From the NCBI GenBank assembly GCA_003116975.1, contig BGKB01000003.1, positions 620,001 to 684,000 on the forward strand: a stretch of 64,000 bases of DNA, in the 5' to 3' direction. Below the pieces are notes generated by a model. The model worked only from the letters and a program-made list of their open reading frames with translations. It was not told the origin of the DNA and did no database searches. Both the position numbers and the translations under genes were made by a program. Within the stretch, counting starts at the first letter, position 1, and the number at the start of each line of letters is the position of its first letter. The DNA comes from Aurantiochytrium sp. KH105. Its lineage: Eukaryota > Sar > Bigyra > Thraustochytrida > Thraustochytriidae. Of this stretch, positions 1-64,000 are shown piece by piece.

Positions 1-83
1 CTGCAGCTGTGGCTGCTGCTCCCACCGTGACGGGTCGACCTGAGGTGCACCGGAGTCGCGAACGTCCGCCTCGACGTCTGCAT
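1..83 (-). CDS. Possible 5' end of a leftward gene (partial)
   Basis: On the minus strand an ATG at position 83 opens a frame of 27 codons that runs off the left edge. It begins M-Q-T-S-R-R-T-F-A-T and is rich in Arg, Ser and Thr with no acidic residue, which is the composition of a mitochondrial presequence. The GC-rich stretch to its right (84-300) would then be its promoter and 5' leader. The fragment is too short to identify and could be chance. Confidence 0.2.
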   Translation of the reverse strand, partial: MQTSRRTFATPVHLRSTRHGGSSSHSC

Positions 84-1462
84 CGCTTCTGTCTCACAGT
101 TAGGCGAAGAAAACTGCGTCGCGGTGCTTGTGGCGGCCTTTCTCGGAGCTCACGTGACGGCTGGCCCGTGACACCGCTCTCCAAGAACGAAATTGGCCCC
201 TGTCGTAGACGGACAATCAATCGGCAGCGGTCAGACACGCCATCCCAGCACAGGAAGGAAGGAGGGAAGGAAGGAAGAGACCATGTAGTAGCCATGACGT
301 AACGGCATTTACGGGTTCTCGCCGGGATCCAGACATCACCCCGGGGAGCGGTGGCGGGGATTTTTGGGGGGGGGGGGGGGGGGGGAGCGGAAGCACTGGG
401 AAGCGAACGCTTTCCTACACGGTGCGAACGTGAGACATGCACCACCTAGACTCACGCACACTGGTCCTGCCTGGAGGGTTGCTAGCAGCAGAGCAAAGTA
501 AAAGGAACATCTGGGAATGCTTTAGCCAAGATTAAGGCTTGGCCAAGGAATCGAGGTCGTCCACAGGCTAGTCCTCGCATTTACTACTACGAGCCCGCAA
601 ATGACCTTTCAATAAATTTCTGTAGTTACAGCCTGGATGATCCATTGAAGGACATATGCTCTTTGTCACAGGCACTGTTGATTTGACTAAATGTGACCTT
701 TCTTGGTGAAGAATCCTATTCCGCACCCTCCTACAGAGAGGAAATATGAATACACGGCATGAGTAAGTCATGGCAACTAGGTCTCATGATGCTCCTCGTG
801 TGAACTCAAGTAGGGTTCATGACTTCGGTATCGCTAACCATCCCATACGCCAGTTCCGCACGCCAACAGATCACCAATTGACAACACGAAGTCACGACTT
901 CTGAAAGAAATGGAAACTTTCGTGGATGACCTGCCTCACATCAGGCCATGGTCTATCTCCTTTCCTGAGTCTTTGGTCGAAGACTTTGGTCGAAGTCTTG
1001 GGTCGAGAAAAGGAGAGAGAGAGAGATTGTCTCAAGACATGCATGTTTTTCCATGTCATCTAGCTTTCAAATCAAATTGATGTATTCGCTTCCGCAACGA
1101 GATGGAAGAAATGAATTTATTTTTACTCCGAGCAAATTAATCAATAAAATTCTTCGCGGCCTTCAGACCACAAGCGCCGCGCTTTGTGGTGACCTTACAC
1201 TCTCAGGCGCACTTCGTGACCACGAAATAGATCTTTTTTTGTAAAACGAGAGGCAGGTAAATCTAGCTATATAATCAAAGCGCAGCAACAGCAAAAGCAA
1301 AAGCATGGCAAGCAGGATGCTGCGCGCGCAGTGTATGTGTGTAAAAGTGTAACGTATGTGTCAACCAATAAAAAAAGAGTCCGAAAGGCTCTTCGTCTCC
1401 AATTTTTCTTCCTCCTTTCCCCTCTCCTCTCCTTTTATAAAGAACAAATAGAGACCTTCGCA
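84..1462. other. Intergenic region with simple repeats
   Basis: No convincing gene is seen here. The interval holds a GGAA-type run (about 252-275), an unbroken G20 tract at 366-385, a repeated TTTGGTCGAAG motif near 970-1005 and a GA run near 1012-1027. From about 480 on it is less GC-rich than the rest of the window. The right end is the 3' flank of the leftward B56-like gene. Confidence 0.6.
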
Positions 1463-3308
1463 TCAAGCAAAGTCGAGAAGCTTATCAAAAACCTGCTCGC
1501 AGAGCTCGCGAATGCTTGGTGACCAATGAGCGCGAGATGACCTGTACAGGGCCTCCCGCGCAGCCTTGTGCGTGGCTGGTGAAGTGGTGACAAAGTTCAG
1601 CATTACATGCGGTGCGTCCAAGACATCGAGCGCACGACGCACCTCCTGAGCGCTTTGAGACTGCAGCTGCGAGCACAACCGGCGAAAGAGCGCCGCCGAC
1701 GCGACAGGGCACCGCGCCAAGACCTCGTTGCTGCTCAGGTGCAAAAACGTATCCACCAGCTCCAGGTACATCATGCTTGCGCTTCCGCTCGGCCAGGCCC
1801 GCGTCATGCGAAGAATGACGCGCCCCGCCGTCTCCATGGGGCAGCGCTTGGTGAGCTCGGCCATGCAACTATTCAGGAGCGCCACCGCAACCCCGGGTAG
1901 ACCCACAGTGTGCAGCCGTCGGGCCTTGTTGAGCATTAACAAAAAGGTATCGGCAAGGCCTTCGCGCGAACATCCAGCCTTTGGCGTGCGAAGGACCTGG
2001 AGAAATGCCCGAAGCGCGGCACACAGCGCGCTCTGCGCGTACTCGGCGGCAGGAGAGAGCTTGGCCTCGTGAGGCAGGGTACTGGCCACACACTCGCTCA
2101 CGCAAGTGCGAATGGCCTCAACATACCGCGGGCCGCAATGTGGCACGTGCCGAAGCATCAGGGCGGCCGCCTCCATGGCTGGCAAGCTCCCGATTGGGTC
2201 TTCGGCGGCCCCGTGTTGGGGCTCGCTGGACGATGTCGATGCACTCGACATCATTTCGCGTCGTCGCGCATGCACAATGCGTGCGAGCTGCGTAATCACC
2301 TCGGTTGCGACGCGCCCGCTCAACGAGGCCGCGGACTCCGTGCCTTGCGCCAGTGCGGCGCTCAAACGCTTTCGCAAGCGTCTCATTGTCGTCTTGTAGT
2401 CCGTCCCGGGGTCTGTCGCGAGGCCTTGCTGGCTGTTCGTTTCATTTGTCTTGTCATACCTGCGAAAGGCGCCATCGTCGTTTCCTTTATTATTGTCTGG
2501 GTCGAGATCAGGGTCCGAGTCCGAATCCGAGTCCGAGTCGGCATGGCTTTCGATGAGAATGGTGGCGCCGTCGGGCTCGCCAAAGCATGAGATCCGGCGT
2601 CCAAAGGGATGGACAAAGGCGCGTACAACCTCCTCGAGCGCAAGCTTGGTTCGCGCCTCCTCTGCAACTTGGCCAAGGAGGGCCACGCCCGCGGCCGCCT
2701 CGACTTCGACCTTGACCTCGACCTCAACGTCGAGGCTGCGCTCTCTTTCTTTGGTACCTTCGATTGCAGGGTTTGGGGCGGCAGCGGTGCCGCTGCCGTA
2801 GGAGTTTTGCGAGGGTGCGGACCGGGGTGCGCTCTTGCGCGCCTTCCTGCCGGAGCCGCTGGCGCTCAGGATGCCAGCGCCGCCGCTGCCGCCCGCGAGG
2901 AGGCCTGGGCTCTTGGTCCTGCCGGCCTTGGACTTGCGCTTGGTCCCTGCCCCGCTCCACATGAGCCCGTGGATGACGGCAGCGACCTCTTCGACCGAAG
3001 CTGCGTCGGCGGCGTCCTCCGCACGGTGCAGCAGGCCATCCTTGTCCGCGCCGCACGCGCAGGTAGCGCCCACGAGCTGCACGCGCACGGCGTCGCCCAC
3101 GCGGGTCCGCGCCAGTCTGCCGCCGCCGTTCGGGCCCATGCCCATGCCCATGCTCATGCCCAGGCCCAGGCCCAGGGCGCCATGGCCCTGCGCGGCCTTG
3201 AGTCTGCGCCGCCGCTGCTGCTGCTGCCGCCGCTGCCGCTTCCTGCGCGCCTGCTTCCGCGGCGCGGCGCCCTCCTGCTCCTGCCGCTGCTCCTTGGCCT
3301 CGCGCTGC

Positions 3309-3344
<36 letters not shown>

Positions 3345-4300
3345 ACGCGCTGCTTGGCGCCGCCCTCGCCGCCATGCCGCTGCCGCTGCGCGAGCCCGAG
3401 GTCGAGGTCGAGGTCGAGGTCGCGGTTGGCGGCGTCGCGGTTGGCGGCGTCGCGGTTGGCGGCGTCGAGCTTGGCGGCGTCGAGCTTGGCGGCGTCGAGC
3501 TTGGCGCCGCGCGCGGCATGGGCCTCGCGCTGTTGAGGTTGTTGTTGCTGCTGGAGCTGCTGCTGTTGGTGCTGGTGCTGCTGGTGCTGCTTGGCGCCGC
3601 GCGAGGGGCGCTGCGGCAGCGGCTCGCGCTCGAGGCGCAGCAGCGAGAGCGCCACGGCGAAGCGCCTCGGGCGCGCGTCCGAGGGGCCCTGGCCCGGGCC
3701 CGGGCTCGGAGCGAGGCTGCTGGCGCCGGCGGGGTGAGCTTGCACGGGATGCTGGAGGGGCTGAGGATGGCGCTGCTGTTGTTCTTGTTGTTGTTGCTGC
3801 TGCTGCTGCGGCTGCTGAGGACGCGGGCGGAGAGCGTGGCTGCCGTGGCCGCCGAGCACGAGGAGACCCTCCGAGAGCGAGAGCGCGCGCTTGCGGCGGC
3901 CGTGAGGGCCGTGGCCCGAGTGCGCGCGCTTCAGGTGGCCCGTCGAGACGGCGGGCGTCGGTTCGCAGCGCGCAGGCGGCCCGTCATGGCTCTCCATGCA
4001 CTGCTTCTGCTTCTGCTGTTGCGGTCGTTCCTCCGTGGGCTGCTGCGGCTGCGGCGGCGGCTGCTGCTGCGGCTGCGACAGCCGCGGGGCGTCGCCGGCC
4101 TCTGCCTCGAGCTGCCGCTGCAGCAGCTGCTGCTGCTGCTGCAGCTGCCGCAGGCTCGCCGCGGACAAGCTGCGCGCGCGAGGTCTCGCCGCCGGTCTCG
4201 GCCGCCACAGCCTGCGCCTTCGCGGGCCCAGGGTCCCGAGCCCGCCGGATGCCGCCGCGGCGACCTCCTCCGCGCGCGGGTCCGCCACGCACGTCTCCAT
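1463..4300 (-). CDS. PolyQ protein with divergent PP2A B56-like C-terminal domain
   Basis: The protein is 945 aa. Roughly the first 600 residues are low complexity: polyQ tracts coded by CAG, Arg/Lys-rich stretches that could act as nuclear signals, and short tandem repeats of KLDAA and NRDAA followed by a DL run (about nt 3400-3510). The last 300 residues (nt 1463-2320) resemble the helical-repeat core of the B56 (B') regulatory subunit of protein phosphatase 2A. B56-like features are a 'TRAWPSGSASMMYLEL' segment matching the family's 'KYWPKTHSPKEVMFLNEL', an 'LFRRLCSQLQS' helix matching 'LFRQLAKCVSS', and 'LYRSSRAHWSPSIREL' matching 'LYRNSKTHWNKTIHGL'. The domain is shorter than the usual 400 residues or so, so middle repeats seem lost. 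If functional it would recruit PP2A to substrates, probably in the nucleus. The B56 call rests on recalled motifs, not on a search. Confidence 0.7.
3130..4165 (-). repeat. CAG/CTG-rich and other short tandem repeats inside the B56-like gene
   Basis: Stretches of (CTG)n on the plus strand, coding polyQ on the minus strand, lie at about 3310-3345, 3540-3590, 3780-3810 and 4040-4150. A GGCGTCG[CG][GA][GC]TT-type 15-bp tandem array lies at about 3427-3505 and codes the KLDAA/NRDAA repeats. A GAGGTC run (about 3397-3422) codes the DL run. Such tracts are prone to length change. Confidence 0.85.
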
Positions 4301-4890
4301 GCCGAGCGCGCCAGCCCTGCCCTGCCCTGCGCTGCCCTGCGCTGCGCTGCCCTGCGCCGCGCCGCGCTGCTGCTGCTGCGCCGCTGCTCCTCGCGCCGAG
4401 CTCGCGCCGCGTTTGCTGTTCTGCCGCGGCCCGGCGCTCTCTGCTGCTTGTCTCCTTCTCGCTTTCTTTCTTTCTCCTGCCCCTTCTCCCTGCTCTCTCG
4501 TCTCTCTCTCTTCAGCGGCAGACGCGCCATGCCGCGCCCGCGGCTCTGGCCGCCCGCGCTGGCCCGCGCTCCCGAGCCGCGGCGCGAGGCGGCGGCGGGG
4601 CAGCAGGCGGGCGGGCAGCGCGCGCAGGGCAGGGCGGACCCCGGCGGAGCGGACTCCGAACGAGCGGAGCGGAGCGGAGCGGAGAGGGCAGGGCAGGGCA
4701 GGGCGGCGCCAAGAATGCGGAGTCCCCCCTCCCCCCAGGTAGAGAGGGAGAGAGAGGGCGCGCTTTGCTAACTACGATGGCGCAGTCGCTCGCTCGCTTG
4801 CCGCGAGGCGAGGCGAGGCGAGGCGAGGCGAGGAGAGGAGACTGCGGCGCGGATGGAGACGAGACGCCCGCCTCGCCTGCGTCGCGGGGC

Positions 4891-4935
4891 CAGAGCTGGA
4901 GCTGGAGCTGGAGCTGGAGCTGGAGCTGGAGCTGG
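4891..4935. repeat. (GAGCTG)n microsatellite
   Basis: About seven tandem copies of the hexamer GAGCTG lie in the divergent promoter region. On the opposite strand they read as a Leu-Gln repeat, which explains a spurious open frame. Confidence 0.9.
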
Positions 4936-5844
4936 GCGGAGCCCGCGAGGGGGCCTCGCCGCGCGCCCTCCGAGCGGCACAACAGAAGAACCTCGGGCGG
5001 CGAGCGGCTGCATAGCGCTCGCTCACGCGCAGGCAGGCAGGAGCAAGCAAGCAACAACTCGGCGAGCCTCGCGACGTCTTCGGTGCCGGTGAAGCAAGCC
5101 ACAGCCACGCTCGCACGGCGGGAGGCCAGGCGCGCCGGCGGCCGGCGAAGGCGGTGGAGCCACCCTCGCGCGCGCTCACTTGCTCGCTCGCTCGCTCGAG
5201 CAGGGCCTCGCGGGCGGACGCCGGTGCGGCCCGCGTCTGGGCTCGACCGCCAGTATAGGAGGCCAGGCGGCCGACAGTCGTTCTCGTCTGCGGAACGCAG
5301 ATCCGGGACGGGCAGAGAAACAAGGTGTGCGCGATGGTGGCGAGAACGCGAGATGGACGACCAGGAAAAAAAAAAATGAGGGCCTCGCCCGAAAAGCGTT
5401 GCGCAGCGTGGCGCAGTGCAGCGCGCACGGAGGAATCACCGGATACTACCCGTCATTCTGCAGCGGCCACCAGGGTTGGTGGACGGACAGCTTGCAAGCG
5501 AGGCGAAGCCATGGCCGCACGAAATGTACGAGCAATCAAGGACAAACGATATCCCGCGAGGTAGAGAGAGAGAGAAGGCACCGTCCCGCCTCTTTCCCCC
5601 CCGCTGGCAGGCCTTGCTACTGGCCAAATGCAGCAGAGGGTCGAAAACGATCCGTTTCTCCCAACCAAGGAAGGACCTGGGCGGTGACCGTAGCGGTGTC
5701 AGTCGGTGGAAGGAAGGAAGAAAGAAAGGGGAAAAAGGGGAAAAGGGAGCAGAAGACTTGGACTTGAAACTCTTTTTGAGCGTTGAACCTCGCGTCTCCC
5801 GGAGTGCGCTTGCTTCTCTGCTTTGTTACCAAAAGTATCGAGAG

Positions 5845-5876
5845 GTTAGCTAGCTAGCTAGCTAGCTAGCTAGCTG
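5845..5876. repeat. (TAGC)n microsatellite
   Basis: About seven copies of the self-complementary tetramer TAGC/GCTA. A shorter run of the same repeat recurs at about 35260-35275 upstream of the PAN-repeat gene. Confidence 0.9.
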
Positions 5877-6638
5877 GCCTCTTGCGGTGACTTGCGCCAC
5901 TGCACCGCGCATCGCGCACCGCGCACACACCCACCCACCTGTGCTTCCTTATATTGCTCCAAGCGGTCAAGCAAGCTGCTAGGCGAAACTTGCTCGTTGC
6001 TTGAGTTTTGACCAGGCAGGCAGGCAGTCAGTCAGTCAGTCAGTAAGTAAGTAAGTCAGGCAGTCAGTTGATCAGCGGGGAGAGACGGCGTGGCGAACCA
6101 TCCAGCTTCTCTCTCCTCTTTACTCCCCTTCCTCTGCACAACCAAGACACAAGACGAGTAATACTCAGTCGTTGGCCTTGAGAGCTCGCGGCCAGAGCGC
6201 TGCGCGCGCGCCGCCGCCGCCCTTCGAGTGCCGCGACTTCGCGGTGCCTTCCTTGCGCGTCGTCGCACAACACTCACGCCGTAACCCGGCGAGACATCCC
6301 GGGCACGTCGCGCTCGAACGGAAAAGACCTCGACCTCGTCGCCAGCGGCGAAACGAAAAATTTAGCAGCAGCGGCGAGGTCGAGCGAGCACACACGCACG
6401 CAAGCACGCACCCAAGCACGCACACCTTCGAGGAGTCGTCTAGCCGCTTACGCTGTTGTTGCGGCCCCGGCTGCTGCCGCTGCGCGCAGACTGTCCGTGC
6501 ATGTGCTCTGCTCGCAAAGGCTTGTTGATCGTATCGCACGCACGCACTTTTCTCTACATAATTCAGCCGCTCTGATCCTGCCAGCAAGCGCTTTCTAAAG
6601 CATTGCCTTGGCAATCACACGAAGCCATTTCCGCAAGC

Positions 6639-7790
6639 ATGCCTTCTTCTTCTTCTTTGCATCTGTCGCGACAATGGCGCAGTAGGAGCAGTACCGGCAC
6701 TAGCAACAGGACAAACACTGGCAAGAATGGCTCGACATCCCGTCTCGCCGCACGCATGCGCTCTTTCCGCAAAGCGAGGTCCCAGACACGACGCGTCTTC
6801 AGAAAGGCCTTTGCCGGCCTCACTCTCTTCGCTCTTCTCTGCGGCGTGCTTGCTCTCTGGCACGAGGCAGGCTCGAACACCCTCGAAGCTGATGTCAGTC
6901 TTCTCGAGCTCGGGAGGCGACATCTCGCCTCGGCCGGAACCGAGTGCAGCAATAGCGAGACTGGCACTACCGGAAAGGTATTCCTCAACCTCTTTATCAT
7001 CCTTTACGCCTTCCTCGCCCTCGCCATTGTCTGCGACACCTTCTTCGAACCCTCTCTCGAGCAGATCAGCGAGAAGCTCGAACTCAGTGAGGATGTAGCG
7101 GGTGCGACTTTCATGGCCGCCGGCTCTTCGGCACCAGAGCTCTTCACCTCCATCGCGGACACCTTTGGCAGCCAGAACTCCATCGGCGTCGGCACCATTG
7201 TGGGTAGTGCTCTCTTCAACATCCTCATCATTGTCGCCATGAGCGCCGCCGTCACGCCCAAGCCCATCAAGCTCGACTGGCGACCGGTGGTGCGAGATGT
7301 GTCTTGGTACGTTGCGGCCATTGGCATCTTTGTCCTCTTCATCATCAACGACACAGGCGTGTGCACTTACGTGGACGATGGGAATACCATCATCATCCAC
7401 AATGCCACTTGCGGCGAGCTTGAAACCGATTGCTCTTACAACTACACTCATACCAACGGCACGGACGTGTCTGTCAGCATGGCAGACAACACGCTCACGT
7501 GCGACGTCGGCCTCGTCTACTCCTTTGAAGGGGCCATTCTCGTTCTGACCTACTGCGGGTACATTCTCTTTATGGTCTTCAACTCTTCCATTCTTGGCCG
7601 CTGCTCCAAGAATGAAATCAAAGTGCACGACATTAGCCACTCTGCACAGGGAAACCAGCAAGGGGGCGTACAGAACCCCAAAGCCAATAACGGAGCCAAC
7701 AACGACGACGACGACGACGACAACAATAACAACAAAGTCGACGGCGGCCAAGACGGAGGCGAAGGCGAAGGCGAGGGGGGCGACAAGGGC

Positions 7791-7821
<31 letters not shown>

Positions 7822-8420
7822 GCCCCTGGTGGGAGGTTCCTGACTCCTTGTCAGGGAAGATCTACTTCTTCATCTCCTTTCCTCTCGTCGCTGTGCTACA
7901 CTTGACCATTCCGGACTGCTCCAATGAGGATGGCCGCTTTCACCGTTGGTTTATTTCAACATTTGTCATGTCCATCGTGTGGATCGGGGCCGCTTGCCAG
8001 CTTGCGGTCATTCTCGCCAGCGAGATTGGTTGCATCGTCGGCCTCAATGCCATCGTCATGGGCCTCATCCTTCTCGCTGCCGGAACCTCGGTCCCAGATA
8101 TGATCGCTTCCATGATTGTTGCCAAACAGGGGCATGCCGACATGGCCATCGCAAATGCCGTCGGCTCCAATGTATTCGACATCCTGCTCGGGCTCGGGCT
8201 GCCGTGGGCATTTGCCGAGGTGGTTCGCGGAAACCCCGTCATCGTCGATCGAGGAAACCTCAAGATTGACATTGTTGTGCTTGTCATTACTGTCATTCTC
8301 TACATTTCAACACTCATTCTCAACCGTTGGACCATGGAAAAGAGGATTGGCGTTGTCTTCGTTTTCATCTATTTTGGATACATCGTTTACGCCATCCTCG
8401 TTGAGGCCAAGCGAGCATAG
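6639..8420 (+). CDS. K+-dependent Na+/Ca2+ exchanger (NCKX, SLC24-like)
   Basis: This membrane antiporter would export Ca2+ in exchange for Na+, with K+ co-transport, at the plasma membrane or an organelle membrane. The protein is 593 aa from the ATG at 6639; the frame is open slightly further upstream but only through a TTG. Both signature alpha repeats are present: alpha-1 with 'MAAGSSAPELFTS' followed by 'GTIVGSALFNIL' (nt 7110-7235) and alpha-2 with 'AAGTSVPDMIAS' followed by 'NAVGSNVFDILLGLG' (nt 8078-8202). An N-terminal hydrophobic segment (nt 6800-6860) may be a signal anchor. Between the two halves lies a hydrophilic cytoplasmic loop with Asn, Asp and Gly runs (nt 7620-7830). Several potential N-glycosylation sites sit in a lumenal loop (nt 7395-7460). 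The membrane topology and conserved repeats make this a secure call. Confidence 0.95.
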
Positions 8421-9223
8421 ACAAATGCACGTATCACACCTCAGATTACTTTATAGACACGTGCGCAAGGCAGAATGGACTCTTGTGGCAAAGCCAGGTG
8501 TTGCCTCTTGGCTAAAGGACAGACAGTGCTTACAGCCCCTTTCATTTCTTTCAAGAAAAAAGAAATGAAAAGAAAAGAAAGGGGTCCATGGCTGTAGGTA
8601 TAGATAGTACTACATGACATCAGGGGGCACAACACACCCGTCCATTTTGACACCAGCAGCACCGAGACGAACGCTGCGCTGCATTCTACATACCACTCTT
8701 GACCTCCATGCATGGATGGAGCCGCCATCGATGAAATCCTTCTTCTCCCTCTTCTTCTTTTCTTTTCTTTCCCTTTTTGTAACGAGATGTTTAAAGAAAG
8801 TGACGAACACTGCTGGATTGCTGTGCCATCTCCCGCCCATGCAATGGACAAGAGGAGCTTGTAGCATCTGTCCATCTTATTACAATTTGGCTCGCTTCCT
8901 GGCATGGGGAGCAAGAATCCGTAGTACGTAAACTAGTTCTGAACAAGGCCATTGGAATTTAAGATTGGAGTCAAAAACTAGTTTTCACACTATCGTGTGC
9001 AAACACGCGACGAGGAAAGATCAAGCAAGACCAACGTTAGCAGAGCCGCGTCGCGCCCGCACGCCCGCCCGCGCGCGCTCACGGACGCGCGCCCCTGCCG
9101 GACGGAGCCAAGGCGCGCGAGAGCCGCCGCCACCGACGCGCGCGCCTGCCACTGCCTTCGCCTTTTCCCCTTCCTGCCTCCCTGACAGGCGTGCGAGCGC
9201 GCGGGGCGGACCCGGTCGGCGGC
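8421..9223. other. Intergenic region between exchanger and chromatin reader
   Basis: The gap is 0.8 kb. The left half is moderately AT-rich with A/G-rich runs (8550-8582) and a T/C-rich stretch (8740-8780). The right half (about 9050-9220) is very GC-rich with GCGC runs and is probably the promoter and leader of the downstream gene. No gene is seen. Confidence 0.6.
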
Positions 9224-12200
9224 ATGACAAGGGCTACACGCCGCCGCGCCTCTGGTGCCGCGGCGGCGGCCGCGTCCGCCACGCCCGCGCGCCGTGGCCA
9301 TAGCCGCGCACCCGCCGCCGCTGCCGAGCCCAAGCTCTCCATCGGGGACCAAGTCTTTGCCAAAGATAGGTTCGACAATTGGCAGACGGGTGTCGTCGTC
9401 GAGGCGAGGCCCTCCGACGACCCGTCCTTCAAGCCCGTGCACCACGAGGCCATGCGCCGCCAGGTCGCACGTAAGCGCACCGCCGGCCTTAAGCTCGAAG
9501 GTTCTGACCGCATCGCTAGCGACGACGCCCATCTATCGTCTTCTTCTGCCGCTGCGCGCACTGAAGCGGCACTGCTCGACGCCAAAAGTACCAATGAAAA
9601 TGCAGCAGCGGCAGCGGCAGCTGTGCATCTTGGTTCTTGGGTTCTCGTCAGCACCGGGGGCAGTGCGCCCGAATGGCTTCTCTACGCCTCCAGAGGCCCC
9701 GTCTGCGTGGCAGAGCTCGGCATTCCTTGCATTTGTGAGCGGCACGCGGACGCGGACTCAGACGCCGGCGCCGACGTCAATGTGGGTCGTGCCTCACGCA
9801 AGAGACAACGGGCCGCCCCACGCCGGACGACCCCGGCTCGGAAGGCCGCGTCTGCAAACCGCACGCCTGCGCAACAGTCCCGCCCCCGCAAGCGACGCCG
9901 TGCTACACCCCAAGCAGGTGCATACAAGGAAGCGGATGATGACGAGGACGATGATGAAAACTTTGTTTACAATGATAACCAGTCGTCAGCGGAAGAGTAT
10001 GAGGAGGAAGACGAAGAAGACGACGATGACGATGATGATGACGACGACGGCGACGATAATGATGATGACGACGATGATGACGAAGCTGTCGTTGACAACG
10101 ATATTGACGACGAGGATGCAAATGCAGACGCAAACGCAGATGCGGAGGAGGAACATGACACAATCGGGAAAACCCGCTCACGCGGACGAACGCGTCAATC
10201 AAGTCAAAACGAGTCAGTGCAACAAAGCGCGCAAGCAAAGAGGCCTCGCGAGGCTCAGAATGTCGCAGCGCAAGATCAAGAAGAGAACGGCCGCAGCAGC
10301 GAAAACGCAACGACAAGCGAGGGGAAAACCGACGCGAATGGTCACTCGCGGGACCATGCAAACGAAAACGGACCTCAGACTCCATCCATGAGCGATCAGG
10401 AGGACAACACCTCCGGCCGAAGAACGAGGCACTCTGCGCGAAGGACCCGCGCAGACTCCTCCGCCAAGGATGGTCCCCGCGAAGGTGAAAAGTCATCTTC
10501 CAAAGAAGATTCGAAAGATGAAGAAAACGTTCCTCGAGACTCAAGTCTCATGATTGACGGCCACTTCTCCTTCAATCACGACAAGCTCAATCTTACTTCC
10601 TTGAAGGACTACGATGAGGCGCGTGACGGCGAAGTCACGCCGCAACATATTGAAGACCTTCGGTATCGTCTCCATTTACCCATGGCAGACGTCTTCCGGG
10701 AGGCCTTTTTGGAAGGCGGGCAGGTGAATGCCGCCTATTGCTGGATGAAGCTTCATCATCTGCACCGACCCTCCATTCAAGATGCTGGCACGCGCCTCAA
10801 GCAGTGGTATGTCACGCACAAAGACCGCGAAGCACCAGAAGGACCCCCGCCAAACTTCGGCGAGCGCATGCGTGATCGACGCGCCGCATCGCAGGGCATC
10901 ACACCACCTCCGTCGAAAAATAGACGCCGCGATCGTGAGCGAGAACGCAAGCTCAAGCGTAAGCGCGACCGCGAAAGGGATAGAACGCGCGATCGAAAAG
11001 CCGAACGAGAGCGCCGCCGCGAACGCAATGCTGCGGGCATTCGCATGAACGATCTCGTGCCGGACCTTCCCCTCGGTGTCAAGCTCGTTGGCTCGAAATG
11101 GGAGGCCAGCGTGCATCTTGCGCCCAATGTGGCGCGTACCTTTGTTGTGGGAAGCTACGCTCTCAGTGACGACGCTTGCAAAGCCCTCGAGCTTGCTCGC
11201 AAGGCCATCTCTGAGCACCGTGCGCAAATGGCTGTTGAACGCAAAATCACACTTCAAGAGATGGAACGCTCTGGCATTGCCTCACAGTGCGCTGTATGCC
11301 ACGAGCACATTGATACTTCCGCCTCTTCTGCGCCCCAATCTGATGGCCCTGTGCATTCAGATGTCGCCATGCCTCCATCTGCAACTTCCGCCACCCCCCA
11401 GGAGCAGACAACGTCCACGCCAGTATCATCTCTCCCTGCTAGCGCTGATGCAAGCGCAGATGCAAATGTCGTTGCGATGGAGGTTGATGGAGTCAAGAGT
11501 GAGGCCAATGCCGACGCCATGGAGATCGATGGTGCCACACCTGCCCCTGCTTCTGTCCCTGATCCTGCTCCTGCTCCTGCTCCGGTTGAGCTATCCGGTA
11601 TCGCCAATGGTCATAAGCCGGAAGAGACGTCAAGCGCCGTCGTCCCTCCAGCACAATCGATCGAGGCGCCGCTGGCTTCGCAAGAAAATGACCCAAGCGG
11701 TGAAGGACCCAAACCTGAGGCGTCTCCGTCCACAACAACTGCAGCCCTCACAACCGCTCCGACGAGTTCTCCTCCCGCGGTTAAGACATGGCAAGGATGT
11801 GACTTGTGCACCCGCAAGTACCATGTACCAGCTTGCCTTGACCGGCAGTTTGAATCAGATGAAATGGCGCCTCGTGATCCAAACTGTGAAACCTGCTCAG
11901 CCTGTCTCAAGCTCCTTCTCCAGTTGGCGACCGAAGCTGCTCGCTCGATTGTCCCATCCGGGGGCGGAGGCCGGCGCGCCTCCCGCCGACGGGCCGACTT
12001 TGACGCCGCAGACGACAGCAAGAGCGCCGTACTTGGGGCGTCCCCAGCTTCTCGCCGGCCCGAGTCAGACCGCCCGTCATTTGGGTTTCCCGTGTCCAAG
12101 GGTTTTATCAAAATGCCCACCGCGCCGCGGCCCAAGAACAAAGTACTTCGTCGCCGCGATGGTGTCGACCTTGCCTCGCGCTCGCAGTGGCTTTGCGAGG

Positions 12201-15200
12201 GTTTTCTAGATGGCGGCACGCGTTCACGATCGAGAATGTACTTTACAGAGTTCCGCTATCTCGACGAGCCCGACGTTCACTATAAGCTACTTGACCACGT
12301 CCTTCTCTTTCGTATCAGTCCAGATGGCGAAGAGGAAGACGACGACGAAGACGAAGACGAAGACACGGTGGGAAAGGACACAAATGTCCCAGGCGACGAG
12401 GCTGGTGCGCCATCACCAACTGCCGGAATGGCCCGCACTCCACGATCTGGCGGTTTGCAGCCAGCTTCGCCGTCGCGCAAGCCTGTTGCCGCTGCCGGAG
12501 ACTCACTTGCAAGCACAAATGGAACTGCGAATGGAGCCGCGAATGGTTCAAATGGGACCACTGAGACCTCCAAGGCGAGTACGCCCAAGGGAGCTGGGAG
12601 GAAATCAAGCAAAGCCACCCCCGACTTTTATGTTGGCCAGATCGAGGCCATGTGGGAAGAGACGGATGGCCAGCGCAAAGCTCGCATCGCCTGGTTCTTT
12701 TGGCCTGAAGAAACGCAAATTCCGCCTGATCAAGTCCTGCAGGACGAGGTGTTCTCCTCCAATGAGGTCGACACGGTGCCGCTCTCTTCGATCGCGGCCA
12801 AGCTTCTTGTGCTTCCGTACCCTGCCTACCTTGAGCACCAAAAGCAAGGTTTATCCCCCTACGACACGGGCATCGCCGGCTCTGTCTTGACCGGGCGCAC
12901 CGTCGATGCGCAGGTATCAGGGTGGGTGCCGCCGGGCGTCAGCACGACTGGCGGGGTCGAGGACGACGGCCTTGTTGCCGAAACAAGGTCGAGCTCGCGC
13001 CGTGGGGCGGACTCCTCCGTGGCTGGAACGCCCGCTCGTGGCGGAAAGAACAAGACCCCCGCCGCGTCCACAAATTCGCGCGCAGAGTCCCCCGTGGGAT
13101 TCAAGTCGTCTCCTGCAACGCCCGGGGCGGCCTCGGCCATGGGGAACCAGGAGCTGGAGATCGGAACGCGTCTGCGCGACAAATACCGCGACAAACTGCT
13201 TCTCGCTCGACGTGTTCTCTTTTCACGGCGCCACTACCACTATCGCGCAAACAAGCTTGTCGGTACAGACCACCCATCCATGGAGACTGGGTCAGCTCTC
13301 AATCCCTGGATGCACAGCTTTCTCCTCGCGAGTTTCGAAAAGCCCGATTCCTCGCGCCTACTTTCCGAAAAAGACCAGACGTCGGATCGCGTCTGCAACT
13401 ACACGCTGGGCATTGCGGAATCAAAGACAGATCCAGAGGTCGATACGCTGCACAAGATACCGGGTCTACAAGCTATGCTCGACACGGCGCCCCAGTGCAG
13501 CTTTTGCTTTGAGAACATGCCTTTTGTGGGCCACATCAAGTGCGCAGTTTGCGCGGGCGTGAACATTTGCTTTGAATGCTTTGGTCTCGGGCGGCAGGGG
13601 CTTGTCACTGCCAACAACAACGTTCGAGTCCTCCACCGCTGTTCGCATCCCTACCGCGTCGCTCAGCCCGTTCTCGACTACTCGAACCCCAGTCTGGCCG
13701 AAGAGATCTTGTCATGGATGTGCACCATGTACGGTCTCGCTGCACCCGAGTTCAGCATTGTCGGCATCGTGCGCGGGCCCCTTCCTGCTAGCGAGGAGCG
13801 AGCCCCGTCCACGCGGTATCGGCACGCAGTCACCGTGGAATATGGCGTGGCGCGCATCAAGATCAAGCACTCCAAGTCAGGTCAAATCGCGCGTGTTCTT
13901 GGTTCGCGCTTTGGCAAGTCAATCGCAGAGTCTCGTGGCATCGTCGCCGTCGACGCCTTAGCGGCCGTCTTTGGCGTTGCTAACAAGTACACGGGGCCTC
14001 TACTTGCCAACGAATGGAGTGGCGGTGAGGCGATGCGACTTGTGGACAGTCTTGAGGCGCACAGCTTGGCCTGGGAGCCTGCGGAAGAGGTCGTGGGAAG
14101 CAAGTTGGCCCTCGAGTGTGCGCAATACTTTACTTGTTATTTGCATCCAGCTTGGGCTGCTGAGAGCGAGTGGGCCGAGGCGCTGCGCAAGCTCCACGAA
14201 GAGAATGAGATTCCGCAGGGTAAGGCGACCTACGTGGGGACGCTGCCGCCCGCAGCCCCAGAAAGCGTGGCGGCTGCAACGCGAGACGCAAGTCTTTGGG
14301 GCCAAAAGGTCCATCAAATGACCCTGCGACGTTCCAAGATTGCACGTCGCTCAAAACGTGGTCTTGCATTCGCCGTCGTGGACGGCCAGACTGTCTTTGC
14401 CAAGCGTCCAGAGGCCTTTGCCGCCCGCGTCACGGACGAAACGGATCCGATTCTTCGGAATTTGGGCATCGACCCTGCATCGCTCGTGCCGTCGCAAGCT
14501 TTTGTCGAGGGCCAGCGCACAGCATTCTCTTCCTTTATCCATGGGACGGGTCGGTCTGTGTGCGCCATTTGCGATCAATTGATTGGTCCCGATGAGTCGA
14601 AGCTCGTCATATGTGATGGATGTGACTCAGAGTTCCATTCGGAGTGTCTCAAGCCGCCGCTCGAGTCCTCGCCCGATGGCGACTGGTTCTGTGCGGACTG
14701 TATCGCGGATCGCGAGTACATTTACGACCACGCCTCGTGGGGTCAAGCGGGCGAAGCCCTCGTGCGCGCCCTTTCGCTCACCAATGCAGAAGATCAAAAG
14801 TCGCAGGCATGGAAGCACCGCGCGCTCGAATGGCGCGACAACAACGCCGTTCTCGAGCAAGCCACGCAGGCAGCACTCGCCATGGGATTCACAGTGAGCG
14901 CGGCGGCCTCGACGCCTCGGGCGTCCAAGTCGCCTCGCCCGTCGACCTCGTCGAAGAGCAAGTCGACCAAGTCCGCGAAAAAGGCAACGACGTCCTCCAA
15001 GAAGACCGCGCGACCCTCGTCCAAGTCTCGGAGTTCCACGACGGGAGATGGCGGTGGCGGCAAGTCTGTGCAGCTAAAGAACGATTTGCAGCGTGCGTCG
15101 TCATCTTCTTCGTCACAGTCCTCCAAATCAGCAGTGCCGACTGCTTCGTCGTTGGCTTCGGTACCTGGGTCGCCCCCGGAAGCCGCCGAAAAGGAGGACT

Positions 15201-15637
15201 CCGAGGGCGAGAAGCCCCCGGCGGAGATTTTTGACTTGCCCCCGCCCCCTGTCATTGACCCTAATGCGACGCCCGGTCAGGCCTTGGCGGCTTATGTTGC
15301 TCACGATCGAATGATTTCCGGAGAACGTAACCCCGCTGGCAATGACACGCAGCGTAGCCTTGGAGAACATTCTATCCCCAAGCTCGAGTTCTTTCCGCGA
15401 GAGGTCCTCGCAGCCTCGGCGTGGGAGACTCGTCATTACGCAGCGGCTCGTGTCGCGAATCTCGAAGCGAGCAATCATGGCCTTGCTGAGGCTCTTCATC
15501 TTGTCGTGGCACAGAGAGACGCGCTTCTCGCACTTTTGCGTGATAAGACGGAGGGCAAGGCCAAGGCCTTGGACGTAGAGCCGCGCGCACACGAAGAGTC
15601 CACCGCAAATGCCCCAGTTTCAGACCCAAGTGCGTAG
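9224..15637 (+). CDS. Large chromatin reader with BAH, ZZ-like and PHD domains
   Basis: The protein is 2137 aa from the first ATG at 9224. In order it has: a tudor-like start 'GDQVFAKDRFDNWQTGVV' (nt 9340-9400); basic and strongly acidic stretches (9780-10170); an RE/RD-rich basic run (10920-11030); an AP2-like segment 'KLVGSKWEASVHL' (11080-11220); a Cys pair 'CAVCHEHI' (11287) whose partner 'CDLCTRKYHVPAC' lies near 11800, as if one PHD-like finger were split; a BAH-like region (about 12150-12850) including 'FYVGQIEAMWE', also interrupted by a low-complexity insert; a ZZ-like finger 'KCAVCAGVNICFECF' (13540-13660); a canonical C4HC3 PHD finger with 'CAICDQLIG' and 'CDGCDSEFHSECLKPPL' (14560-14702); and a Ser/Lys-rich tail. 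It probably reads histone tails as part of a transcription or chromatin complex in the nucleus. Its precise orthologue is not recognised. Confidence 0.88.
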   Translation: MTRATRRRASGAAAAAASATPARRGHSRAPAAAAEPKLSIGDQVFAKDRFDNWQTGVVVEARPSDDPSFKPVHHEAMRRQVARKRTAGLKLEGSDRIASDDAHLSSSSAAARTEAALLDAKSTNENAAAAAAAVHLGSWVLVSTGGSAPEWLLYASRGPVCVAELGIPCICERHADADSDAGADVNVGRASRKRQRAAPRRTTPARKAASANRTPAQQSRPRKRRRATPQAGAYKEADDDEDDDENFVYNDNQSSAEEYEEEDEEDDDDDDDDDDGDDNDDDDDDDEAVVDNDIDDEDANADANADAEEEHDTIGKTRSRGRTRQSSQNESVQQSAQAKRPREAQNVAAQDQEENGRSSENATTSEGKTDANGHSRDHANENGPQTPSMSDQEDNTSGRRTRHSARRTRADSSAKDGPREGEKSSSKEDSKDEENVPRDSSLMIDGHFSFNHDKLNLTSLKDYDEARDGEVTPQHIEDLRYRLHLPMADVFREAFLEGGQVNAAYCWMKLHHLHRPSIQDAGTRLKQWYVTHKDREAPEGPPPNFGERMRDRRAASQGITPPPSKNRRRDRERERKLKRKRDRERDRTRDRKAERERRRERNAAGIRMNDLVPDLPLGVKLVGSKWEASVHLAPNVARTFVVGSYALSDDACKALELARKAISEHRAQMAVERKITLQEMERSGIASQCAVCHEHIDTSASSAPQSDGPVHSDVAMPPSATSATPQEQTTSTPVSSLPASADASADANVVAMEVDGVKSEANADAMEIDGATPAPASVPDPAPAPAPVELSGIANGHKPEETSSAVVPPAQSIEAPLASQENDPSGEGPKPEASPSTTTAALTTAPTSSPPAVKTWQGCDLCTRKYHVPACLDRQFESDEMAPRDPNCETCSACLKLLLQLATEAARSIVPSGGGGRRASRRRADFDAADDSKSAVLGASPASRRPESDRPSFGFPVSKGFIKMPTAPRPKNKVLRRRDGVDLASRSQWLCEGFLDGGTRSRSRMYFTEFRYLDEPDVHYKLLDHVLLFRISPDGEEEDDDEDEDEDTVGKDTNVPGDEAGAPSPTAGMARTPRSGGLQPASPSRKPVAAAGDSLASTNGTANGAANGSNGTTETSKASTPKGAGRKSSKATPDFYVGQIEAMWEETDGQRKARIAWFFWPEETQIPPDQVLQDEVFSSNEVDTVPLSSIAAKLLVLPYPAYLEHQKQGLSPYDTGIAGSVLTGRTVDAQVSGWVPPGVSTTGGVEDDGLVAETRSSSRRGADSSVAGTPARGGKNKTPAASTNSRAESPVGFKSSPATPGAASAMGNQELEIGTRLRDKYRDKLLLARRVLFSRRHYHYRANKLVGTDHPSMETGSALNPWMHSFLLASFEKPDSSRLLSEKDQTSDRVCNYTLGIAESKTDPEVDTLHKIPGLQAMLDTAPQCSFCFENMPFVGHIKCAVCAGVNICFECFGLGRQGLVTANNNVRVLHRCSHPYRVAQPVLDYSNPSLAEEILSWMCTMYGLAAPEFSIVGIVRGPLPASEERAPSTRYRHAVTVEYGVARIKIKHSKSGQIARVLGSRFGKSIAESRGIVAVDALAAVFGVANKYTGPLLANEWSGGEAMRLVDSLEAHSLAWEPAEEVVGSKLALECAQYFTCYLHPAWAAESEWAEALRKLHEENEIPQGKATYVGTLPPAAPESVAAATRDASLWGQKVHQMTLRRSKIARRSKRGLAFAVVDGQTVFAKRPEAFAARVTDETDPILRNLGIDPASLVPSQAFVEGQRTAFSSFIHGTGRSVCAICDQLIGPDESKLVICDGCDSEFHSECLKPPLESSPDGDWFCADCIADREYIYDHASWGQAGEALVRALSLTNAEDQKSQAWKHRALEWRDNNAVLEQATQAALAMGFTVSAAASTPRASKSPRPSTSSKSKSTKSAKKATTSSKKTARPSSKSRSSTTGDGGGGKSVQLKNDLQRASSSSSSQSSKSAVPTASSLASVPGSPPEAAEKEDSEGEKPPAEIFDLPPPPVIDPNATPGQALAAYVAHDRMISGERNPAGNDTQRSLGEHSIPKLEFFPREVLAASAWETRHYAAARVANLEASNHGLAEALHLVVAQRDALLALLRDKTEGKAKALDVEPRAHEESTANAPVSDPSA

Positions 15638-15841
15638 ATGCATACGTGGAACTGATAGAGAATGTGAGTTGGGACTTACGATTATTGGGGTCACCACTTT
15701 GCACGTGGACAACACGAGAAAGCCGGAGGGGAAGGGGAGAGATGCCAGCCTTCCCCAAGGAGGCACGAGAGAATAGAAACATGATTCGCGTTTGAATTTT
15801 TTTTTTAACCCTAAAGAAAATGATGCTTTGTTCCGTCTCGC

Positions 15842-17176
15842 TCACCTTGCACGCTTGTTCGATTGCTTCTTGCCCTTCTTCTTGGTCTTGTTCTTGTTCG
15901 ACTTATTACCCTTGTTCTGGGGCGAAGAAGACTTGGCTGCCTCGTCTTGAGCTTCGTCCGCCTTGCTGTCGTCAGCATCATCATTGCTGTCGACATCCGC
16001 TTCTGCCTCAGCACTGTTATGATCCACTTCCTCCTCGTTTTCTTCTTCCTCGACGTCGCTGTCGTTCATCTCATACATTTCCATGGCTTGTTCATCGCCC
16101 GCTGCAATGGCTGCCTTGCGCCGCTTTTCGCGCTTTTCGCGACTCACGGCGCGCCTCTTTGCCCGCGCCGACTCGGCATCGGCCTTCATAAAGACAAAAG
16201 TACGCGCAGGCATTTTGGTAATGTCGGTATTGGCCTCTACATCTCCACTGGCGTTGGCACCGAGCGTCCGCCGATGCTCGTAGCCGTCGTAGACGGCCGG
16301 ATCGAAGGCCAACTGGGAATGAACCTTGAAAAGACCAGTATTTACAGCGACTTGGGCGATGCGCCACGAGTCGTACGGTTCGCCGCTCTTAATGGTGACG
16401 TGAACTTGACCTTGCGCGGAGAGCACAGTGTGCGCGCTCGCGAAAAATTCTGCGAGAAACTCGCGATGCACTTGGTTGTTCTTTTCGGTGTCGGTAATGC
16501 CGCATCCAAGATGAGGAAAGTTGAACAGGATGCGATCGAAGCCTACGCTCGCGGTCACCGTCTTGCCCTTCTTAGCGCCTTCTCGCTCCTCGTCGTCGTC
16601 GTCGTCTTGGTTCTCGTTGTCGTCGTCGTCGTCTTGATCGTCATCGTCATTGTCGTTTTGCTCGTCATCGTCTTGAAAGGTTTGCCCTTCGGACTCGCAA
16701 AGGTCGGCGAGCGAGCGTACCAGCCGTTTGCTCTGCAAAAGCTTGGTAGCATCAATGCCGGTATGCACAGTGACGCCGGACGCCTTAATTTCGCGCACAA
16801 TGTCCTTGACATCGGGGTACTTTCGCACGAGGTCCTCCTTGCTGTCATAGCAGGTTGCCACCACCTTGAAGCCGACGAGGTCCTCGACGTCGCTGGGTCC
16901 CTCGTCGGAGGCCTGGTCCTTTTCCCAGCCGCGGATCAGCCCGCGCGTGAAGGAAAAGTTGCCCTCGCCGACCAGGAGGGTGCGGTGCGCAGGGCTCACG
17001 AGCTGGCGCGCCTTCTCCGTCTCGCTGCGCACGCGCTTGGCCTCGCGCTGGGCCTCCGTCTCGTGCGCCTGCTTCTCGCGCCGCCGCTTGCGCCCGCTCT
17101 CCTTGACCAGCTGCTTGCGGCGCGAGATGAGCTTGTCGCGCCGCCGGTGCGTGCCCGTCAGCCGCCGCCGCCCCAT
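15842..17176 (-). CDS. BMT5-like rRNA (uridine-N3) methyltransferase, DUF2431 family
   Basis: This is a Rossmann-like SAM-dependent methyltransferase of the family that includes yeast Bmt5, which makes m3U in large-subunit rRNA. The start is placed at the ATG at 17176 (444 aa), giving 'MGRRRLTGTHRRRDK'. The frame extends 151 codons upstream to another ATG at 17629, but that part is low-complexity Arg/Pro/Ser sequence. Family features are the first strand and SAM loop 'RTLLVGEGNFSFTRGL' (about nt 16970), 'VVATCYDSKEDLVRKYP' (16850), 'FDRILFNFPHLGCG' (16520), 'VHVTIKSGEPYDSW' (16390) and 'YDGYEHRRTLG' near 16280. An acidic insert sits mid-domain, and the C-terminus ends in Lys/Arg-rich clusters that suit nucleolar import. 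The 3' end converges on the chromatin-reader gene with a 204-bp gap. Confidence 0.9.
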   Translation of the reverse strand: MGRRRLTGTHRRRDKLISRRKQLVKESGRKRRREKQAHETEAQREAKRVRSETEKARQLVSPAHRTLLVGEGNFSFTRGLIRGWEKDQASDEGPSDVEDLVGFKVVATCYDSKEDLVRKYPDVKDIVREIKASGVTVHTGIDATKLLQSKRLVRSLADLCESEGQTFQDDDEQNDNDDDDQDDDDDNENQDDDDDEEREGAKKGKTVTASVGFDRILFNFPHLGCGITDTEKNNQVHREFLAEFFASAHTVLSAQGQVHVTIKSGEPYDSWRIAQVAVNTGLFKVHSQLAFDPAVYDGYEHRRTLGANASGDVEANTDITKMPARTFVFMKADAESARAKRRAVSREKREKRRKAAIAAGDEQAMEMYEMNDSDVEEEENEEEVDHNSAEAEADVDSNDDADDSKADEAQDEAAKSSSPQNKGNKSNKNKTKKKGKKQSNKRAR

Positions 17177-18663
17177 CGCGCCCTGCCCGCGCCCGCCGCG
17201 CCCGCTCCCGCTCGCCGCGCGCGCGCGAGTCCTGCCGCTCGGTCTGCTCGGTCTGCTCGGCAAAGTCTGTCTGTCTGCCCGTCGCCGCCGCCACCCAACC
17301 CGCGGCGGGGCGCTGTAGCCGGACGTCGGCCGGGGTCCGGCCTGACGCGGAGAACCACAGAACCCGGACGTCCGCGGGGCGAGGAGTCGCCGATGGTCGC
17401 TGCCGCGCGCGGAGGAGCTGGCGGCGGCGGGCGCGAGGAGGGGCGAGGGGAGGGAGGGGAAGAGATGGCATGCAGGGGCCGAAGGACGCGGGAAGTTTTT
17501 GATTTGGCGCTTGATAACGCTGGGACGAACGGGAGGAGGCTTGGGAATGTGAAGCTGCAGCAGCCAGCTGCGACAGAGCAGATTAAAATTTTGCATTCCC
17601 AGTGTCGCCAAACCGACAGTGCGAATCATGAAAGCTCCGAATCCTGCTGGGCTTGTGATTCTAGAACCATCATGAGAAATAAATTATTTTGCATTCTTCG
17701 GTCGTTGGTCCCTCACGTGCACACCATTCATTGCTCGCCGTCGCCGTCGCCATTTTTTTCTCATTGCTGTCCTTCGACCTGCCATCGGCAAATGCCAGCA
17801 GTGGGCGACTCGAGCAAGAGCAGACTCTGAGACAGAGCAAGCCTCGAGCGTGTTCATCGATGACACTGTGGCACTGTTCCGAGTCCGAGTCCGAGTCCGA
17901 GTGCCAGAGTCCTGGCACTGCACTGCACTGCACTGCACTGCACGGCACTGCACTGCACTGCTCGCGGCAGCTCGTTCTTCCCGATGTTCCATTTCCCGCC
18001 GTGTTCCCCTTCCCGCACCCCCTTCCTCCATCTTCCCCCCCCCCAAGATCCTTCCGAGTCCTGGCACCCGCGCAAGTGCGACTCTCCCTTGCGCCGCGGG
18101 ATAGCCCACTTGCGGGCCCCGGGAGCCAAGTGCAGGCCGGCCCGAGGCCGCGCGAGCAGGGGAGGGCCGCCAGAGGCGCAGAGCAAGCCGCCGAAGAGGC
18201 CAAGCATCGCCGCAAAGCATCGCCCAAACAAACACCCGACCAAGCGGCGGGCAAGCAAGCGAGCGAGCAGGGCGGGGAGGCGAGGGCAAATTCGAATCGG
18301 CGGCCACGCGACGGGCGGCGCGGGCGGCGCGGGAGAGGCCGCGCGAGCGCGCAGCGGGGAGGAGCGGAGCGGAGCGGGAGGAGCGGGAGGAGCGGAGAGG
18401 AGAGGAGCGGCGGAGAGGAGGGCGAGGCGGGCAGCGAGCGCAGAGCAGAGCAGAGCAGAAACAGGCAGCGCAAGGCGAAGGCGGCGCGTTGGCTCGCGGA
18501 CTCGGCGACCGCAGGCGAAGCCGCGCGGGGCGGCGCGGCGCGAGGCGAGGCGAGGCGAGGCGAGGCGAGGCGGCTGGTCTGACGCGGGCGGAGTCGAGCC
18601 GGCGTGGCGCGGCGCGGCGCGGCGCGGCGCGGCGCGGTTCGAAGTTGAGCAGCCAGTGAAAAA
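17177..18663. other. Divergent GC-rich intergenic region
   Basis: This 1.5-kb gap lies between the methyltransferase (leftward) and the bZIP gene (rightward). It contains (GAGTCC)n-type repeats (17878-17902), a long CACTG run (17923-17960), a C8 tract (18037-18045), AGCGG and GAGCAG runs (18355-18460) and GCGAG/GCGCG runs (18538-18640) just upstream of the bZIP ATG. The upstream extension of the methyltransferase frame to 17629 falls here and could be coding if the longer start is used. No other gene is seen. Confidence 0.6.
17923..17960. repeat. (CACTG)n microsatellite
   Basis: Tandem pentamers of CACTG with one imperfect unit, in the divergent promoter region. Confidence 0.9.
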
Positions 18664-21600
18664 ATGGAGTGGGAGAGTAATAATAACGAGGATGATGGCG
18701 ACGTCTTCCAGTGGCTCCTGCAGGAGGGCCAAGGTGGCGGCATCGATAACTATGGTCAAGGCGGACCGCAGGATCCACATGGTCTCGCACCGCAACAACA
18801 TCAACAACACCGGCCGCATATGAGTCAGTATGATCATCAGCACCAGCAGCATCCGCATCATCAGCACCAGCACCAGCATCAGCAGCTCCCGGGGCCACCG
18901 CACATGCATCCGCAACACCCTCCAGAGTCGATGCCGCAGTACTCACAGCATGTGCATCATCACCCGCAGCACCCTCCTCAACATCAGCACCAGCATCCAC
19001 AGCACCAGCACCAGCATCCTCATCCACACGAGATGAGCGCTCACGCACAACCACCACCGTCGCAGCACTCACATCTCGCCCCACCCCATCAGCATGATCA
19101 TCGGGCGCATCATGTGCAGCAACCCCTCCCGCCGGCACATTCTGACCCACATAGCGCGATGGGGGACGGCGCTATGAAAGTGGATGATCATAATGCCTAT
19201 GGGAAACGCGACGTCTCTTATGGGATGGGGAACAACCAGGCATTCTCTGATCCGGCCGGAAGCTTTGGATGGGCTGATGGTCTTCTCGAGGAAAGTCCCA
19301 CCATGTTTTGGGATTCGACCATTCCGGACGTGGTGCCTCTCACCGACGATCTTGGTGGAGCCATGGATGCCATGATGGGCGGCACGCAAATCAATCAGCC
19401 CCCGGGCCTCGCCACGGCCATGCACGAGTTTGCTTCCGAGGCCGCAAGTGGCGCGCGAAGACGAGGCACCGCTTACTACCAAACGCAGCGTTCTCAGGCT
19501 CCTGGATATGGGTCCTATTTCGAAGCGCAGGCCAACGATCCGTACAGTGCAGTGGCAGAAGGCCACGCGTCTGATGAGTACGCGTCTGGAACGCCAGTCG
19601 ACGGCCTCGCTGCTGAAGACGCAATGATCGATGATCTTTCAGCGTCTGCCGACCCGGCACTCTCGTTCAACCCTGCCACCGCCGTTGCTGGGCCGGTGCC
19701 CTCCTCTTCTTCAACGGTGCCTCCACCCCCTCCCCCTGCAGCGCCTGCAGCGCCAATAGGCGCCGCCATGGTCAATGACACGAATGGTCGCGGCGCCGTG
19801 ACAAAGTCATCCTCTGTGACCGGCGCTCCCCAGGTCAGCCTTGCTCCAAGCGCGAGCCTTGAGGATGCGTCGCCTTCAGACAGCGCGCAGAACAAGGCCA
19901 CGGGCAATCGAGGCGGCGGCCGCAAGCGCAAGGGGGCTGTAGACGCGCCCATGTCGCCTCGGAGTCGTGCGCAACGCGAAAAGAATCGCGAAGCCGTTCG
20001 GAATTGCCGCAAGCGTAAGCGCGAGTACACGCAAAAGCTCAAGGATCGAGAGGCTATGCTGCTGGAGGAGAATGAGCGGCTTCGTACTCAGCTTAAACTT
20101 GGCTCAGAAGAGATGCAAGAAAGTATGCGCATGCAGTGCGAGCATTTGGTCGCCAATATGAAGGCTTCGCTCAGCAAGCAGGCCGCCCCTGCCTCCACCG
20201 CTGCTTCTTCGTCTTCTTCATCTTCTCCCACTGCCGACCAGGCAGCAAAGGTCAAGCTCGAAGAGTACACGGAGGGTTACCTCAAGACACATGAAGAACA
20301 GGGCCGCAATCGTGAGGAAGCGAGCAAGCACATTCTGTCTCGTCTCATTCGTCAAGTCGAGCCGACGCACGTTACGAAAATGTACCTGTGGCAGTGTGCG
20401 CAAGACGAGTCGTACTTTCATACCACGGGCGGGCTTTGGGAGGAGCTCTGCAATCGGCTCGGCTTGACGCGTGAGCAAAAGCTTAAATTGCGTGACCGAC
20501 GCAAGCGCGTCATTGAGATGTGCCGAGACATTGCGTCGGTGCTGGACAAGCTGGAGAACTTGCACACTCTCGTCATGAAGAAGAGGCGCCTCTCCGCGGA
20601 GACGATTCTCTTCCGTAGCTTGGCGCAGGAACTTTCGCCTGCACAACTGTCGCGCTTTGTGGTCTTTGTGCACAACTTTAATTCAAATGACCCTGCGCAC
20701 AAAGAGGCGTGGGCCAAGTATCTCGAATCATTTGACCCTACGATCGACCACGAGGGACTCAAGTTCACGGGACAGTGGATTGTGCACAACACCAGCGCGC
20801 GCACGATCGATGACAAGTTCAGCATCGAGTCGTCCAGTCCGCAACAGGGTCTTGCAGGCAAAGATGCGCAGAACGGACAGGCACAGCAGCAACTGCAACC
20901 GCAACAGCAACAGCAGTCGCCACCGCTGTCTCGCGAGAGGGCGACGGCAAAGCAAAACCCCGAAGCGGAGGGCGGTCTATCGCAAACGGAGGGAAGCGGG
21001 CAGACAGACCCTGGCTCCCCCGTCCAAAACGAAGAACTCTTGCGCAATCGGCACAACAGTGCAATTGTGCTCAAACAGCTCTTCGAACAGCCAGAGGACG
21101 AACTGCGAAGCTACGCTGACGCCGCGCTCGCACCAGACATTGCTCTTTACGATCCCAACACGGTGCGCGTGATTCTGGGCATTGAAAAGGTACTCAAATA
21201 CATTCGACGGATCCGCACCTCTTTTACTGGCCTCACAGCCAAAGAAGAGAACTTTATGACGCGGAAAAACGTGGCGCGAGGAAGATGGACATTGACCGGG
21301 ACGTACTATGGTCTCGGGCGGACGTCTGGCCCTGGCATTTCCACGCAAACGCAAGGCAAATCTACTTCGTCAACGTCATCGTCCTCCTCCTCTTCGCCTT
21401 CTGGACTTCCAAAGGTGGACGAGACCAGCGGGATCAACGCGGCAGCGGCTGGGGCCGCAGAGGATTCCAAGGGTGAGTCCACGGCCAAGGACAAGGCCAT
21501 CAAAGTCGCTGCCGAACGCGTTGTACAAAAGCCCGAGGGCAAACAAGTTTCCTTTCGTGTCATCATTGCCTACAAGTTCGTGCCCGGGAGCGCACAGATT

Positions 21601-22437
21601 CAGCAGCTCATGGTGAGCTGGGCAGCCTTGGACGTAATGCGTCAGCTCGGGCTCTTGCCTGAGAGCTTTAGCAAGACCATTGGCGATCGCATGCAGGAAC
21701 GAGCTAAGCGCGATGCCGAAGAGGCCAAGCGGGCAAAAGCTGCTGCTATGGCCCGTTCCGCGAGCAACGGTACTGGGAGCCATCTCAGCAACCGTGACGA
21801 CCTCGACTTGACGTCCGCCGGCCTAGCGCATAGCGAAGCGGACCTAAGCAGCCCTGGTGCCATGCTATCGCCTGGCGCGATGCTGCCGCCTGTCCCAAAG
21901 CTTGACCAACGGCTTCGCGAAAAGCTTTGCATCGAGATGACCAAGATTTTTGAGCTCTCCACGCCAGACGAGCGCATCGAGCTTGCCGACGAGCTACTCG
22001 ATGATCAGTGCGTGTTTCAAGACGCTAACATGGGTGGAGCCTTTCATGGTATCGACGAATGCGTCAACTATGTTCGTCGTCTGCGCAAAGCATTCTCGGA
22101 GATGACGCTAACGCGCCACAACTTTGTCTCGCTCAAGAAGCGCAAACGCGGCAAGCGCCGTGTACGCAGCTCGGGGAACTCGCGCACGGCGAGCGGAACG
22201 GACAAAGGAAACGGTGACGCTCATGATGCCGACGATGCCGAAGTCTCTTCTTCGGCGAGGACGCAAATGGGCTGTGTCGTTAAGGGAAAGTACACGGGTA
22301 TGCTTGTGAACGAGCCCAAGCCGTTCGAGTTCAATGCGACCATTTTCGTGGCCTTCGGCGAGCGGAACAAGATTACCGAAGTAGAAATTTCTTGGAATGC
22401 AACGCACATTCTCAAGCAGCTTGGCGTCCTGCAATAA
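18664..22437 (+). CDS. bZIP transcription factor with two NTF2/SnoaL-like domains
   Basis: The protein is 1257 aa, starting at ATG 18664 just after a GCGCG run. The N-terminus (nt 18800-19140) is His/Gln/Pro-rich. A bZIP domain follows at about residues 430-480: the basic region contains 'NREAVRNCRKRKREY' (the N-x7-R type signature), then leucine heptads ('MLLEENERLRTQL'). A helical region of unknown type (nt 20260-20760) includes 'LSPAQLSRFVVFVHNF'. Two segments look like NTF2/SnoaL-type alpha+beta domains: one at about nt 21090-21650, interrupted by a Ser-rich insert, and a second at 21925-22434. Each starts with an acidic helix and 'ALYDPNTVRVILGIEKV' or 'CVFQDANMGGAFHGIDE' and ends with a strand plus 'VSWAALDVMRQLGLL' or 'ISWNATHILKQLGVL'. 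The matched ends show they are internal repeats. Function: nuclear DNA-binding regulator; the target and any small-molecule ligand are unknown. Confidence 0.85.
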   Translation: MEWESNNNEDDGDVFQWLLQEGQGGGIDNYGQGGPQDPHGLAPQQHQQHRPHMSQYDHQHQQHPHHQHQHQHQQLPGPPHMHPQHPPESMPQYSQHVHHHPQHPPQHQHQHPQHQHQHPHPHEMSAHAQPPPSQHSHLAPPHQHDHRAHHVQQPLPPAHSDPHSAMGDGAMKVDDHNAYGKRDVSYGMGNNQAFSDPAGSFGWADGLLEESPTMFWDSTIPDVVPLTDDLGGAMDAMMGGTQINQPPGLATAMHEFASEAASGARRRGTAYYQTQRSQAPGYGSYFEAQANDPYSAVAEGHASDEYASGTPVDGLAAEDAMIDDLSASADPALSFNPATAVAGPVPSSSSTVPPPPPPAAPAAPIGAAMVNDTNGRGAVTKSSSVTGAPQVSLAPSASLEDASPSDSAQNKATGNRGGGRKRKGAVDAPMSPRSRAQREKNREAVRNCRKRKREYTQKLKDREAMLLEENERLRTQLKLGSEEMQESMRMQCEHLVANMKASLSKQAAPASTAASSSSSSSPTADQAAKVKLEEYTEGYLKTHEEQGRNREEASKHILSRLIRQVEPTHVTKMYLWQCAQDESYFHTTGGLWEELCNRLGLTREQKLKLRDRRKRVIEMCRDIASVLDKLENLHTLVMKKRRLSAETILFRSLAQELSPAQLSRFVVFVHNFNSNDPAHKEAWAKYLESFDPTIDHEGLKFTGQWIVHNTSARTIDDKFSIESSSPQQGLAGKDAQNGQAQQQLQPQQQQQSPPLSRERATAKQNPEAEGGLSQTEGSGQTDPGSPVQNEELLRNRHNSAIVLKQLFEQPEDELRSYADAALAPDIALYDPNTVRVILGIEKVLKYIRRIRTSFTGLTAKEENFMTRKNVARGRWTLTGTYYGLGRTSGPGISTQTQGKSTSSTSSSSSSSPSGLPKVDETSGINAAAAGAAEDSKGESTAKDKAIKVAAERVVQKPEGKQVSFRVIIAYKFVPGSAQIQQLMVSWAALDVMRQLGLLPESFSKTIGDRMQERAKRDAEEAKRAKAAAMARSASNGTGSHLSNRDDLDLTSAGLAHSEADLSSPGAMLSPGAMLPPVPKLDQRLREKLCIEMTKIFELSTPDERIELADELLDDQCVFQDANMGGAFHGIDECVNYVRRLRKAFSEMTLTRHNFVSLKKRKRGKRRVRSSGNSRTASGTDKGNGDAHDADDAEVSSSARTQMGCVVKGKYTGMLVNEPKPFEFNATIFVAFGERNKITEVEISWNATHILKQLGVLQ

Positions 22438-22974
22438 GAAAAGACAATAACCAACTGAACTGATTGACTGACAGGAACATGGCAAAACGTGAAAACGAAT
22501 TTGGATCCATTTTGAAACTTTTTACCTCCCGTACGGAATCAACTGAAAGCAGCAACAGCAGCTCTTGTACGCTTGATCTTACGCGATCAATGGTGGTCAG
22601 AATAAATAACTCCTCAATCAGGAAACCGAAAGGGCGCTGATCTCGCAAATAAAAGCACACCATGGCAGACTTTTCTCCGAAAGCATTTGGTATCTTCCCC
22701 GTTATTCCCCTCCCGTCTATCGAGGCATGAATTCCCTGATTCCTGATCAAAATTAAAGAGAACACTGTCGGTGCATTTATTCGCCGTCGGCCCGGTCGCT
22801 GGCATGGCCATCGCTCATCGAAAAGTCGATGATCCATCCAAGAGTCAAGTCAGGTTGACAGTGAGATCATCTCCGGGTCACCGATGGGTCGATCAAAGAA
22901 ACAAAGTCGAAAACAGCTGCCATAGGTCGGTCAGTCGGCCCGTAGGCTTTCTTTCTTTTGGGCCAAAAGCGAAC
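22438..22974. other. Intergenic region (bZIP 3' to glycosyltransferase 5')
   Basis: This 537-bp gap separates two rightward genes. It is moderately AT-rich. The downstream frame is open from 22771 and has an earlier ATG at 22804, but the extra N-terminal residues are not membrane-like and precede a good signal anchor, so I treat this as leader. No separate gene is seen. Confidence 0.55.
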
Positions 22975-24723
22975 ATGCGCGGCGCGCGAGGGTTCGCGGC
23001 GCGACGGCGCGAGGTCACGGGGGGCAGGCGCGTGGTCAACGCTCGCCAAGTGCTCGCATGCGTGCTCGTGTCAGCCGCTGCTTGCGCTTGTCTGGGTTGG
23101 GTGTACTATCTGTATAGCATCACCGCCGACCTGCACGAGTCCGTGCGCGCGGGTCGCGCCGAGGCCGGGAAAGCAACAGCTGCCTTGGCGAAGGATGCAG
23201 CGTCGTCGGTTCTCTCTTTTCGAGGTAATCATCATCAGCAAGACGTTGCAGTGACTCTGACCACCGAAGAGGCAGCGGCCAAGGCGGCAGCAGAAAGAAC
23301 AACATCAGCTGGATCCGAAGCAGGAGCAGGAACAGCTGGAGCCGCCGCGCAAGATCCTGTGCTCTATCTGTATAACGATCACGGCTGCACAGGAGCACCT
23401 CTCGTTGCTATTCGTCCCAAAGCTCCAGGAGGCAGTGAGCTCCATGGCGTTTGCCAATACGAAGCAAAGTCGATGCGACTGGAAGGAGGTCCCGAGATTG
23501 ACTTTTACGCCAGCTGCCAGCGCGACGGTTACTACGTGGGCTCCCTTTTCGCATCAGAGGGCTGCGTAGAGCGCTATAACTACCCATCGGCCAAGTCCTT
23601 TCGCTTCGTATGGCAGTCATCCCTGCAGAGCAGGCGACAAATCCCTGATAGTGTCTTGGATGCACAATGGGCCCAGCAGGACCATAAACCCCGAAAGCCA
23701 CTCCAAGGCCAGGCCGCCAAGGCTAGAATCGTATTCTCCTGCGAATCATCCGAGTATTTCGGCTATCAGGTCTGGGCGAATTTCTATGCCTTTCTCACGA
23801 GTGGGCAGTCAAGTGCAACGTGGACACGCCTTTTGACGGCCGGGATGCGCGACGATCTCGCGGACAACGGACAGGTTCCCGGGTTGGCCACCTTCCAGGC
23901 AAAGCGAACGCTTTACTCGCGAAGGTACTCTCCCATCAACAAACCCGATGTGATTGCCAAGTGGTTCGAGTCTTCCGACAGGCCGCGAGAGGAGGTCATC
24001 GTTGTGATTGATCCGGACAATTGGCTTTTAAAAGACGTCGGAAGCTATGTGGACCGCGTCACGCCTGGCCATGCAATTGGAGAGCCTGCATATTACCATG
24101 GCAGCCGCACCGCACAGCGTCTTTGGAAGGAAGTGTGTCTTCAGAATTGCGACGTTGATGTCGATCTCGTCGGCGTCCCATATATTGTTCATCGCGATGA
24201 CCTCGCGGCCATCGCGCCACTTTGGCGCAGCTACACGATCATGCTCAAGGACAGGGTTGCCAAAGACTCAGATTTTAAGCAAAAGTATGGTCATCTCGAC
24301 CTTGCATGGGCGTCGGAAATGTTCGGTTATAACTTTGCTGCTGCTCACGTTGGCGTTCGTCACGAGGTTGTTCGCCGTATTCAGGTGCGAGATGTTGACT
24401 CGGAGCATCGCGCAGAAAAGCTCCAGGGCGTTTCTATGATTCATGTTGGTAGAGCTTGGTTTCCCAAAACCTACGCTCCAGCACAGAAATGGGCGCACAC
24501 TGAGGGCAAGAGCTTTAGTCACTTTGGCCAGCAGGTATGGTGCAAGTGCAATAACACTGCAAGCACAGTCATCCCTTGGCCTTTGCCGCCAGATGCCGAT
24601 TTTCAAAGCACCAAAACATTGGAGATTTTGCACAATTCGATGGAGCGATTTGGCCCAATTCCGGAGAATACCAAGTTTCGCCGCGGGGTCTCGCGAGGAA
24701 CATATGGTGCAAGTCTCGACTGA
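22975..24723 (+). CDS. Type II membrane glycosyltransferase, GT95/SGT1-like (HPAT / peptidyl-Ser galactosyltransferase family)
   Basis: The protein is 582 aa from the ATG at 22975. It has a short basic cytoplasmic tail, a signal anchor at about residues 26-47 and a lumenal stem. A small Cys-containing domain (nt 23360-23620, with 'CTGAPLV', 'GVCQYEAKSMRL' and 'SEGCVERYNYPSAKSFRF') precedes the catalytic domain. The catalytic part has 'RIVFSCESSEYFGYQVW', a DxD-type motif in 'VVIDPDNWLLKDV' (about nt 24010), 'VGVPYIVHRDDLAAIAPLW' and 'WASEMFGYNFAAAHVGVRHE' (24308-24368). The last two match the pattern of plant and algal hydroxyproline arabinosyltransferases and peptidyl serine galactosyltransferases. 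The likely role is O-glycosylation of secreted proteins in the Golgi; the sugar and acceptor cannot be told. A 186-bp part of this gene (23628-23813) is duplicated at 34903-35088. The 3' end converges on the Snf2 gene with a 285-bp gap. Confidence 0.8.
   Translation: MRGARGFAARRREVTGGRRVVNARQVLACVLVSAAACACLGWVYYLYSITADLHESVRAGRAEAGKATAALAKDAASSVLSFRGNHHQQDVAVTLTTEEAAAKAAAERTTSAGSEAGAGTAGAAAQDPVLYLYNDHGCTGAPLVAIRPKAPGGSELHGVCQYEAKSMRLEGGPEIDFYASCQRDGYYVGSLFASEGCVERYNYPSAKSFRFVWQSSLQSRRQIPDSVLDAQWAQQDHKPRKPLQGQAAKARIVFSCESSEYFGYQVWANFYAFLTSGQSSATWTRLLTAGMRDDLADNGQVPGLATFQAKRTLYSRRYSPINKPDVIAKWFESSDRPREEVIVVIDPDNWLLKDVGSYVDRVTPGHAIGEPAYYHGSRTAQRLWKEVCLQNCDVDVDLVGVPYIVHRDDLAAIAPLWRSYTIMLKDRVAKDSDFKQKYGHLDLAWASEMFGYNFAAAHVGVRHEVVRRIQVRDVDSEHRAEKLQGVSMIHVGRAWFPKTYAPAQKWAHTEGKSFSHFGQQVWCKCNNTASTVIPWPLPPDADFQSTKTLEILHNSMERFGPIPENTKFRRGVSRGTYGASLD
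23628..23813 (+). repeat. Source copy of a 186-bp duplicated segment
   Basis: This part of the glycosyltransferase reading frame matches 34903-35088 over 186 bp with one mismatch seen (T at 23656, C at 34931) and no gaps. It codes the linker and the beginning of the catalytic domain. Sequence on either side is unrelated at the two sites. Confidence 0.95.
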
Positions 24724-25008
24724 TAATCTCAGTAAAAAAACAGAAAAAACCAAATACACTTGCTGCCTTGCGTGTGTGTTTTTTTATTCCCTCCATGACA
24801 TTTTACTTGTGTTATCATACTTGCTCGCCAAGTGCTTTCAAGTGTGTCCATGCACAAGAAGCTTGTTCAAGAGAAGACAATCTTCACTCGCAGCAAAACA
24901 TGAAAGGCAACAAAGACAAATAGAAAGTACCTAGCAGGTTTCTTTGTTGGAATTTAGACTCCGATCACACCTCGCACAAGGACACGCGCACGTGGGCAGC
25001 ATTTTGTT

Positions 25009-28000
25009 TCAATCGTCCAAAAGCTCAATGGGCTCGTTCGATGATGCTACTGCAGCTTGTTGAGGTGCGGACCCGAACGTCCCATTTCCATGGGGCCGTT
25101 GGCTGTTTTGAATGCCATTGTTGCCGCTGCTAGTGCTGTTTCCTTGCACCGTTGATGATGATGATGATGATGATGATGATGACAATACTGCCGGCCCTGG
25201 GGTAGGCACGGGGCCCACAGGATTGGATACAAGATTTACCTCCGAATAGTCACTCTCCTCGGGAGCAAAGCCAGGCTGAAGTTTCCCAGCAGATATAGAA
25301 GCAGCAACCCAGCCTGTAGTTTTAAACACCGAACGGATAGCTTGCTGCGCCGAGTATGTAGCCCGAGCTTGATCGTCAGCTATTTTCTGCCATTTAGAAC
25401 ACATATCCGCGAGCTTTGGCCGACGCAGCGTTGACACAACATACTGGCACGATACTGAAGCATCGTTTGTGACAAGAGCTCCGTGCTTTTGCAGTTCCTC
25501 AATTATATCCTCGGCGTCCGGCATGCGTTTTCGGATAACCAGTACGTGCAACCTGCTAAAGACGCCGCACCCTGTGGATGCTGGAATTTGCTTCGACATG
25601 TAGAAATCGTCGAGCCGCGTCTGATAGTTCGGGTCCAAATGTCGAAAGACAATGAACGGCTGCAACGGCACTTGCGCTCGCGCCTGCAGCTCTTGTTGTC
25701 GCATTTGGTTGTAGTTGCTGTACTGAACAAGCTGTTGGTAGGCAGAAGCACTATTGAAGACATTATTTGCCTGGAAGTGTCGTCCGTTCGTCGAGTGAAA
25801 CGGAGTGCGAGCGCCAGAGTTAAATTCAGCCATTTCCCGTCCTCTCGCCGTCCCATGTGATCTGGCGTTGTTGTACATTTGGGCTGCCAGGGCTGGGGCG
25901 CTCGTTGCGTCGGCGCGGCCACTCTTGATGAGCTGCATTTCGATCCGTTCCAGCTCGCGAAATTCCATGAGCGCTTCGTCGCGCGCCTCTTCCGTTTGCC
26001 GCTCGGCCTCGTCCTCGTTCAGAAGGAGGTCCTCCAAACAGAATTCGGTAATGAATTTACCTCCATGTTGCTCGCTGCGGAGAACGCCTTGCAAGACGCG
26101 ATCCTCGCGAATTCCTCTCTTTTGTTGCATTTCCTTTTTGGTGACGACCGGATCCGTGACAGCCTCCACTTCGTCTTCCATGGCTTCCGTCTTGGCTTCG
26201 CTTGCTGATGACGAAGAACTCTGGGTCTGACCTTCCTCAGAACCAGCAACAGCAACAGTACTAGACTCAGCGCCAGTACCAGCGCCATTCTTTCGATCTG
26301 CTCCTTGAGCCTTTGCAGCAGAAAACTTCTGGTTGCCGTTTCTCTCAATTTTCTCACTAGCAGCCGCGACGCCTCGGGCCTCGCGGTCAGCATCTTCCAG
26401 GTCAGCTTCTTCGAGATCGGCTTCATCGGGCTCCCCGTGCCCAATGTCCTTGAGAAGCTTGTCTGTATTGACACTCCGCTGTTGAAGTTGATTGAAGCGT
26501 CGGAGATTGAAAAAGTTGCGGAGGTCCGAAGACGTGACGGTGCGCTTCGTTGCGCGCGCATCGACGACGCGCGAGGTGAGCGATTCCTTTTTCGTTTGTT
26601 GATCAAAGATTGTTCGCTCCATGGTGCCGGCTGCCACAAGTCTGTACACAAAGACGGGCTTCTTTTGCCCGAAGCGATACGCCCGACACATGGCCTCGTG
26701 GTCCAGACAGGGATTCCAACACGCATCAAACATGACGACACGATTCGCAGATTGGAGATTGAGTCCTTCGCCCGCTGCACGCGTGCTGGCGAGAAAGACA
26801 CATTTGTCCTTGATCGGGGCTGCGTTGAAGGCGTCGACAAGCGCATTGCGAGTCGCCTGTGGCGTTGCACCATCAAGGCGCGAAAATCCGATGCGGACGC
26901 CCGGAAGGTACGGGCAAGCGTCTGATCCCGGCTCGATCTTCATGCGACGCTCTTGGCGAGCCTTCCGCCGAGCTTTCTTGTTTGAAGTTGCATCAGCAGC
27001 GGCGGATGATGCTGGTTTTTTCGTCCGCGAACGTCGAAGCAGACGAGCTCCCTCCCGCTTGCGCTTCGCGCCTCCCGAGGCGGCTTCGCCTCGGAGGCCA
27101 AGGGCATGGTCATCGTCCTCCTCAAGGTCTGCTGCCGCGACAACTTGGTTCATAGGTCTCCTCCATCTGTCCCCTAGTGATGTCGCTGCATTCGTTTCGT
27201 CCGCACGCGAGCCGTTGGTCTTTTCGTTGTCCACCTTGCCCACGACTTCTTCGTTTTCTTCGTCGCCATCGTCGCTCGAGTCTGAATCGTCCGAGTCTGA
27301 TTCGTCCGAGTCTGATTCGGAATCATCATCGTCGATGATACGAAGCTGCTCCTCGACGCGACTGTTGTGGAACTCAATGATCTGTTGCACCACATTTAGA
27401 GTTTGCACGCTCTGCGAGAAAACGATGACTTTGTCCGTTTGTTGGCGCGCACTTCTCAAGATAGAAAAGAGTACGATCATTTTGCCCGAGTCGCTGAGTC
27501 GCTTTCCTGGCTTGAACGACTTGAGAGGAAGATGAGCCCAAGAGTACGAACTCTCCTGGCCGGCAGTGGCGGGTTCACTCTCGATTGCCACGATTCCGTC
27601 CTCGTCCTCCATTTCCGCAAGTGTGCGGTTCACCTCGGCATCCTTCAAATGCTCGAGCCTTCGATCCTCCTCTCGCAGCTCCTCATCCGTGAGCTCAGGG
27701 TCCCTGGGTGGACATGCCGCCGCAGCATGGGTTGGTGACATGAGCGCCATGGAGTCTTGGAGTTTTCTAGTCGCAACCTTGGCAGTGAGTTGCACGTTCG
27801 TCCACGATGCGCGATGCCAGCGTCGCACGATAATGCGCACGGGTGCACCAATATCGCGCGCTTGCACTTGCTTTCGAAAGAGGAGGTCATTGAAATTCGC
27901 TCGCGAGCAAGGGGAATCATCAATGGACACTACCTCATCGAGAAGCTCGAACCAGGGAAGCGACGGGTCGGGGCATTTGCTCGGATCAAAAACAGCGTCG

Positions 28001-29925
28001 ACAAAAGTGACCGTGGCCTCGGTGCGGTCGTGTCGCGATTTGGCAAGGTTCTGCTGCACGACGTTGATGCCGAGATCACCGAGGTCTGAAGGAACGAATA
28101 TTGAGAGCGACGCGTATGCTGAATCGCGAGATCCGCGCTCGTTGCCGAGCGGTGTGTGCTCGCGATATTTCTCGTAAATGATGTCCGGATGATTGACAAT
28201 GGAAAGCGAGTGATGATAAGCAGCAATGATCCCTCCGTTTTGAGAGGCCGTGGCGCCGCCGTTTTCTCGCGCCTTTGCCTGGTCAACGCGATTTCGCGCA
28301 AATGCACGGTACAGCTCGGCTTGCTTCCCCGTGAGACGGCAGCGCAAGACCCATTCGTATTTTGGCGGCAGTTCGCGCGCTAAATGCTGCGAGTCACGAC
28401 GAAGGATGATGCTGCGCAAGAGGTCGTTGAGGACGATCGTCCTTGAACGCGCAAACTTGACGTCCTCGGGCGCCGAATCGAGGGCTTGTCCATTCTCAAT
28501 GGGGATTTTGAACTGATGCTTGAAGGCTTCGCTCGTTTTCAAGTATCCTGGCCTCGCAAAGTTCACCATGCACCAATATTCCTCGAGGTGATTTTGCAAG
28601 GGGTATCCCGTGAGAACGATGCGCCGGCGCGTCTTGATACGCGACATGGCCTTGACGATTTGTGACTTGGCTTGCCGCAGACGATGGCCCTCATCGACGA
28701 TGACAAGCGATGGCCCGGGCCCATCAACGAGGAGATCCCGCGCAAGCTGAGCCTTGGGGGAGTCTGTGCCTTCTTTGGGTTCTTGGGCGAGGGACCGAAA
28801 CATCTCATATCCCGTGAGAAGAACGCCACCCTCCGCTTGCCACTTTTTCAGAACGGCGAGACGCTGATCGAGCCGCGTGCCCGTTTTCGCGTCTAACACC
28901 TGCACGTTGAAAAGATCCAGAGCGCGCTTCTCTTCCTTCTTCTTCGGGCTCAGCCACTTGTGAATCTCGCGATACCAATTGAGAATTACCGAGGTAGGAG
29001 AAACGACGAGGATCGTTGTTTTACGTTTCGGGTCCACCTCATCTTTATGATGCGCGAGAAAGGTGTGCATGAGCGATATATTCTGGAGGGTTTTCCCCAG
29101 ACCCATGTAGTCTGCGAGGATGCAGCCGCTGTGCCGCGCGGACTGAACATGAGACCAGAGGAAGCGCACGCCCACTGCCTGATGTGGCTTGAGGACACGA
29201 GAAAAGATGGGGTTCAGTCTCACGTGGTGTGGTTCTTTCTTCTCCCGAATGGGCTTTTTCTGTTTGTACTTTACGTCTGCCGAATTCACTGTCTTCTTAC
29301 CGTCTCTGTTTGGCTCTTCCATATTCTCAATCTTGAGTGTTTTTTGCGGTCGTTTGCGCCCACTTCTTCGGGGGACATGTTTCTCGCTGTTGACATCGTT
29401 GCTGCCGTCTGTTCCTTCCTGGGTTTCTTCCTCCTCGCCTTTGCTATCGCTCATGTTCTGTGCAGAATCCTCGTTGAGATCTCGCGCTCCTTTATTAACA
29501 TTTATTTTGCGTTCATTGCCATCCTTGGGAGAGTCATCTGCCTCGTTCGTTTTCGCCTGGGTTTCCTCGGGAAGCTCCTCTTTTTGAATATCCCAGAGTG
29601 GGATGCCAGCCTCGCGATCCTCTTCGGAAATGTCTTCAATTGTCCAACGGTTGGCGCCGGCCTTGCTACTTTTCACCTTTTTGAGCATGCCCGCGTCCAG
29701 CGCGGACTTGGACATGTTCACCTTTCGCTTGAGGTGAGCGGGCTTGGTTTCGGCGACGGCGTCGGCGTCTCCGCTGAGAAAGCGCTCCGTGGCCTCGGCC
29801 GCAGCCTCGGCTTTGGCGTGGGCCGCGGCGGCATCGCCATTGCGCTGTTGCGCCGTCTCCTGCTGCTGCTCCTCGCCAGCGTCGCCCGCGTCGCCAGCAA
29901 CGGCGACGCCCGCCTCGTGCACCAT
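25009..29925 (-). CDS. Snf2-family ATPase, ARIP4/ATRX-like (RAD54L2-type)
   Basis: This is a chromatin-remodelling or DNA-translocating ATPase. The protein is 1638 aa from the ATG at 29925; the frame is open further upstream only to a GTG. Lobe 1 has 'LKPHQAVGVRFLW', Walker A 'DYMGLGKTLQNIS' (nt about 29095-29130), 'VVSPTSVILNWYREI', a DEGH box 'LVIVDEGHRLR' (about 28690) and 'RRIVLTGYPLQNHLEEYW'. DEGH rather than DEAH is typical of the ATRX/ARIP4 branch. Lobe 2 (about 26900-26570) has 'FLASTRAAGEGLNLQSANRVV' and 'CRAYRFGQKKPVFVYRLV'. The two lobes are separated by a long insert (about 28400-26950) with a D/S-rich acidic tract. The N-terminus is acidic with Lys-rich nuclear-type stretches, and the C-terminus has a poly-Ser stretch. 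RAD54L2/ARIP4 is the closest family by motif; orthology is inferred. Confidence 0.92.
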   Translation of the reverse strand: MVHEAGVAVAGDAGDAGEEQQQETAQQRNGDAAAAHAKAEAAAEATERFLSGDADAVAETKPAHLKRKVNMSKSALDAGMLKKVKSSKAGANRWTIEDISEEDREAGIPLWDIQKEELPEETQAKTNEADDSPKDGNERKINVNKGARDLNEDSAQNMSDSKGEEEETQEGTDGSNDVNSEKHVPRRSGRKRPQKTLKIENMEEPNRDGKKTVNSADVKYKQKKPIREKKEPHHVRLNPIFSRVLKPHQAVGVRFLWSHVQSARHSGCILADYMGLGKTLQNISLMHTFLAHHKDEVDPKRKTTILVVSPTSVILNWYREIHKWLSPKKKEEKRALDLFNVQVLDAKTGTRLDQRLAVLKKWQAEGGVLLTGYEMFRSLAQEPKEGTDSPKAQLARDLLVDGPGPSLVIVDEGHRLRQAKSQIVKAMSRIKTRRRIVLTGYPLQNHLEEYWCMVNFARPGYLKTSEAFKHQFKIPIENGQALDSAPEDVKFARSRTIVLNDLLRSIILRRDSQHLARELPPKYEWVLRCRLTGKQAELYRAFARNRVDQAKARENGGATASQNGGIIAAYHHSLSIVNHPDIIYEKYREHTPLGNERGSRDSAYASLSIFVPSDLGDLGINVVQQNLAKSRHDRTEATVTFVDAVFDPSKCPDPSLPWFELLDEVVSIDDSPCSRANFNDLLFRKQVQARDIGAPVRIIVRRWHRASWTNVQLTAKVATRKLQDSMALMSPTHAAAACPPRDPELTDEELREEDRRLEHLKDAEVNRTLAEMEDEDGIVAIESEPATAGQESSYSWAHLPLKSFKPGKRLSDSGKMIVLFSILRSARQQTDKVIVFSQSVQTLNVVQQIIEFHNSRVEEQLRIIDDDDSESDSDESDSDDSDSSDDGDEENEEVVGKVDNEKTNGSRADETNAATSLGDRWRRPMNQVVAAADLEEDDDHALGLRGEAASGGAKRKREGARLLRRSRTKKPASSAAADATSNKKARRKARQERRMKIEPGSDACPYLPGVRIGFSRLDGATPQATRNALVDAFNAAPIKDKCVFLASTRAAGEGLNLQSANRVVMFDACWNPCLDHEAMCRAYRFGQKKPVFVYRLVAAGTMERTIFDQQTKKESLTSRVVDARATKRTVTSSDLRNFFNLRRFNQLQQRSVNTDKLLKDIGHGEPDEADLEEADLEDADREARGVAAASEKIERNGNQKFSAAKAQGADRKNGAGTGAESSTVAVAGSEEGQTQSSSSSASEAKTEAMEDEVEAVTDPVVTKKEMQQKRGIREDRVLQGVLRSEQHGGKFITEFCLEDLLLNEDEAERQTEEARDEALMEFRELERIEMQLIKSGRADATSAPALAAQMYNNARSHGTARGREMAEFNSGARTPFHSTNGRHFQANNVFNSASAYQQLVQYSNYNQMRQQELQARAQVPLQPFIVFRHLDPNYQTRLDDFYMSKQIPASTGCGVFSRLHVLVIRKRMPDAEDIIEELQKHGALVTNDASVSCQYVVSTLRRPKLADMCSKWQKIADDQARATYSAQQAIRSVFKTTGWVAASISAGKLQPGFAPEESDYSEVNLVSNPVGPVPTPGPAVLSSSSSSSSSSTVQGNSTSSGNNGIQNSQRPHGNGTFGSAPQQAAVASSNEPIELLDD

Positions 29926-30521
29926 CAACTTGTCGTCTCCTAGGTCGGTCGTCTCGTCGCTAACTCCGCCGTGCCTCTTTCCTCTTGCGAGGGAGAGAGC
30001 TACGGCTGCCAGAGGCCAAAGTCGCAATTTACCGCGGCTTTGGCGCGCCGCGACCCCGAAGAAGGCGCGGCTGTCCTCCTCCTCCACCCGACCGCCGTGG
30101 CGTGACGGTCGCGCGTCCAGGCTTGCTCTGCGCGGTAGTTGGCGATTTGCAGAATCAAATTTGACATTGGATAGGCCAGACCTATCAGTGGGCGGTGGTT
30201 AATTTTATAAAATGAGCCATTTCCGTCACTGTGAGGCCAATGATTTTGGCTAGGCCAGTGGTCTTGGGTCTTGGCAAGGTACACCGACCCGGATTCGAAG
30301 AAGTGCTTGTGAAGAAAAAATTTCTGGGCCCCCTGATCGATTCATGGAGGCCATTGAAAGGTAGATTGCGAATGAGCGATGGGCTCATGTAGAAAAGCAA
30401 GCGAATGAATTGATTGCAATAGGCCTATTCTCGTCACAAACTGGCAAACAGAAAAAGAAGTATCAAAATCAAAGTCATATCAAACCGAATGGACGAACCT
30501 TCGTTGTGAACGGGGAACGAA
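29926..30521. other. Intergenic region between Snf2 and P-type ATPase genes
   Basis: This gap of about 600 bp contains the promoter and leader of the Snf2 gene and the 3' flank of the ATPase, both leftward. The first 160 bp continue the Snf2 frame without an ATG. Short 'AGGCC/GGCCT' motifs recur (30172-30185, 30230-30265, 30420-30430). No gene is seen. Confidence 0.55.
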
Positions 30522-33371
30522 TCATACCAGCACCGATGCCGCAAGAGAGACCGGAGATCGCCCCGGGCGAGAATTCCCAGCATTTGTTGCAGCATCCGAC
30601 GTCGTCGGACGCGAAAGCAAATGCTTGTCCGAAACGCAGCGCGTGACGAGCAAGCGTGTGCTGATCAAATATGTGCCAACAATTGCCGCAAGGTAGGCCC
30701 AATAGACGAGAGGGAGTCCCACGAATCCAAAGAGCTCGCGTACAAAAGGCACGAGCGTCATGGTTGCCGCAGATACGCAAACGAATCCCGAAAGCAAAAC
30801 AAGCGTCGATGACGGCGGAGCGCTCACAGGCGAGCCTTTGTTGACACGAGATTTTGCCGGGCGTGGGAGGAGTCGCGAGAAAAAAGAACGCTGATCGTCT
30901 TCATTGAGTCGCAAAACAAAGACCACAAGCGTCTGAGAAACGAGACCTTCCACAAACCAGCCCGTGTGGAAGAGTGGCTGCTGTGACTCGTCAGCGCCCA
31001 GCATGAAATAAAGCGTCGCAAACGTGACGCTGTCAAAGATGCTACTAATGAGCCCAATGAGCACAATGAAGCGAAACAAGTAAGACATGTTGAGTCGCAG
31101 CGGACGGGAGAGTTGTGCTTTGTCCACTGCGTCCGAAGGAATGCCAAGCTGGGCAATATCGTAGAGAAAATTGGAGGTGACCACTTGAATAGGCAGCATT
31201 GGAAGGAAAGGAATGAAGAGACTTGCGCTGAGCACAGACCACATGTTCCCAAAGTTGCTGGAGGCGGCCATTTTGATGTACTTGATCATGTTGAGAAAAA
31301 CGCGCCGTCCCATGAGTGTTGCTGGGCGAAAGATGCGCAACGACTTTCGTGTCAGCAAGACGTCTGCTGCAGCTCGCGCCGCGTCGCATGCGGAGTCCAC
31401 TGATATACCTACGTCAGCAGCCTGCAAGGCCGCCACGTCGTTGACGCCATCACCCACGAATCCAACGGAATGGCCTAGTGCCTGGAGCTCGCGAATGATG
31501 ACGCGCTTGTGGTGCGGCGTGAGACGCGCAAAGACGTTGCACGACTGCACAATTGATCGCAAAGATGCGGCGGGGGCAAGGTCCAAAGTCTGTCCTTCGA
31601 TGACATGGTGCGGATTGTGGATGCCTACCTGCGCAGCAACGTGGGTGGCGACACTCGCAGTGTCGCCGGTCAACATGCGTACCGAGATCCCGAGAGCCTC
31701 CACGGCCTCGATTGCTGGGGCGGCAGACGGTTTGGGCGGGTCCGCAAAGCTTACAAAGCCTGCAAGAAGAAGGTCCTGGCTCAATGGGCTTTCTATAGCC
31801 ACAGCAAGAATGCGTTCCCCGGTGGCACGGATCTGCTCGACGACTCTGTTTGCGGCCAGATCTGTGAGGGCGCCGATCCCTTGGTGTCCCAGATATCCGC
31901 CATGGCAAAGCGCAAGCACCTCCTCCACAGCACCCTTGTAGATGCAGATCTCCGCAGCGTTCCCAGCGTGTCCTAGAATTGGACTGAGGATGCTGAAAAG
32001 CTCTCCTTGCGTGGGACTCGGAGCTTGCGTATTTTTGGACAGACGCACCCTCACACGCGAGAACCGCTGCTCGTAATCAAAGGGGTCCTCGTCTACGAGG
32101 CTGAAGCATGTCACGATGCTGTCAAAGCTGTCGAGGGGCGACCCATCGATGGCACGTTCAACGGCGTTGTTCGCGGCAGCAGACTGGAAATGCGCAGAAA
32201 GTTTGCAAAGCAGCAACGGCAGCTTGGAGAGCGCTTGGGCAGGCTGGCCGCAAGCGTCGAGGGAGCGATTGACCGACAAGGAGTCCTGCGTGAGCGTGCC
32301 CGTCTTGTCAGTACAAAGGACGTCCATGGAACCAAAAGCTTGCAAGGCGTTGAGACGCTTGACGATACACTTTTCCTTTTTCGCAAGCTCTGTGGCGCCG
32401 TAAATGAGACAATATGTGAGAATCATGGGCAACATTTCGGGTGCAAGGCCGACGGCGACCGCCGCAGCATAGAGAAAGGCGTCGAGGGTTTCGTTTCCTC
32501 GCCAGAGCTGCAGGAGAAAAACCGTCGGAGCCATGAAGATGATGAAGCGGATCATGAGCATTGTGAACGCGTCCATGTCCTCGTCAAAGCCCGTCCGAGA
32601 GCGAGCACCGCGAAGCGCGCCAAATGTTTTGCCCATCTCGCTGTCATCGCCCGTGTGCGTGACGCGAACGACGCCATGACCGGCTACGACCATGGTTCCA
32701 GTAAGAACAGTGTACGCAGCATCTGGCGCAAATGCAGCGCGGGCCTCAACGAGCGACGCGGGCGTTGGATCCGCGGCGCGTTTGGCCACGGGGAGGCTTT
32801 CGCCTGTAAGCTGGGCCTGGTTAACGCGTAGGTGCGCGCAAGAAAGCACGATACCGTCGGCAGGGACGAGATCCCCCGCGGAGAGTAGAAGAAGGTCCCC
32901 GGGTACCACGTCGCGCGCCTGGACTTGGACGGGCGAGGCGCCTTCGGACCCGCGACTGACACGGCAGTGAGTACGGAGTTGGGCGCGCAGCGCACTTGCA
33001 GCCTGTTCTCCTCTAAACTCTTGGATGGTTTGCATTCCAATCGCGAGAAGTCCCATGGCCCAAATAACGAGTCCTGTCTCTGCATCGCCACCGACGTAGG
33101 CGAGCGTGCCGAGGACGCCGAGCAGCACGATGAGCGGGTTCTTGGCGAGGGGCCCGAGATGCTCCAGGACCGTCTCCCAGACCGAGGCCTGCGTCGGCTC
33201 GTTGGGGCCATACCTTTGCAGAGCACGCTGCGCTGCGCCGTCGCTCAGACCCTGCGCTGCACCGTGCGGCCCTGCCACCGCCGCGGTCGTCGCCATTCTA
33301 TCCGCGCCTCGCCTCGCCTTGTTCGCTCGAGCAAGGAAGGAAACGTTTTTGCTCGAACGTATCGTCATCAT
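30522..33371 (-). CDS. MgtA-type Mg2+-transporting P-type ATPase (P3B)
   Basis: The protein is 949 aa, the normal size for P3B ATPases. It starts at ATG 33371; a second in-frame ATG at 33296 is also possible. It has the N-terminal cation-ATPase domain, the actuator motif TGES ('LTGESLPVAK', about nt 32800), the phosphorylation site 'CTDKTGTLTQD' (about 32290-32320), 'MLTGDTASVA' (about 31680), the hinge 'GFVGDGVNDVAALQAADVG' (31410-31465), and a C-terminal membrane block of about six helices. The family in bacteria (MgtA/MgtB) imports Mg2+ and localises to the plasma membrane. P3B pumps are known from bacteria and scattered eukaryotes, so an old lateral transfer is possible but not shown by composition, which matches its neighbours. 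It is divergent to the alpha/beta hydrolase gene. Confidence 0.92.
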   Translation of the reverse strand: MMTIRSSKNVSFLARANKARRGADRMATTAAVAGPHGAAQGLSDGAAQRALQRYGPNEPTQASVWETVLEHLGPLAKNPLIVLLGVLGTLAYVGGDAETGLVIWAMGLLAIGMQTIQEFRGEQAASALRAQLRTHCRVSRGSEGASPVQVQARDVVPGDLLLLSAGDLVPADGIVLSCAHLRVNQAQLTGESLPVAKRAADPTPASLVEARAAFAPDAAYTVLTGTMVVAGHGVVRVTHTGDDSEMGKTFGALRGARSRTGFDEDMDAFTMLMIRFIIFMAPTVFLLQLWRGNETLDAFLYAAAVAVGLAPEMLPMILTYCLIYGATELAKKEKCIVKRLNALQAFGSMDVLCTDKTGTLTQDSLSVNRSLDACGQPAQALSKLPLLLCKLSAHFQSAAANNAVERAIDGSPLDSFDSIVTCFSLVDEDPFDYEQRFSRVRVRLSKNTQAPSPTQGELFSILSPILGHAGNAAEICIYKGAVEEVLALCHGGYLGHQGIGALTDLAANRVVEQIRATGERILAVAIESPLSQDLLLAGFVSFADPPKPSAAPAIEAVEALGISVRMLTGDTASVATHVAAQVGIHNPHHVIEGQTLDLAPAASLRSIVQSCNVFARLTPHHKRVIIRELQALGHSVGFVGDGVNDVAALQAADVGISVDSACDAARAAADVLLTRKSLRIFRPATLMGRRVFLNMIKYIKMAASSNFGNMWSVLSASLFIPFLPMLPIQVVTSNFLYDIAQLGIPSDAVDKAQLSRPLRLNMSYLFRFIVLIGLISSIFDSVTFATLYFMLGADESQQPLFHTGWFVEGLVSQTLVVFVLRLNEDDQRSFFSRLLPRPAKSRVNKGSPVSAPPSSTLVLLSGFVCVSAATMTLVPFVRELFGFVGLPLVYWAYLAAIVGTYLISTRLLVTRCVSDKHLLSRPTTSDAATNAGNSRPGRSPVSLAASVLV

Positions 33372-33793
33372 TGTGCGCTGCAGCTAGCAGGCAGCGAGAC
33401 TGGCAGAGGTGAGATTGCCTCGGTTCAAGTTGCCTTGCTTGATCCAGGTCATGTCTTGCCATCAGTCAATCAATGTTGTTGTCTGGCGCGCATGCTGCGC
33501 CATGGAGAACTTTGCCAAGCCTTGAGAGCTACAAGCGACTACAGGTCTTGTCAGCAATTTTTTTTGCTAATAGGCGAAGCACGGCTGGCACTGGTTCTGG
33601 CACATGGGCAAGCTCGGCAGGCTCAATGAAAAGAGTGAGTGAGATGCAGTTTTGCGCTTGAATCTTCGTCGCAGCCTGCGTTCAACCCCAACCAAGGTAC
33701 GGTGGCAAAGCCGCAGCAGACCTGAATAAAGCGCTGCGGAGCGGTGAACGCGCATTGCATAGCGTGACGCTCGCTGATCGAGCGCGGGGAAAG
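33372..33793. other. Divergent promoter region
   Basis: This gap of 422 bp lies between the leftward P3B ATPase and the rightward hydrolase. The middle (33440-33640) is less GC-rich, with a T-rich run at 33556-33567. I see no gene or clear regulatory motif. Confidence 0.5.
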
Positions 33794-34825
33794 ATGATCG
33801 ATCTCGACGAGGTTTTCTTTGGCGTGGTACGAGCAGCGCTGGTTGTGATCGCCTTTGTGCTGTGGCGCTCGTCGAAGCGCCGCGCATACGTGGCTGATGG
33901 CGGCGCCGTGGCAACCCGGCAGACGGCCAACCCGCCGGAGGGGGGCAAGGTGCAGCAGTTGACGCGCGGGCACTGCCACTACCGCATCGACGGCGAGAAG
34001 AACTCGGGCAAGCTCGTTGTCCTGGTGCACGGCCTTATTGGCTGCACTCTCGATTATGGTCCTTTGTGCAAGATCCTCGTGGAGCAACACCGACGAAGAG
34101 TGCTCCGACTCGATTTGTATGGGCGCGGGTGGAGCACAGCGCCTTTGATGGGCGCGGATTCGCTGCCGGAGCTGTACGCAGGGCAAATTGCAGAGCTTCT
34201 ATTTGCCATTGGGGAAAGAGGCCCGATCGACCTCGTGGGCAACTCGATGGGCGGGGCCATTGCGGCTTGCTTTGCGGCTCGTTTCGGTCGAGCCCACGTC
34301 GCATCGGTGACGCTGGTGGTGCCCGCGGGTCTGTCAGCTGTGGACGAGACGATTCCTGCTTGGCAGCAGCGACTCTATGATGTTCTGGAAGAACTCCCGT
34401 TTGTACCAAAACATCTGCTACGGGCCAATGTGCAGGCGCGTCTCGACAAGCTCAAGGACGAGCAGTATTCGCACTGGACGGTTCCCAACAACGACGTTAT
34501 TCGCAAGTATTATCACGAGTACCAGGCGAAGCGACTTGCCCGTGAGCGGCATTTGGCGGATGCCTACATTGAGACGCTGCGCAGCTTTCCTTTGTCTGCC
34601 AGCAGGCCGCTCTTTGAAGCGCTAGCGCGCAGCGAGGTTCCTTGTATGGTATGCTGGTCCAAGCTGGATCGTCGTGTTCCGTTTGCGTGTGCGGAGGAGA
34701 TGCGCGCCATTTTTGCAGGCGCTGACTTTGAGGAGCACATTTCCGAGGACGGCGGCCACAGTCTCGTCATTGAGAATGCGCCTTTTGTCGCGGAGCGCTT
34801 TGTCCCGTTTTCGCGCAAGAACTAA
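33794..34825 (+). CDS. Membrane-anchored alpha/beta hydrolase
   Basis: The protein is 343 aa from the ATG at 33794. An N-terminal hydrophobic helix ('VVRAALVVIAFVLW') should anchor it in a membrane. The hydrolase fold shows the oxyanion-hole strand 'LVVLVHGLIGC' (nt about 34010-34045), the nucleophile elbow 'LVGNSMGGAIA' with Ser (about 34245), an acid-bearing 'CWSKLDRRVPF' (34651-34683) and the catalytic His in 'DGGHSLVIE' (34749-34775). The complete triad suggests an active esterase or lipase. N-terminal anchor plus single domain resembles ABHD6-type monoacylglycerol lipases, but substrate assignment is inference. Confidence 0.85.
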   Translation: MIDLDEVFFGVVRAALVVIAFVLWRSSKRRAYVADGGAVATRQTANPPEGGKVQQLTRGHCHYRIDGEKNSGKLVVLVHGLIGCTLDYGPLCKILVEQHRRRVLRLDLYGRGWSTAPLMGADSLPELYAGQIAELLFAIGERGPIDLVGNSMGGAIAACFAARFGRAHVASVTLVVPAGLSAVDETIPAWQQRLYDVLEELPFVPKHLLRANVQARLDKLKDEQYSHWTVPNNDVIRKYYHEYQAKRLARERHLADAYIETLRSFPLSASRPLFEALARSEVPCMVCWSKLDRRVPFACAEEMRAIFAGADFEEHISEDGGHSLVIENAPFVAERFVPFSRKN

Positions 34826-36957
34826 TCATTTTTCTCCCTCGCGTTTTCTCTTTTTCTCTTTTTCTCTTTTCCGTAGAATCGATGCGTCTTGCGTCTCATC
34901 TTGAGCAGGCGACAAATCCCTGATAGTGTCCTGGATGCACAATGGGCCCAGCAGGACCATAAACCCCGAAAGCCACTCCAAGGCCAGGCCGCCAAGGCTA
35001 GAATCGTATTCTCCTGCGAATCATCCGAGTATTTCGGCTATCAGGTCTGGGCGAATTTCTATGCCTTTCTCACGAGTGGGCAGTCAAGAGAGTCTTGCAT
35101 CTCACGTCGCAGGTCTGAGCTGTCCTTAATGATGGCTCCGACCGCCCTCGCTGACGGTTTTCTGCACGTTGCCGGTCACAGAATCGGCCCGCCGGTCACA
35201 CGCCGCCCGCTGCCGCACTTTCGCTCCTCGCCGTTTCGCTGGGGTGAGACAGGGAGAAGAGCTAGCTAGCTAGCTGCCTCCGCCCCGTCCCTGGCTTCCC
35301 GCGGCGCGGCCGCCCCGAGAGGGCCGAGACAGCGAGCCCCTCCCCCTCGCTCGAGGCTGCCCTGTCTTCCCCCAAGTTCGGGAAGCGGCGTGGAAGCAGG
35401 GCGGGCAGATGGGGCTCCATCTTGCACGTGCCGGTCTCTCTGCTCTCTTTTTTACATTACAGTTTTTTTCTGCTGCTGCTGGTTTCTGTGCTGCTGTTTT
35501 CTGGCTGCTGGCTGTGGTTTCTGCGGCGCGGCAGCATCGTCCTCTGCGCGCTGCAAGATGGGGCCCAGCCTCGCGGTACCGAGCGTGCTCGGCACGGTCG
35601 AGGGAGAGAGTCCGCGTGCGTTTCGCAACGCAACGCAGCGCACCTGGCTGGCTGGCTCGCTGGCTCGCTGGCAAGTTGGGGAAAGCAGAGCGGCTGCGCG
35701 ACGGCGAGGCGAGGCCCCTTTCTTTTGCAGTGCCTGCCTGCCTCTCACAGTCAAGCACGCGCGCACGCACGCACGCACGCACCGTGTCCAAGCCACGAGG
35801 AAGATCATCGGAGTCCCCGAGGTCGCTCTCAGCCTGTAGACAGTCTTTGCTGATCATTGCCGCTGCCGCTGCTCAGGCTGGTCCCGATGGTGAACGAATT
35901 GAAATGCCGCGCCGCGACGGGCGGCCGGCAGGTCGGCTGTGCTGTGCTGCGCTGCGCTGCGGCGCTGCTGCCAGCCTGCCAGCCAGCCAGCCAGGCCGGC
36001 CCTGTGCGTCTGAGTGGTCCGTCAGTCGGTCGTGTCCGGGCGCCGAGGCTCGGCCTCCGCACGCGCACTCGAGCCTGGCTGGCTGGCCCCGCCCGCCTTG
36101 GCCGCCTCCACCGTCGCTTCTTCCGCTTTCGCAGCTCGAAGTTAGTTGCGCTGCAGTTCGAACTTTTAGGTAGGTGAGCGAGCGAAGGAGACAGTCTCGC
36201 CGGCCTCAGCGCCGCGGCGCGCGCCAGAGGGGACGCCTGCCTCCGCTCCCGAGGCCTCGCTCAGTGGATCCCGCCTCGACGCACTCCGAAGGTCCAGCCT
36301 GCCTCGCCTGCCTCGCCCCGCCTGCGTGCGTGCTCGCCCGCGGCGCGGCGCGGAGCGGGGGCGGGCAGAGGCGGGAGCAGCCAGCTGCAGGCGCGGCAGA
36401 GCAGACGCGCAGGCCCGCCGCGGCGGAGGCGGCAGACGCGGCCAGGCGAGGCGCGGCGAGGCGGGGCGGGGCGGGCGGGGCGAGGCATGGCGCGCGCGGA
36501 GGCGCCGCGGAGGCGCGTGCGCAGCCGGCCGGGGCAGGCGCAGGGGCAGGCACTGGAGCGGCGGGCGCAGCCAGGGGGTTCTGGCGCGAGGCCGCGGCCG
36601 GCGGGGGCGGCGCCCGCCGAGGCCTCTGCTTCTGTGGAGGCCGACGCCGGCGAGGCGGGCCGCGGCTGCAGGCGCCACGCGCGCGCGCTCCGGGACGCCC
36701 GCGTCTGCAGCGGCAGCGGCGGCGGCGGCAGCAGAAGCGACAGCGAGTCCTGGACTCGGGCATCGCCATCCGGGGCAGCGACCTCGAAGACGGCGACGCA
36801 GACCGCGCACGCGACGGCCAGGGCGACCAAGCCGCGCGAGTACTACGCCAGCGACGAGAGGATAGGCACATCCTCGCCAAAACCAGTGCCTTCTCTCTGC
36901 ACGAGCAGCACGAGAGAATGCAGCAAAACGACCTGCAAGAGGAGTCCGTGGTGGGAC
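34826..36957. other. Long intergenic region upstream of the PAN-repeat gene
   Basis: This 2.1-kb gap contains the 186-bp duplicated fragment (34903-35088), TAGC runs (35260-35275), a T-rich run (35448-35468), GCTGG/GCTCG runs (35644-35672), a (GCAC)n run (35757-35781) and then strongly GC-rich sequence (36200-36950). An ATG at 36487 is in frame with the PAN-repeat gene and would add 157 low-complexity Arg/Ala/Gly residues. I treat that stretch as leader because a good signal peptide follows the later ATG. No other gene is seen. Confidence 0.55.
34903..35088 (+). pseudogene. Duplicated fragment of the glycosyltransferase gene
   Basis: This copy of 23628-23813 is the same length and differs at one base by eye. 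It carries an internal slice of the coding frame with no start and no catalytic motif beyond the first strand, so it cannot make an enzyme. It lies 77 bp after the stop of the alpha/beta hydrolase gene. The near identity means the copy is very recent or was homogenised. No flanking target duplication or transposon ends are visible. Confidence 0.9.
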
Positions 36958-39900
36958 ATGCCCGCGATGGCCACGGCACATCTGCGGCGACGGCAATGGA
37001 CAGCGGCAGGGCTCGTGATCGTCGCGCTGCTCACGGTATTGCCAGCGCTTTGCATCGGCGAGACCAATGTGGTGGATCAGCTCGCTTACAGCAACTTTGT
37101 TGAGCTCATGAACGCGGGCGGCCTCGGTAATCTGTACTTTATTTACTGCGATGACACCGCTTCCCTCGAGGACCCATGTTCCTGCAGCTCAAACGGGCGT
37201 CAGATCGTCTGTAATGACGAAAATCAAATTGAGGAGATTTTACTCCCGGAGAACCGCCTTTTCGGTGATCTTACGCGAGAAATGCTCCTGGGGTTCACCG
37301 CGCTCACGCGACTCAACCTCTCGTCAACATCGCTGACTTCTCCGGATCGAAATACGCTAAACACCACGCTCTTACCCATGGGCGGCTGCCTGTCCATCCC
37401 AGAGTGCCTCGATGGAACCTGGGACTGCGACTTTTCACAAAGTGACCTCGACCTCTGTGACACGCTTCCGCCGACGCCGAGCCCTGCGCAGACCCCGACG
37501 ATTACGGTCTCCGATATTTACGTTGGCTACCACTTCATACAGACAAGCGACAACCTATTGGTGCAGATTGACGATATTGACTCTGCGGTCGCCTGCCGTG
37601 ACATTTGCATTGGGTTTTCCGAATGCGAGTACTTTTCCTATCGAATTTCAGGGACGAACGCCGGCAGGTGCGAGCTTTACATTTACTTTGACGAGTTCGA
37701 AGAGGATGAAGACTGGGCCTCGGGATCCCAGGGAGGGGACTACTTTCTGCCCACGTCTGCGCCTACGACCTTGCCGGACGGGATCTTTGCCGGGATCTAC
37801 ATTGTTAATACGGACGACAATCTCGTCGATGAGGAAGAGGGTGTCACCTCGGCGGCCACTTGTCAAAGTCTTTGCGTGGCAAACGACGAGTGCGGGTATT
37901 TCTCATACAAGCTTTCGGGGGACAACGTCGGGCTCTGCGTGCTGTACGCAGATGTCGCAGATGTCACGGAGGATGATGAATGGGCCTCGGGTGCCGAAGA
38001 TGGGTCCGACTTTCTGCCCACATCCACACCAACTTTGTCGCCGAGTGCAACGCAGCCAACGAATGTACCATCTGCAAGTCCAACTGCTATCGCCACGCCC
38101 ACTTCGAGCCCCACTGAAGCATGCATCGTTACTGGGTCTCGGTACGCCCGAGACACCGACGGCCAGCCCATTGAAAGTTTGGACGCTGTCGAATCTGCAA
38201 ACGTATGTGGTCAAACTTGCCTCGATACAACGAGCTGCGGATACTTTGCCTACAAGCGCTCTGGTAACAATGCTGGTCTCTGCGAACTATTTTCAGACGT
38301 CTCGGCCGGGATAGTGGACGCCGAACTCTGGTCTCGAGGTGAGGCGGCGTGCTTGTCATCCACGCCAGCCCCTTCATTGCAGCCATCAACGACGTCACCG
38401 ACTCCGTTTCCGAGCGCAGTGCTTACCACAGATTCGCCCACCACGAATCAGGGCCCGAGCCCGGCACCTAGCGCTTCCCCAACCTCGTCAATACCGGCCT
38501 CATGCCTCGTGCAGGGTGAACGTTTTATTCGTACAGGCGACGAAGTAGTATATACAGAGATTACAAGCGTCGAGGCCTGCCAGGCTCTCTGTCAGGAGGA
38601 TGACTCGTGTACAAACTTTGCTTTTCGTTATAAAGGAGGAAATCCTGGACGCTGCGAGCTCTATGCTGACATATCTGCTGGTACGCAGACTTCCTCTATT
38701 TGGGAAAGGGGTCCTAGGGTCTGCGGGGATGAATCCTCAACCCAAAGTCCGACACAAAGTCCAACACTTCCGCCTTCAGAGTGCTATACAGATGGTTTTC
38801 GATTTGTCAGAGATGACGGCGTTCAACCTTACGAAGTCACCACGACGGACGCCAGCTTGGAAGCCTGCCAAGAAGTTTGCGCGGCAGACGATGCGTGCCA
38901 GTACTTTGCCATCAAACTTTCGGCATCGAACGCGGGTCAATGCGAGCTTTTCTCAGACACAAGCTTGGGTACGACGGATGCACCGAACTGGGCATACGGT
39001 CCAAAGACCTGTGCGTCATCCGAGCCAACGTCATCTCCTGTGCAAGGGCCAACGACAGCCACACAATCGCCGACAGTACCGACGCAAGCACCAACAGCCC
39101 CGACCCAGGCGCCAACTGCACCGACTCAGGCGCCAACTGCACCAACACAGGCACCAACGGACTCAACGCAGTCACCGACGACGCCAACAGATTCAGGATC
39201 CGGGCCAACCCAAGCTCCGACTCTTCCGCCTTCGGAGTGCTACACAGATGGTTTCCGGTTCGTCAGAGACGACGGTGTGCAGCCCTACGAAGTCACGACG
39301 ACAGATGCCAGCTTGGAAGCCTGTCAGGAAGTTTGTGCGGCGGACGATGAATGTTTATATTTTGCCATCAAACTTTCAGCATCGAACGCGGGCCAATGCG
39401 AGCTTTTCTCAGACATAAGCTTGGGTACGACGGATGCACCGAATTGGGCATACGGTCCAAAGACCTGTGCGTCATCCGAGCCAACGTCATCTCCTGTGCA
39501 AGGGCCAACGACACTCACACAATCGCCGACAGTGCCGACGCAAACACCAACAGCATCGACCCAGGCGCCAACTGCACCAACACAGGCACCGACGGACTCG
39601 ACGCAGTCACCGACGACGCCAACGGGTGCAGGTTCAGTCCCAACCCAGGCCCCAACGCTTCCTCCTTCAGAGTGCTATACAGATGGTTTTCGATTCGTCA
39701 GAGATGACGGCGTCCAGCCTTACGAAGTCACGACGACGGACGCCAGCTTGGAAGCCTGCCAGGAAGTTTGCGCGGCAGACGATGCGTGCCAGTACTTCGC
39801 CATCAAACTTTCGGCATCGAACGCGGGTCAATGTGAGCTTTTCTCAGACATAAGCTTGGGTACGACGGATGCACCGAACTGGGCATACGGTCCAAAGACC

Positions 39901-42900
39901 TGTGCGTCATCCGAGCCAACGTCATCTCCTGTGCAAGGGCCAACGACAGCCACACAATCGCCGACAGTACCGACGCAAGCACCGACCGCCCCGACCCAGG
40001 CGCCAACTGCACCGACTCAGGCGCCAACTGCATCAACACAGGCACCGACGGACTCGACGCAGTCGCCAACGACGCCAACAGATTCAGGATCCGGGCCAAC
40101 CCAAGCTCCGACTCTTCCGCCTTCGGAGTGCTACACAGATGGTTTCCGTTTCGTCAGAGATGACGGTGTGCAGCCCTACGAAGTCACGACGACAGATGCC
40201 AGCTTGGAAGCCTGTCAGGAAGTTTGTGCGGCGGACGACGAATGTTTATATTTTGCCATCAAACTATCGGCATCGAACGCGGGTCAATGTGAGCTTTTCT
40301 CAGACATAAGCTTGGGTACGACGGATGCACCGAACTGGGCATACGGTCCAAAGACCTGTGCGTCATCCGAGCCAACGTCATCTCCTGTGCAAGGGCCAAC
40401 GACAGCCACACAATCGCCGACAGTGCCGACGCAGGCCCCAACAGCACCGACCCAGGCGCCAACGGATTCGACTCAAGCGCCGACGTCGCCCACGCAAGCG
40501 CCAACCAACTCAGGCTCGGAGCCAACCCAAGCCCCGACGCTTCCGCCTTCAGAGTGCTATACAGATGGTTTTCGATTCGTCAGAGATGACGGCGTCCAAC
40601 CTTACGAAGTCACGACGACGGACGCCAGCTTGAAAGCCTGCCAAGAAGTTTGCGCGGCAGACGATGCGTGCCAGTACTTTGCCATCAAACTATCGGCATC
40701 GAACGCGGGTCAATGTGAGCTTTTCTCAGACATAAGCTTGGGTACAACGGAAGCACCAAATTGGGCATACGGTCCAAAGACCTGTGCGTCATCCGAGCCA
40801 ACGTCGTCTCCTGTGCAAGGGCCAACGACAGCCACACAATCGCCGACAGTACCGACGCAGGCCCCAACAGCACCGACCCAGGCGCCAACGGATTCGACCC
40901 AAGCGCCGACGTCGCCCACGCAAGCGCCAACCAACTCAGGCTCGGAGCCAACCCAAGCCCCGACGCTTCCGCCTTCAGAGTGCTATACAGATGGCTTTCG
41001 GTTCGTCAGAGACGATGGCGTCCAACCTTACGAAGTCACGACGACGGACGCCAGCTTGGAAGCCTGCCAAGAAGTTTGCACTGCGGACGACGAATGTTTA
41101 TATTTTGCCATCAAACTATCGGCATCGAACGCGGGCCAATGCGAGCTCTTCTCAGACATAAGCTTGGGAACGACGGATGCACCGAATTGGGCATACGGTC
41201 CAAAGACCTGTGCGTCATCCGAGCCAACGTCATCTCCTGTGCAAGGGCCAACGACAGCCACACAATCGCCGACAGTACCGACGCAGGCCCCAACAGCACC
41301 GACCCAGGCGCCAACGGATTCGACCCAAGCGCCGACGTCGCCCACGCAAGCGCCAACCAACTCTGGCTCGGAGCCAACCCAAGCCCCGACGCTTCCGCCT
41401 TCAGAGTGCTATACAGATGGCTTTCGGTTCGTCAGAGACGATGGAGTGCAGCCTTACGAAGTCACGACGACGGACGCCAGCTTGGAAGCCTGCCAAGAAG
41501 TTTGCGCTGCGGATGATGAATGTTTATATTTTGCCATCAAACTATCGGCATCGAACGCGGGCCAATGCGAGCTTTTCTCAGACATAAGCTTGGGAACGAC
41601 GGAGGCACCAAATTGGGCATACGGTCCAAAGACCTGTGCGTCATCCGAGCCAACGTCATCTCCTGTGCAAGGGCCAACGACAGCCACACAATCGCCGACA
41701 GTACCAACGCAGGCCCCAACAGCACAGACCCAGGCGCCAACGGATTCGACCCAAGCGCCGACGTCGCCCACGCAAGCGCCAACCAACTCAGGCGCGGAGC
41801 CAACCCAAGCTCCAACGCTTCCTCCTTCGGAGTGCTACACAGATGGTTTCCGATTCGTTAGAGACGACGGAGTGCAGCCTTACGAAGTCACGACGACGGA
41901 CGCCAGCTTGGAAGCCTGCCAAGAAGTTTGCGCTGCGGATGATGAATGTTTATATTTTGCCATCAAACTATCGGCATCGAACGCGGGCCAATGCGAGCTC
42001 TTCTCAGACATAAGCTTGGGAACGACGGAGGCACCGAACTGGGCATATGGACCCAAGACCTGCTCAGAAGGTGCGCCAACGCAGTCGCCAACGCAGTCTC
42101 CAGGTGCTATAATTACGAATGGTCCCACGGGAGCACCCACCGAAGCGCCAACGTTTCCACCGAGCGTTTGCTTCACAGAAGGTCAGCGCTTTACACGCTC
42201 AGACGAAGCAGGGGAACCAATCGATACAGTTTCATCGGCGCTCTCCGCTGACGCCTGTCAAGCTAATTGCGCGCTTACGACTGGATGCGAGTACTTTGCC
42301 TTTCGCTATGCGGGAGCCAATCCCGGACGGTGCGAGCTGTATAGCTCCATCGAAGCAGGAACGACCTCGTCTTCCATCTGGCTGACGGGGCCTCGATCGT
42401 GCGTCTCTGTACCGACTCTGGCCCCTACCCGTAGCCCCACGAGCTCGCCAACAGAGTGCTATACGGAGGGCTTTCGATATGAACGCGTAGATGGTGAGCA
42501 GCCCTTTGAAACCATTACCACAGACACTGACGCTGAGGCGTGCCAGGCGGCATGCCAGCTAAGCGACGAGTGCACTCACTTTTCAGTCAAGCTATCTGGG
42601 TCAAATGAAGGCCAGTGCGAGCTCTTTTCCAACATCGAAGCTGGAACGACAAGCGCGCCTCTATGGGTACTAGGTCCACGCTCGTGTTCAGACGACACGT
42701 CGTCTCCAACCGCGTCAGAGGAGCCGACGTCCACGCCAACGGCATCCCCGACGAGCTGCTTCGCAGACGGGGCGCATTGGGCAGATGATCCTTTTGAAAC
42801 ACTCACGGGGATAGAGTCTGCCGAGGCATGCCAAGCCGAGTGCCTTGCATCCGATGCGTGTGTTGTCTTTTCCTACAACTTTCAAGGACGAAACGAGGGA

Positions 42901-45120
42901 AGGTGCGAGCTGCTGACAACGACATATAGTGGTCTGGATCTTGCAAACAACTGGGTCTCTGGCCCCAAGGTATGCGGCTTGACCTTCTCACCGACGTTTT
43001 CGCCCTCTGCGCTCACGACCCCGCGGCCAACCCGAAGTCCAACGGGATATCCAACTACACTTCGGCCAACGCCATCGCCGACAACGCTTTCTCCCACGGC
43101 ATCTCCTACGGAGAGGCCAACGACTGCGGAACCGACGTCGTCTCCGACAAATGCACCGCTTGCTCTCGCCGAGGATGAACTTGAAGCGTGGGAAGACTTT
43201 TACCTGGCTTTGAACGGAGAGTCGTGGTACACGTGCGGGACGATCGACGACCCTTGCAATTACCCGAGCTGCGATGAGGACTCGCAGACAGAGGGCCGAT
43301 ATGTAGTGTGCATGATTCCTGTCGAGCGGCGTAGGTTGCTCAAGCAGCGGTGGTCGTCGCTCCGAAAATTGCAGGAATCTGTGGCCAGCGTTGTGGAGAT
43401 TGTGCTTCCAGACAATGGCCTCGAGGGCGTCTTACCTGCCGAACTCATGGAGCCCTTTACGAATTTCCAGCTCCTCAATCTGTCTGGAAATGACATTACT
43501 GGAGACGGCCCGGATGACTGCGTCGACATCCAGCGGTGCTACGAGGACGGCGTGATCTGTGATGTCCCAAACTTGTGCGGGGAAGTTTTCGGTGTGAACC
43601 CAGATGGGACTCCTGACTGGACGCCGCCAACGGATGGTGAGACGGACATGTATCCGCTCATCGAGCTTGAAGTCGGGGAGTCTGTGTTTTTCAATTTCAG
43701 CGAAGACAGCAATGTGGTGCAGATGAGTTCACAGACGGCCTTTGAGAACTGCGAATTTTCAGGTTCTGTTGTCCTGGCCTCTGCATCGCAGGGTTCTTAT
43801 CGCTTCGTGGCCAAGAAAGACGACGCCGGAGACACGGTGTACATTGCGAGCTCGCTGCCGACCTCTTCGCACGAGAGCTGCGCGAATGGCCAGCGCGTCG
43901 CCATCGCCGTCGAGGGGACGACGACCGCGCCCACGAGCGAGGCCGTCGACCCGGGCGACGACGACGACAACGGTGTGCCTTGGTGGGTGATCCTGCTCGT
44001 GGCGCTGGTGCTCCTCTGCTGCGTGCTGCCCTGCTTGCTGTGCTTGCTGCTCGCCTGCGCGCAGCGGTGCTGCCCGGAGCGGGTCCCCGAGCGCCTCGCC
44101 AAGCCGCTCGACCGCTTCGTGCAGGCGGGCCCCGCCAAGAACAGGAGGGACCAGGCGCTCGGGTTCCCAGACCCGGACGGCCTAGCGCCGTACACCGCGC
44201 TGCCACCCAGGCACCAGCGGTCGGCGCCGCCGGTGCTGGAGACGGGCTTCGCGGGCTTCGCGGGCGCCGCTGTGCCCACGCCCGCCCCCACGCCCGCGTC
44301 CTCGCCCACGGCGGCGTCGGCGTCGAGGCGCGGCATGGCGGCGACGGCGACGGCGGGCCTGCCAGGCCACGACGCTGCTGCAGGTGCTGCTGCCGGTCGC
44401 GCGGGGAGGCGCGGGCCTGCAAGATACGACTCGAGCGCCATGGAGGTCTTTCTCGCGCCGCACGCAGTGGACGGGGTGCTGGTGGCTAGCGAGCACGGCG
44501 ACGTCTTCTTGGACGAAGAGGATCGCCGGGCCGCCGCCCTGCGCGAAAACCCATCGCTCAAGCAGGCCAAGTTGCAGGCCTTGGCCATGAATACGGTGGT
44601 TTCGCGCCCCATCAGCAGCATGGAAGACCTGCTCCGCGAAGCAAACCTCGAGCAGCACATTCCCCACTTTCGGAGCGAGCACATGGACCTTGAGGCAGTC
44701 ACATTTGCCAGCGAGGGCCAGCTCCGTGAGCTCGGGCTTTCCATGGGCGAAGCGGTCCGTTTGCGTCACATCACGCGGACGCTGCAGCGCAAGCTGGCCC
44801 AAACCGCTTCCGCTCCTGCGACTGGGACCGTGACTAGCACAACACCCAGTGGCAAACCCTTGCGCGGTGTCTTGAAGAAGCCGCATCCAACTGCTTACGC
44901 CGTCCCTACGCAACGTGCTCAGTTTGGTCCAGGGGACCCTGTTACTGTGCACCGCGTAGGGGCCAAGGTACTTCGAGGCCGTATTACAGAGGTCCGCGAC
45001 GCGGGTCACGCCACTCGTGAACCTCGCTACGTCGTGGAAATTGCTCAGCAGTCTCGGCAGGGCGCTGCCGCGAGCGCACGGCAACAAGTCGTCCGTGAGT
45101 CCGAACTGCGAGCAGCGTAA
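36958..45120 (+). CDS. Giant PAN/Apple-repeat receptor-like protein with LRRs, one TM, SAM and SH3-like domains
   Basis: The protein is about 2720 aa from ATG 36958 (alternative in-frame ATG 36487). A signal peptide ('GLVIVALLTVLPALCIG') is followed by an N-terminal LRR cap region (nt 37150-37440). Fifteen PAN/Apple-like modules (about 37500-42980) follow, each with the pattern C..C, C-x-[YH]-F, then N-x-G-x-C-x-L, joined by mucin-like T/P/S/Q linkers likely to be O-glycosylated. Modules 5-12 are almost identical. After a Thr/Pro stalk comes another LRR segment (43390-43530), a single transmembrane helix (about 43975-44055) with Cys-rich flank, a Pro/Ala-rich cytosolic stretch, a SAM domain (44605-44800, 'LLREANLEQHIPHF' and 'LRELGLSMGEAVRLRHI') and an SH3/tudor-like tail (44920-45045). 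It should be a type I surface protein: PAN modules bind proteins or glycans outside, and SAM gives oligomerisation inside. No kinase domain is present. The ligand is unknown. Confidence 0.85.
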   Translation: MPAMATAHLRRRQWTAAGLVIVALLTVLPALCIGETNVVDQLAYSNFVELMNAGGLGNLYFIYCDDTASLEDPCSCSSNGRQIVCNDENQIEEILLPENRLFGDLTREMLLGFTALTRLNLSSTSLTSPDRNTLNTTLLPMGGCLSIPECLDGTWDCDFSQSDLDLCDTLPPTPSPAQTPTITVSDIYVGYHFIQTSDNLLVQIDDIDSAVACRDICIGFSECEYFSYRISGTNAGRCELYIYFDEFEEDEDWASGSQGGDYFLPTSAPTTLPDGIFAGIYIVNTDDNLVDEEEGVTSAATCQSLCVANDECGYFSYKLSGDNVGLCVLYADVADVTEDDEWASGAEDGSDFLPTSTPTLSPSATQPTNVPSASPTAIATPTSSPTEACIVTGSRYARDTDGQPIESLDAVESANVCGQTCLDTTSCGYFAYKRSGNNAGLCELFSDVSAGIVDAELWSRGEAACLSSTPAPSLQPSTTSPTPFPSAVLTTDSPTTNQGPSPAPSASPTSSIPASCLVQGERFIRTGDEVVYTEITSVEACQALCQEDDSCTNFAFRYKGGNPGRCELYADISAGTQTSSIWERGPRVCGDESSTQSPTQSPTLPPSECYTDGFRFVRDDGVQPYEVTTTDASLEACQEVCAADDACQYFAIKLSASNAGQCELFSDTSLGTTDAPNWAYGPKTCASSEPTSSPVQGPTTATQSPTVPTQAPTAPTQAPTAPTQAPTAPTQAPTDSTQSPTTPTDSGSGPTQAPTLPPSECYTDGFRFVRDDGVQPYEVTTTDASLEACQEVCAADDECLYFAIKLSASNAGQCELFSDISLGTTDAPNWAYGPKTCASSEPTSSPVQGPTTLTQSPTVPTQTPTASTQAPTAPTQAPTDSTQSPTTPTGAGSVPTQAPTLPPSECYTDGFRFVRDDGVQPYEVTTTDASLEACQEVCAADDACQYFAIKLSASNAGQCELFSDISLGTTDAPNWAYGPKTCASSEPTSSPVQGPTTATQSPTVPTQAPTAPTQAPTAPTQAPTASTQAPTDSTQSPTTPTDSGSGPTQAPTLPPSECYTDGFRFVRDDGVQPYEVTTTDASLEACQEVCAADDECLYFAIKLSASNAGQCELFSDISLGTTDAPNWAYGPKTCASSEPTSSPVQGPTTATQSPTVPTQAPTAPTQAPTDSTQAPTSPTQAPTNSGSEPTQAPTLPPSECYTDGFRFVRDDGVQPYEVTTTDASLKACQEVCAADDACQYFAIKLSASNAGQCELFSDISLGTTEAPNWAYGPKTCASSEPTSSPVQGPTTATQSPTVPTQAPTAPTQAPTDSTQAPTSPTQAPTNSGSEPTQAPTLPPSECYTDGFRFVRDDGVQPYEVTTTDASLEACQEVCTADDECLYFAIKLSASNAGQCELFSDISLGTTDAPNWAYGPKTCASSEPTSSPVQGPTTATQSPTVPTQAPTAPTQAPTDSTQAPTSPTQAPTNSGSEPTQAPTLPPSECYTDGFRFVRDDGVQPYEVTTTDASLEACQEVCAADDECLYFAIKLSASNAGQCELFSDISLGTTEAPNWAYGPKTCASSEPTSSPVQGPTTATQSPTVPTQAPTAQTQAPTDSTQAPTSPTQAPTNSGAEPTQAPTLPPSECYTDGFRFVRDDGVQPYEVTTTDASLEACQEVCAADDECLYFAIKLSASNAGQCELFSDISLGTTEAPNWAYGPKTCSEGAPTQSPTQSPGAIITNGPTGAPTEAPTFPPSVCFTEGQRFTRSDEAGEPIDTVSSALSADACQANCALTTGCEYFAFRYAGANPGRCELYSSIEAGTTSSSIWLTGPRSCVSVPTLAPTRSPTSSPTECYTEGFRYERVDGEQPFETITTDTDAEACQAACQLSDECTHFSVKLSGSNEGQCELFSNIEAGTTSAPLWVLGPRSCSDDTSSPTASEEPTSTPTASPTSCFADGAHWADDPFETLTGIESAEACQAECLASDACVVFSYNFQGRNEGRCELLTTTYSGLDLANNWVSGPKVCGLTFSPTFSPSALTTPRPTRSPTGYPTTLRPTPSPTTLSPTASPTERPTTAEPTSSPTNAPLALAEDELEAWEDFYLALNGESWYTCGTIDDPCNYPSCDEDSQTEGRYVVCMIPVERRRLLKQRWSSLRKLQESVASVVEIVLPDNGLEGVLPAELMEPFTNFQLLNLSGNDITGDGPDDCVDIQRCYEDGVICDVPNLCGEVFGVNPDGTPDWTPPTDGETDMYPLIELEVGESVFFNFSEDSNVVQMSSQTAFENCEFSGSVVLASASQGSYRFVAKKDDAGDTVYIASSLPTSSHESCANGQRVAIAVEGTTTAPTSEAVDPGDDDDNGVPWWVILLVALVLLCCVLPCLLCLLLACAQRCCPERVPERLAKPLDRFVQAGPAKNRRDQALGFPDPDGLAPYTALPPRHQRSAPPVLETGFAGFAGAAVPTPAPTPASSPTAASASRRGMAATATAGLPGHDAAAGAAAGRAGRRGPARYDSSAMEVFLAPHAVDGVLVASEHGDVFLDEEDRRAAALRENPSLKQAKLQALAMNTVVSRPISSMEDLLREANLEQHIPHFRSEHMDLEAVTFASEGQLRELGLSMGEAVRLRHITRTLQRKLAQTASAPATGTVTSTTPSGKPLRGVLKKPHPTAYAVPTQRAQFGPGDPVTVHRVGAKVLRGRITEVRDAGHATREPRYVVEIAQQSRQGAAASARQQVVRESELRAA
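38779..42255 (+). repeat. Eight near-identical tandem PAN+linker units
   Basis: The repeat boundary taken at the conserved 'ECYTDG' codons falls at 38779, 39235, 39670, 40126, 40552, 40978, 41404 and 41830. The spacings are 456, 435, 456, 426, 426, 426 and 426 bp. All are multiples of three, so the frame is kept. Differences among units are few and mostly in linker length. This implies recent tandem duplication with ongoing homogenisation. Confidence 0.95.
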
Positions 45121-45530
45121 CATATTTGTCTTCTACTGCCTATTCTATCATATGTGACATCTTTTCGGTCGTGTCAACTGTCTTGTTCTTTTGTTCTGGT
45201 CTTTCACCTTGTCTTTTACTGGCAATAGAAGCATGCCTCATCCTGCACCTGGTGATTTGGATTCTTGCACATTGATGCTCAAAAATTGTTCGCTCGCCAG
45301 GCGTAGCAAGGGGTGGCCAAGGAAGGAGAAAAAGAACCAACTGGCCCTTCTAAATGGAAAGGGCATTTGTGCTCTTGCAATGCCGGACACGGAGAAGCGT
45401 ATCCGTGAGCAAATTGGCAGAAGCGAACAATACTAGAGAGGAAAAAGACGTTTGACACGGAGAGGCACAAGAGGTTAGCGTCGTTCTCGGCACGCACGCA
45501 AGCAACATACTAAACAAAGGCCTAAAGCTA
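45121..45530. other. Convergent 3' intergenic region
   Basis: This gap of 410 bp lies between the PAN-repeat gene and the thioesterase gene, whose 3' ends face each other. The sequence is of mixed composition with no gene-like frame. Confidence 0.5.
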
Positions 45531-46466
45531 TCACGATGCTGAAGTAGGTTTTTCACCTGGCGTCGTACTTTGAGCAAAGGGGAAGGTTGTAGCTAGAGCG
45601 TCGGCGACGGAGGCAACATTCTCAAAGAGAAAAAAGTGCCCATCTTCAGCAAAGTGTTGCGCGCCCAGCCAACGCGAAGTGCTGGACTCATTATTATCGC
45701 TCGCAGTCGTGCCCTTGGCACCGACGAGACCTGCCCAAGGAAAAACATCCGTAGTTTCGAGATCATTCCCGTAAAGAGCCTTTAGCGAGACATTTGCATG
45801 GTTGCCAAAGATGGCATCGGTGTCGCGCGAGCAACCAGCTGGTGACTCAGAAAAGGAAAATGTTTCGAGGAGTTCGTAGTCAGCTCGGAGTGGCGGGAGA
45901 ATGAGGGCCCGGAAGGCAGCATGGTCGAGAACCTCCTTCGGGGTCCCTCCCTTGGCCGATATGTATTCGAGGAAGGCCGAGTCGCTCATCTCCTTGACCT
46001 TGGGAAGTGATCCCAAAAGATTTTGAGGAGCCCGCGAGGCGGCCACAACGAGGCGAACAGGCCATGCAGCCAGGTCAAAGCTGTCATTCTCAGCCTTGTC
46101 GACATCGCTCGGATTCAAGAGCGTCTCGAGGGTCTGCCACGCGACCTGGGACCCCAGTGAGTAGCCAAAGAAGACGACGGCACGAGGGGCGCACGCTTGT
46201 TTCCGTAAAAGCTGACGGACTTCTCGGGCGACATCGGGGACAAGCTCCGTGAAGCTACGATACACGGGCTCTTTTGCCCGAGCAAGGCGGCCTGGAAGCG
46301 ACACGCCAATCGTTGTAGCGTGGCCTTTTGCGGCCAAGTCCTTGGCGAGCGCCCGAACAGAAGGATGCGCAAGGTTTCCGCCTGCCCACGGAAAGAAGAA
46401 CACGAGCGCTTGTCCTGGAGCCGCGCTCGCGAGAACCTCGAGTCGCACTCTGCTCGGCCCCGTCAT
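45531..46466 (-). CDS. Type II thioesterase (alpha/beta hydrolase, GrsT/OLAH-like)
   Basis: The protein is 311 aa from the ATG at 46466; the frame extends upstream only to a GTG. Family features are 'LVFFFPWAGGN' near the N-terminus (the P-x-A-G-G motif of type II thioesterases), the nucleophile elbow 'VVFFGYSLGSQVAW' with Ser, the lid-region segment 'LPPLRADYELLETF', and 'AEDGHFFLFEN' carrying the catalytic His. These enzymes release or edit acyl chains on carrier proteins of fatty-acid, polyketide or PUFA synthases. No synthase gene lies in this window, so its partner is unknown. It is divergent from the ARMC6 gene. Confidence 0.88.
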   Translation of the reverse strand: MTGPSRVRLEVLASAAPGQALVFFFPWAGGNLAHPSVRALAKDLAAKGHATTIGVSLPGRLARAKEPVYRSFTELVPDVAREVRQLLRKQACAPRAVVFFGYSLGSQVAWQTLETLLNPSDVDKAENDSFDLAAWPVRLVVAASRAPQNLLGSLPKVKEMSDSAFLEYISAKGGTPKEVLDHAAFRALILPPLRADYELLETFSFSESPAGCSRDTDAIFGNHANVSLKALYGNDLETTDVFPWAGLVGAKGTTASDNNESSTSRWLGAQHFAEDGHFFLFENVASVADALATTFPFAQSTTPGEKPTSAS

Positions 46467-46975
46467 TGGCGTCAACGACAGACGGCGATAGGATCGATCG
46501 TGCTGCGATGCCGGGCTGGGTCTGCCTGCGACTCTGCGCTCGCTCACGCACACACAGTGTCAAATCGGCGAAAATCGGCAAGAAAAACCTCCAGCGGGTC
46601 GCCAGCGAGCGGGCTGGGGTGGGTTTGCAGGTGTCCCCGCGCAGAGGTGTGTGCCAAGGGTGTGCGCGACGCGGGGACCTCGGCCGTTGGAGAGAGAGAC
46701 ACAGAGAGAGACAGAGAGAGAGAGAGAGGGGGGAGCACCGTCACTCCTCGCGACCTCGGGGCTTCTCGACTAATCGATCGCGCCGGCAACCTGCGGACAG
46801 CGCCGACGGCACCGGGGGCGCGGGCAAACCCCTTTTGCTGCGCAACGAGCAAGGCAGTCGGAGCTGATCGGTTGGGTCCTTGGCAAGCTCGCCTGCGTTC
46901 TTCCTTTGTGCCGGCGCGTGGAGCAGAGCAGAGCAGAGCAGAGCCGAGCAGAGCCGAGCAGAGCAGGAACGAAAG
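46467..46975. other. Divergent promoter region with GA and AGAGC repeats
   Basis: This gap of 509 bp lies between the thioesterase and ARMC6 genes. It holds a GAGA run (about 46690-46730) and a direct AGAGC/AGCAG array (46920-46966) immediately upstream of the ARMC6 ATG. No gene is seen. Confidence 0.55.
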
Positions 46976-48541
46976 ATGTCGTGCTCGTGCAACCACAACG
47001 AGAGCGGCGAGCAAGTCCGCGCCGACGGAAGTCTGCCAACGGCAAGTCTGGACGATGTCGCGGCGCAAATCCGTCGCGAGTTTGCAGAGCAAACGCCCGG
47101 GACCGCAGAAGCTTTCGAGGCCGCGACCAAGGCCGCCTTTGAGGCCGAACGAGCCGCCAAGCAAAAGAAAAAGACCATCTCGCAGGCCACGTTCGACGAA
47201 GTCGTCGAGGAAAACGTCGAGGAGTTCGGTCTTGACCTCGAAGAAGCCATGAAGGACGCAGTAGAACAGTTCAAGCAGCAGGGCGTGGACCTTTCGGCCC
47301 TCGTGACCACCCCTGCTGAACGGGAAATTGACCAACGCGTCAAGGCCGAGGTGAGCGGCCTCGAGGAGGCCCTCAAGGACCCAGCCTGCTCCGGCGAGAG
47401 CCTTGAGCCGATTCTCGACCATCTCGCCGAGACGTGCCGGCTGGGTTCTGCCGAGCGCAAGGCAGCCGGACGCCATGGTGCCGTTGGAGCGGCCTCTTTT
47501 GTATGCAAGAAACTCTGTGCAGACGAAAAGGCAGTCGTTGCAGCGCTGCGACTCCTCAAGGTCCTCGCTCAGAGCTTTGCGAACCGCGAGGTGTTTCCGC
47601 TGCAGGGTGCCGAGGCCGTGGTGGAGTGCCTTGCCCACCACGAAGATGTGCAAGACGTGCAGCACGCGGGCTTTGAGGCACTCGCTCAATTCATTGCCAA
47701 ACACGAGGCCAACAAGCGCAACCTTAAAGATGCCAAGGTGAACGCACGTGTTCTTTCGAGTCTGCGCACGCACGCAGAGGATCCCAACGTGGTTGCATCG
47801 GCATGCCGCTTTGTTCGTGGCTTTCTCAGCGACGATGATCGCCGACCGGGCGTTCAGCCTGGTACGTTTGTCCGCGCTCGCGAGCTTGGCGAGGACTATC
47901 ACAACGGTCTTTTGCAGCCGCTGGTGGCCATTCTCGCCAGCGAAGCGACCTTGGCCGAAGAAACGCAAGTAGCCTCTTTGCTTGCGACCTTGCGCATTGC
48001 AGCCGTCAACGACCTCATTTGCAAGAACTTTGCGAATGAAGGCGGCCTCGATGCCGCGCTCGTTGCATTTGAAGCCTATGTGACGGAAGAGCTCGTGGCT
48101 GCGCAGGCGTGCATGCTTTTGATGGCGGTGAGCCGCAACGATGATATTAAGCGTACCGTCGGCAAAGGAAAGGGGCTGGGACTGCTCTTGCGAGCAATGG
48201 AGACTCACGCCGCGTCCCCGCGCGTTGCCGAGCAGGCCCTTTCGTGTCTTAGTGTCCTCTGCTTGCGTCAGCCCGAAAACTGCGAAAAGATTGCTAGTCT
48301 CGGCTGCCTCCAGCTCATCTGTGCTACCATGATGCAGTTCCCAGACGCCCCGGGCGTACAGCGTCAGGCCATCTCGACTTTGCGCAACATGGTGTCAAGC
48401 TGGCAGAACAAGGATCTCTGTGGCCAGATTCTTGATCAGAATGCCGAGGATCTCATTCGCAAGGCACGCGCCGCCCACCCAATCTGCGAAGAGGTCGCAT
48501 ATGCAGCTCTACGCGACCTTGGTCTGAGCTATCACGCTTAG
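46976..48541 (+). CDS. ARMC6: Armadillo repeat-containing protein 6 homologue
   Basis: The protein is 521 aa from ATG 46976, close to the animal protein's length. The N-terminal block contains 'ISQATFDEVVEENVEEFG' and 'EQFKQQGVDLSALV', which is the diagnostic ARMC6 signature. The rest is a solenoid of armadillo repeats ending with 'ICEEVAYAALRDLGLSY'. The cellular role is unknown; it is widely conserved in eukaryotes. The start chosen gives 'MSCSCNHNESGEQ'. Upstream in-frame codons lie in the AGAGC repeat and lack an ATG. Confidence 0.9.
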   Translation: MSCSCNHNESGEQVRADGSLPTASLDDVAAQIRREFAEQTPGTAEAFEAATKAAFEAERAAKQKKKTISQATFDEVVEENVEEFGLDLEEAMKDAVEQFKQQGVDLSALVTTPAEREIDQRVKAEVSGLEEALKDPACSGESLEPILDHLAETCRLGSAERKAAGRHGAVGAASFVCKKLCADEKAVVAALRLLKVLAQSFANREVFPLQGAEAVVECLAHHEDVQDVQHAGFEALAQFIAKHEANKRNLKDAKVNARVLSSLRTHAEDPNVVASACRFVRGFLSDDDRRPGVQPGTFVRARELGEDYHNGLLQPLVAILASEATLAEETQVASLLATLRIAAVNDLICKNFANEGGLDAALVAFEAYVTEELVAAQACMLLMAVSRNDDIKRTVGKGKGLGLLLRAMETHAASPRVAEQALSCLSVLCLRQPENCEKIASLGCLQLICATMMQFPDAPGVQRQAISTLRNMVSSWQNKDLCGQILDQNAEDLIRKARAAHPICEEVAYAALRDLGLSYHA

Positions 48542-49070
48542 CCAGAGACCACACGAGTCTCCTTTTTCTCCAACGTGAGTGACTCTGTCCAGCAATGAGC
48601 AAGAACAGCCAGCCAGCTGCGGTCAGGTCAGGTCAGATCAGGTCAGGTCAGAAAATAATTGTACGTACTAAGAATACAGCCTTTTTTTTTTTTTTGGAAA
48701 GAAGAATGCTCGCTCTCATCCTTTCTCGATTCGGGCGATTACCGTTTAATCACACTACCCTGAAAAGAGACTTGCGATGAGCGACTTGAAGCGAGGCCTG
48801 CCAGAAATTAGCTCAAAGCATCAAGCTCAGGGGGGGGAGGGGGGGGGCTTGTTTCCTCGAACATAGCAAGGCCTATCTATGGAGGCTCATGTCCCCTTCG
48901 AACTTAGCTAGACCTATAGAAGCCCATGTCCCCCTCGAACTTAGCTGGGCCAATGGCCTCAGCTTGGTGTGAATCATCTGCCGCGAAGGAGACTTCAACA
49001 AGAACATCGAGAGGGACGCAATCTTGGTGGAACAGAATGCCATCGCGGCCTAGGTCTAGGCCTACATTCG
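48542..49070. other. Convergent 3' region with tandem repeats
   Basis: This region lies between ARMC6 and the ankyrin gene. It includes AGGTC repeats (48622-48650), a T14-type run (48680-48695), interrupted poly-G (48830-48847) and a roughly 38-bp tandem repeat (about 48857-48955) carrying 'CATGTCCCC' and 'CGAACTTAGCT'. No gene is seen. Confidence 0.6.
48857..48955. repeat. Tandem repeat of about 38 bp, 2.5 units
   Basis: Repeated core motifs are 'CGAAC[AT]TAGC', then an 'AGGCCTAT' or 'AGACCTAT'-like step, then 'CATGTCCCC'. The units are imperfect. The repeat lies in the 3' gap between ARMC6 and the ankyrin gene. Confidence 0.75.
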
Positions 49071-50300
49071 TTACAGTCCACGACGAGGTAGGAAAGAAAT
49101 GACATGCTCCCATAAATCCCTCGGTAACAGTCTGCTCGACAAGACAAGCGTTGCACGAATCTGAAACTGCTCTGGGAAAAGATGTGACGACGATGGGGTC
49201 CAAGGCTCTTGCAGAGCCGCGCGCAGGTCCTGCACAAGCGTTTCCTCTACAGGCAAGCCGTAAAAAGGGTTTACAAGAGTCCCTAGGCGGACGGCTGCTG
49301 CTGCACCATGCGAGGATATGTGAACATTCGAGCGAAGTATTGCGCGCACCAATTCAAGGTCGCGCGATTCAACGCAACGCTGAAGGGGCGACCTCGTGGC
49401 CGTGTCTTTCAGATAGGCCGTGAGTCCAGATCGCGGACCAAGCTGGTCTTGTGCTAGACTCAGAGCAGATACCGCGTTCCTCGGATGCCGTAAAAGCACG
49501 TCGGCGCCATAGACGCATAGTAGACGGCAGCAATCGACGTGGTCCCCATGCACGGCTGCCATAAGCGCGGACGCACCATTTCGAGAGACCGCTCGTGCGT
49601 TTGGGTCAGCTCCGGCTTTCAAAAGCTGGCGTACGATTGCTACCAGGCCCTTACCGGCTGCGCACACCAGTGCGGCATCGAGGTCCGCACTCCACTCTGA
49701 GCGTTCTTCGTTCGAGATGAGATCCTCAACTTGAGCCTTATCGCCGCGTGCGCACGCAGCAAGGAGAAGGCTGCCCGGATGTCGCGATGCAGATCGTCCT
49801 GTTTTCCGGTTGGGTGGGTTGCCTTGGGCGCACTGCTCTGCTGCGGAAAATAGGCTCTGTAAAGAGTCTGCAACAAAGGAGTTGTCACGAGGGGGGTCGA
49901 CTTGCGATGATTCTTCATCCTCGCCATCGTCTTCAGATACCTCGTCCTCGGCGAAAATGCAGTCAAGCACGTATCCGTCGCTTCTTCGGCGTCGATGGCG
50001 CTGCCATGTCGCGCTCCTACGCCGCCCTGACAGGTCCTGCTGCCCTGCGACGCCGCAGACCTCGACAGCGTCACCCTCGTCGCCAGTAGTGTCGCACCGG
50101 CTCTGGTCTTGCGCGGGTCGAACTGCGCTCACTATGCTCTTCTTTCCCTGGCCGCGACGCGCGCGCGAACACGCGCCTTCTGCGCGCCCGCCTGCGCGTC
50201 TCTGCTCTTGCTGCAGCAGCCTGAGGTCTTCTCGCGCTTGTGTTTTCCGCGCCGAGCTCCGCGTCGTCGAGCTCGCCGCTGCGTCTGCAGAACTCGACAT
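49071..50300 (-). CDS. Ankyrin-repeat protein with F-box-like C-terminal segment
   Basis: The protein is 409 aa from ATG 50300; the frame is open further upstream to a TTG without another ATG. The N-terminal 150 residues are basic and then acidic low complexity. About four to five ankyrin repeats follow, with 'GSLLLAACARGDKAQVEDLI', 'AALVCAAGKGLVAIVRQLLK' followed by 'AGADPNARA', 'GASALMAAVHGDHVDCCRLL' and 'SPLQRCVESRDLELVRAIL'. The last residues 'LLPRDLWEHVISFLP' look like the beginning of an F-box or the end of a SOCS-like box, unusually at the very C-terminus. It is probably a protein-binding adaptor; the partner is unknown. Confidence 0.75.
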   Translation of the reverse strand: MSSSADAAASSTTRSSARKTQAREDLRLLQQEQRRAGGRAEGACSRARRGQGKKSIVSAVRPAQDQSRCDTTGDEGDAVEVCGVAGQQDLSGRRRSATWQRHRRRRSDGYVLDCIFAEDEVSEDDGEDEESSQVDPPRDNSFVADSLQSLFSAAEQCAQGNPPNRKTGRSASRHPGSLLLAACARGDKAQVEDLISNEERSEWSADLDAALVCAAGKGLVAIVRQLLKAGADPNARAVSRNGASALMAAVHGDHVDCCRLLCVYGADVLLRHPRNAVSALSLAQDQLGPRSGLTAYLKDTATRSPLQRCVESRDLELVRAILRSNVHISSHGAAAAVRLGTLVNPFYGLPVEETLVQDLRAALQEPWTPSSSHLFPEQFQIRATLVLSSRLLPRDLWEHVISFLPRRGL

Positions 50301-50927
50301 CACTGCTTTCTTTCTTTCGTTCGTCCCTCCTTTCTGTTCCCAGCGTTGCCTGCTCTCTGCGCGCGCAGCTTCACCTTGCAACCGAGGGCCAGGCAACACG
50401 GCACGATACGAAGCGGCGTGGCGGGACGCGCTGGGCTCGCGCGGCGCACAAACTAGGGTCACCGGTTTGCTGTCCTTTTTGCTGTCTTTGACGAACTGCG
50501 TCTGGCAGGCAGGTTCAGTGAGCGTTGATGTGTTTCCATAAAGACCGACCGCGCACTGTCGTCCCCCTCGATGTCGGGTCGTGCAAGCAGACCAAAGAAA
50601 GGGACGCTTCTCACGCGACAAACATCGGCAGATGGAAAGAAGGGATGAGGAGGATGGGGGTGAGAAAGACTTCTGAGAGAAACAGAGCTCCAGCCCGAGC
50701 GGGAAAGAAAATTTGATCGATAGTCGTGCAGCAGCCGGCTGCTAATCGAAGTCCCTTTTTGCAGCCCAAACGAGCGTTGACTGTCAGGCAGGGGGGGCGG
50801 AGGAAGGGGGAAGAAGAATCAAATCACCCTTAGTGCGTGTGTGTGACACACATCCAATCCATTTTCCATGTGAGTAGTTATTGAAATTGTCGATTAAGGT
50901 GTATGTGACGAGAAATCGAAAGTAAGT
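50301..50927. other. Upstream region of the ankyrin gene
   Basis: This region of about 0.63 kb is GC-rich near the gene and then A/G-rich (50640-50820). The reading frame of the ankyrin gene continues into it to 50621 without an ATG. No separate gene is seen. Confidence 0.5.
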
Positions 50928-50950
50928 CTAACTCTAACTCTAACTCCTAA
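50928..50950. repeat. Short telomere-like repeat, degenerate (TTAGAG)n
   Basis: CTAACT units appear three times, followed by CCTAA; on the minus strand this reads TTAGGA then TTAGAG units. It differs by one base per unit from TTAGGG and abuts the copia LTR fragment. Confidence 0.6.
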
Positions 50951-51242
50951 ATTACGACATCTTTCACGTCTCTCGTTTGATTGATCGCCTGCGCACTCGC
51001 CAGCCTAAGCGAAGGCGCGCGTAGAGGCATGGGGACGCCCACGAGCCTGCGCGCGCGCCTGCTTGCCGTCGGTGCCTGCGAGAGCAATCAGAAGAGATCA
51101 ATTTCATGTATTGATTGCTCATTGCTGTCTTGACTGCAGACAAGGCTAGCAGCAAACCACCAGCAAAGAAAACGAGTCTGTGACTCGTTCATGAGCGCCA
51201 AGTACTAAACCCAAGGCTTGAACGCCCGACTCCACTCCAACA
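50951..51242 (-). repeat. Copia LTR fragment, left copy
   Basis: Its reverse complement aligns with 53603 to about 53900 over some 290 bp (roughly three quarters or more identical by eye). Shared blocks include 'GCCTAAGCGAAGGCGCG', 'GGGGACGCCCACGAGCCT' and 'GCCTGCTTGCCGTC'. It therefore lies in inverted orientation to the right-hand LTR. Confidence 0.85.
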
Positions 51243-53602
51243 TGTAATGCGTCACAAAGTTTTCTCGTTCTTTTCATATTAGAGTTGCGCCACCAAGCAG
51301 TCGCGCAGCGGCGGACCACCGTGAGCCACAGCGGTGTTAGTTTGCTTCAACAGGAAACGCAGAGCATCGTGATGTAGATGATCGAGAGCGATATGCCACT
51401 GATACAGGGTGCGTGGCGCGGCGAGGCGCGCCGTGAGCGCGGTCGGCGAGACAACCACGGAGTTCGCGGGGAAAAGAGTGACGTAGAAGAGACCATTCTT
51501 TCGAGTGACAGGAACGCTCGCGCCGCTCGGCGTGATCAACACACTTGTTGAGAGATTGAGTTCGACTCCGAGAACGCGATGCAGTTGATCAAGGGAAAGA
51601 ATGCGTCGACCTTGAGAGGGGAGAAATAGCATCTCACACTTTTCTAGCGAAAGGAAATCACCACTTGTGCAGCGAAGGCGTGCGCGCGACGATCCTTTTC
51701 TCGCATCTAAGAATTTGTGCTTTCCTGCAACACCTTCGATGTTGATCGTAAAGGTGGTCGTGACTGCGCTCACGAGAGCAGGATCATCTGTGATGGAGAC
51801 GTTTGCGCCTGAGTCCAGAATGTATATCTGTGGGCCTTGAGGTTGAAACGCGGTTTGTCGCGACCACACCTTGGCGAGATTTGCAGCCAGGAAATACTCG
51901 TCGGAACAGCCCATCGTAAGTGGAGAGCTATCCGTGATTTGCGGATCTCGAGCGGGAAGGGGAGACTGCTGTGACGGCGCAGGGTGCATACGCATGGGCG
52001 GCGGTGCCGGAGGGTAGCCGTAAGTTGGCTGATGTTGACCAGGATACCCCAGAACCGAGCGCGCATACGGTGAAGGAGGGAAATGACCCTGTTACCATGG
52101 CATATGTGCCATGTTCGTGTTGGCCATGCTCACATGATGCTGTCCAGGAGGGCCAGTAAAATGCGAGCGTGGATTCTGAGGCTTTGTAGCTGGGAAAGCC
52201 ACAGCACGAAGCTGTGCGTTACAGAAACGCGTATAATGACCCATTTTCTTGCACGAGTCGCAAAGAAGGTTGGCCTTGGTTCGACAATCGGCATAGGAGT
52301 GACCCTTGCGTCCGCAAGCCGCACATGGTGTCTTGAACATCCAATAGACATCCGAGCTTGAAGAGTGAGCGTCGGACCGAATGGGACCGTTCTTCGGCTT
52401 GTCCGGTCGTTTCTGGCGAGGCTTGGAATTGCGACGATTGGTTCGTTGATGGCCTGTCTGCCACGAGTCGACGGTGTGTGCCGTGCCAGCGGCGGCCTGT
52501 AAAATGACTGTCGAGCCATAAGGTTGAGTGTCTCGGTTGTGCATGGTAGCGACAATAAACGAGGTAACATCGTCAAGGTTCTGTAGATGCGCTTCTTTGT
52601 CCTTTGCCTGGTGAATGATCGGTTCAAGATCAGGTGGCAGAGATTTGAGAAAAATTGCCACGAGCAAGTGGTCCGGGATCGAGCGGTGCATCATGTTTTC
52701 GAGGGATGTCCGATACGCGAGAATGTTACTGCTATGTTTTTCCACAGCTTCGATCGTGGTGCCTGCGCAAGGAGCCATTAGAAGATTGGAGACCTTCTGA
52801 ATGGTCACATTATCCGCTTTTGAGTAACGGGCTTGAAGCTCGCGGAGTAGTATGACGCCATCTGTGGATAATCCTAGGAAAGCTTTCCACGACGAGTCAG
52901 TGGAACCGGAAATGACCGCATGAAGAAACCATCCGAATTGAGCGGAGTAAGGGAGAATGCCCTTTTCCACCTTGTGAAGCGTGGTAACAGGGATGCCCAG
53001 CATGTTGATGTTTGAGTCAAGCTGAGAGCGAAATGTCGCATAGTTTGCTGGCGAGATTTTGCCCTGAAATTTCACGTGTGCGAGAAGATTTGGAATCTCA
53101 TAGATGGCCGGGCGAGCAGGTGGTTCGACTCGGCTGGTGCTGGAGGACGACGTTTCGCTGTCGATGAGGTTCAACTCGGTCATGATGGAATCAAACCAAG
53201 GCTTCAATTCTGGGCGTTGAGCCTGCGAAGCCATTTTAAAAATGGCCTTCGCGAATTTTGCTTCATCAGTGATGACGTGTCCGAACATTGCGAGACTGAA
53301 ATCACGAAAGGCTTGGTTGAGTGTAGGACCGTGAGATTCGGATGATCTTCGGCTAGGAGGAGGAGGAGGTGTCACTCCAAAACCGTAAAGTGGGGATCGA
53401 TGACCGCCTTGTTCTCCTTTAACATCCGAGGGACTGGTGAGTTCTTCTTCCATGTTCGCTATGTTCTTGTTACGGGCAATCAATCGCGCAAGCCGTTCCT
53501 TCGCTTGCCTTTGTGTTGTACTTTCTGCCGTAGACGATGAGCTCATGCGTTGCACGAGTAGGAGATGGTAGCTCTTTTGGCAGAGCTTTGGAGCTGATAA
53601 CT
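50951..53602 (-). mobile_element. Fossil Ty1/copia-type LTR retrotransposon (left copy, minus strand)
   Basis: Read on the minus strand, this contains a gag region (about 53546-52092) with two zinc-knuckle-like motifs ('CAACGRKGHSYADC' and 'CDSCKKMGHYTRFC'), an aspartic-protease region with 'ILDSGANVSI' (about 51820), a GAG-pre-integrase region ending near 51290, and then an LTR fragment at 50951-51242 that begins TGTTGGAG, the usual copia LTR start. Integrase, reverse transcriptase and RNase H are missing, so the element is broken and cannot be autonomous. The good reading frames that remain and the high identity to the right-hand fragment suggest it is fairly young. There is a head-to-head junction with the right copy near 53602. 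Confidence 0.85.
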
Positions 53603-54450
53603 TGTTGGAGTGGTATCGGGCGTCCAAACCTTGGGATTAGGACTTGGCGCACACGAATGAGTCAAAGACTCTTGTTCTGTGCTGGTTTGCTGGCCTTGTC
53701 TGCAGCCAAGACAGCAACGAGCGAACAATGATCTTTTCTGATCGCTTACCCAGCCACTGACGGCAAGCAGGCGCGCGCGTAGGCTCGTGGGCGTCCCCAC
53801 GGCTTTACGCGCGGCGCTGCCGCTGGTGCTCACGCGCCTTCGCTTAGGCTAGCGAGCGCGCAGACGAAACGAGAGACGTGAAAAATGTCGTGAATTAGAT
53901 GTTAGAAGTATGGGAGAGAAAAATTTCTCGATCAGACCAGCCATCATGCATGCGAGGCTGCAAAATGGGTTGCAGCAAGATGCGTTGCGGCAAACTGCGT
54001 TGCGCCAAGTTGCGTTGTGGTGTGGCGCAACTCTGATAGACACCGCTCCAATACTTCTTATATTCTCATTATCTCAACAAGTGTGTTGATCACGCCGAGC
54101 GGCGCGAGCGTTCCAGTCACTCGAAAGAATGGTCTCTTCTACGTCACTCTTTTTCCCGCGAACTCCGTGGTTGTCTCGCCGACCGCGCTCACGGCGCGCC
54201 TCGCCGCGCCACGCACCCTGTATCAGTGGCATATCGCTGTCGGTCATATCTACATCACGATGCTCTGCGTTTCCTGTTGAAGCACACCAACACCGCTGTG
54301 GCTCACGGTGGTCCTCCGCTGCGCGACTGCTTGGCTTGCGCACAAGCAAAGATGAAGAAGTCTGCGACTATTCGCGCAATCTCTCCTCGCACGTCGGCTC
54401 CGCTACAGCTCTGGTCTCTCGACCTCCTTGGTGCATATCCAACAAAATAT
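53603..54450 (+). mobile_element. Fossil Ty1/copia-type LTR retrotransposon (right copy, plus strand)
   Basis: An LTR that begins TGTTGGAG at 53603 and extends to about 54070 is followed directly by a GAG-pre-integrase to integrase-start segment (about 54071-54450) whose sequence is nearly identical to the reverse complement of 51290-51560. It carries further than the left copy, reaching the typical zinc-site residues and 'WSLDLLGAYPTKYD'. Gag, most of the protease and everything after the start of integrase are absent. The element is broken and short, and it ends against the AT-rich island. Confidence 0.8.
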
Positions 54451-55170
54451 GATATTATTTCATAAAAATATCAAAATATATCGTTTTTATCAAAAATTTC
54501 TCATGTAAATTTTGAGCTCTTTATCTACTTAATTTATTATTATTTTACTTTATGATTATATTTTATAAGTTTATTATATTATTTCTTGATTCTGTTGAAA
54601 TGAGAAGCTTGTATAGGAGCAAATTTGAAAAATTTTTATCAACAAGGGATGACGGCGACTTGTGAGTACTTTTGAGCAATCGTACATCACGCCACACGCT
54701 ATGCCGATCGATAAGGTGATCATTGTGCTCTTTTGATTTGATGTTAAAAACTCTTACAGAGATTAGCAGTCCCCGAGACATGTGTCGATCAATTTGTTTC
54801 TGCGTGAGAAACTCTCGCGTTCGCACCCAAACAAGGCATGTCTATTTATTTTGTTGAAGATAGAATGTTGATAGCGTTTCTGATTCATTCATTGCTCAAT
54901 GACAAAGCTTAGAAGAGCTTATTCGAAATCGCAATCTTGCACACGAACAAGATGTCAATCGTTCACGAGCAAAAGCAAGAAAAGTAGTGGAGCGCAGGGA
55001 AACTGTTAGCAAACCTTCTAAAATTAATGCATGAAAGACCAGAGAAGAGACAAAGTCAGGCGTCATCATGGATTTATTCGCTTTACAAAGGTTTAGGTTG
55101 GTGCGCTCAAATGCATCTGTCAACCATGCAAACGAAATGATCTCGCGACATAAGTTCAAAGTTGAACCAT
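54451..55170. other. AT-rich island of unknown origin
   Basis: Composition changes abruptly at about 54451, right after the copia fragment. The first 150 bases are nearly all A/T, and the next 550 remain clearly AT-richer than the window. Short frames exist on both strands, but none shows a family I recognise. It may be an insert from an organelle, another mobile element, or simply decayed DNA. Confidence 0.6.
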
Positions 55171-55844
55171 GAAGACGTCGTTTACCAGTCTGTCTACCGG
55201 CCTGCCTTGCCTTTCTAGCATCTTTACGCGACGAAAGAGTCTCATCATCCCTTACGAGCCAACTCTTCTTACTTCAGGTCGACGCATCGTCAATAATCAT
55301 TCCTGCATGCATTCATTCCTGTGTAGACTGCCTTCCCAGGGAACGAGCATAATTTTTTAACCAAAAAAGGTGCAGGCCTACCTAGGCCTATAGTCTCGAG
55401 ATCAGTGGAGCGGTCAATTGTGCGCTCGGCATCGCTACGGGATAGAAAGATGCGCATGAAGAAATCAAAAGAGAAAAAATGCGAAGATTTTTTTGTTATT
55501 TGTTATTTTTCTATTAAGCTGGACTATTGCGGATAACAAATGGGTTGCGGGAGTGCAACCGCCGTGAGGGCATCGCAGTCTTTCTCGTTTGGTGAAGCAG
55601 ACCAACATTATAGAGACACAGACAGGCCAACACGATCGCGAGCAAGCGCGTTGGAGGAGAGGGCAACCAATTAAGCAACCCTCTGTCTGGCTGGTTGATT
55701 GATTGAGGCTTGCGTACGCGTCCCGGACCGTGTCCGTCTGTCTGGCTGGTCTGCCTAGATCTGCGCGAACCGTTCTGGTCCTCCTTCTCCGTCTCTCCCT
55801 TGGGCTGGTTAGACAAGAGCAAGAAGAAGAACTGCTTTAGCACA
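55171..55844. other. Intergenic region upstream of the TPR-J gene
   Basis: Composition returns to normal toward the right. 'CTGGCTGGTT' and 'GATTGATTGA' type repeats occur at 55690-55710. The TPR-J frame is open from 55710 but begins there with TTG. No gene is seen. Confidence 0.5.
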
Positions 55845-58211
55845 ATGTTCGCGCCAAGCTCTCGCCCTCAGACTTCTGGCGCGAAGGTGCCCATTGCGAC
55901 TCCCCGGCGCAGTAGCCGTCGCAAGAGCGTAGCAGGCTCCGCGACAAAACGGGCGACAACTGGTCGACGAGCAACTACTGGAGCCGGGGCGAGTACCGCT
56001 CGACGAAAGCGTGGCACTGCCCGCCGCAGCAGCAAAAAGACCGCAGGCGTGACGTCTTGGGCGGCTGCACAGGCTCAGGCCGAAGCAGATGTCCTCGAAT
56101 CGAGCTTCATGTCCCTCGACGATGACGACGTGGACGGCGGCACCGATTTTGGGGATTTTCTGTCTCCAAATGACGACAGCGCTGACTTTCCTAAAAAGAG
56201 CATTCTGGAATCCAACAAGGGCAAAGCCAAGGGCTCCTCCGCCTTTCCGAGCTCGAGTTCAAGCTCCACTGCGGCTGCAGACGAGAACTCTGGTGCCGAG
56301 GCAAATCTTCCTCGAAGCCCGACACTGCGCGAACGCGCAAAGCGGGCCCCTGGGTCTGCGCGTCCGTCGTCTCACCGACGGACCAAGAAGCGGCGCAAGA
56401 CGAGCAACTCATCTTCGCCCGTTGCCAACCTAGATGCCTCCATGTTCGACTCTGCTGCCGCTAACGAGGACGTAGATGACGGCAGCGAATCCAGCAACGC
56501 CAAAGCTGCAAAGGCCCAGGAATGCAAGAATCGCGGCAATGAGCACTACGCTGAGAAGGACTACGAGCTTGCCGTCGCCATGTACTCGCAGGCTATCGAG
56601 CTCGAACCACAGAACGCCGTCTTCTATGGGAATAGGGCCGCCGCTCAGCTCATGCAAGCGAGGTACAAGGATGCCATTGCGGACTGCGACCGGGCCATTG
56701 AGCTTGACCCCGGGTATGTTCGTGCGCGCGTGCGCGCAGCAAGAGCCTCTCTTGCTCTGGGGGACATTGAGATTTGCAAGAGCCATCTCGGCGCTCTTGT
56801 GAGGCAAGGCAAGGGCCACACAGACGAGGTCAAGGAGATGCTCGTCCTCTTTGCCGAGTATGAGCAGATCCTCGAAGACTGCGACATTGCTCTCAGCGAG
56901 GAAAATGCCGAGGAGTGCGAGCGGCTCACAGACCGTGCGTTGCAAATTGCTCCTGCGTCGCGGCGCATTTGGATGTGCAAGCAGGCTCTCAAGCTCTTGC
57001 GTCTTGGAGCCTCGAGCAAGAACCAAGCGCTCAAGGTGCCAGAACTCCAAGGCGTGCGCGCAGAGCTCGAGGGCGTCGTTGCTGCCATTGAGTCCCCGGT
57101 AGAGGCGCAAGCACTCTTGGCTGAGTGCTATCTTTACGCCAAAATCCTACTCTACTGCGCACTCACGAGCGAATCCAAAATTCTTTTTGCCATTTGCCAC
57201 AAGATTGATCCTGCCGACCAGCGCACTCTGCGACGACTGGAGATGATCCGGGAGATGGACACTCTTCTCGAAAAGGGAGCCACAGCCTTTGGCTCTGGGG
57301 ACAGCGAGGCAGCCATCAAGGCCTTTGATGCTGCCCTGCAGATTGACGCAGAGAACAAGGCCTACAATGGGCGCACCTTTTTCCGCCGCGCAGCGGCCAA
57401 CATGGCGTTGCATCGCTTCCGAGATGCCATTGTCGACTGCAACAGGGCCCTCATCAACATGCCATTGTATCACAAGGCGCGGGTTCGCCGTGCGCACGCC
57501 TTTATTCGTCTTGGCGACTACAAGACTGCCGTGAGCGATCTCGAAAAGACGTACCGCAAGGAGCCCACGGCAACCATTCTACGCGAGCTCAAGAGCGCGC
57601 GAAGTTTTCTAGAGAACGCAGAACGCAAGGAGCGCGAACGCAAGGCCGCCGCCGAGTTTGAGCGCAAGAAGCATGAGCAGCAGCAACGTCAGCGGGAAAA
57701 GGATGCATCCGAGTACTTTCGTAGAAGCACACGACGCAGCACATTCGCCTCGGGCGGCGGCCAAAACAAGTCTTCAGCCACTGCAGAGAGAACCGAAGCG
57801 GGGCCATCGTTTTCCTCCTCGTATCGCAGTGCAGGCAGCCGGGCCAGCTCAGGCCCGGGTCGGCCCAGGGCCACTGCGCCCGGGACTGGCACGAGGCGGC
57901 GTGAGACGGAGGAGCCGCAGCATGGATACAACACACGCAGCAACAGCGCGAAAAAGACGAAGCCGGAGCGTCGACGCCGTTCCTTCGAGCCGGAAACCAA
58001 AAGTCATTACCAAGTCCTTGGTTTGCCACAGTCAGCGTCGACGGCTGCTGTGAAAAAGGCCTACAAGCAAAAAGCTCTACGATACCATCCCGACAAGTGC
58101 AAGTCTCCAGGCGCCGAGGCGCGCTTCAAGCGCGTCGCGGAGGCCTATCGTGTCCTCAAGTCTCCATCGTCTCGCCGCACCTACGATGCTGGGACAACAC
58201 GTTTTTGGTAA
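55845..58211 (+). CDS. TPR co-chaperone with C-terminal J domain (DNAJC7-like)
   Basis: The protein is 788 aa from ATG 55845. The N-terminus is very basic (Arg/Ser/Thr/Lys, histone-tail-like) and is followed by a D/S-rich segment. The first TPR set (nt about 56505-56810) has 'AQECKNRGNEHYAEKDYELA' and 'FYGNRAAAQLMQARYKDAI'. A second set (57260-57580) has 'AFGSGDSEAAIKAFDAALQI' and 'FFRRAAANMALHRFRDAIVD'. A charged helical linker leads to a J domain at the C-terminus (58000-58195) with the HPD motif in 'KALRYHPDKCKS' and 'FKRVAEAYRVLKSP'. This arrangement is that of DNAJC7/TPR2, which passes clients between Hsp70 and Hsp90. The basic N-terminal extension, about 200 residues with the acidic part, is not typical and suggests a nuclear form. 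Confidence 0.88.
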   Translation: MFAPSSRPQTSGAKVPIATPRRSSRRKSVAGSATKRATTGRRATTGAGASTARRKRGTARRSSKKTAGVTSWAAAQAQAEADVLESSFMSLDDDDVDGGTDFGDFLSPNDDSADFPKKSILESNKGKAKGSSAFPSSSSSSTAAADENSGAEANLPRSPTLRERAKRAPGSARPSSHRRTKKRRKTSNSSSPVANLDASMFDSAAANEDVDDGSESSNAKAAKAQECKNRGNEHYAEKDYELAVAMYSQAIELEPQNAVFYGNRAAAQLMQARYKDAIADCDRAIELDPGYVRARVRAARASLALGDIEICKSHLGALVRQGKGHTDEVKEMLVLFAEYEQILEDCDIALSEENAEECERLTDRALQIAPASRRIWMCKQALKLLRLGASSKNQALKVPELQGVRAELEGVVAAIESPVEAQALLAECYLYAKILLYCALTSESKILFAICHKIDPADQRTLRRLEMIREMDTLLEKGATAFGSGDSEAAIKAFDAALQIDAENKAYNGRTFFRRAAANMALHRFRDAIVDCNRALINMPLYHKARVRRAHAFIRLGDYKTAVSDLEKTYRKEPTATILRELKSARSFLENAERKERERKAAAEFERKKHEQQQRQREKDASEYFRRSTRRSTFASGGGQNKSSATAERTEAGPSFSSSYRSAGSRASSGPGRPRATAPGTGTRRRETEEPQHGYNTRSNSAKKTKPERRRRSFEPETKSHYQVLGLPQSASTAAVKKAYKQKALRYHPDKCKSPGAEARFKRVAEAYRVLKSPSSRRTYDAGTTRFW

Positions 58212-58604
58212 GGAAATAAAGCATCTCGCAGCTCGAACCTGTATATTCGCATTGATTGGCAAGTCAGATGTTATCCTCACCTCTATTATGGACCACGCTT
58301 TTCGGCGGTCCATTTCTCTCCTCACAAAATAGAGATATGCTGTCAACACTCAAAAGATACGTCTTAAAAGCCAGATTGGACAACTTTGATATTCGAATTT
58401 GGGGGGGGGGGGGGGGGGCACCGATCGTTTCATTTTCTATGTTAGTTCATTCGACCACGCGCCAGCTGTCCTTGGGCCAAGGCTAGGTTAGATAGTATAT
58501 ATGTCACCACCGCTGATACGAAGTCCTTTTCAGCGGAGAAGGCCTTTTAAGGGTGTTTTGCTTTCATGTGGCGAAATGACAGATTGCCGTGCTAGCCCAC
58601 TGAG
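58212..58604. other. Convergent 3' region with poly-G tract
   Basis: The gap lies between the TPR-J and LRR genes. It holds a G18 tract at 58401-58418 and a 7-bp stem-loop (58510-58536). No gene is seen. Confidence 0.6.
58510..58536. other. Perfect 7-bp stem-loop
   Basis: CCGCTGA (58510-58516) and TCAGCGG (58530-58536) form a hairpin with a 13-nt loop, about 70 bp downstream of the stop of the leftward LRR gene. It could shape the 3' end of that transcript; this is only inference. Confidence 0.4.
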
Positions 58605-60110
58605 TTACCAAGTGTCGACCTTGCGTTTGACAGCCCAAGTCTTGGTCGAAGGTCTTTTCAAATCAATGCCGTCGTCATCCTCATTCGCCATTTTCTTCTT
58701 CTTTGAGCGCTTCGAGGACTTCGTGTCGTTGTCCTCGTTCGTAGCGGCCTCTCGCTTTCGACGCCCTGGGGCCTCCACAATCACTGCCGCAACGCCAGAA
58801 CGTGCGCCAACATCGGTTTCCACGCTCGCATCAGCAACAATAGCCCGGCCCGAAGCGGAGCTTGCGACTGCAGCAGTCCGTGCAGATGATTTGGATACAT
58901 CCTCAGTTTCACGAGCCTCGGCGACAAGCCCGGACTTTGTTGATGCTGATTCGGGAATCTTGCCCTTAACCGATCGCCTTGCCTCAGGGTCGCGCTCGTT
59001 TTTGCCTCCCTTCTGAGGATTGCCTCGATCTGCTAGAGTAGATGATGTCTTCGTGGCTGCTGCAGATGGAGCAGCAATGCCTGCCTTCTGCAGCGAGATG
59101 CCATCACAGGTTTTGAGGCGAGGGGCATCCTTAAAGTAGCGTTCGACTACAGCTCGCGCGAGCTGCACCTTTTCTTCAGCAGGAGCGTCGCCATCTTTAC
59201 GTGGCGCCTTGATCAATTTATCAACAACGGGATTTTTGATCAACGAAATTTGAATCAAGGTGGCTGCGACGGTCTTGAGAGCTTGAAGCGCTTTCGTTTT
59301 CGAAATCTCGTTGCTGCTCAGATCAAGGACCGCCAGCTTCGTGCATGACTCTAGAGCCGAGGCATCGATACGAGAAATGGAGTTGTTGCTGAGTCTAAGC
59401 TCGGCCAGGAGCGGGCATTCACGCACGTCAGGAACGGCAGTCAGCTTGTTTCTTGACGCGCTAATCTTCTTCAGGCCCGACAAATTTTTAAGGCCAACTT
59501 CCGATCCCAAGGATGAGATTTGGTTATCAGACACGATGAGCGTGTTCAGTGCAGGAAGAGCCTGCTCGGAAAAGTCGATGGTCTCAAGCTCGTTGTCATT
59601 GAGTACGAGCGCTGCAAGCTTTGTCATGCGCGCAAAGGGGGCACTTGTAAACCTAGTCAGACGATTGCCCGCCAATTTGAGCGTCACTAGCTTGTCCAAG
59701 GGCCAGCGGCCAAGGCGCTCCAGGCACTCATTGTCAAGTCGATTCTGACTCAAGTCCAAGAATGTCAGCGTCGACGCGCTCCCCGGTGCAAAGACCCTCT
59801 TGGGCAGACTCGTGAGCTTGTTCTTTTGCAGCAAAAGTTTAAAAAGTCCCGTAAAGCTCTGCAGCGCTTTTGGGGCGACGCGGTCTGCGCCCAGGTCCTC
59901 CAGACGCAGACTCTTTGCTGTGGCCAGCTCACGCACGCCTGCCTCGCCAGCAAGCTTCTCGACGCGCCCACGCGTCAGTACCCTCTCCTGGACCATCACC
60001 TCCTGCGACTCTTCCTGGTCATTGGCTTGATCTTGTGTTCCCGATTGCTCCTCGTCCTCTCGCGCAGCTCCGCGCTGCAGTGCCACTCCCTCTCGCGAAC
60101 GCCGCGCCAT
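58605..60110 (-). CDS. Leucine-rich repeat protein, probably nuclear
   Basis: The protein is 501 aa from ATG 60110; the frame is open further upstream only to a TTG. After a Gln/Glu-rich start there are eight or so LRRs (about nt 59960-59260) with 'LLLQKNKLTSLPKRVF', 'LDLSQNRLDNECLERL', 'LKLAGNRLTRF', 'LVLNDNELETIDF', 'LIVSDNQISSLG', 'LRLSNNSISRIDASAL' and 'LDLSSNEISK', and an LRR-cap-like end. The spacing fits the SDS22-like or typical LRR type. The C-terminal 180 residues are Ser/Ala/Lys-rich with a nuclear-type basic cluster 'KRSKKKK' and end in 'KTWAVKRKVDTW'. It is a protein-interaction scaffold; the orthologue is not recognised. Confidence 0.82.
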   Translation of the reverse strand: MARRSREGVALQRGAAREDEEQSGTQDQANDQEESQEVMVQERVLTRGRVEKLAGEAGVRELATAKSLRLEDLGADRVAPKALQSFTGLFKLLLQKNKLTSLPKRVFAPGSASTLTFLDLSQNRLDNECLERLGRWPLDKLVTLKLAGNRLTRFTSAPFARMTKLAALVLNDNELETIDFSEQALPALNTLIVSDNQISSLGSEVGLKNLSGLKKISASRNKLTAVPDVRECPLLAELRLSNNSISRIDASALESCTKLAVLDLSSNEISKTKALQALKTVAATLIQISLIKNPVVDKLIKAPRKDGDAPAEEKVQLARAVVERYFKDAPRLKTCDGISLQKAGIAAPSAAATKTSSTLADRGNPQKGGKNERDPEARRSVKGKIPESASTKSGLVAEARETEDVSKSSARTAAVASSASGRAIVADASVETDVGARSGVAAVIVEAPGRRKREAATNEDNDTKSSKRSKKKKMANEDDDGIDLKRPSTKTWAVKRKVDTW

Positions 60111-60730
60111 CGTCTCGGTTCCGAGTCGCGGTCTCGCTCGCTTGCTCTCACGCACGCACGCGCGCACGCACGCCCACGGTCGCCCACGGTCGCCCACGAT
60201 CTGGTTCTGCCTCGCTGGGCCACTCAAATCAGGTTCCTACTAGAATGCTCTGCAAAACAAGCGGGCGCCCGAGCCGTCGTGGTCTCTTGCCACCTCCGCG
60301 AGCCAGCCAGCGCGCCAAGGATGTAAGCCCAAAACGTCAGTCCTCTTGATCAACTCTTTTGCTCAGAGATCTTTCCCTCCGAATCGCAATCCTGCCCAGG
60401 GCCTAGCCCTCCTGCTGCAGGCTGCAGTGGCCTGCCGCTGCTGATGTATAGTAAAGAGGAAAAAAGTTTTTTTTGTCAACGGCTCTGCACAAGTGGGTGG
60501 GCTTTGGCAAGAAAGCGAGGCAAACTGTCAGTGTCTAGCGGTCCTCGCGGCCCACTCGGCAAGCCCAATCGTGACAAACCCTTCGGAGGGTCTAGCGCGC
60601 CGCCAAGGGCGGTACAAGTCTTCGTGGCAGTACCGGAAATCCTCTCCAGCCGCGACCAACCTCGAGGCAGGTAGGCAGGCCCTCCCTGTTCTGGCTAAGT
60701 TTACTTTGCGAGAACGGGTAAGCAAACACC
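60111..60730. other. Divergent promoter region
   Basis: This gap of 620 bp lies between the leftward LRR gene and the rightward surface-protein gene. It has (GCAC)n and CCCACGGTCG repeats (60150-60200) and a T8 run at 60468-60475. An in-frame stop at 60719 bounds the following gene. Confidence 0.55.
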
Positions 60731-63700
60731 ATGCAGGTCTCGGGCGTCCCTTGCGGTCAGAAGAAGGCCACGAGCCGACGACAGCGGCGAAAACGAGAAG
60801 AGCAGCACTCGATGCAAACATTACCGCAGCGGCAGCGGTGGAGGAGACTCCGCTTCTCATGCAACGTCACAAACGTGCATCAATCACCGTGTTTCTTTGC
60901 TCAAGGCCAGCTTTTTCTGCTTTGTCTGCTATTTGCACTACTATGTTTGGACGCGCCCCATGTTTCGCACGGATACGAGGCAAGTCCAGTGATTGGCGTG
61001 AGCCGTCTCGAGGTCTACATTCAACCAAGTAATGGAACGGCAGGAGAACCTCTCCCTGTGCAACCTCGCGTGGCCTTTCTCGATAACCAAGGCCGTCTCG
61101 TCAACACGACGAACAATCCCTACTATGCGGGCGAGAAAATCTTTGCGCGCTTCCAAGTCAACTCGCTACCCGATGATGCTAGATATGCGGTCATCGAACA
61201 AGATGGCCGCGAAGGCGAGGTCCCCGAGGCAGAGATCATCGAGGGATGGGCAAACTTTACAGGCCTCAAACTCGACCATCTTGGGGAGGGTTTCATCATC
61301 AACTTCTTCACAGAGAGCTTACAAGTAGATGCAGAGCCTTTTAACAACGTGCTTGGTGCTCCATACGAGCTGCAGGTTGTCCAAGAGGTTGGTACTGCAA
61401 CAGGCGGAAGCGAATTCTTGCCACAGCCCATTGTTGCAATCGTCGACCGTGGTGGCAATACGGTCGACACAATCACAGAGGGAACAATGACTGTGAGTCT
61501 TTGTCTTCCCAGCGATGGTCTTGGCTGCTCTGCACATCCAGGCGGGACGCTTACGAATCTCGGCATCAGCTCCACCTTTGAGGTTTTCATTGTCATGGGA
61601 CGTGCTGTCTTCTCGGGGCTGAGCATCGACATGGCAGGCACACCATACAGACTTCGCTTCGACTCGACGTACACGGGGATCAGTCAGACCGTTGTCACCT
61701 CGCAAGACTTCACTGTTGGAATCGGGCGCGCCGTGGAAGTGCGCTTCGAACAAAACGTTGGCGACGCTAAAGGCGGACTTCCCTTTGGGCTGCAGCCCAT
61801 TGTGTCAATGCGAGACGCTGGTGGCAACATTGTCGTCGAGGATGCAGTCGCACCGCCTTTCTCGGAGGTCGAATTTTATCTCAGCAACAACCCTACTGTG
61901 GCGCTTCTCTCTTCGCAGGCAAATAGTGACCGTACCCTTTCGCTTACAGGCGGCATTGCAACTGCACTCGACTTCACAATCGACAAAATTGGGCAAGGCT
62001 ACCAGATTCGGGCCACAGCAAACATGCGCACCGCTACGGGCATTCTTTACACCATTTACGCTGACAGCGACCCCTTTGATGTCGTCCTTGGCGATCCAAC
62101 AGCACTCGAGATACAGCGCGGGGTTGCTGGCGCCTACTCCGGGGGTCTACCTTTCTATGAACAGCCCATCGTTCAGCTTGTCGATGGCGGCGGGAACGTC
62201 TTCGACGCTGAAAGCTCTGCACAGGTGACGGCAACCCTCGTCGAGTCTCCGCTGGGCTTTTCCATGCTTGGCAACCCAGTCGCTACCTTTTTTCGTGGCG
62301 TCGCACGTTTTCGCTCACTTAAAATCATTCAGGTCGGCCAGGGCTACAAAATCGAGTTCACGAGCACTGTTGACGGACGGGACTTGGCCGTAAACCACAC
62401 TTTTGACGTCCTTCCATCTTGCGAGTTCGAGATGATGGCTGACGATGCTCAAATTCAAGACCTTTATGGCCACGCCGTCTCCTTGTTCGAAGACACGGTT
62501 TTGGTCGGCGCGCCGCGGGAGGATCTCAACATTCGGGAGGTCCAGCGCGTCACGGTGCTAACGGATGAAGATGCGGAGCTTACAAATCAGGTACAGCGCG
62601 TTCAAATCCGCGGGCAGCATCAGACCGAGATTCAGGTCGTATCTTCATGCGGAACAGACGCGAGTCTCGCGGGCTACTTTACTCTCACTTTCGGCTCACG
62701 CTCGAGTCGCCCTCTCCGCTACGACATCCATCCCAGTGTTCTCAAAAGTTACCTGGAAACGGACATTCCTGCCATGGGCACGCTCACCGTCGAAAAGATC
62801 CCTAACGACGCTTGCTCTGCGAGTAACAGCTTTAACTGGACGGTATACTTCAGCGATCTCGAAGGCGATATTCCCGAGCTCGTACCCAACTATGAAGGCG
62901 TGTCAACTGGACCAAGTCCCGACCCCACAACGTTTGGATATGCTGCCACAGATTTTAGTTCGATGGCCTCTGCTAGTTCCGCAACCAGCGTCTCCGTAAC
63001 AGTCAATACCCTCAGTGACAGTCCCTACATTAGCGGAACATTTTCGCTGCTTGTTGGCGGTGATGGAACTCCGCTCGGGGAAGATGTTGTCTCTGTCGAA
63101 ACTTCTGCTCTTGGCATCACTTCGAGTGCAAATGATGTCAAGACTGCGGTTGAAGTCGCTGTTCGCAGCCTCACAGGAACGTATTATCAGTCCGTCTATG
63201 ACACGTTCAACCTGGTTGATGTAACACGAGAGGGTCCTGACAACCAGGGCGGCTACACGTGGGCGTTGACGTTTCCCGCAACCGAGGTCGGCGTATACAA
63301 TTGGCGTCAAGTCGAAGTCAATGTAAGCAACCTCGACGGACTTGGCGTCAACTCACGTGTAACGATTGCTCGCGAGGGCAAGGCCCCGCTGGCGGGCGGT
63401 TTTGGGCTTTGGTTTAAAGGGTTTGGGCCAACACCTCAGATTGTCTACGACGAGGATCCTGCAAGTTTTGAGGCCAAACTCGAGTCCTTGCCCACAATTC
63501 AGGACGTCACTGTTGCAAGAACTACTCTCTCCTCGGGGTATGTCTGGACGGTCACTTTTCTAGACACTTCGTCGGACACTGAGTACGGCTTCGTTGCTGA
63601 CGATCCAAGCAACTTGCCTCCCTTGAAGGCAGACACTTACGAGCTTCGCGGCACCGGAGCACGCGTTCTTGTCGAGTACGCGTATGCAATTGACAACATG

Positions 63701-64000
63701 GATACGCTAAAGTGTCAGTCTGTTCTGGACGAGAGTTCGGGTGCCGTGTACGATTCCACGCTCGAGCCCACGAATTGCGTTCTTGAGGATATTGACCAGT
63801 TTCTGTTGCCAGAAGATATGCCCGTGATGGGCAAGATGGGCCACGAGACAGGCGCCGCGTACATTATGTTCAGAGACGAAAGCACGCTCATGTGGAGGCA
63901 AGCTGCGAAAATACGCGGGTCCGATTCAGGACCTTACGATAATTTTGGATGGGCCGTGAGCTACGACAACTCTACCGCGGCAGATGGCACTCAAACGGGT
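60731..64000 (+). CDS. Secreted or surface repeat protein with FG-GAP motifs (3' end beyond window)
   Basis: A frame opens at ATG 60731 and runs 1090 codons to the window edge with no stop. A second ATG at 60812 is also possible. A hydrophobic segment 'QLFLLCLLFALLCLDA' (nt 60908-60955) would be the signal peptide or anchor. Then come at least four repeats of a beta-rich Ig/filamin-like module, each with a 'G-x-P-F/L-x-x-QP-I-V-x-[MLIV]-x-D-x-GGN' core (about 61000, 61360, 61730 and 62095). An FG-GAP-like motif 'DLYGHAVSLFEDTVLVGAP' (62458-62514) follows, then three longer modules that end with 'W-x-V/L-T/Y-F' (62650-63580), and a second FG-GAP start 'NFGWAVSYD' near the edge. FG-GAP units build the integrin-alpha beta-propeller. 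The likely role is cell adhesion or surface structure; the family is not named. Confidence 0.85.
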   Translation, partial: MQVSGVPCGQKKATSRRQRRKREEQHSMQTLPQRQRWRRLRFSCNVTNVHQSPCFFAQGQLFLLCLLFALLCLDAPHVSHGYEASPVIGVSRLEVYIQPSNGTAGEPLPVQPRVAFLDNQGRLVNTTNNPYYAGEKIFARFQVNSLPDDARYAVIEQDGREGEVPEAEIIEGWANFTGLKLDHLGEGFIINFFTESLQVDAEPFNNVLGAPYELQVVQEVGTATGGSEFLPQPIVAIVDRGGNTVDTITEGTMTVSLCLPSDGLGCSAHPGGTLTNLGISSTFEVFIVMGRAVFSGLSIDMAGTPYRLRFDSTYTGISQTVVTSQDFTVGIGRAVEVRFEQNVGDAKGGLPFGLQPIVSMRDAGGNIVVEDAVAPPFSEVEFYLSNNPTVALLSSQANSDRTLSLTGGIATALDFTIDKIGQGYQIRATANMRTATGILYTIYADSDPFDVVLGDPTALEIQRGVAGAYSGGLPFYEQPIVQLVDGGGNVFDAESSAQVTATLVESPLGFSMLGNPVATFFRGVARFRSLKIIQVGQGYKIEFTSTVDGRDLAVNHTFDVLPSCEFEMMADDAQIQDLYGHAVSLFEDTVLVGAPREDLNIREVQRVTVLTDEDAELTNQVQRVQIRGQHQTEIQVVSSCGTDASLAGYFTLTFGSRSSRPLRYDIHPSVLKSYLETDIPAMGTLTVEKIPNDACSASNSFNWTVYFSDLEGDIPELVPNYEGVSTGPSPDPTTFGYAATDFSSMASASSATSVSVTVNTLSDSPYISGTFSLLVGGDGTPLGEDVVSVETSALGITSSANDVKTAVEVAVRSLTGTYYQSVYDTFNLVDVTREGPDNQGGYTWALTFPATEVGVYNWRQVEVNVSNLDGLGVNSRVTIAREGKAPLAGGFGLWFKGFGPTPQIVYDEDPASFEAKLESLPTIQDVTVARTTLSSGYVWTVTFLDTSSDTEYGFVADDPSNLPPLKADTYELRGTGARVLVEYAYAIDNMDTLKCQSVLDESSGAVYDSTLEPTNCVLEDIDQFLLPEDMPVMGKMGHETGAAYIMFRDESTLMWRQAAKIRGSDSGPYDNFGWAVSYDNSTAADGTQTG

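Follow-up and report, generated by a model that had tools for sequence, protein, structure and literature searches.

Do nearly identical protein modules repeated in tandem within one reading frame record a recent burst of copying? PAN/apple domains bind protein or carbohydrate, and a gene with an array of them raises the question in the thraustochytrid Aurantiochytrium sp. KH105, where we analysed a window of 64,000 nucleotides (contig BGKB01000003.1, positions 620,001 to 684,000; coordinates without a contig prefix are window positions, and all gene features lie on the + strand). A preliminary description of this DNA proposed a recent duplication of a two-unit block followed by single-unit amplification, with gene conversion maintaining identity and a copy number that varies between strains. 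Comparison of two genomic copies of the gene allowed age, selection and exchange to be separated, and we consider it probable that the array is an old one of eight modules, whose units swap short pieces while their proteins are held by purifying selection.

Organisation of the PAN gene

ORF analysis placed all eight array units within a single open frame (36178-45120, stop included), with a putative translation start, chosen by eye, at the ATG at 36958 or 36967 and a signal-peptide-like stretch downstream of it. The predicted ectodomain begins with a weak leucine-rich-repeat match (37060-37509; LRR_8 13.1 bits, cut-off 27) and four divergent PAN-like modules ahead of the array (37510-37743, 37780-38013, 38113-38361 and 38494-38733; together 37510-38733). 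Past the array are three further divergent PAN-like modules (42163-42411, 42451-42696 and 42748-42984; together 42163-42984), which brings the protein to 15 modules, and a Thr/Pro-rich stretch with a second leucine-rich-repeat-like part (43012-43974; LRR_1 14.3 bits, cut-off 20.6). A probable membrane span read from the sequence follows (43975-44061), and the tail contains a tentative SAM-like helical domain (44614-44811). This domain scores below the Pfam SAM cut-offs (SAM_1 16 vs 23 bits, SAM_TNK 14.4 vs 25 bits); its single-sequence structure model has a pLDDT of 74.8, and the nine best matches of a fold search, all weak (E of at least 0.12), are or contain SAM domains, so that we tentatively call it SAM-like and not a member of the SAM family. 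The gene product is probably a large type I surface protein with one predicted membrane span, a signal-peptide-like start and a SAM-like tail, span and start both being predictions made by eye. Judged by homology to known PAN/apple domains, it would most likely act at the cell surface as a multivalent adhesin or receptor, and its Thr/Pro-rich linkers are probably glycosylated.

The whole protein scores 172.3 bits with Pfam PAN_1 and lies above the cut-off of 21.4, which single units straddle (A1 22.6 bits, A2 20.5 bits). The helix/hairpin cysteine columns C31, C35, C41 and C56 are invariant in 13/13 aligned window modules (array units A4 and A7 were left out of this alignment), and the module has the three-dimensional PAN/apple fold. 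Scattered Pfam matches to T6_Ig_like, DUF4979 and, below threshold, Cu_bind_like were set aside. Four RPB1 matches from a PDB sequence search were likewise set aside as compositional, falling in a Thr/Pro/Ser-rich stretch that includes array sequence; two designed Scone proteins matched near the second leucine-rich-repeat-like part in the same search.

In the window copy (copy A) the array consists of units A1 (38776-39231, 456 bp), A2 (39232-39666, 435 bp), A3 (39667-40122, 456 bp), A4 (40123-40548), A5 (40549-40974), A6 (40975-41400) and A7 (41401-41826), the last four of 426 bp each, and A8 (41827-42162), which joins a core to a different linker of 99 bp. A1, A3 and A5 carry the signature ACQ (DACQYF, type Q) and the remaining units ECL (DECLYF, type L), giving the order Q L Q L Q L L L. 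The eight in-frame PAN+linker units, their spacings (456, 435, 456, 426, 426, 426, 426) and the alternating signatures are exactly as first described. The bounds originally given, 38779-42255, enclose a genuine array but need correction, since it starts at 38776 and A8 ends at 42162, the former end falling inside the next, divergent PAN module. Tandem Repeats Finder reported one array (39640-42062, period 426, score 3778) and 21-bp minisatellites within the linkers. The PAN core measures 237 bp in every array unit, so units differ in length through their linkers. One type of linker comes in steps of 21 bp (198, 219, 240 and 261 bp), another, of 189 bp, occurs in A4-A7 and in unit B7 of the second copy described below, and both arrays close with a linker of 99 bp. 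Linker length would change mostly in 21-bp (7-residue) steps.

A second copy of the array in the same genome

Searching the genome with a single unit returned eight close copies on the contig of the window (C3) and eight on contig C176. The latter is collinear with window positions 22.3-51.2 kb, two long aligned pieces being 95.2% and 90.4% identical, of which the 90.4% piece includes the array. The tail of the gene matches each contig once over its full length, and two partial, weak matches lie elsewhere in the genome. We interpret C3 and C176 as a pair of haplotypes or as the two subgenomes of a hybrid. In copy B, on C176, the spacings are 477, 498, 456, 477, 435, 435 and 426 and the signatures Q Q Q L Q Q L D, the eighth being DDCLYF. 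Linker lengths differ between the copies and the unit number is equal, so the proposed variation in copy number is not borne out by the only comparison possible, that of two copies in one genome (8 and 8). PAN counts also agree between copies in 13/13 other gene pairs fetched, which lie on eight contigs, a part of those with PAN hits; the survey excludes two opposite-strand frames of 119 residues, each with a single hit.

Misassembly, leaving one or both arrays chimeric or with the wrong number of units, might be favoured by exact inter-unit matches of up to 158 bp in copy A and 170 bp in copy B, but matches of this length are short for a long-read assembly. As both copies keep the frame and a pN/pS near 0.04, and each has its own linker lengths, we think such an error quite improbable.

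Age of the units and purifying selection

Outside the array, dS between the two copies is 0.090, 0.063, 0.057, 0.074 and 0.067 in five segments of the gene. Among units it averages 0.54 in copy A and 0.47 in copy B (range 0.15-0.94), and for same-position units of A and B 0.46 (0.15-0.83), while pooled pN/pS of the array units is 0.031-0.048. The array therefore long predates the split of the two copies, and its module proteins are kept alike by selection, together with partial exchange between units. Purifying selection would keep the modules nearly identical in protein as their synonymous sites diverge. An expansion described as recent is hard to reconcile with mean unit values of 0.54 and 0.47 against 0.057-0.090 between copies outside the array; the closest unit pairs (8-10 differences) alone could be about as old as that split. 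Near-identical protein repeats are by themselves no evidence of recent expansion, a common inference that this locus corrects, and we regard the array as an unusually clear and clean case of known repeat evolution and not as a recent copying burst.

Divergence between copies is concentrated in the array. Same-position cores differ at 150/1896 bases and sequence outside the array at 121/4671 (p=1.3e-20), and in 150-bp steps 3-21% of bases differ between 38887 and 42186, against 0-5% in the rest of the gene from 42187 onwards. In the 13 other gene pairs, 49 allelic PAN modules have dS values of 0-0.28, a range exceeded at 6/8 array positions. This confinement of high dS is what faster mutation in the array, instead of old variation, would produce, but the distribution of variants makes it highly improbable. 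Among 60 variable core sites in the 16 units, 34 have two bases common to both copies, only 10 are singletons and fixed differences are absent; the synonymous variation is thus old and common to both copies. Moreover, the flank rate predicts about 31 new synonymous changes (estimated as ~55 sites x 16 units x 0.035), enough to account for the 26 other variable sites without extra mutation.

Unit order and the histories of linkers and cores

The proposed two-unit block has some basis in copy A, where cores two units apart differ at 8 (A1-A3), 8 (A2-A4) and 9 (A3-A5) of 237 bases and neighbours from A1-A2 to A4-A5 at 28, 25, 22 and 27. A two-unit period is present in A1-A5, with 1.6% of all 40320 orderings equally good, but it is not significant in copy B, where 24.7% of orderings are as good. 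Subsequent amplification of single units fares worse. Linkers of A4-A7 differ at 2-8/189 bases and their cores at 9-27/237; variable columns number 37/237 in core and 10/189 in linker (Fisher p=9e-4), and variable third positions 32/79 and 8/63 (p=3e-4). Linker and core in these units therefore have separate histories, and copying of whole last units does not account for nearly identical linkers joined to cores that are not. A recent block duplication with single-unit amplification, conversion preserving identity and strain-variable copy number can appeal to the periodicity in A1-A5, to the constant spacing (426 bp) of the units that follow and to those closest pairs whose age is compatible with the split of the copies. 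Set against these are the excess of dS among units over that between copies, the discordant linker and core histories, the eight units on each copy and the failure of simulated young arrays described below, and we consider this history unlikely.

A register shift between copies was also judged less likely: whichever four to eight units are re-paired with their order kept, similarity does not return to the level of the flanks, and the mean stays at 12.75 differences or more vs ~6 expected.

Exchange between units

That exchange occurs between units, as the preliminary description supposed, is upheld. A Sawyer-type test gave p=0.0005 for the pooled units, for copy A and for copy B, and PHI was significant in the pooled set (p=0.0015) and in A (0.0015), but not in B (0.47). 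In a least-cost mosaic 12/16 units need two or more donors, with breakpoints within cores; the units are mosaics of the kind that marks concerted evolution. Conversion-like exchanges of ~100 bp would move pieces between array units, and as a result of inter-unit exchange the units on the two copies have largely lost positional correspondence. As the mechanism we infer gene conversion and not balanced unequal crossing-over.

Grouping of units by copy is weak. In the unit tree all eight Q-type units, from A and B alike, form one group (99/96), and copy labels require 5 changes vs a shuffled mean of 5.7, that is, there is no clustering by copy. For 13/16 units the closest other unit belongs to their own copy (p=0.021), and mean distances give p=0.055. 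Along with the missing PHI signal in copy B, this weak within-copy clustering counts against the short-exchange reading.

The Q and L signatures correspond to cassettes at codons 40-42, GCG TGC CAG or GAA TGT TTA on both copies, and GAT TGT TTA in B8. At 38893-38901 and the equivalent codons, linked A..Q or E..L residues thus surround a PAN-core cysteine (D..L in B8), and recombination between those residues was seen in none of the 16 units.

Selection or length-neutral exchange, perhaps seeded in the minisatellite-like linkers, may hold the unit number at eight while conversion rewrites unit identity, so that Q and L types are reassorted along a stalk of fixed number and alleles differ in order; we offer this as a tentative idea. 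Synonymous diversity showed no general fall towards the linkers in a position profile of 14 units, and a homogenised linker start was found in copy A only, so that linker-seeded exchange is not demonstrated. If the number is truly fixed and the order scrambled, the array would be a good case for studying how length-neutral exchange works in coding repeats and for finding out if an adhesive stalk depends on the order of its modules.

Simulation of array histories

We simulated two eight-unit arrays descending from a common ancestor at approximately the flank mutation rate, with inter-unit exchange and fixed unit number, in a rough run and then a grid, a fit being defined as all four measures within 2 sd. 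The simulation is simple (abstract states, no interallelic exchange, no linkers), and its values of age and exchange are meaningful to an order of magnitude only. Short-tract runs that set out from identical units 0, 1, 2 or 4 split-times ahead of the split gave a fit in 0/24 cells. At ages of 8, 16 and 40, when each unit underwent 2, 2.5 or 3 exchanges of ~100 bp after the split, 8/9 cells fit, the exception being age 8 with 3 exchanges; at the same ages 0, 0.5 or 1 exchange per unit gave no fit. Whole-unit copying at 0, 0.5 or 1 events per unit yielded one fitting cell (age 40, 0.5).

That cell, which also reproduces all four measures and so weighs against the preferred account, is an argument for balanced unequal crossing-over, in which whole units are gained and lost and the number returns to eight; the uniform 426-bp spacing of A4-A7 points the same way. 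Under it, however, ~9/16 units should have a near-identical partner (<=4 differences), and 0/16 do, whereas the fitting short-tract cells predict 1-3. Breakpoints inside cores, and re-pairings that stay at or above the mean of 12.75 differences, also speak against this alternative, which we find rather unlikely. Recent origin, whole-unit amplification, a register shift and raised mutation in the array, each of which was tested, are all judged less likely than an old array with short exchanges between its units.

Comparison with known systems

The closest parallels come from other coding repeats. Like the PAN array, Plasmodium polyubiquitin combines coding tandem repeats and a conserved protein with synonymous divergence and exchange boundaries inside repeats, and P. 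falciparum and P. praefalciparum are reported to have equal repeat number with changed order (PMC10457151). It is a different protein, and the PAN units differ in being joined by variable linkers, in their weak clustering by copy and in having been compared between two copies in one genome. Primate filaggrin likewise has a long single-exon array with high synonymous diversity under purifying selection; its repeat number varies between and within species, and its study found no major recombination (PMC5225520), whereas the PAN array is equal in number in two copies and its exchange is supported.

As regards the domain, the PAN model is only 19-31% identical to the structures of the coccidian PAN/apple adhesins MIC5, MIC4 and SML-2 (PMC2575384), and nothing in the data on the PAN gene points to micronemes or to a parasite. 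The oomycete surface lectin CBEL, a stramenopile protein, has PAN/apple modules separated by a Pro/Thr-rich hinge, but comprises two PAN and two CBM1 modules and no array (PMC3532174). Our literature search found no paper joining the PAN domain with Aurantiochytrium, and PAN does not occur as a whole word in the main text of a paper on the A. limacinum ectoplasmic network (PMC12221091).

Neighbouring ORFs and other PAN genes

A number of further ORFs were identified in the window. The PAN gene has alpha/beta-hydrolase and thioesterase ORFs as neighbours on either side (33662-34822 and 45534-46559). About 14 kb from the gene, an ORF at 22747-24720 matches hydroxyproline O-arabinosyltransferase (HPAT, 64.6 bits), a possible clue to glycosylation of Pro/Thr-rich linkers in this organism. 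A single open frame at 18649-22434 shows an odd pairing of a bZIP region with subsequent SnoaL-like matches and may represent two genes in one frame.

Elsewhere in the genome, a PAN protein with five modules on both copies (C232:55436-58286 and C234:11669-14447; L045 and L046) has adjacent modules 3 and 4 that are identical in amino acid sequence, with a dS of 0.12 in C232, and a long PTPEP-type repeat whose length differs between copies. Another PAN gene has 11 modules on both copies (C1:574770-581733 and C26:1034406-1041438), and its non-adjacent modules 4 and 6 are 96% identical with a dS of 0.18, a likeness that suggests exchange or duplication there too. In the PAN gene pairs on C92/C101 and C21/C68 the open-frame lengths differ by 242 and 129 residues, respectively, and the PAN counts agree.
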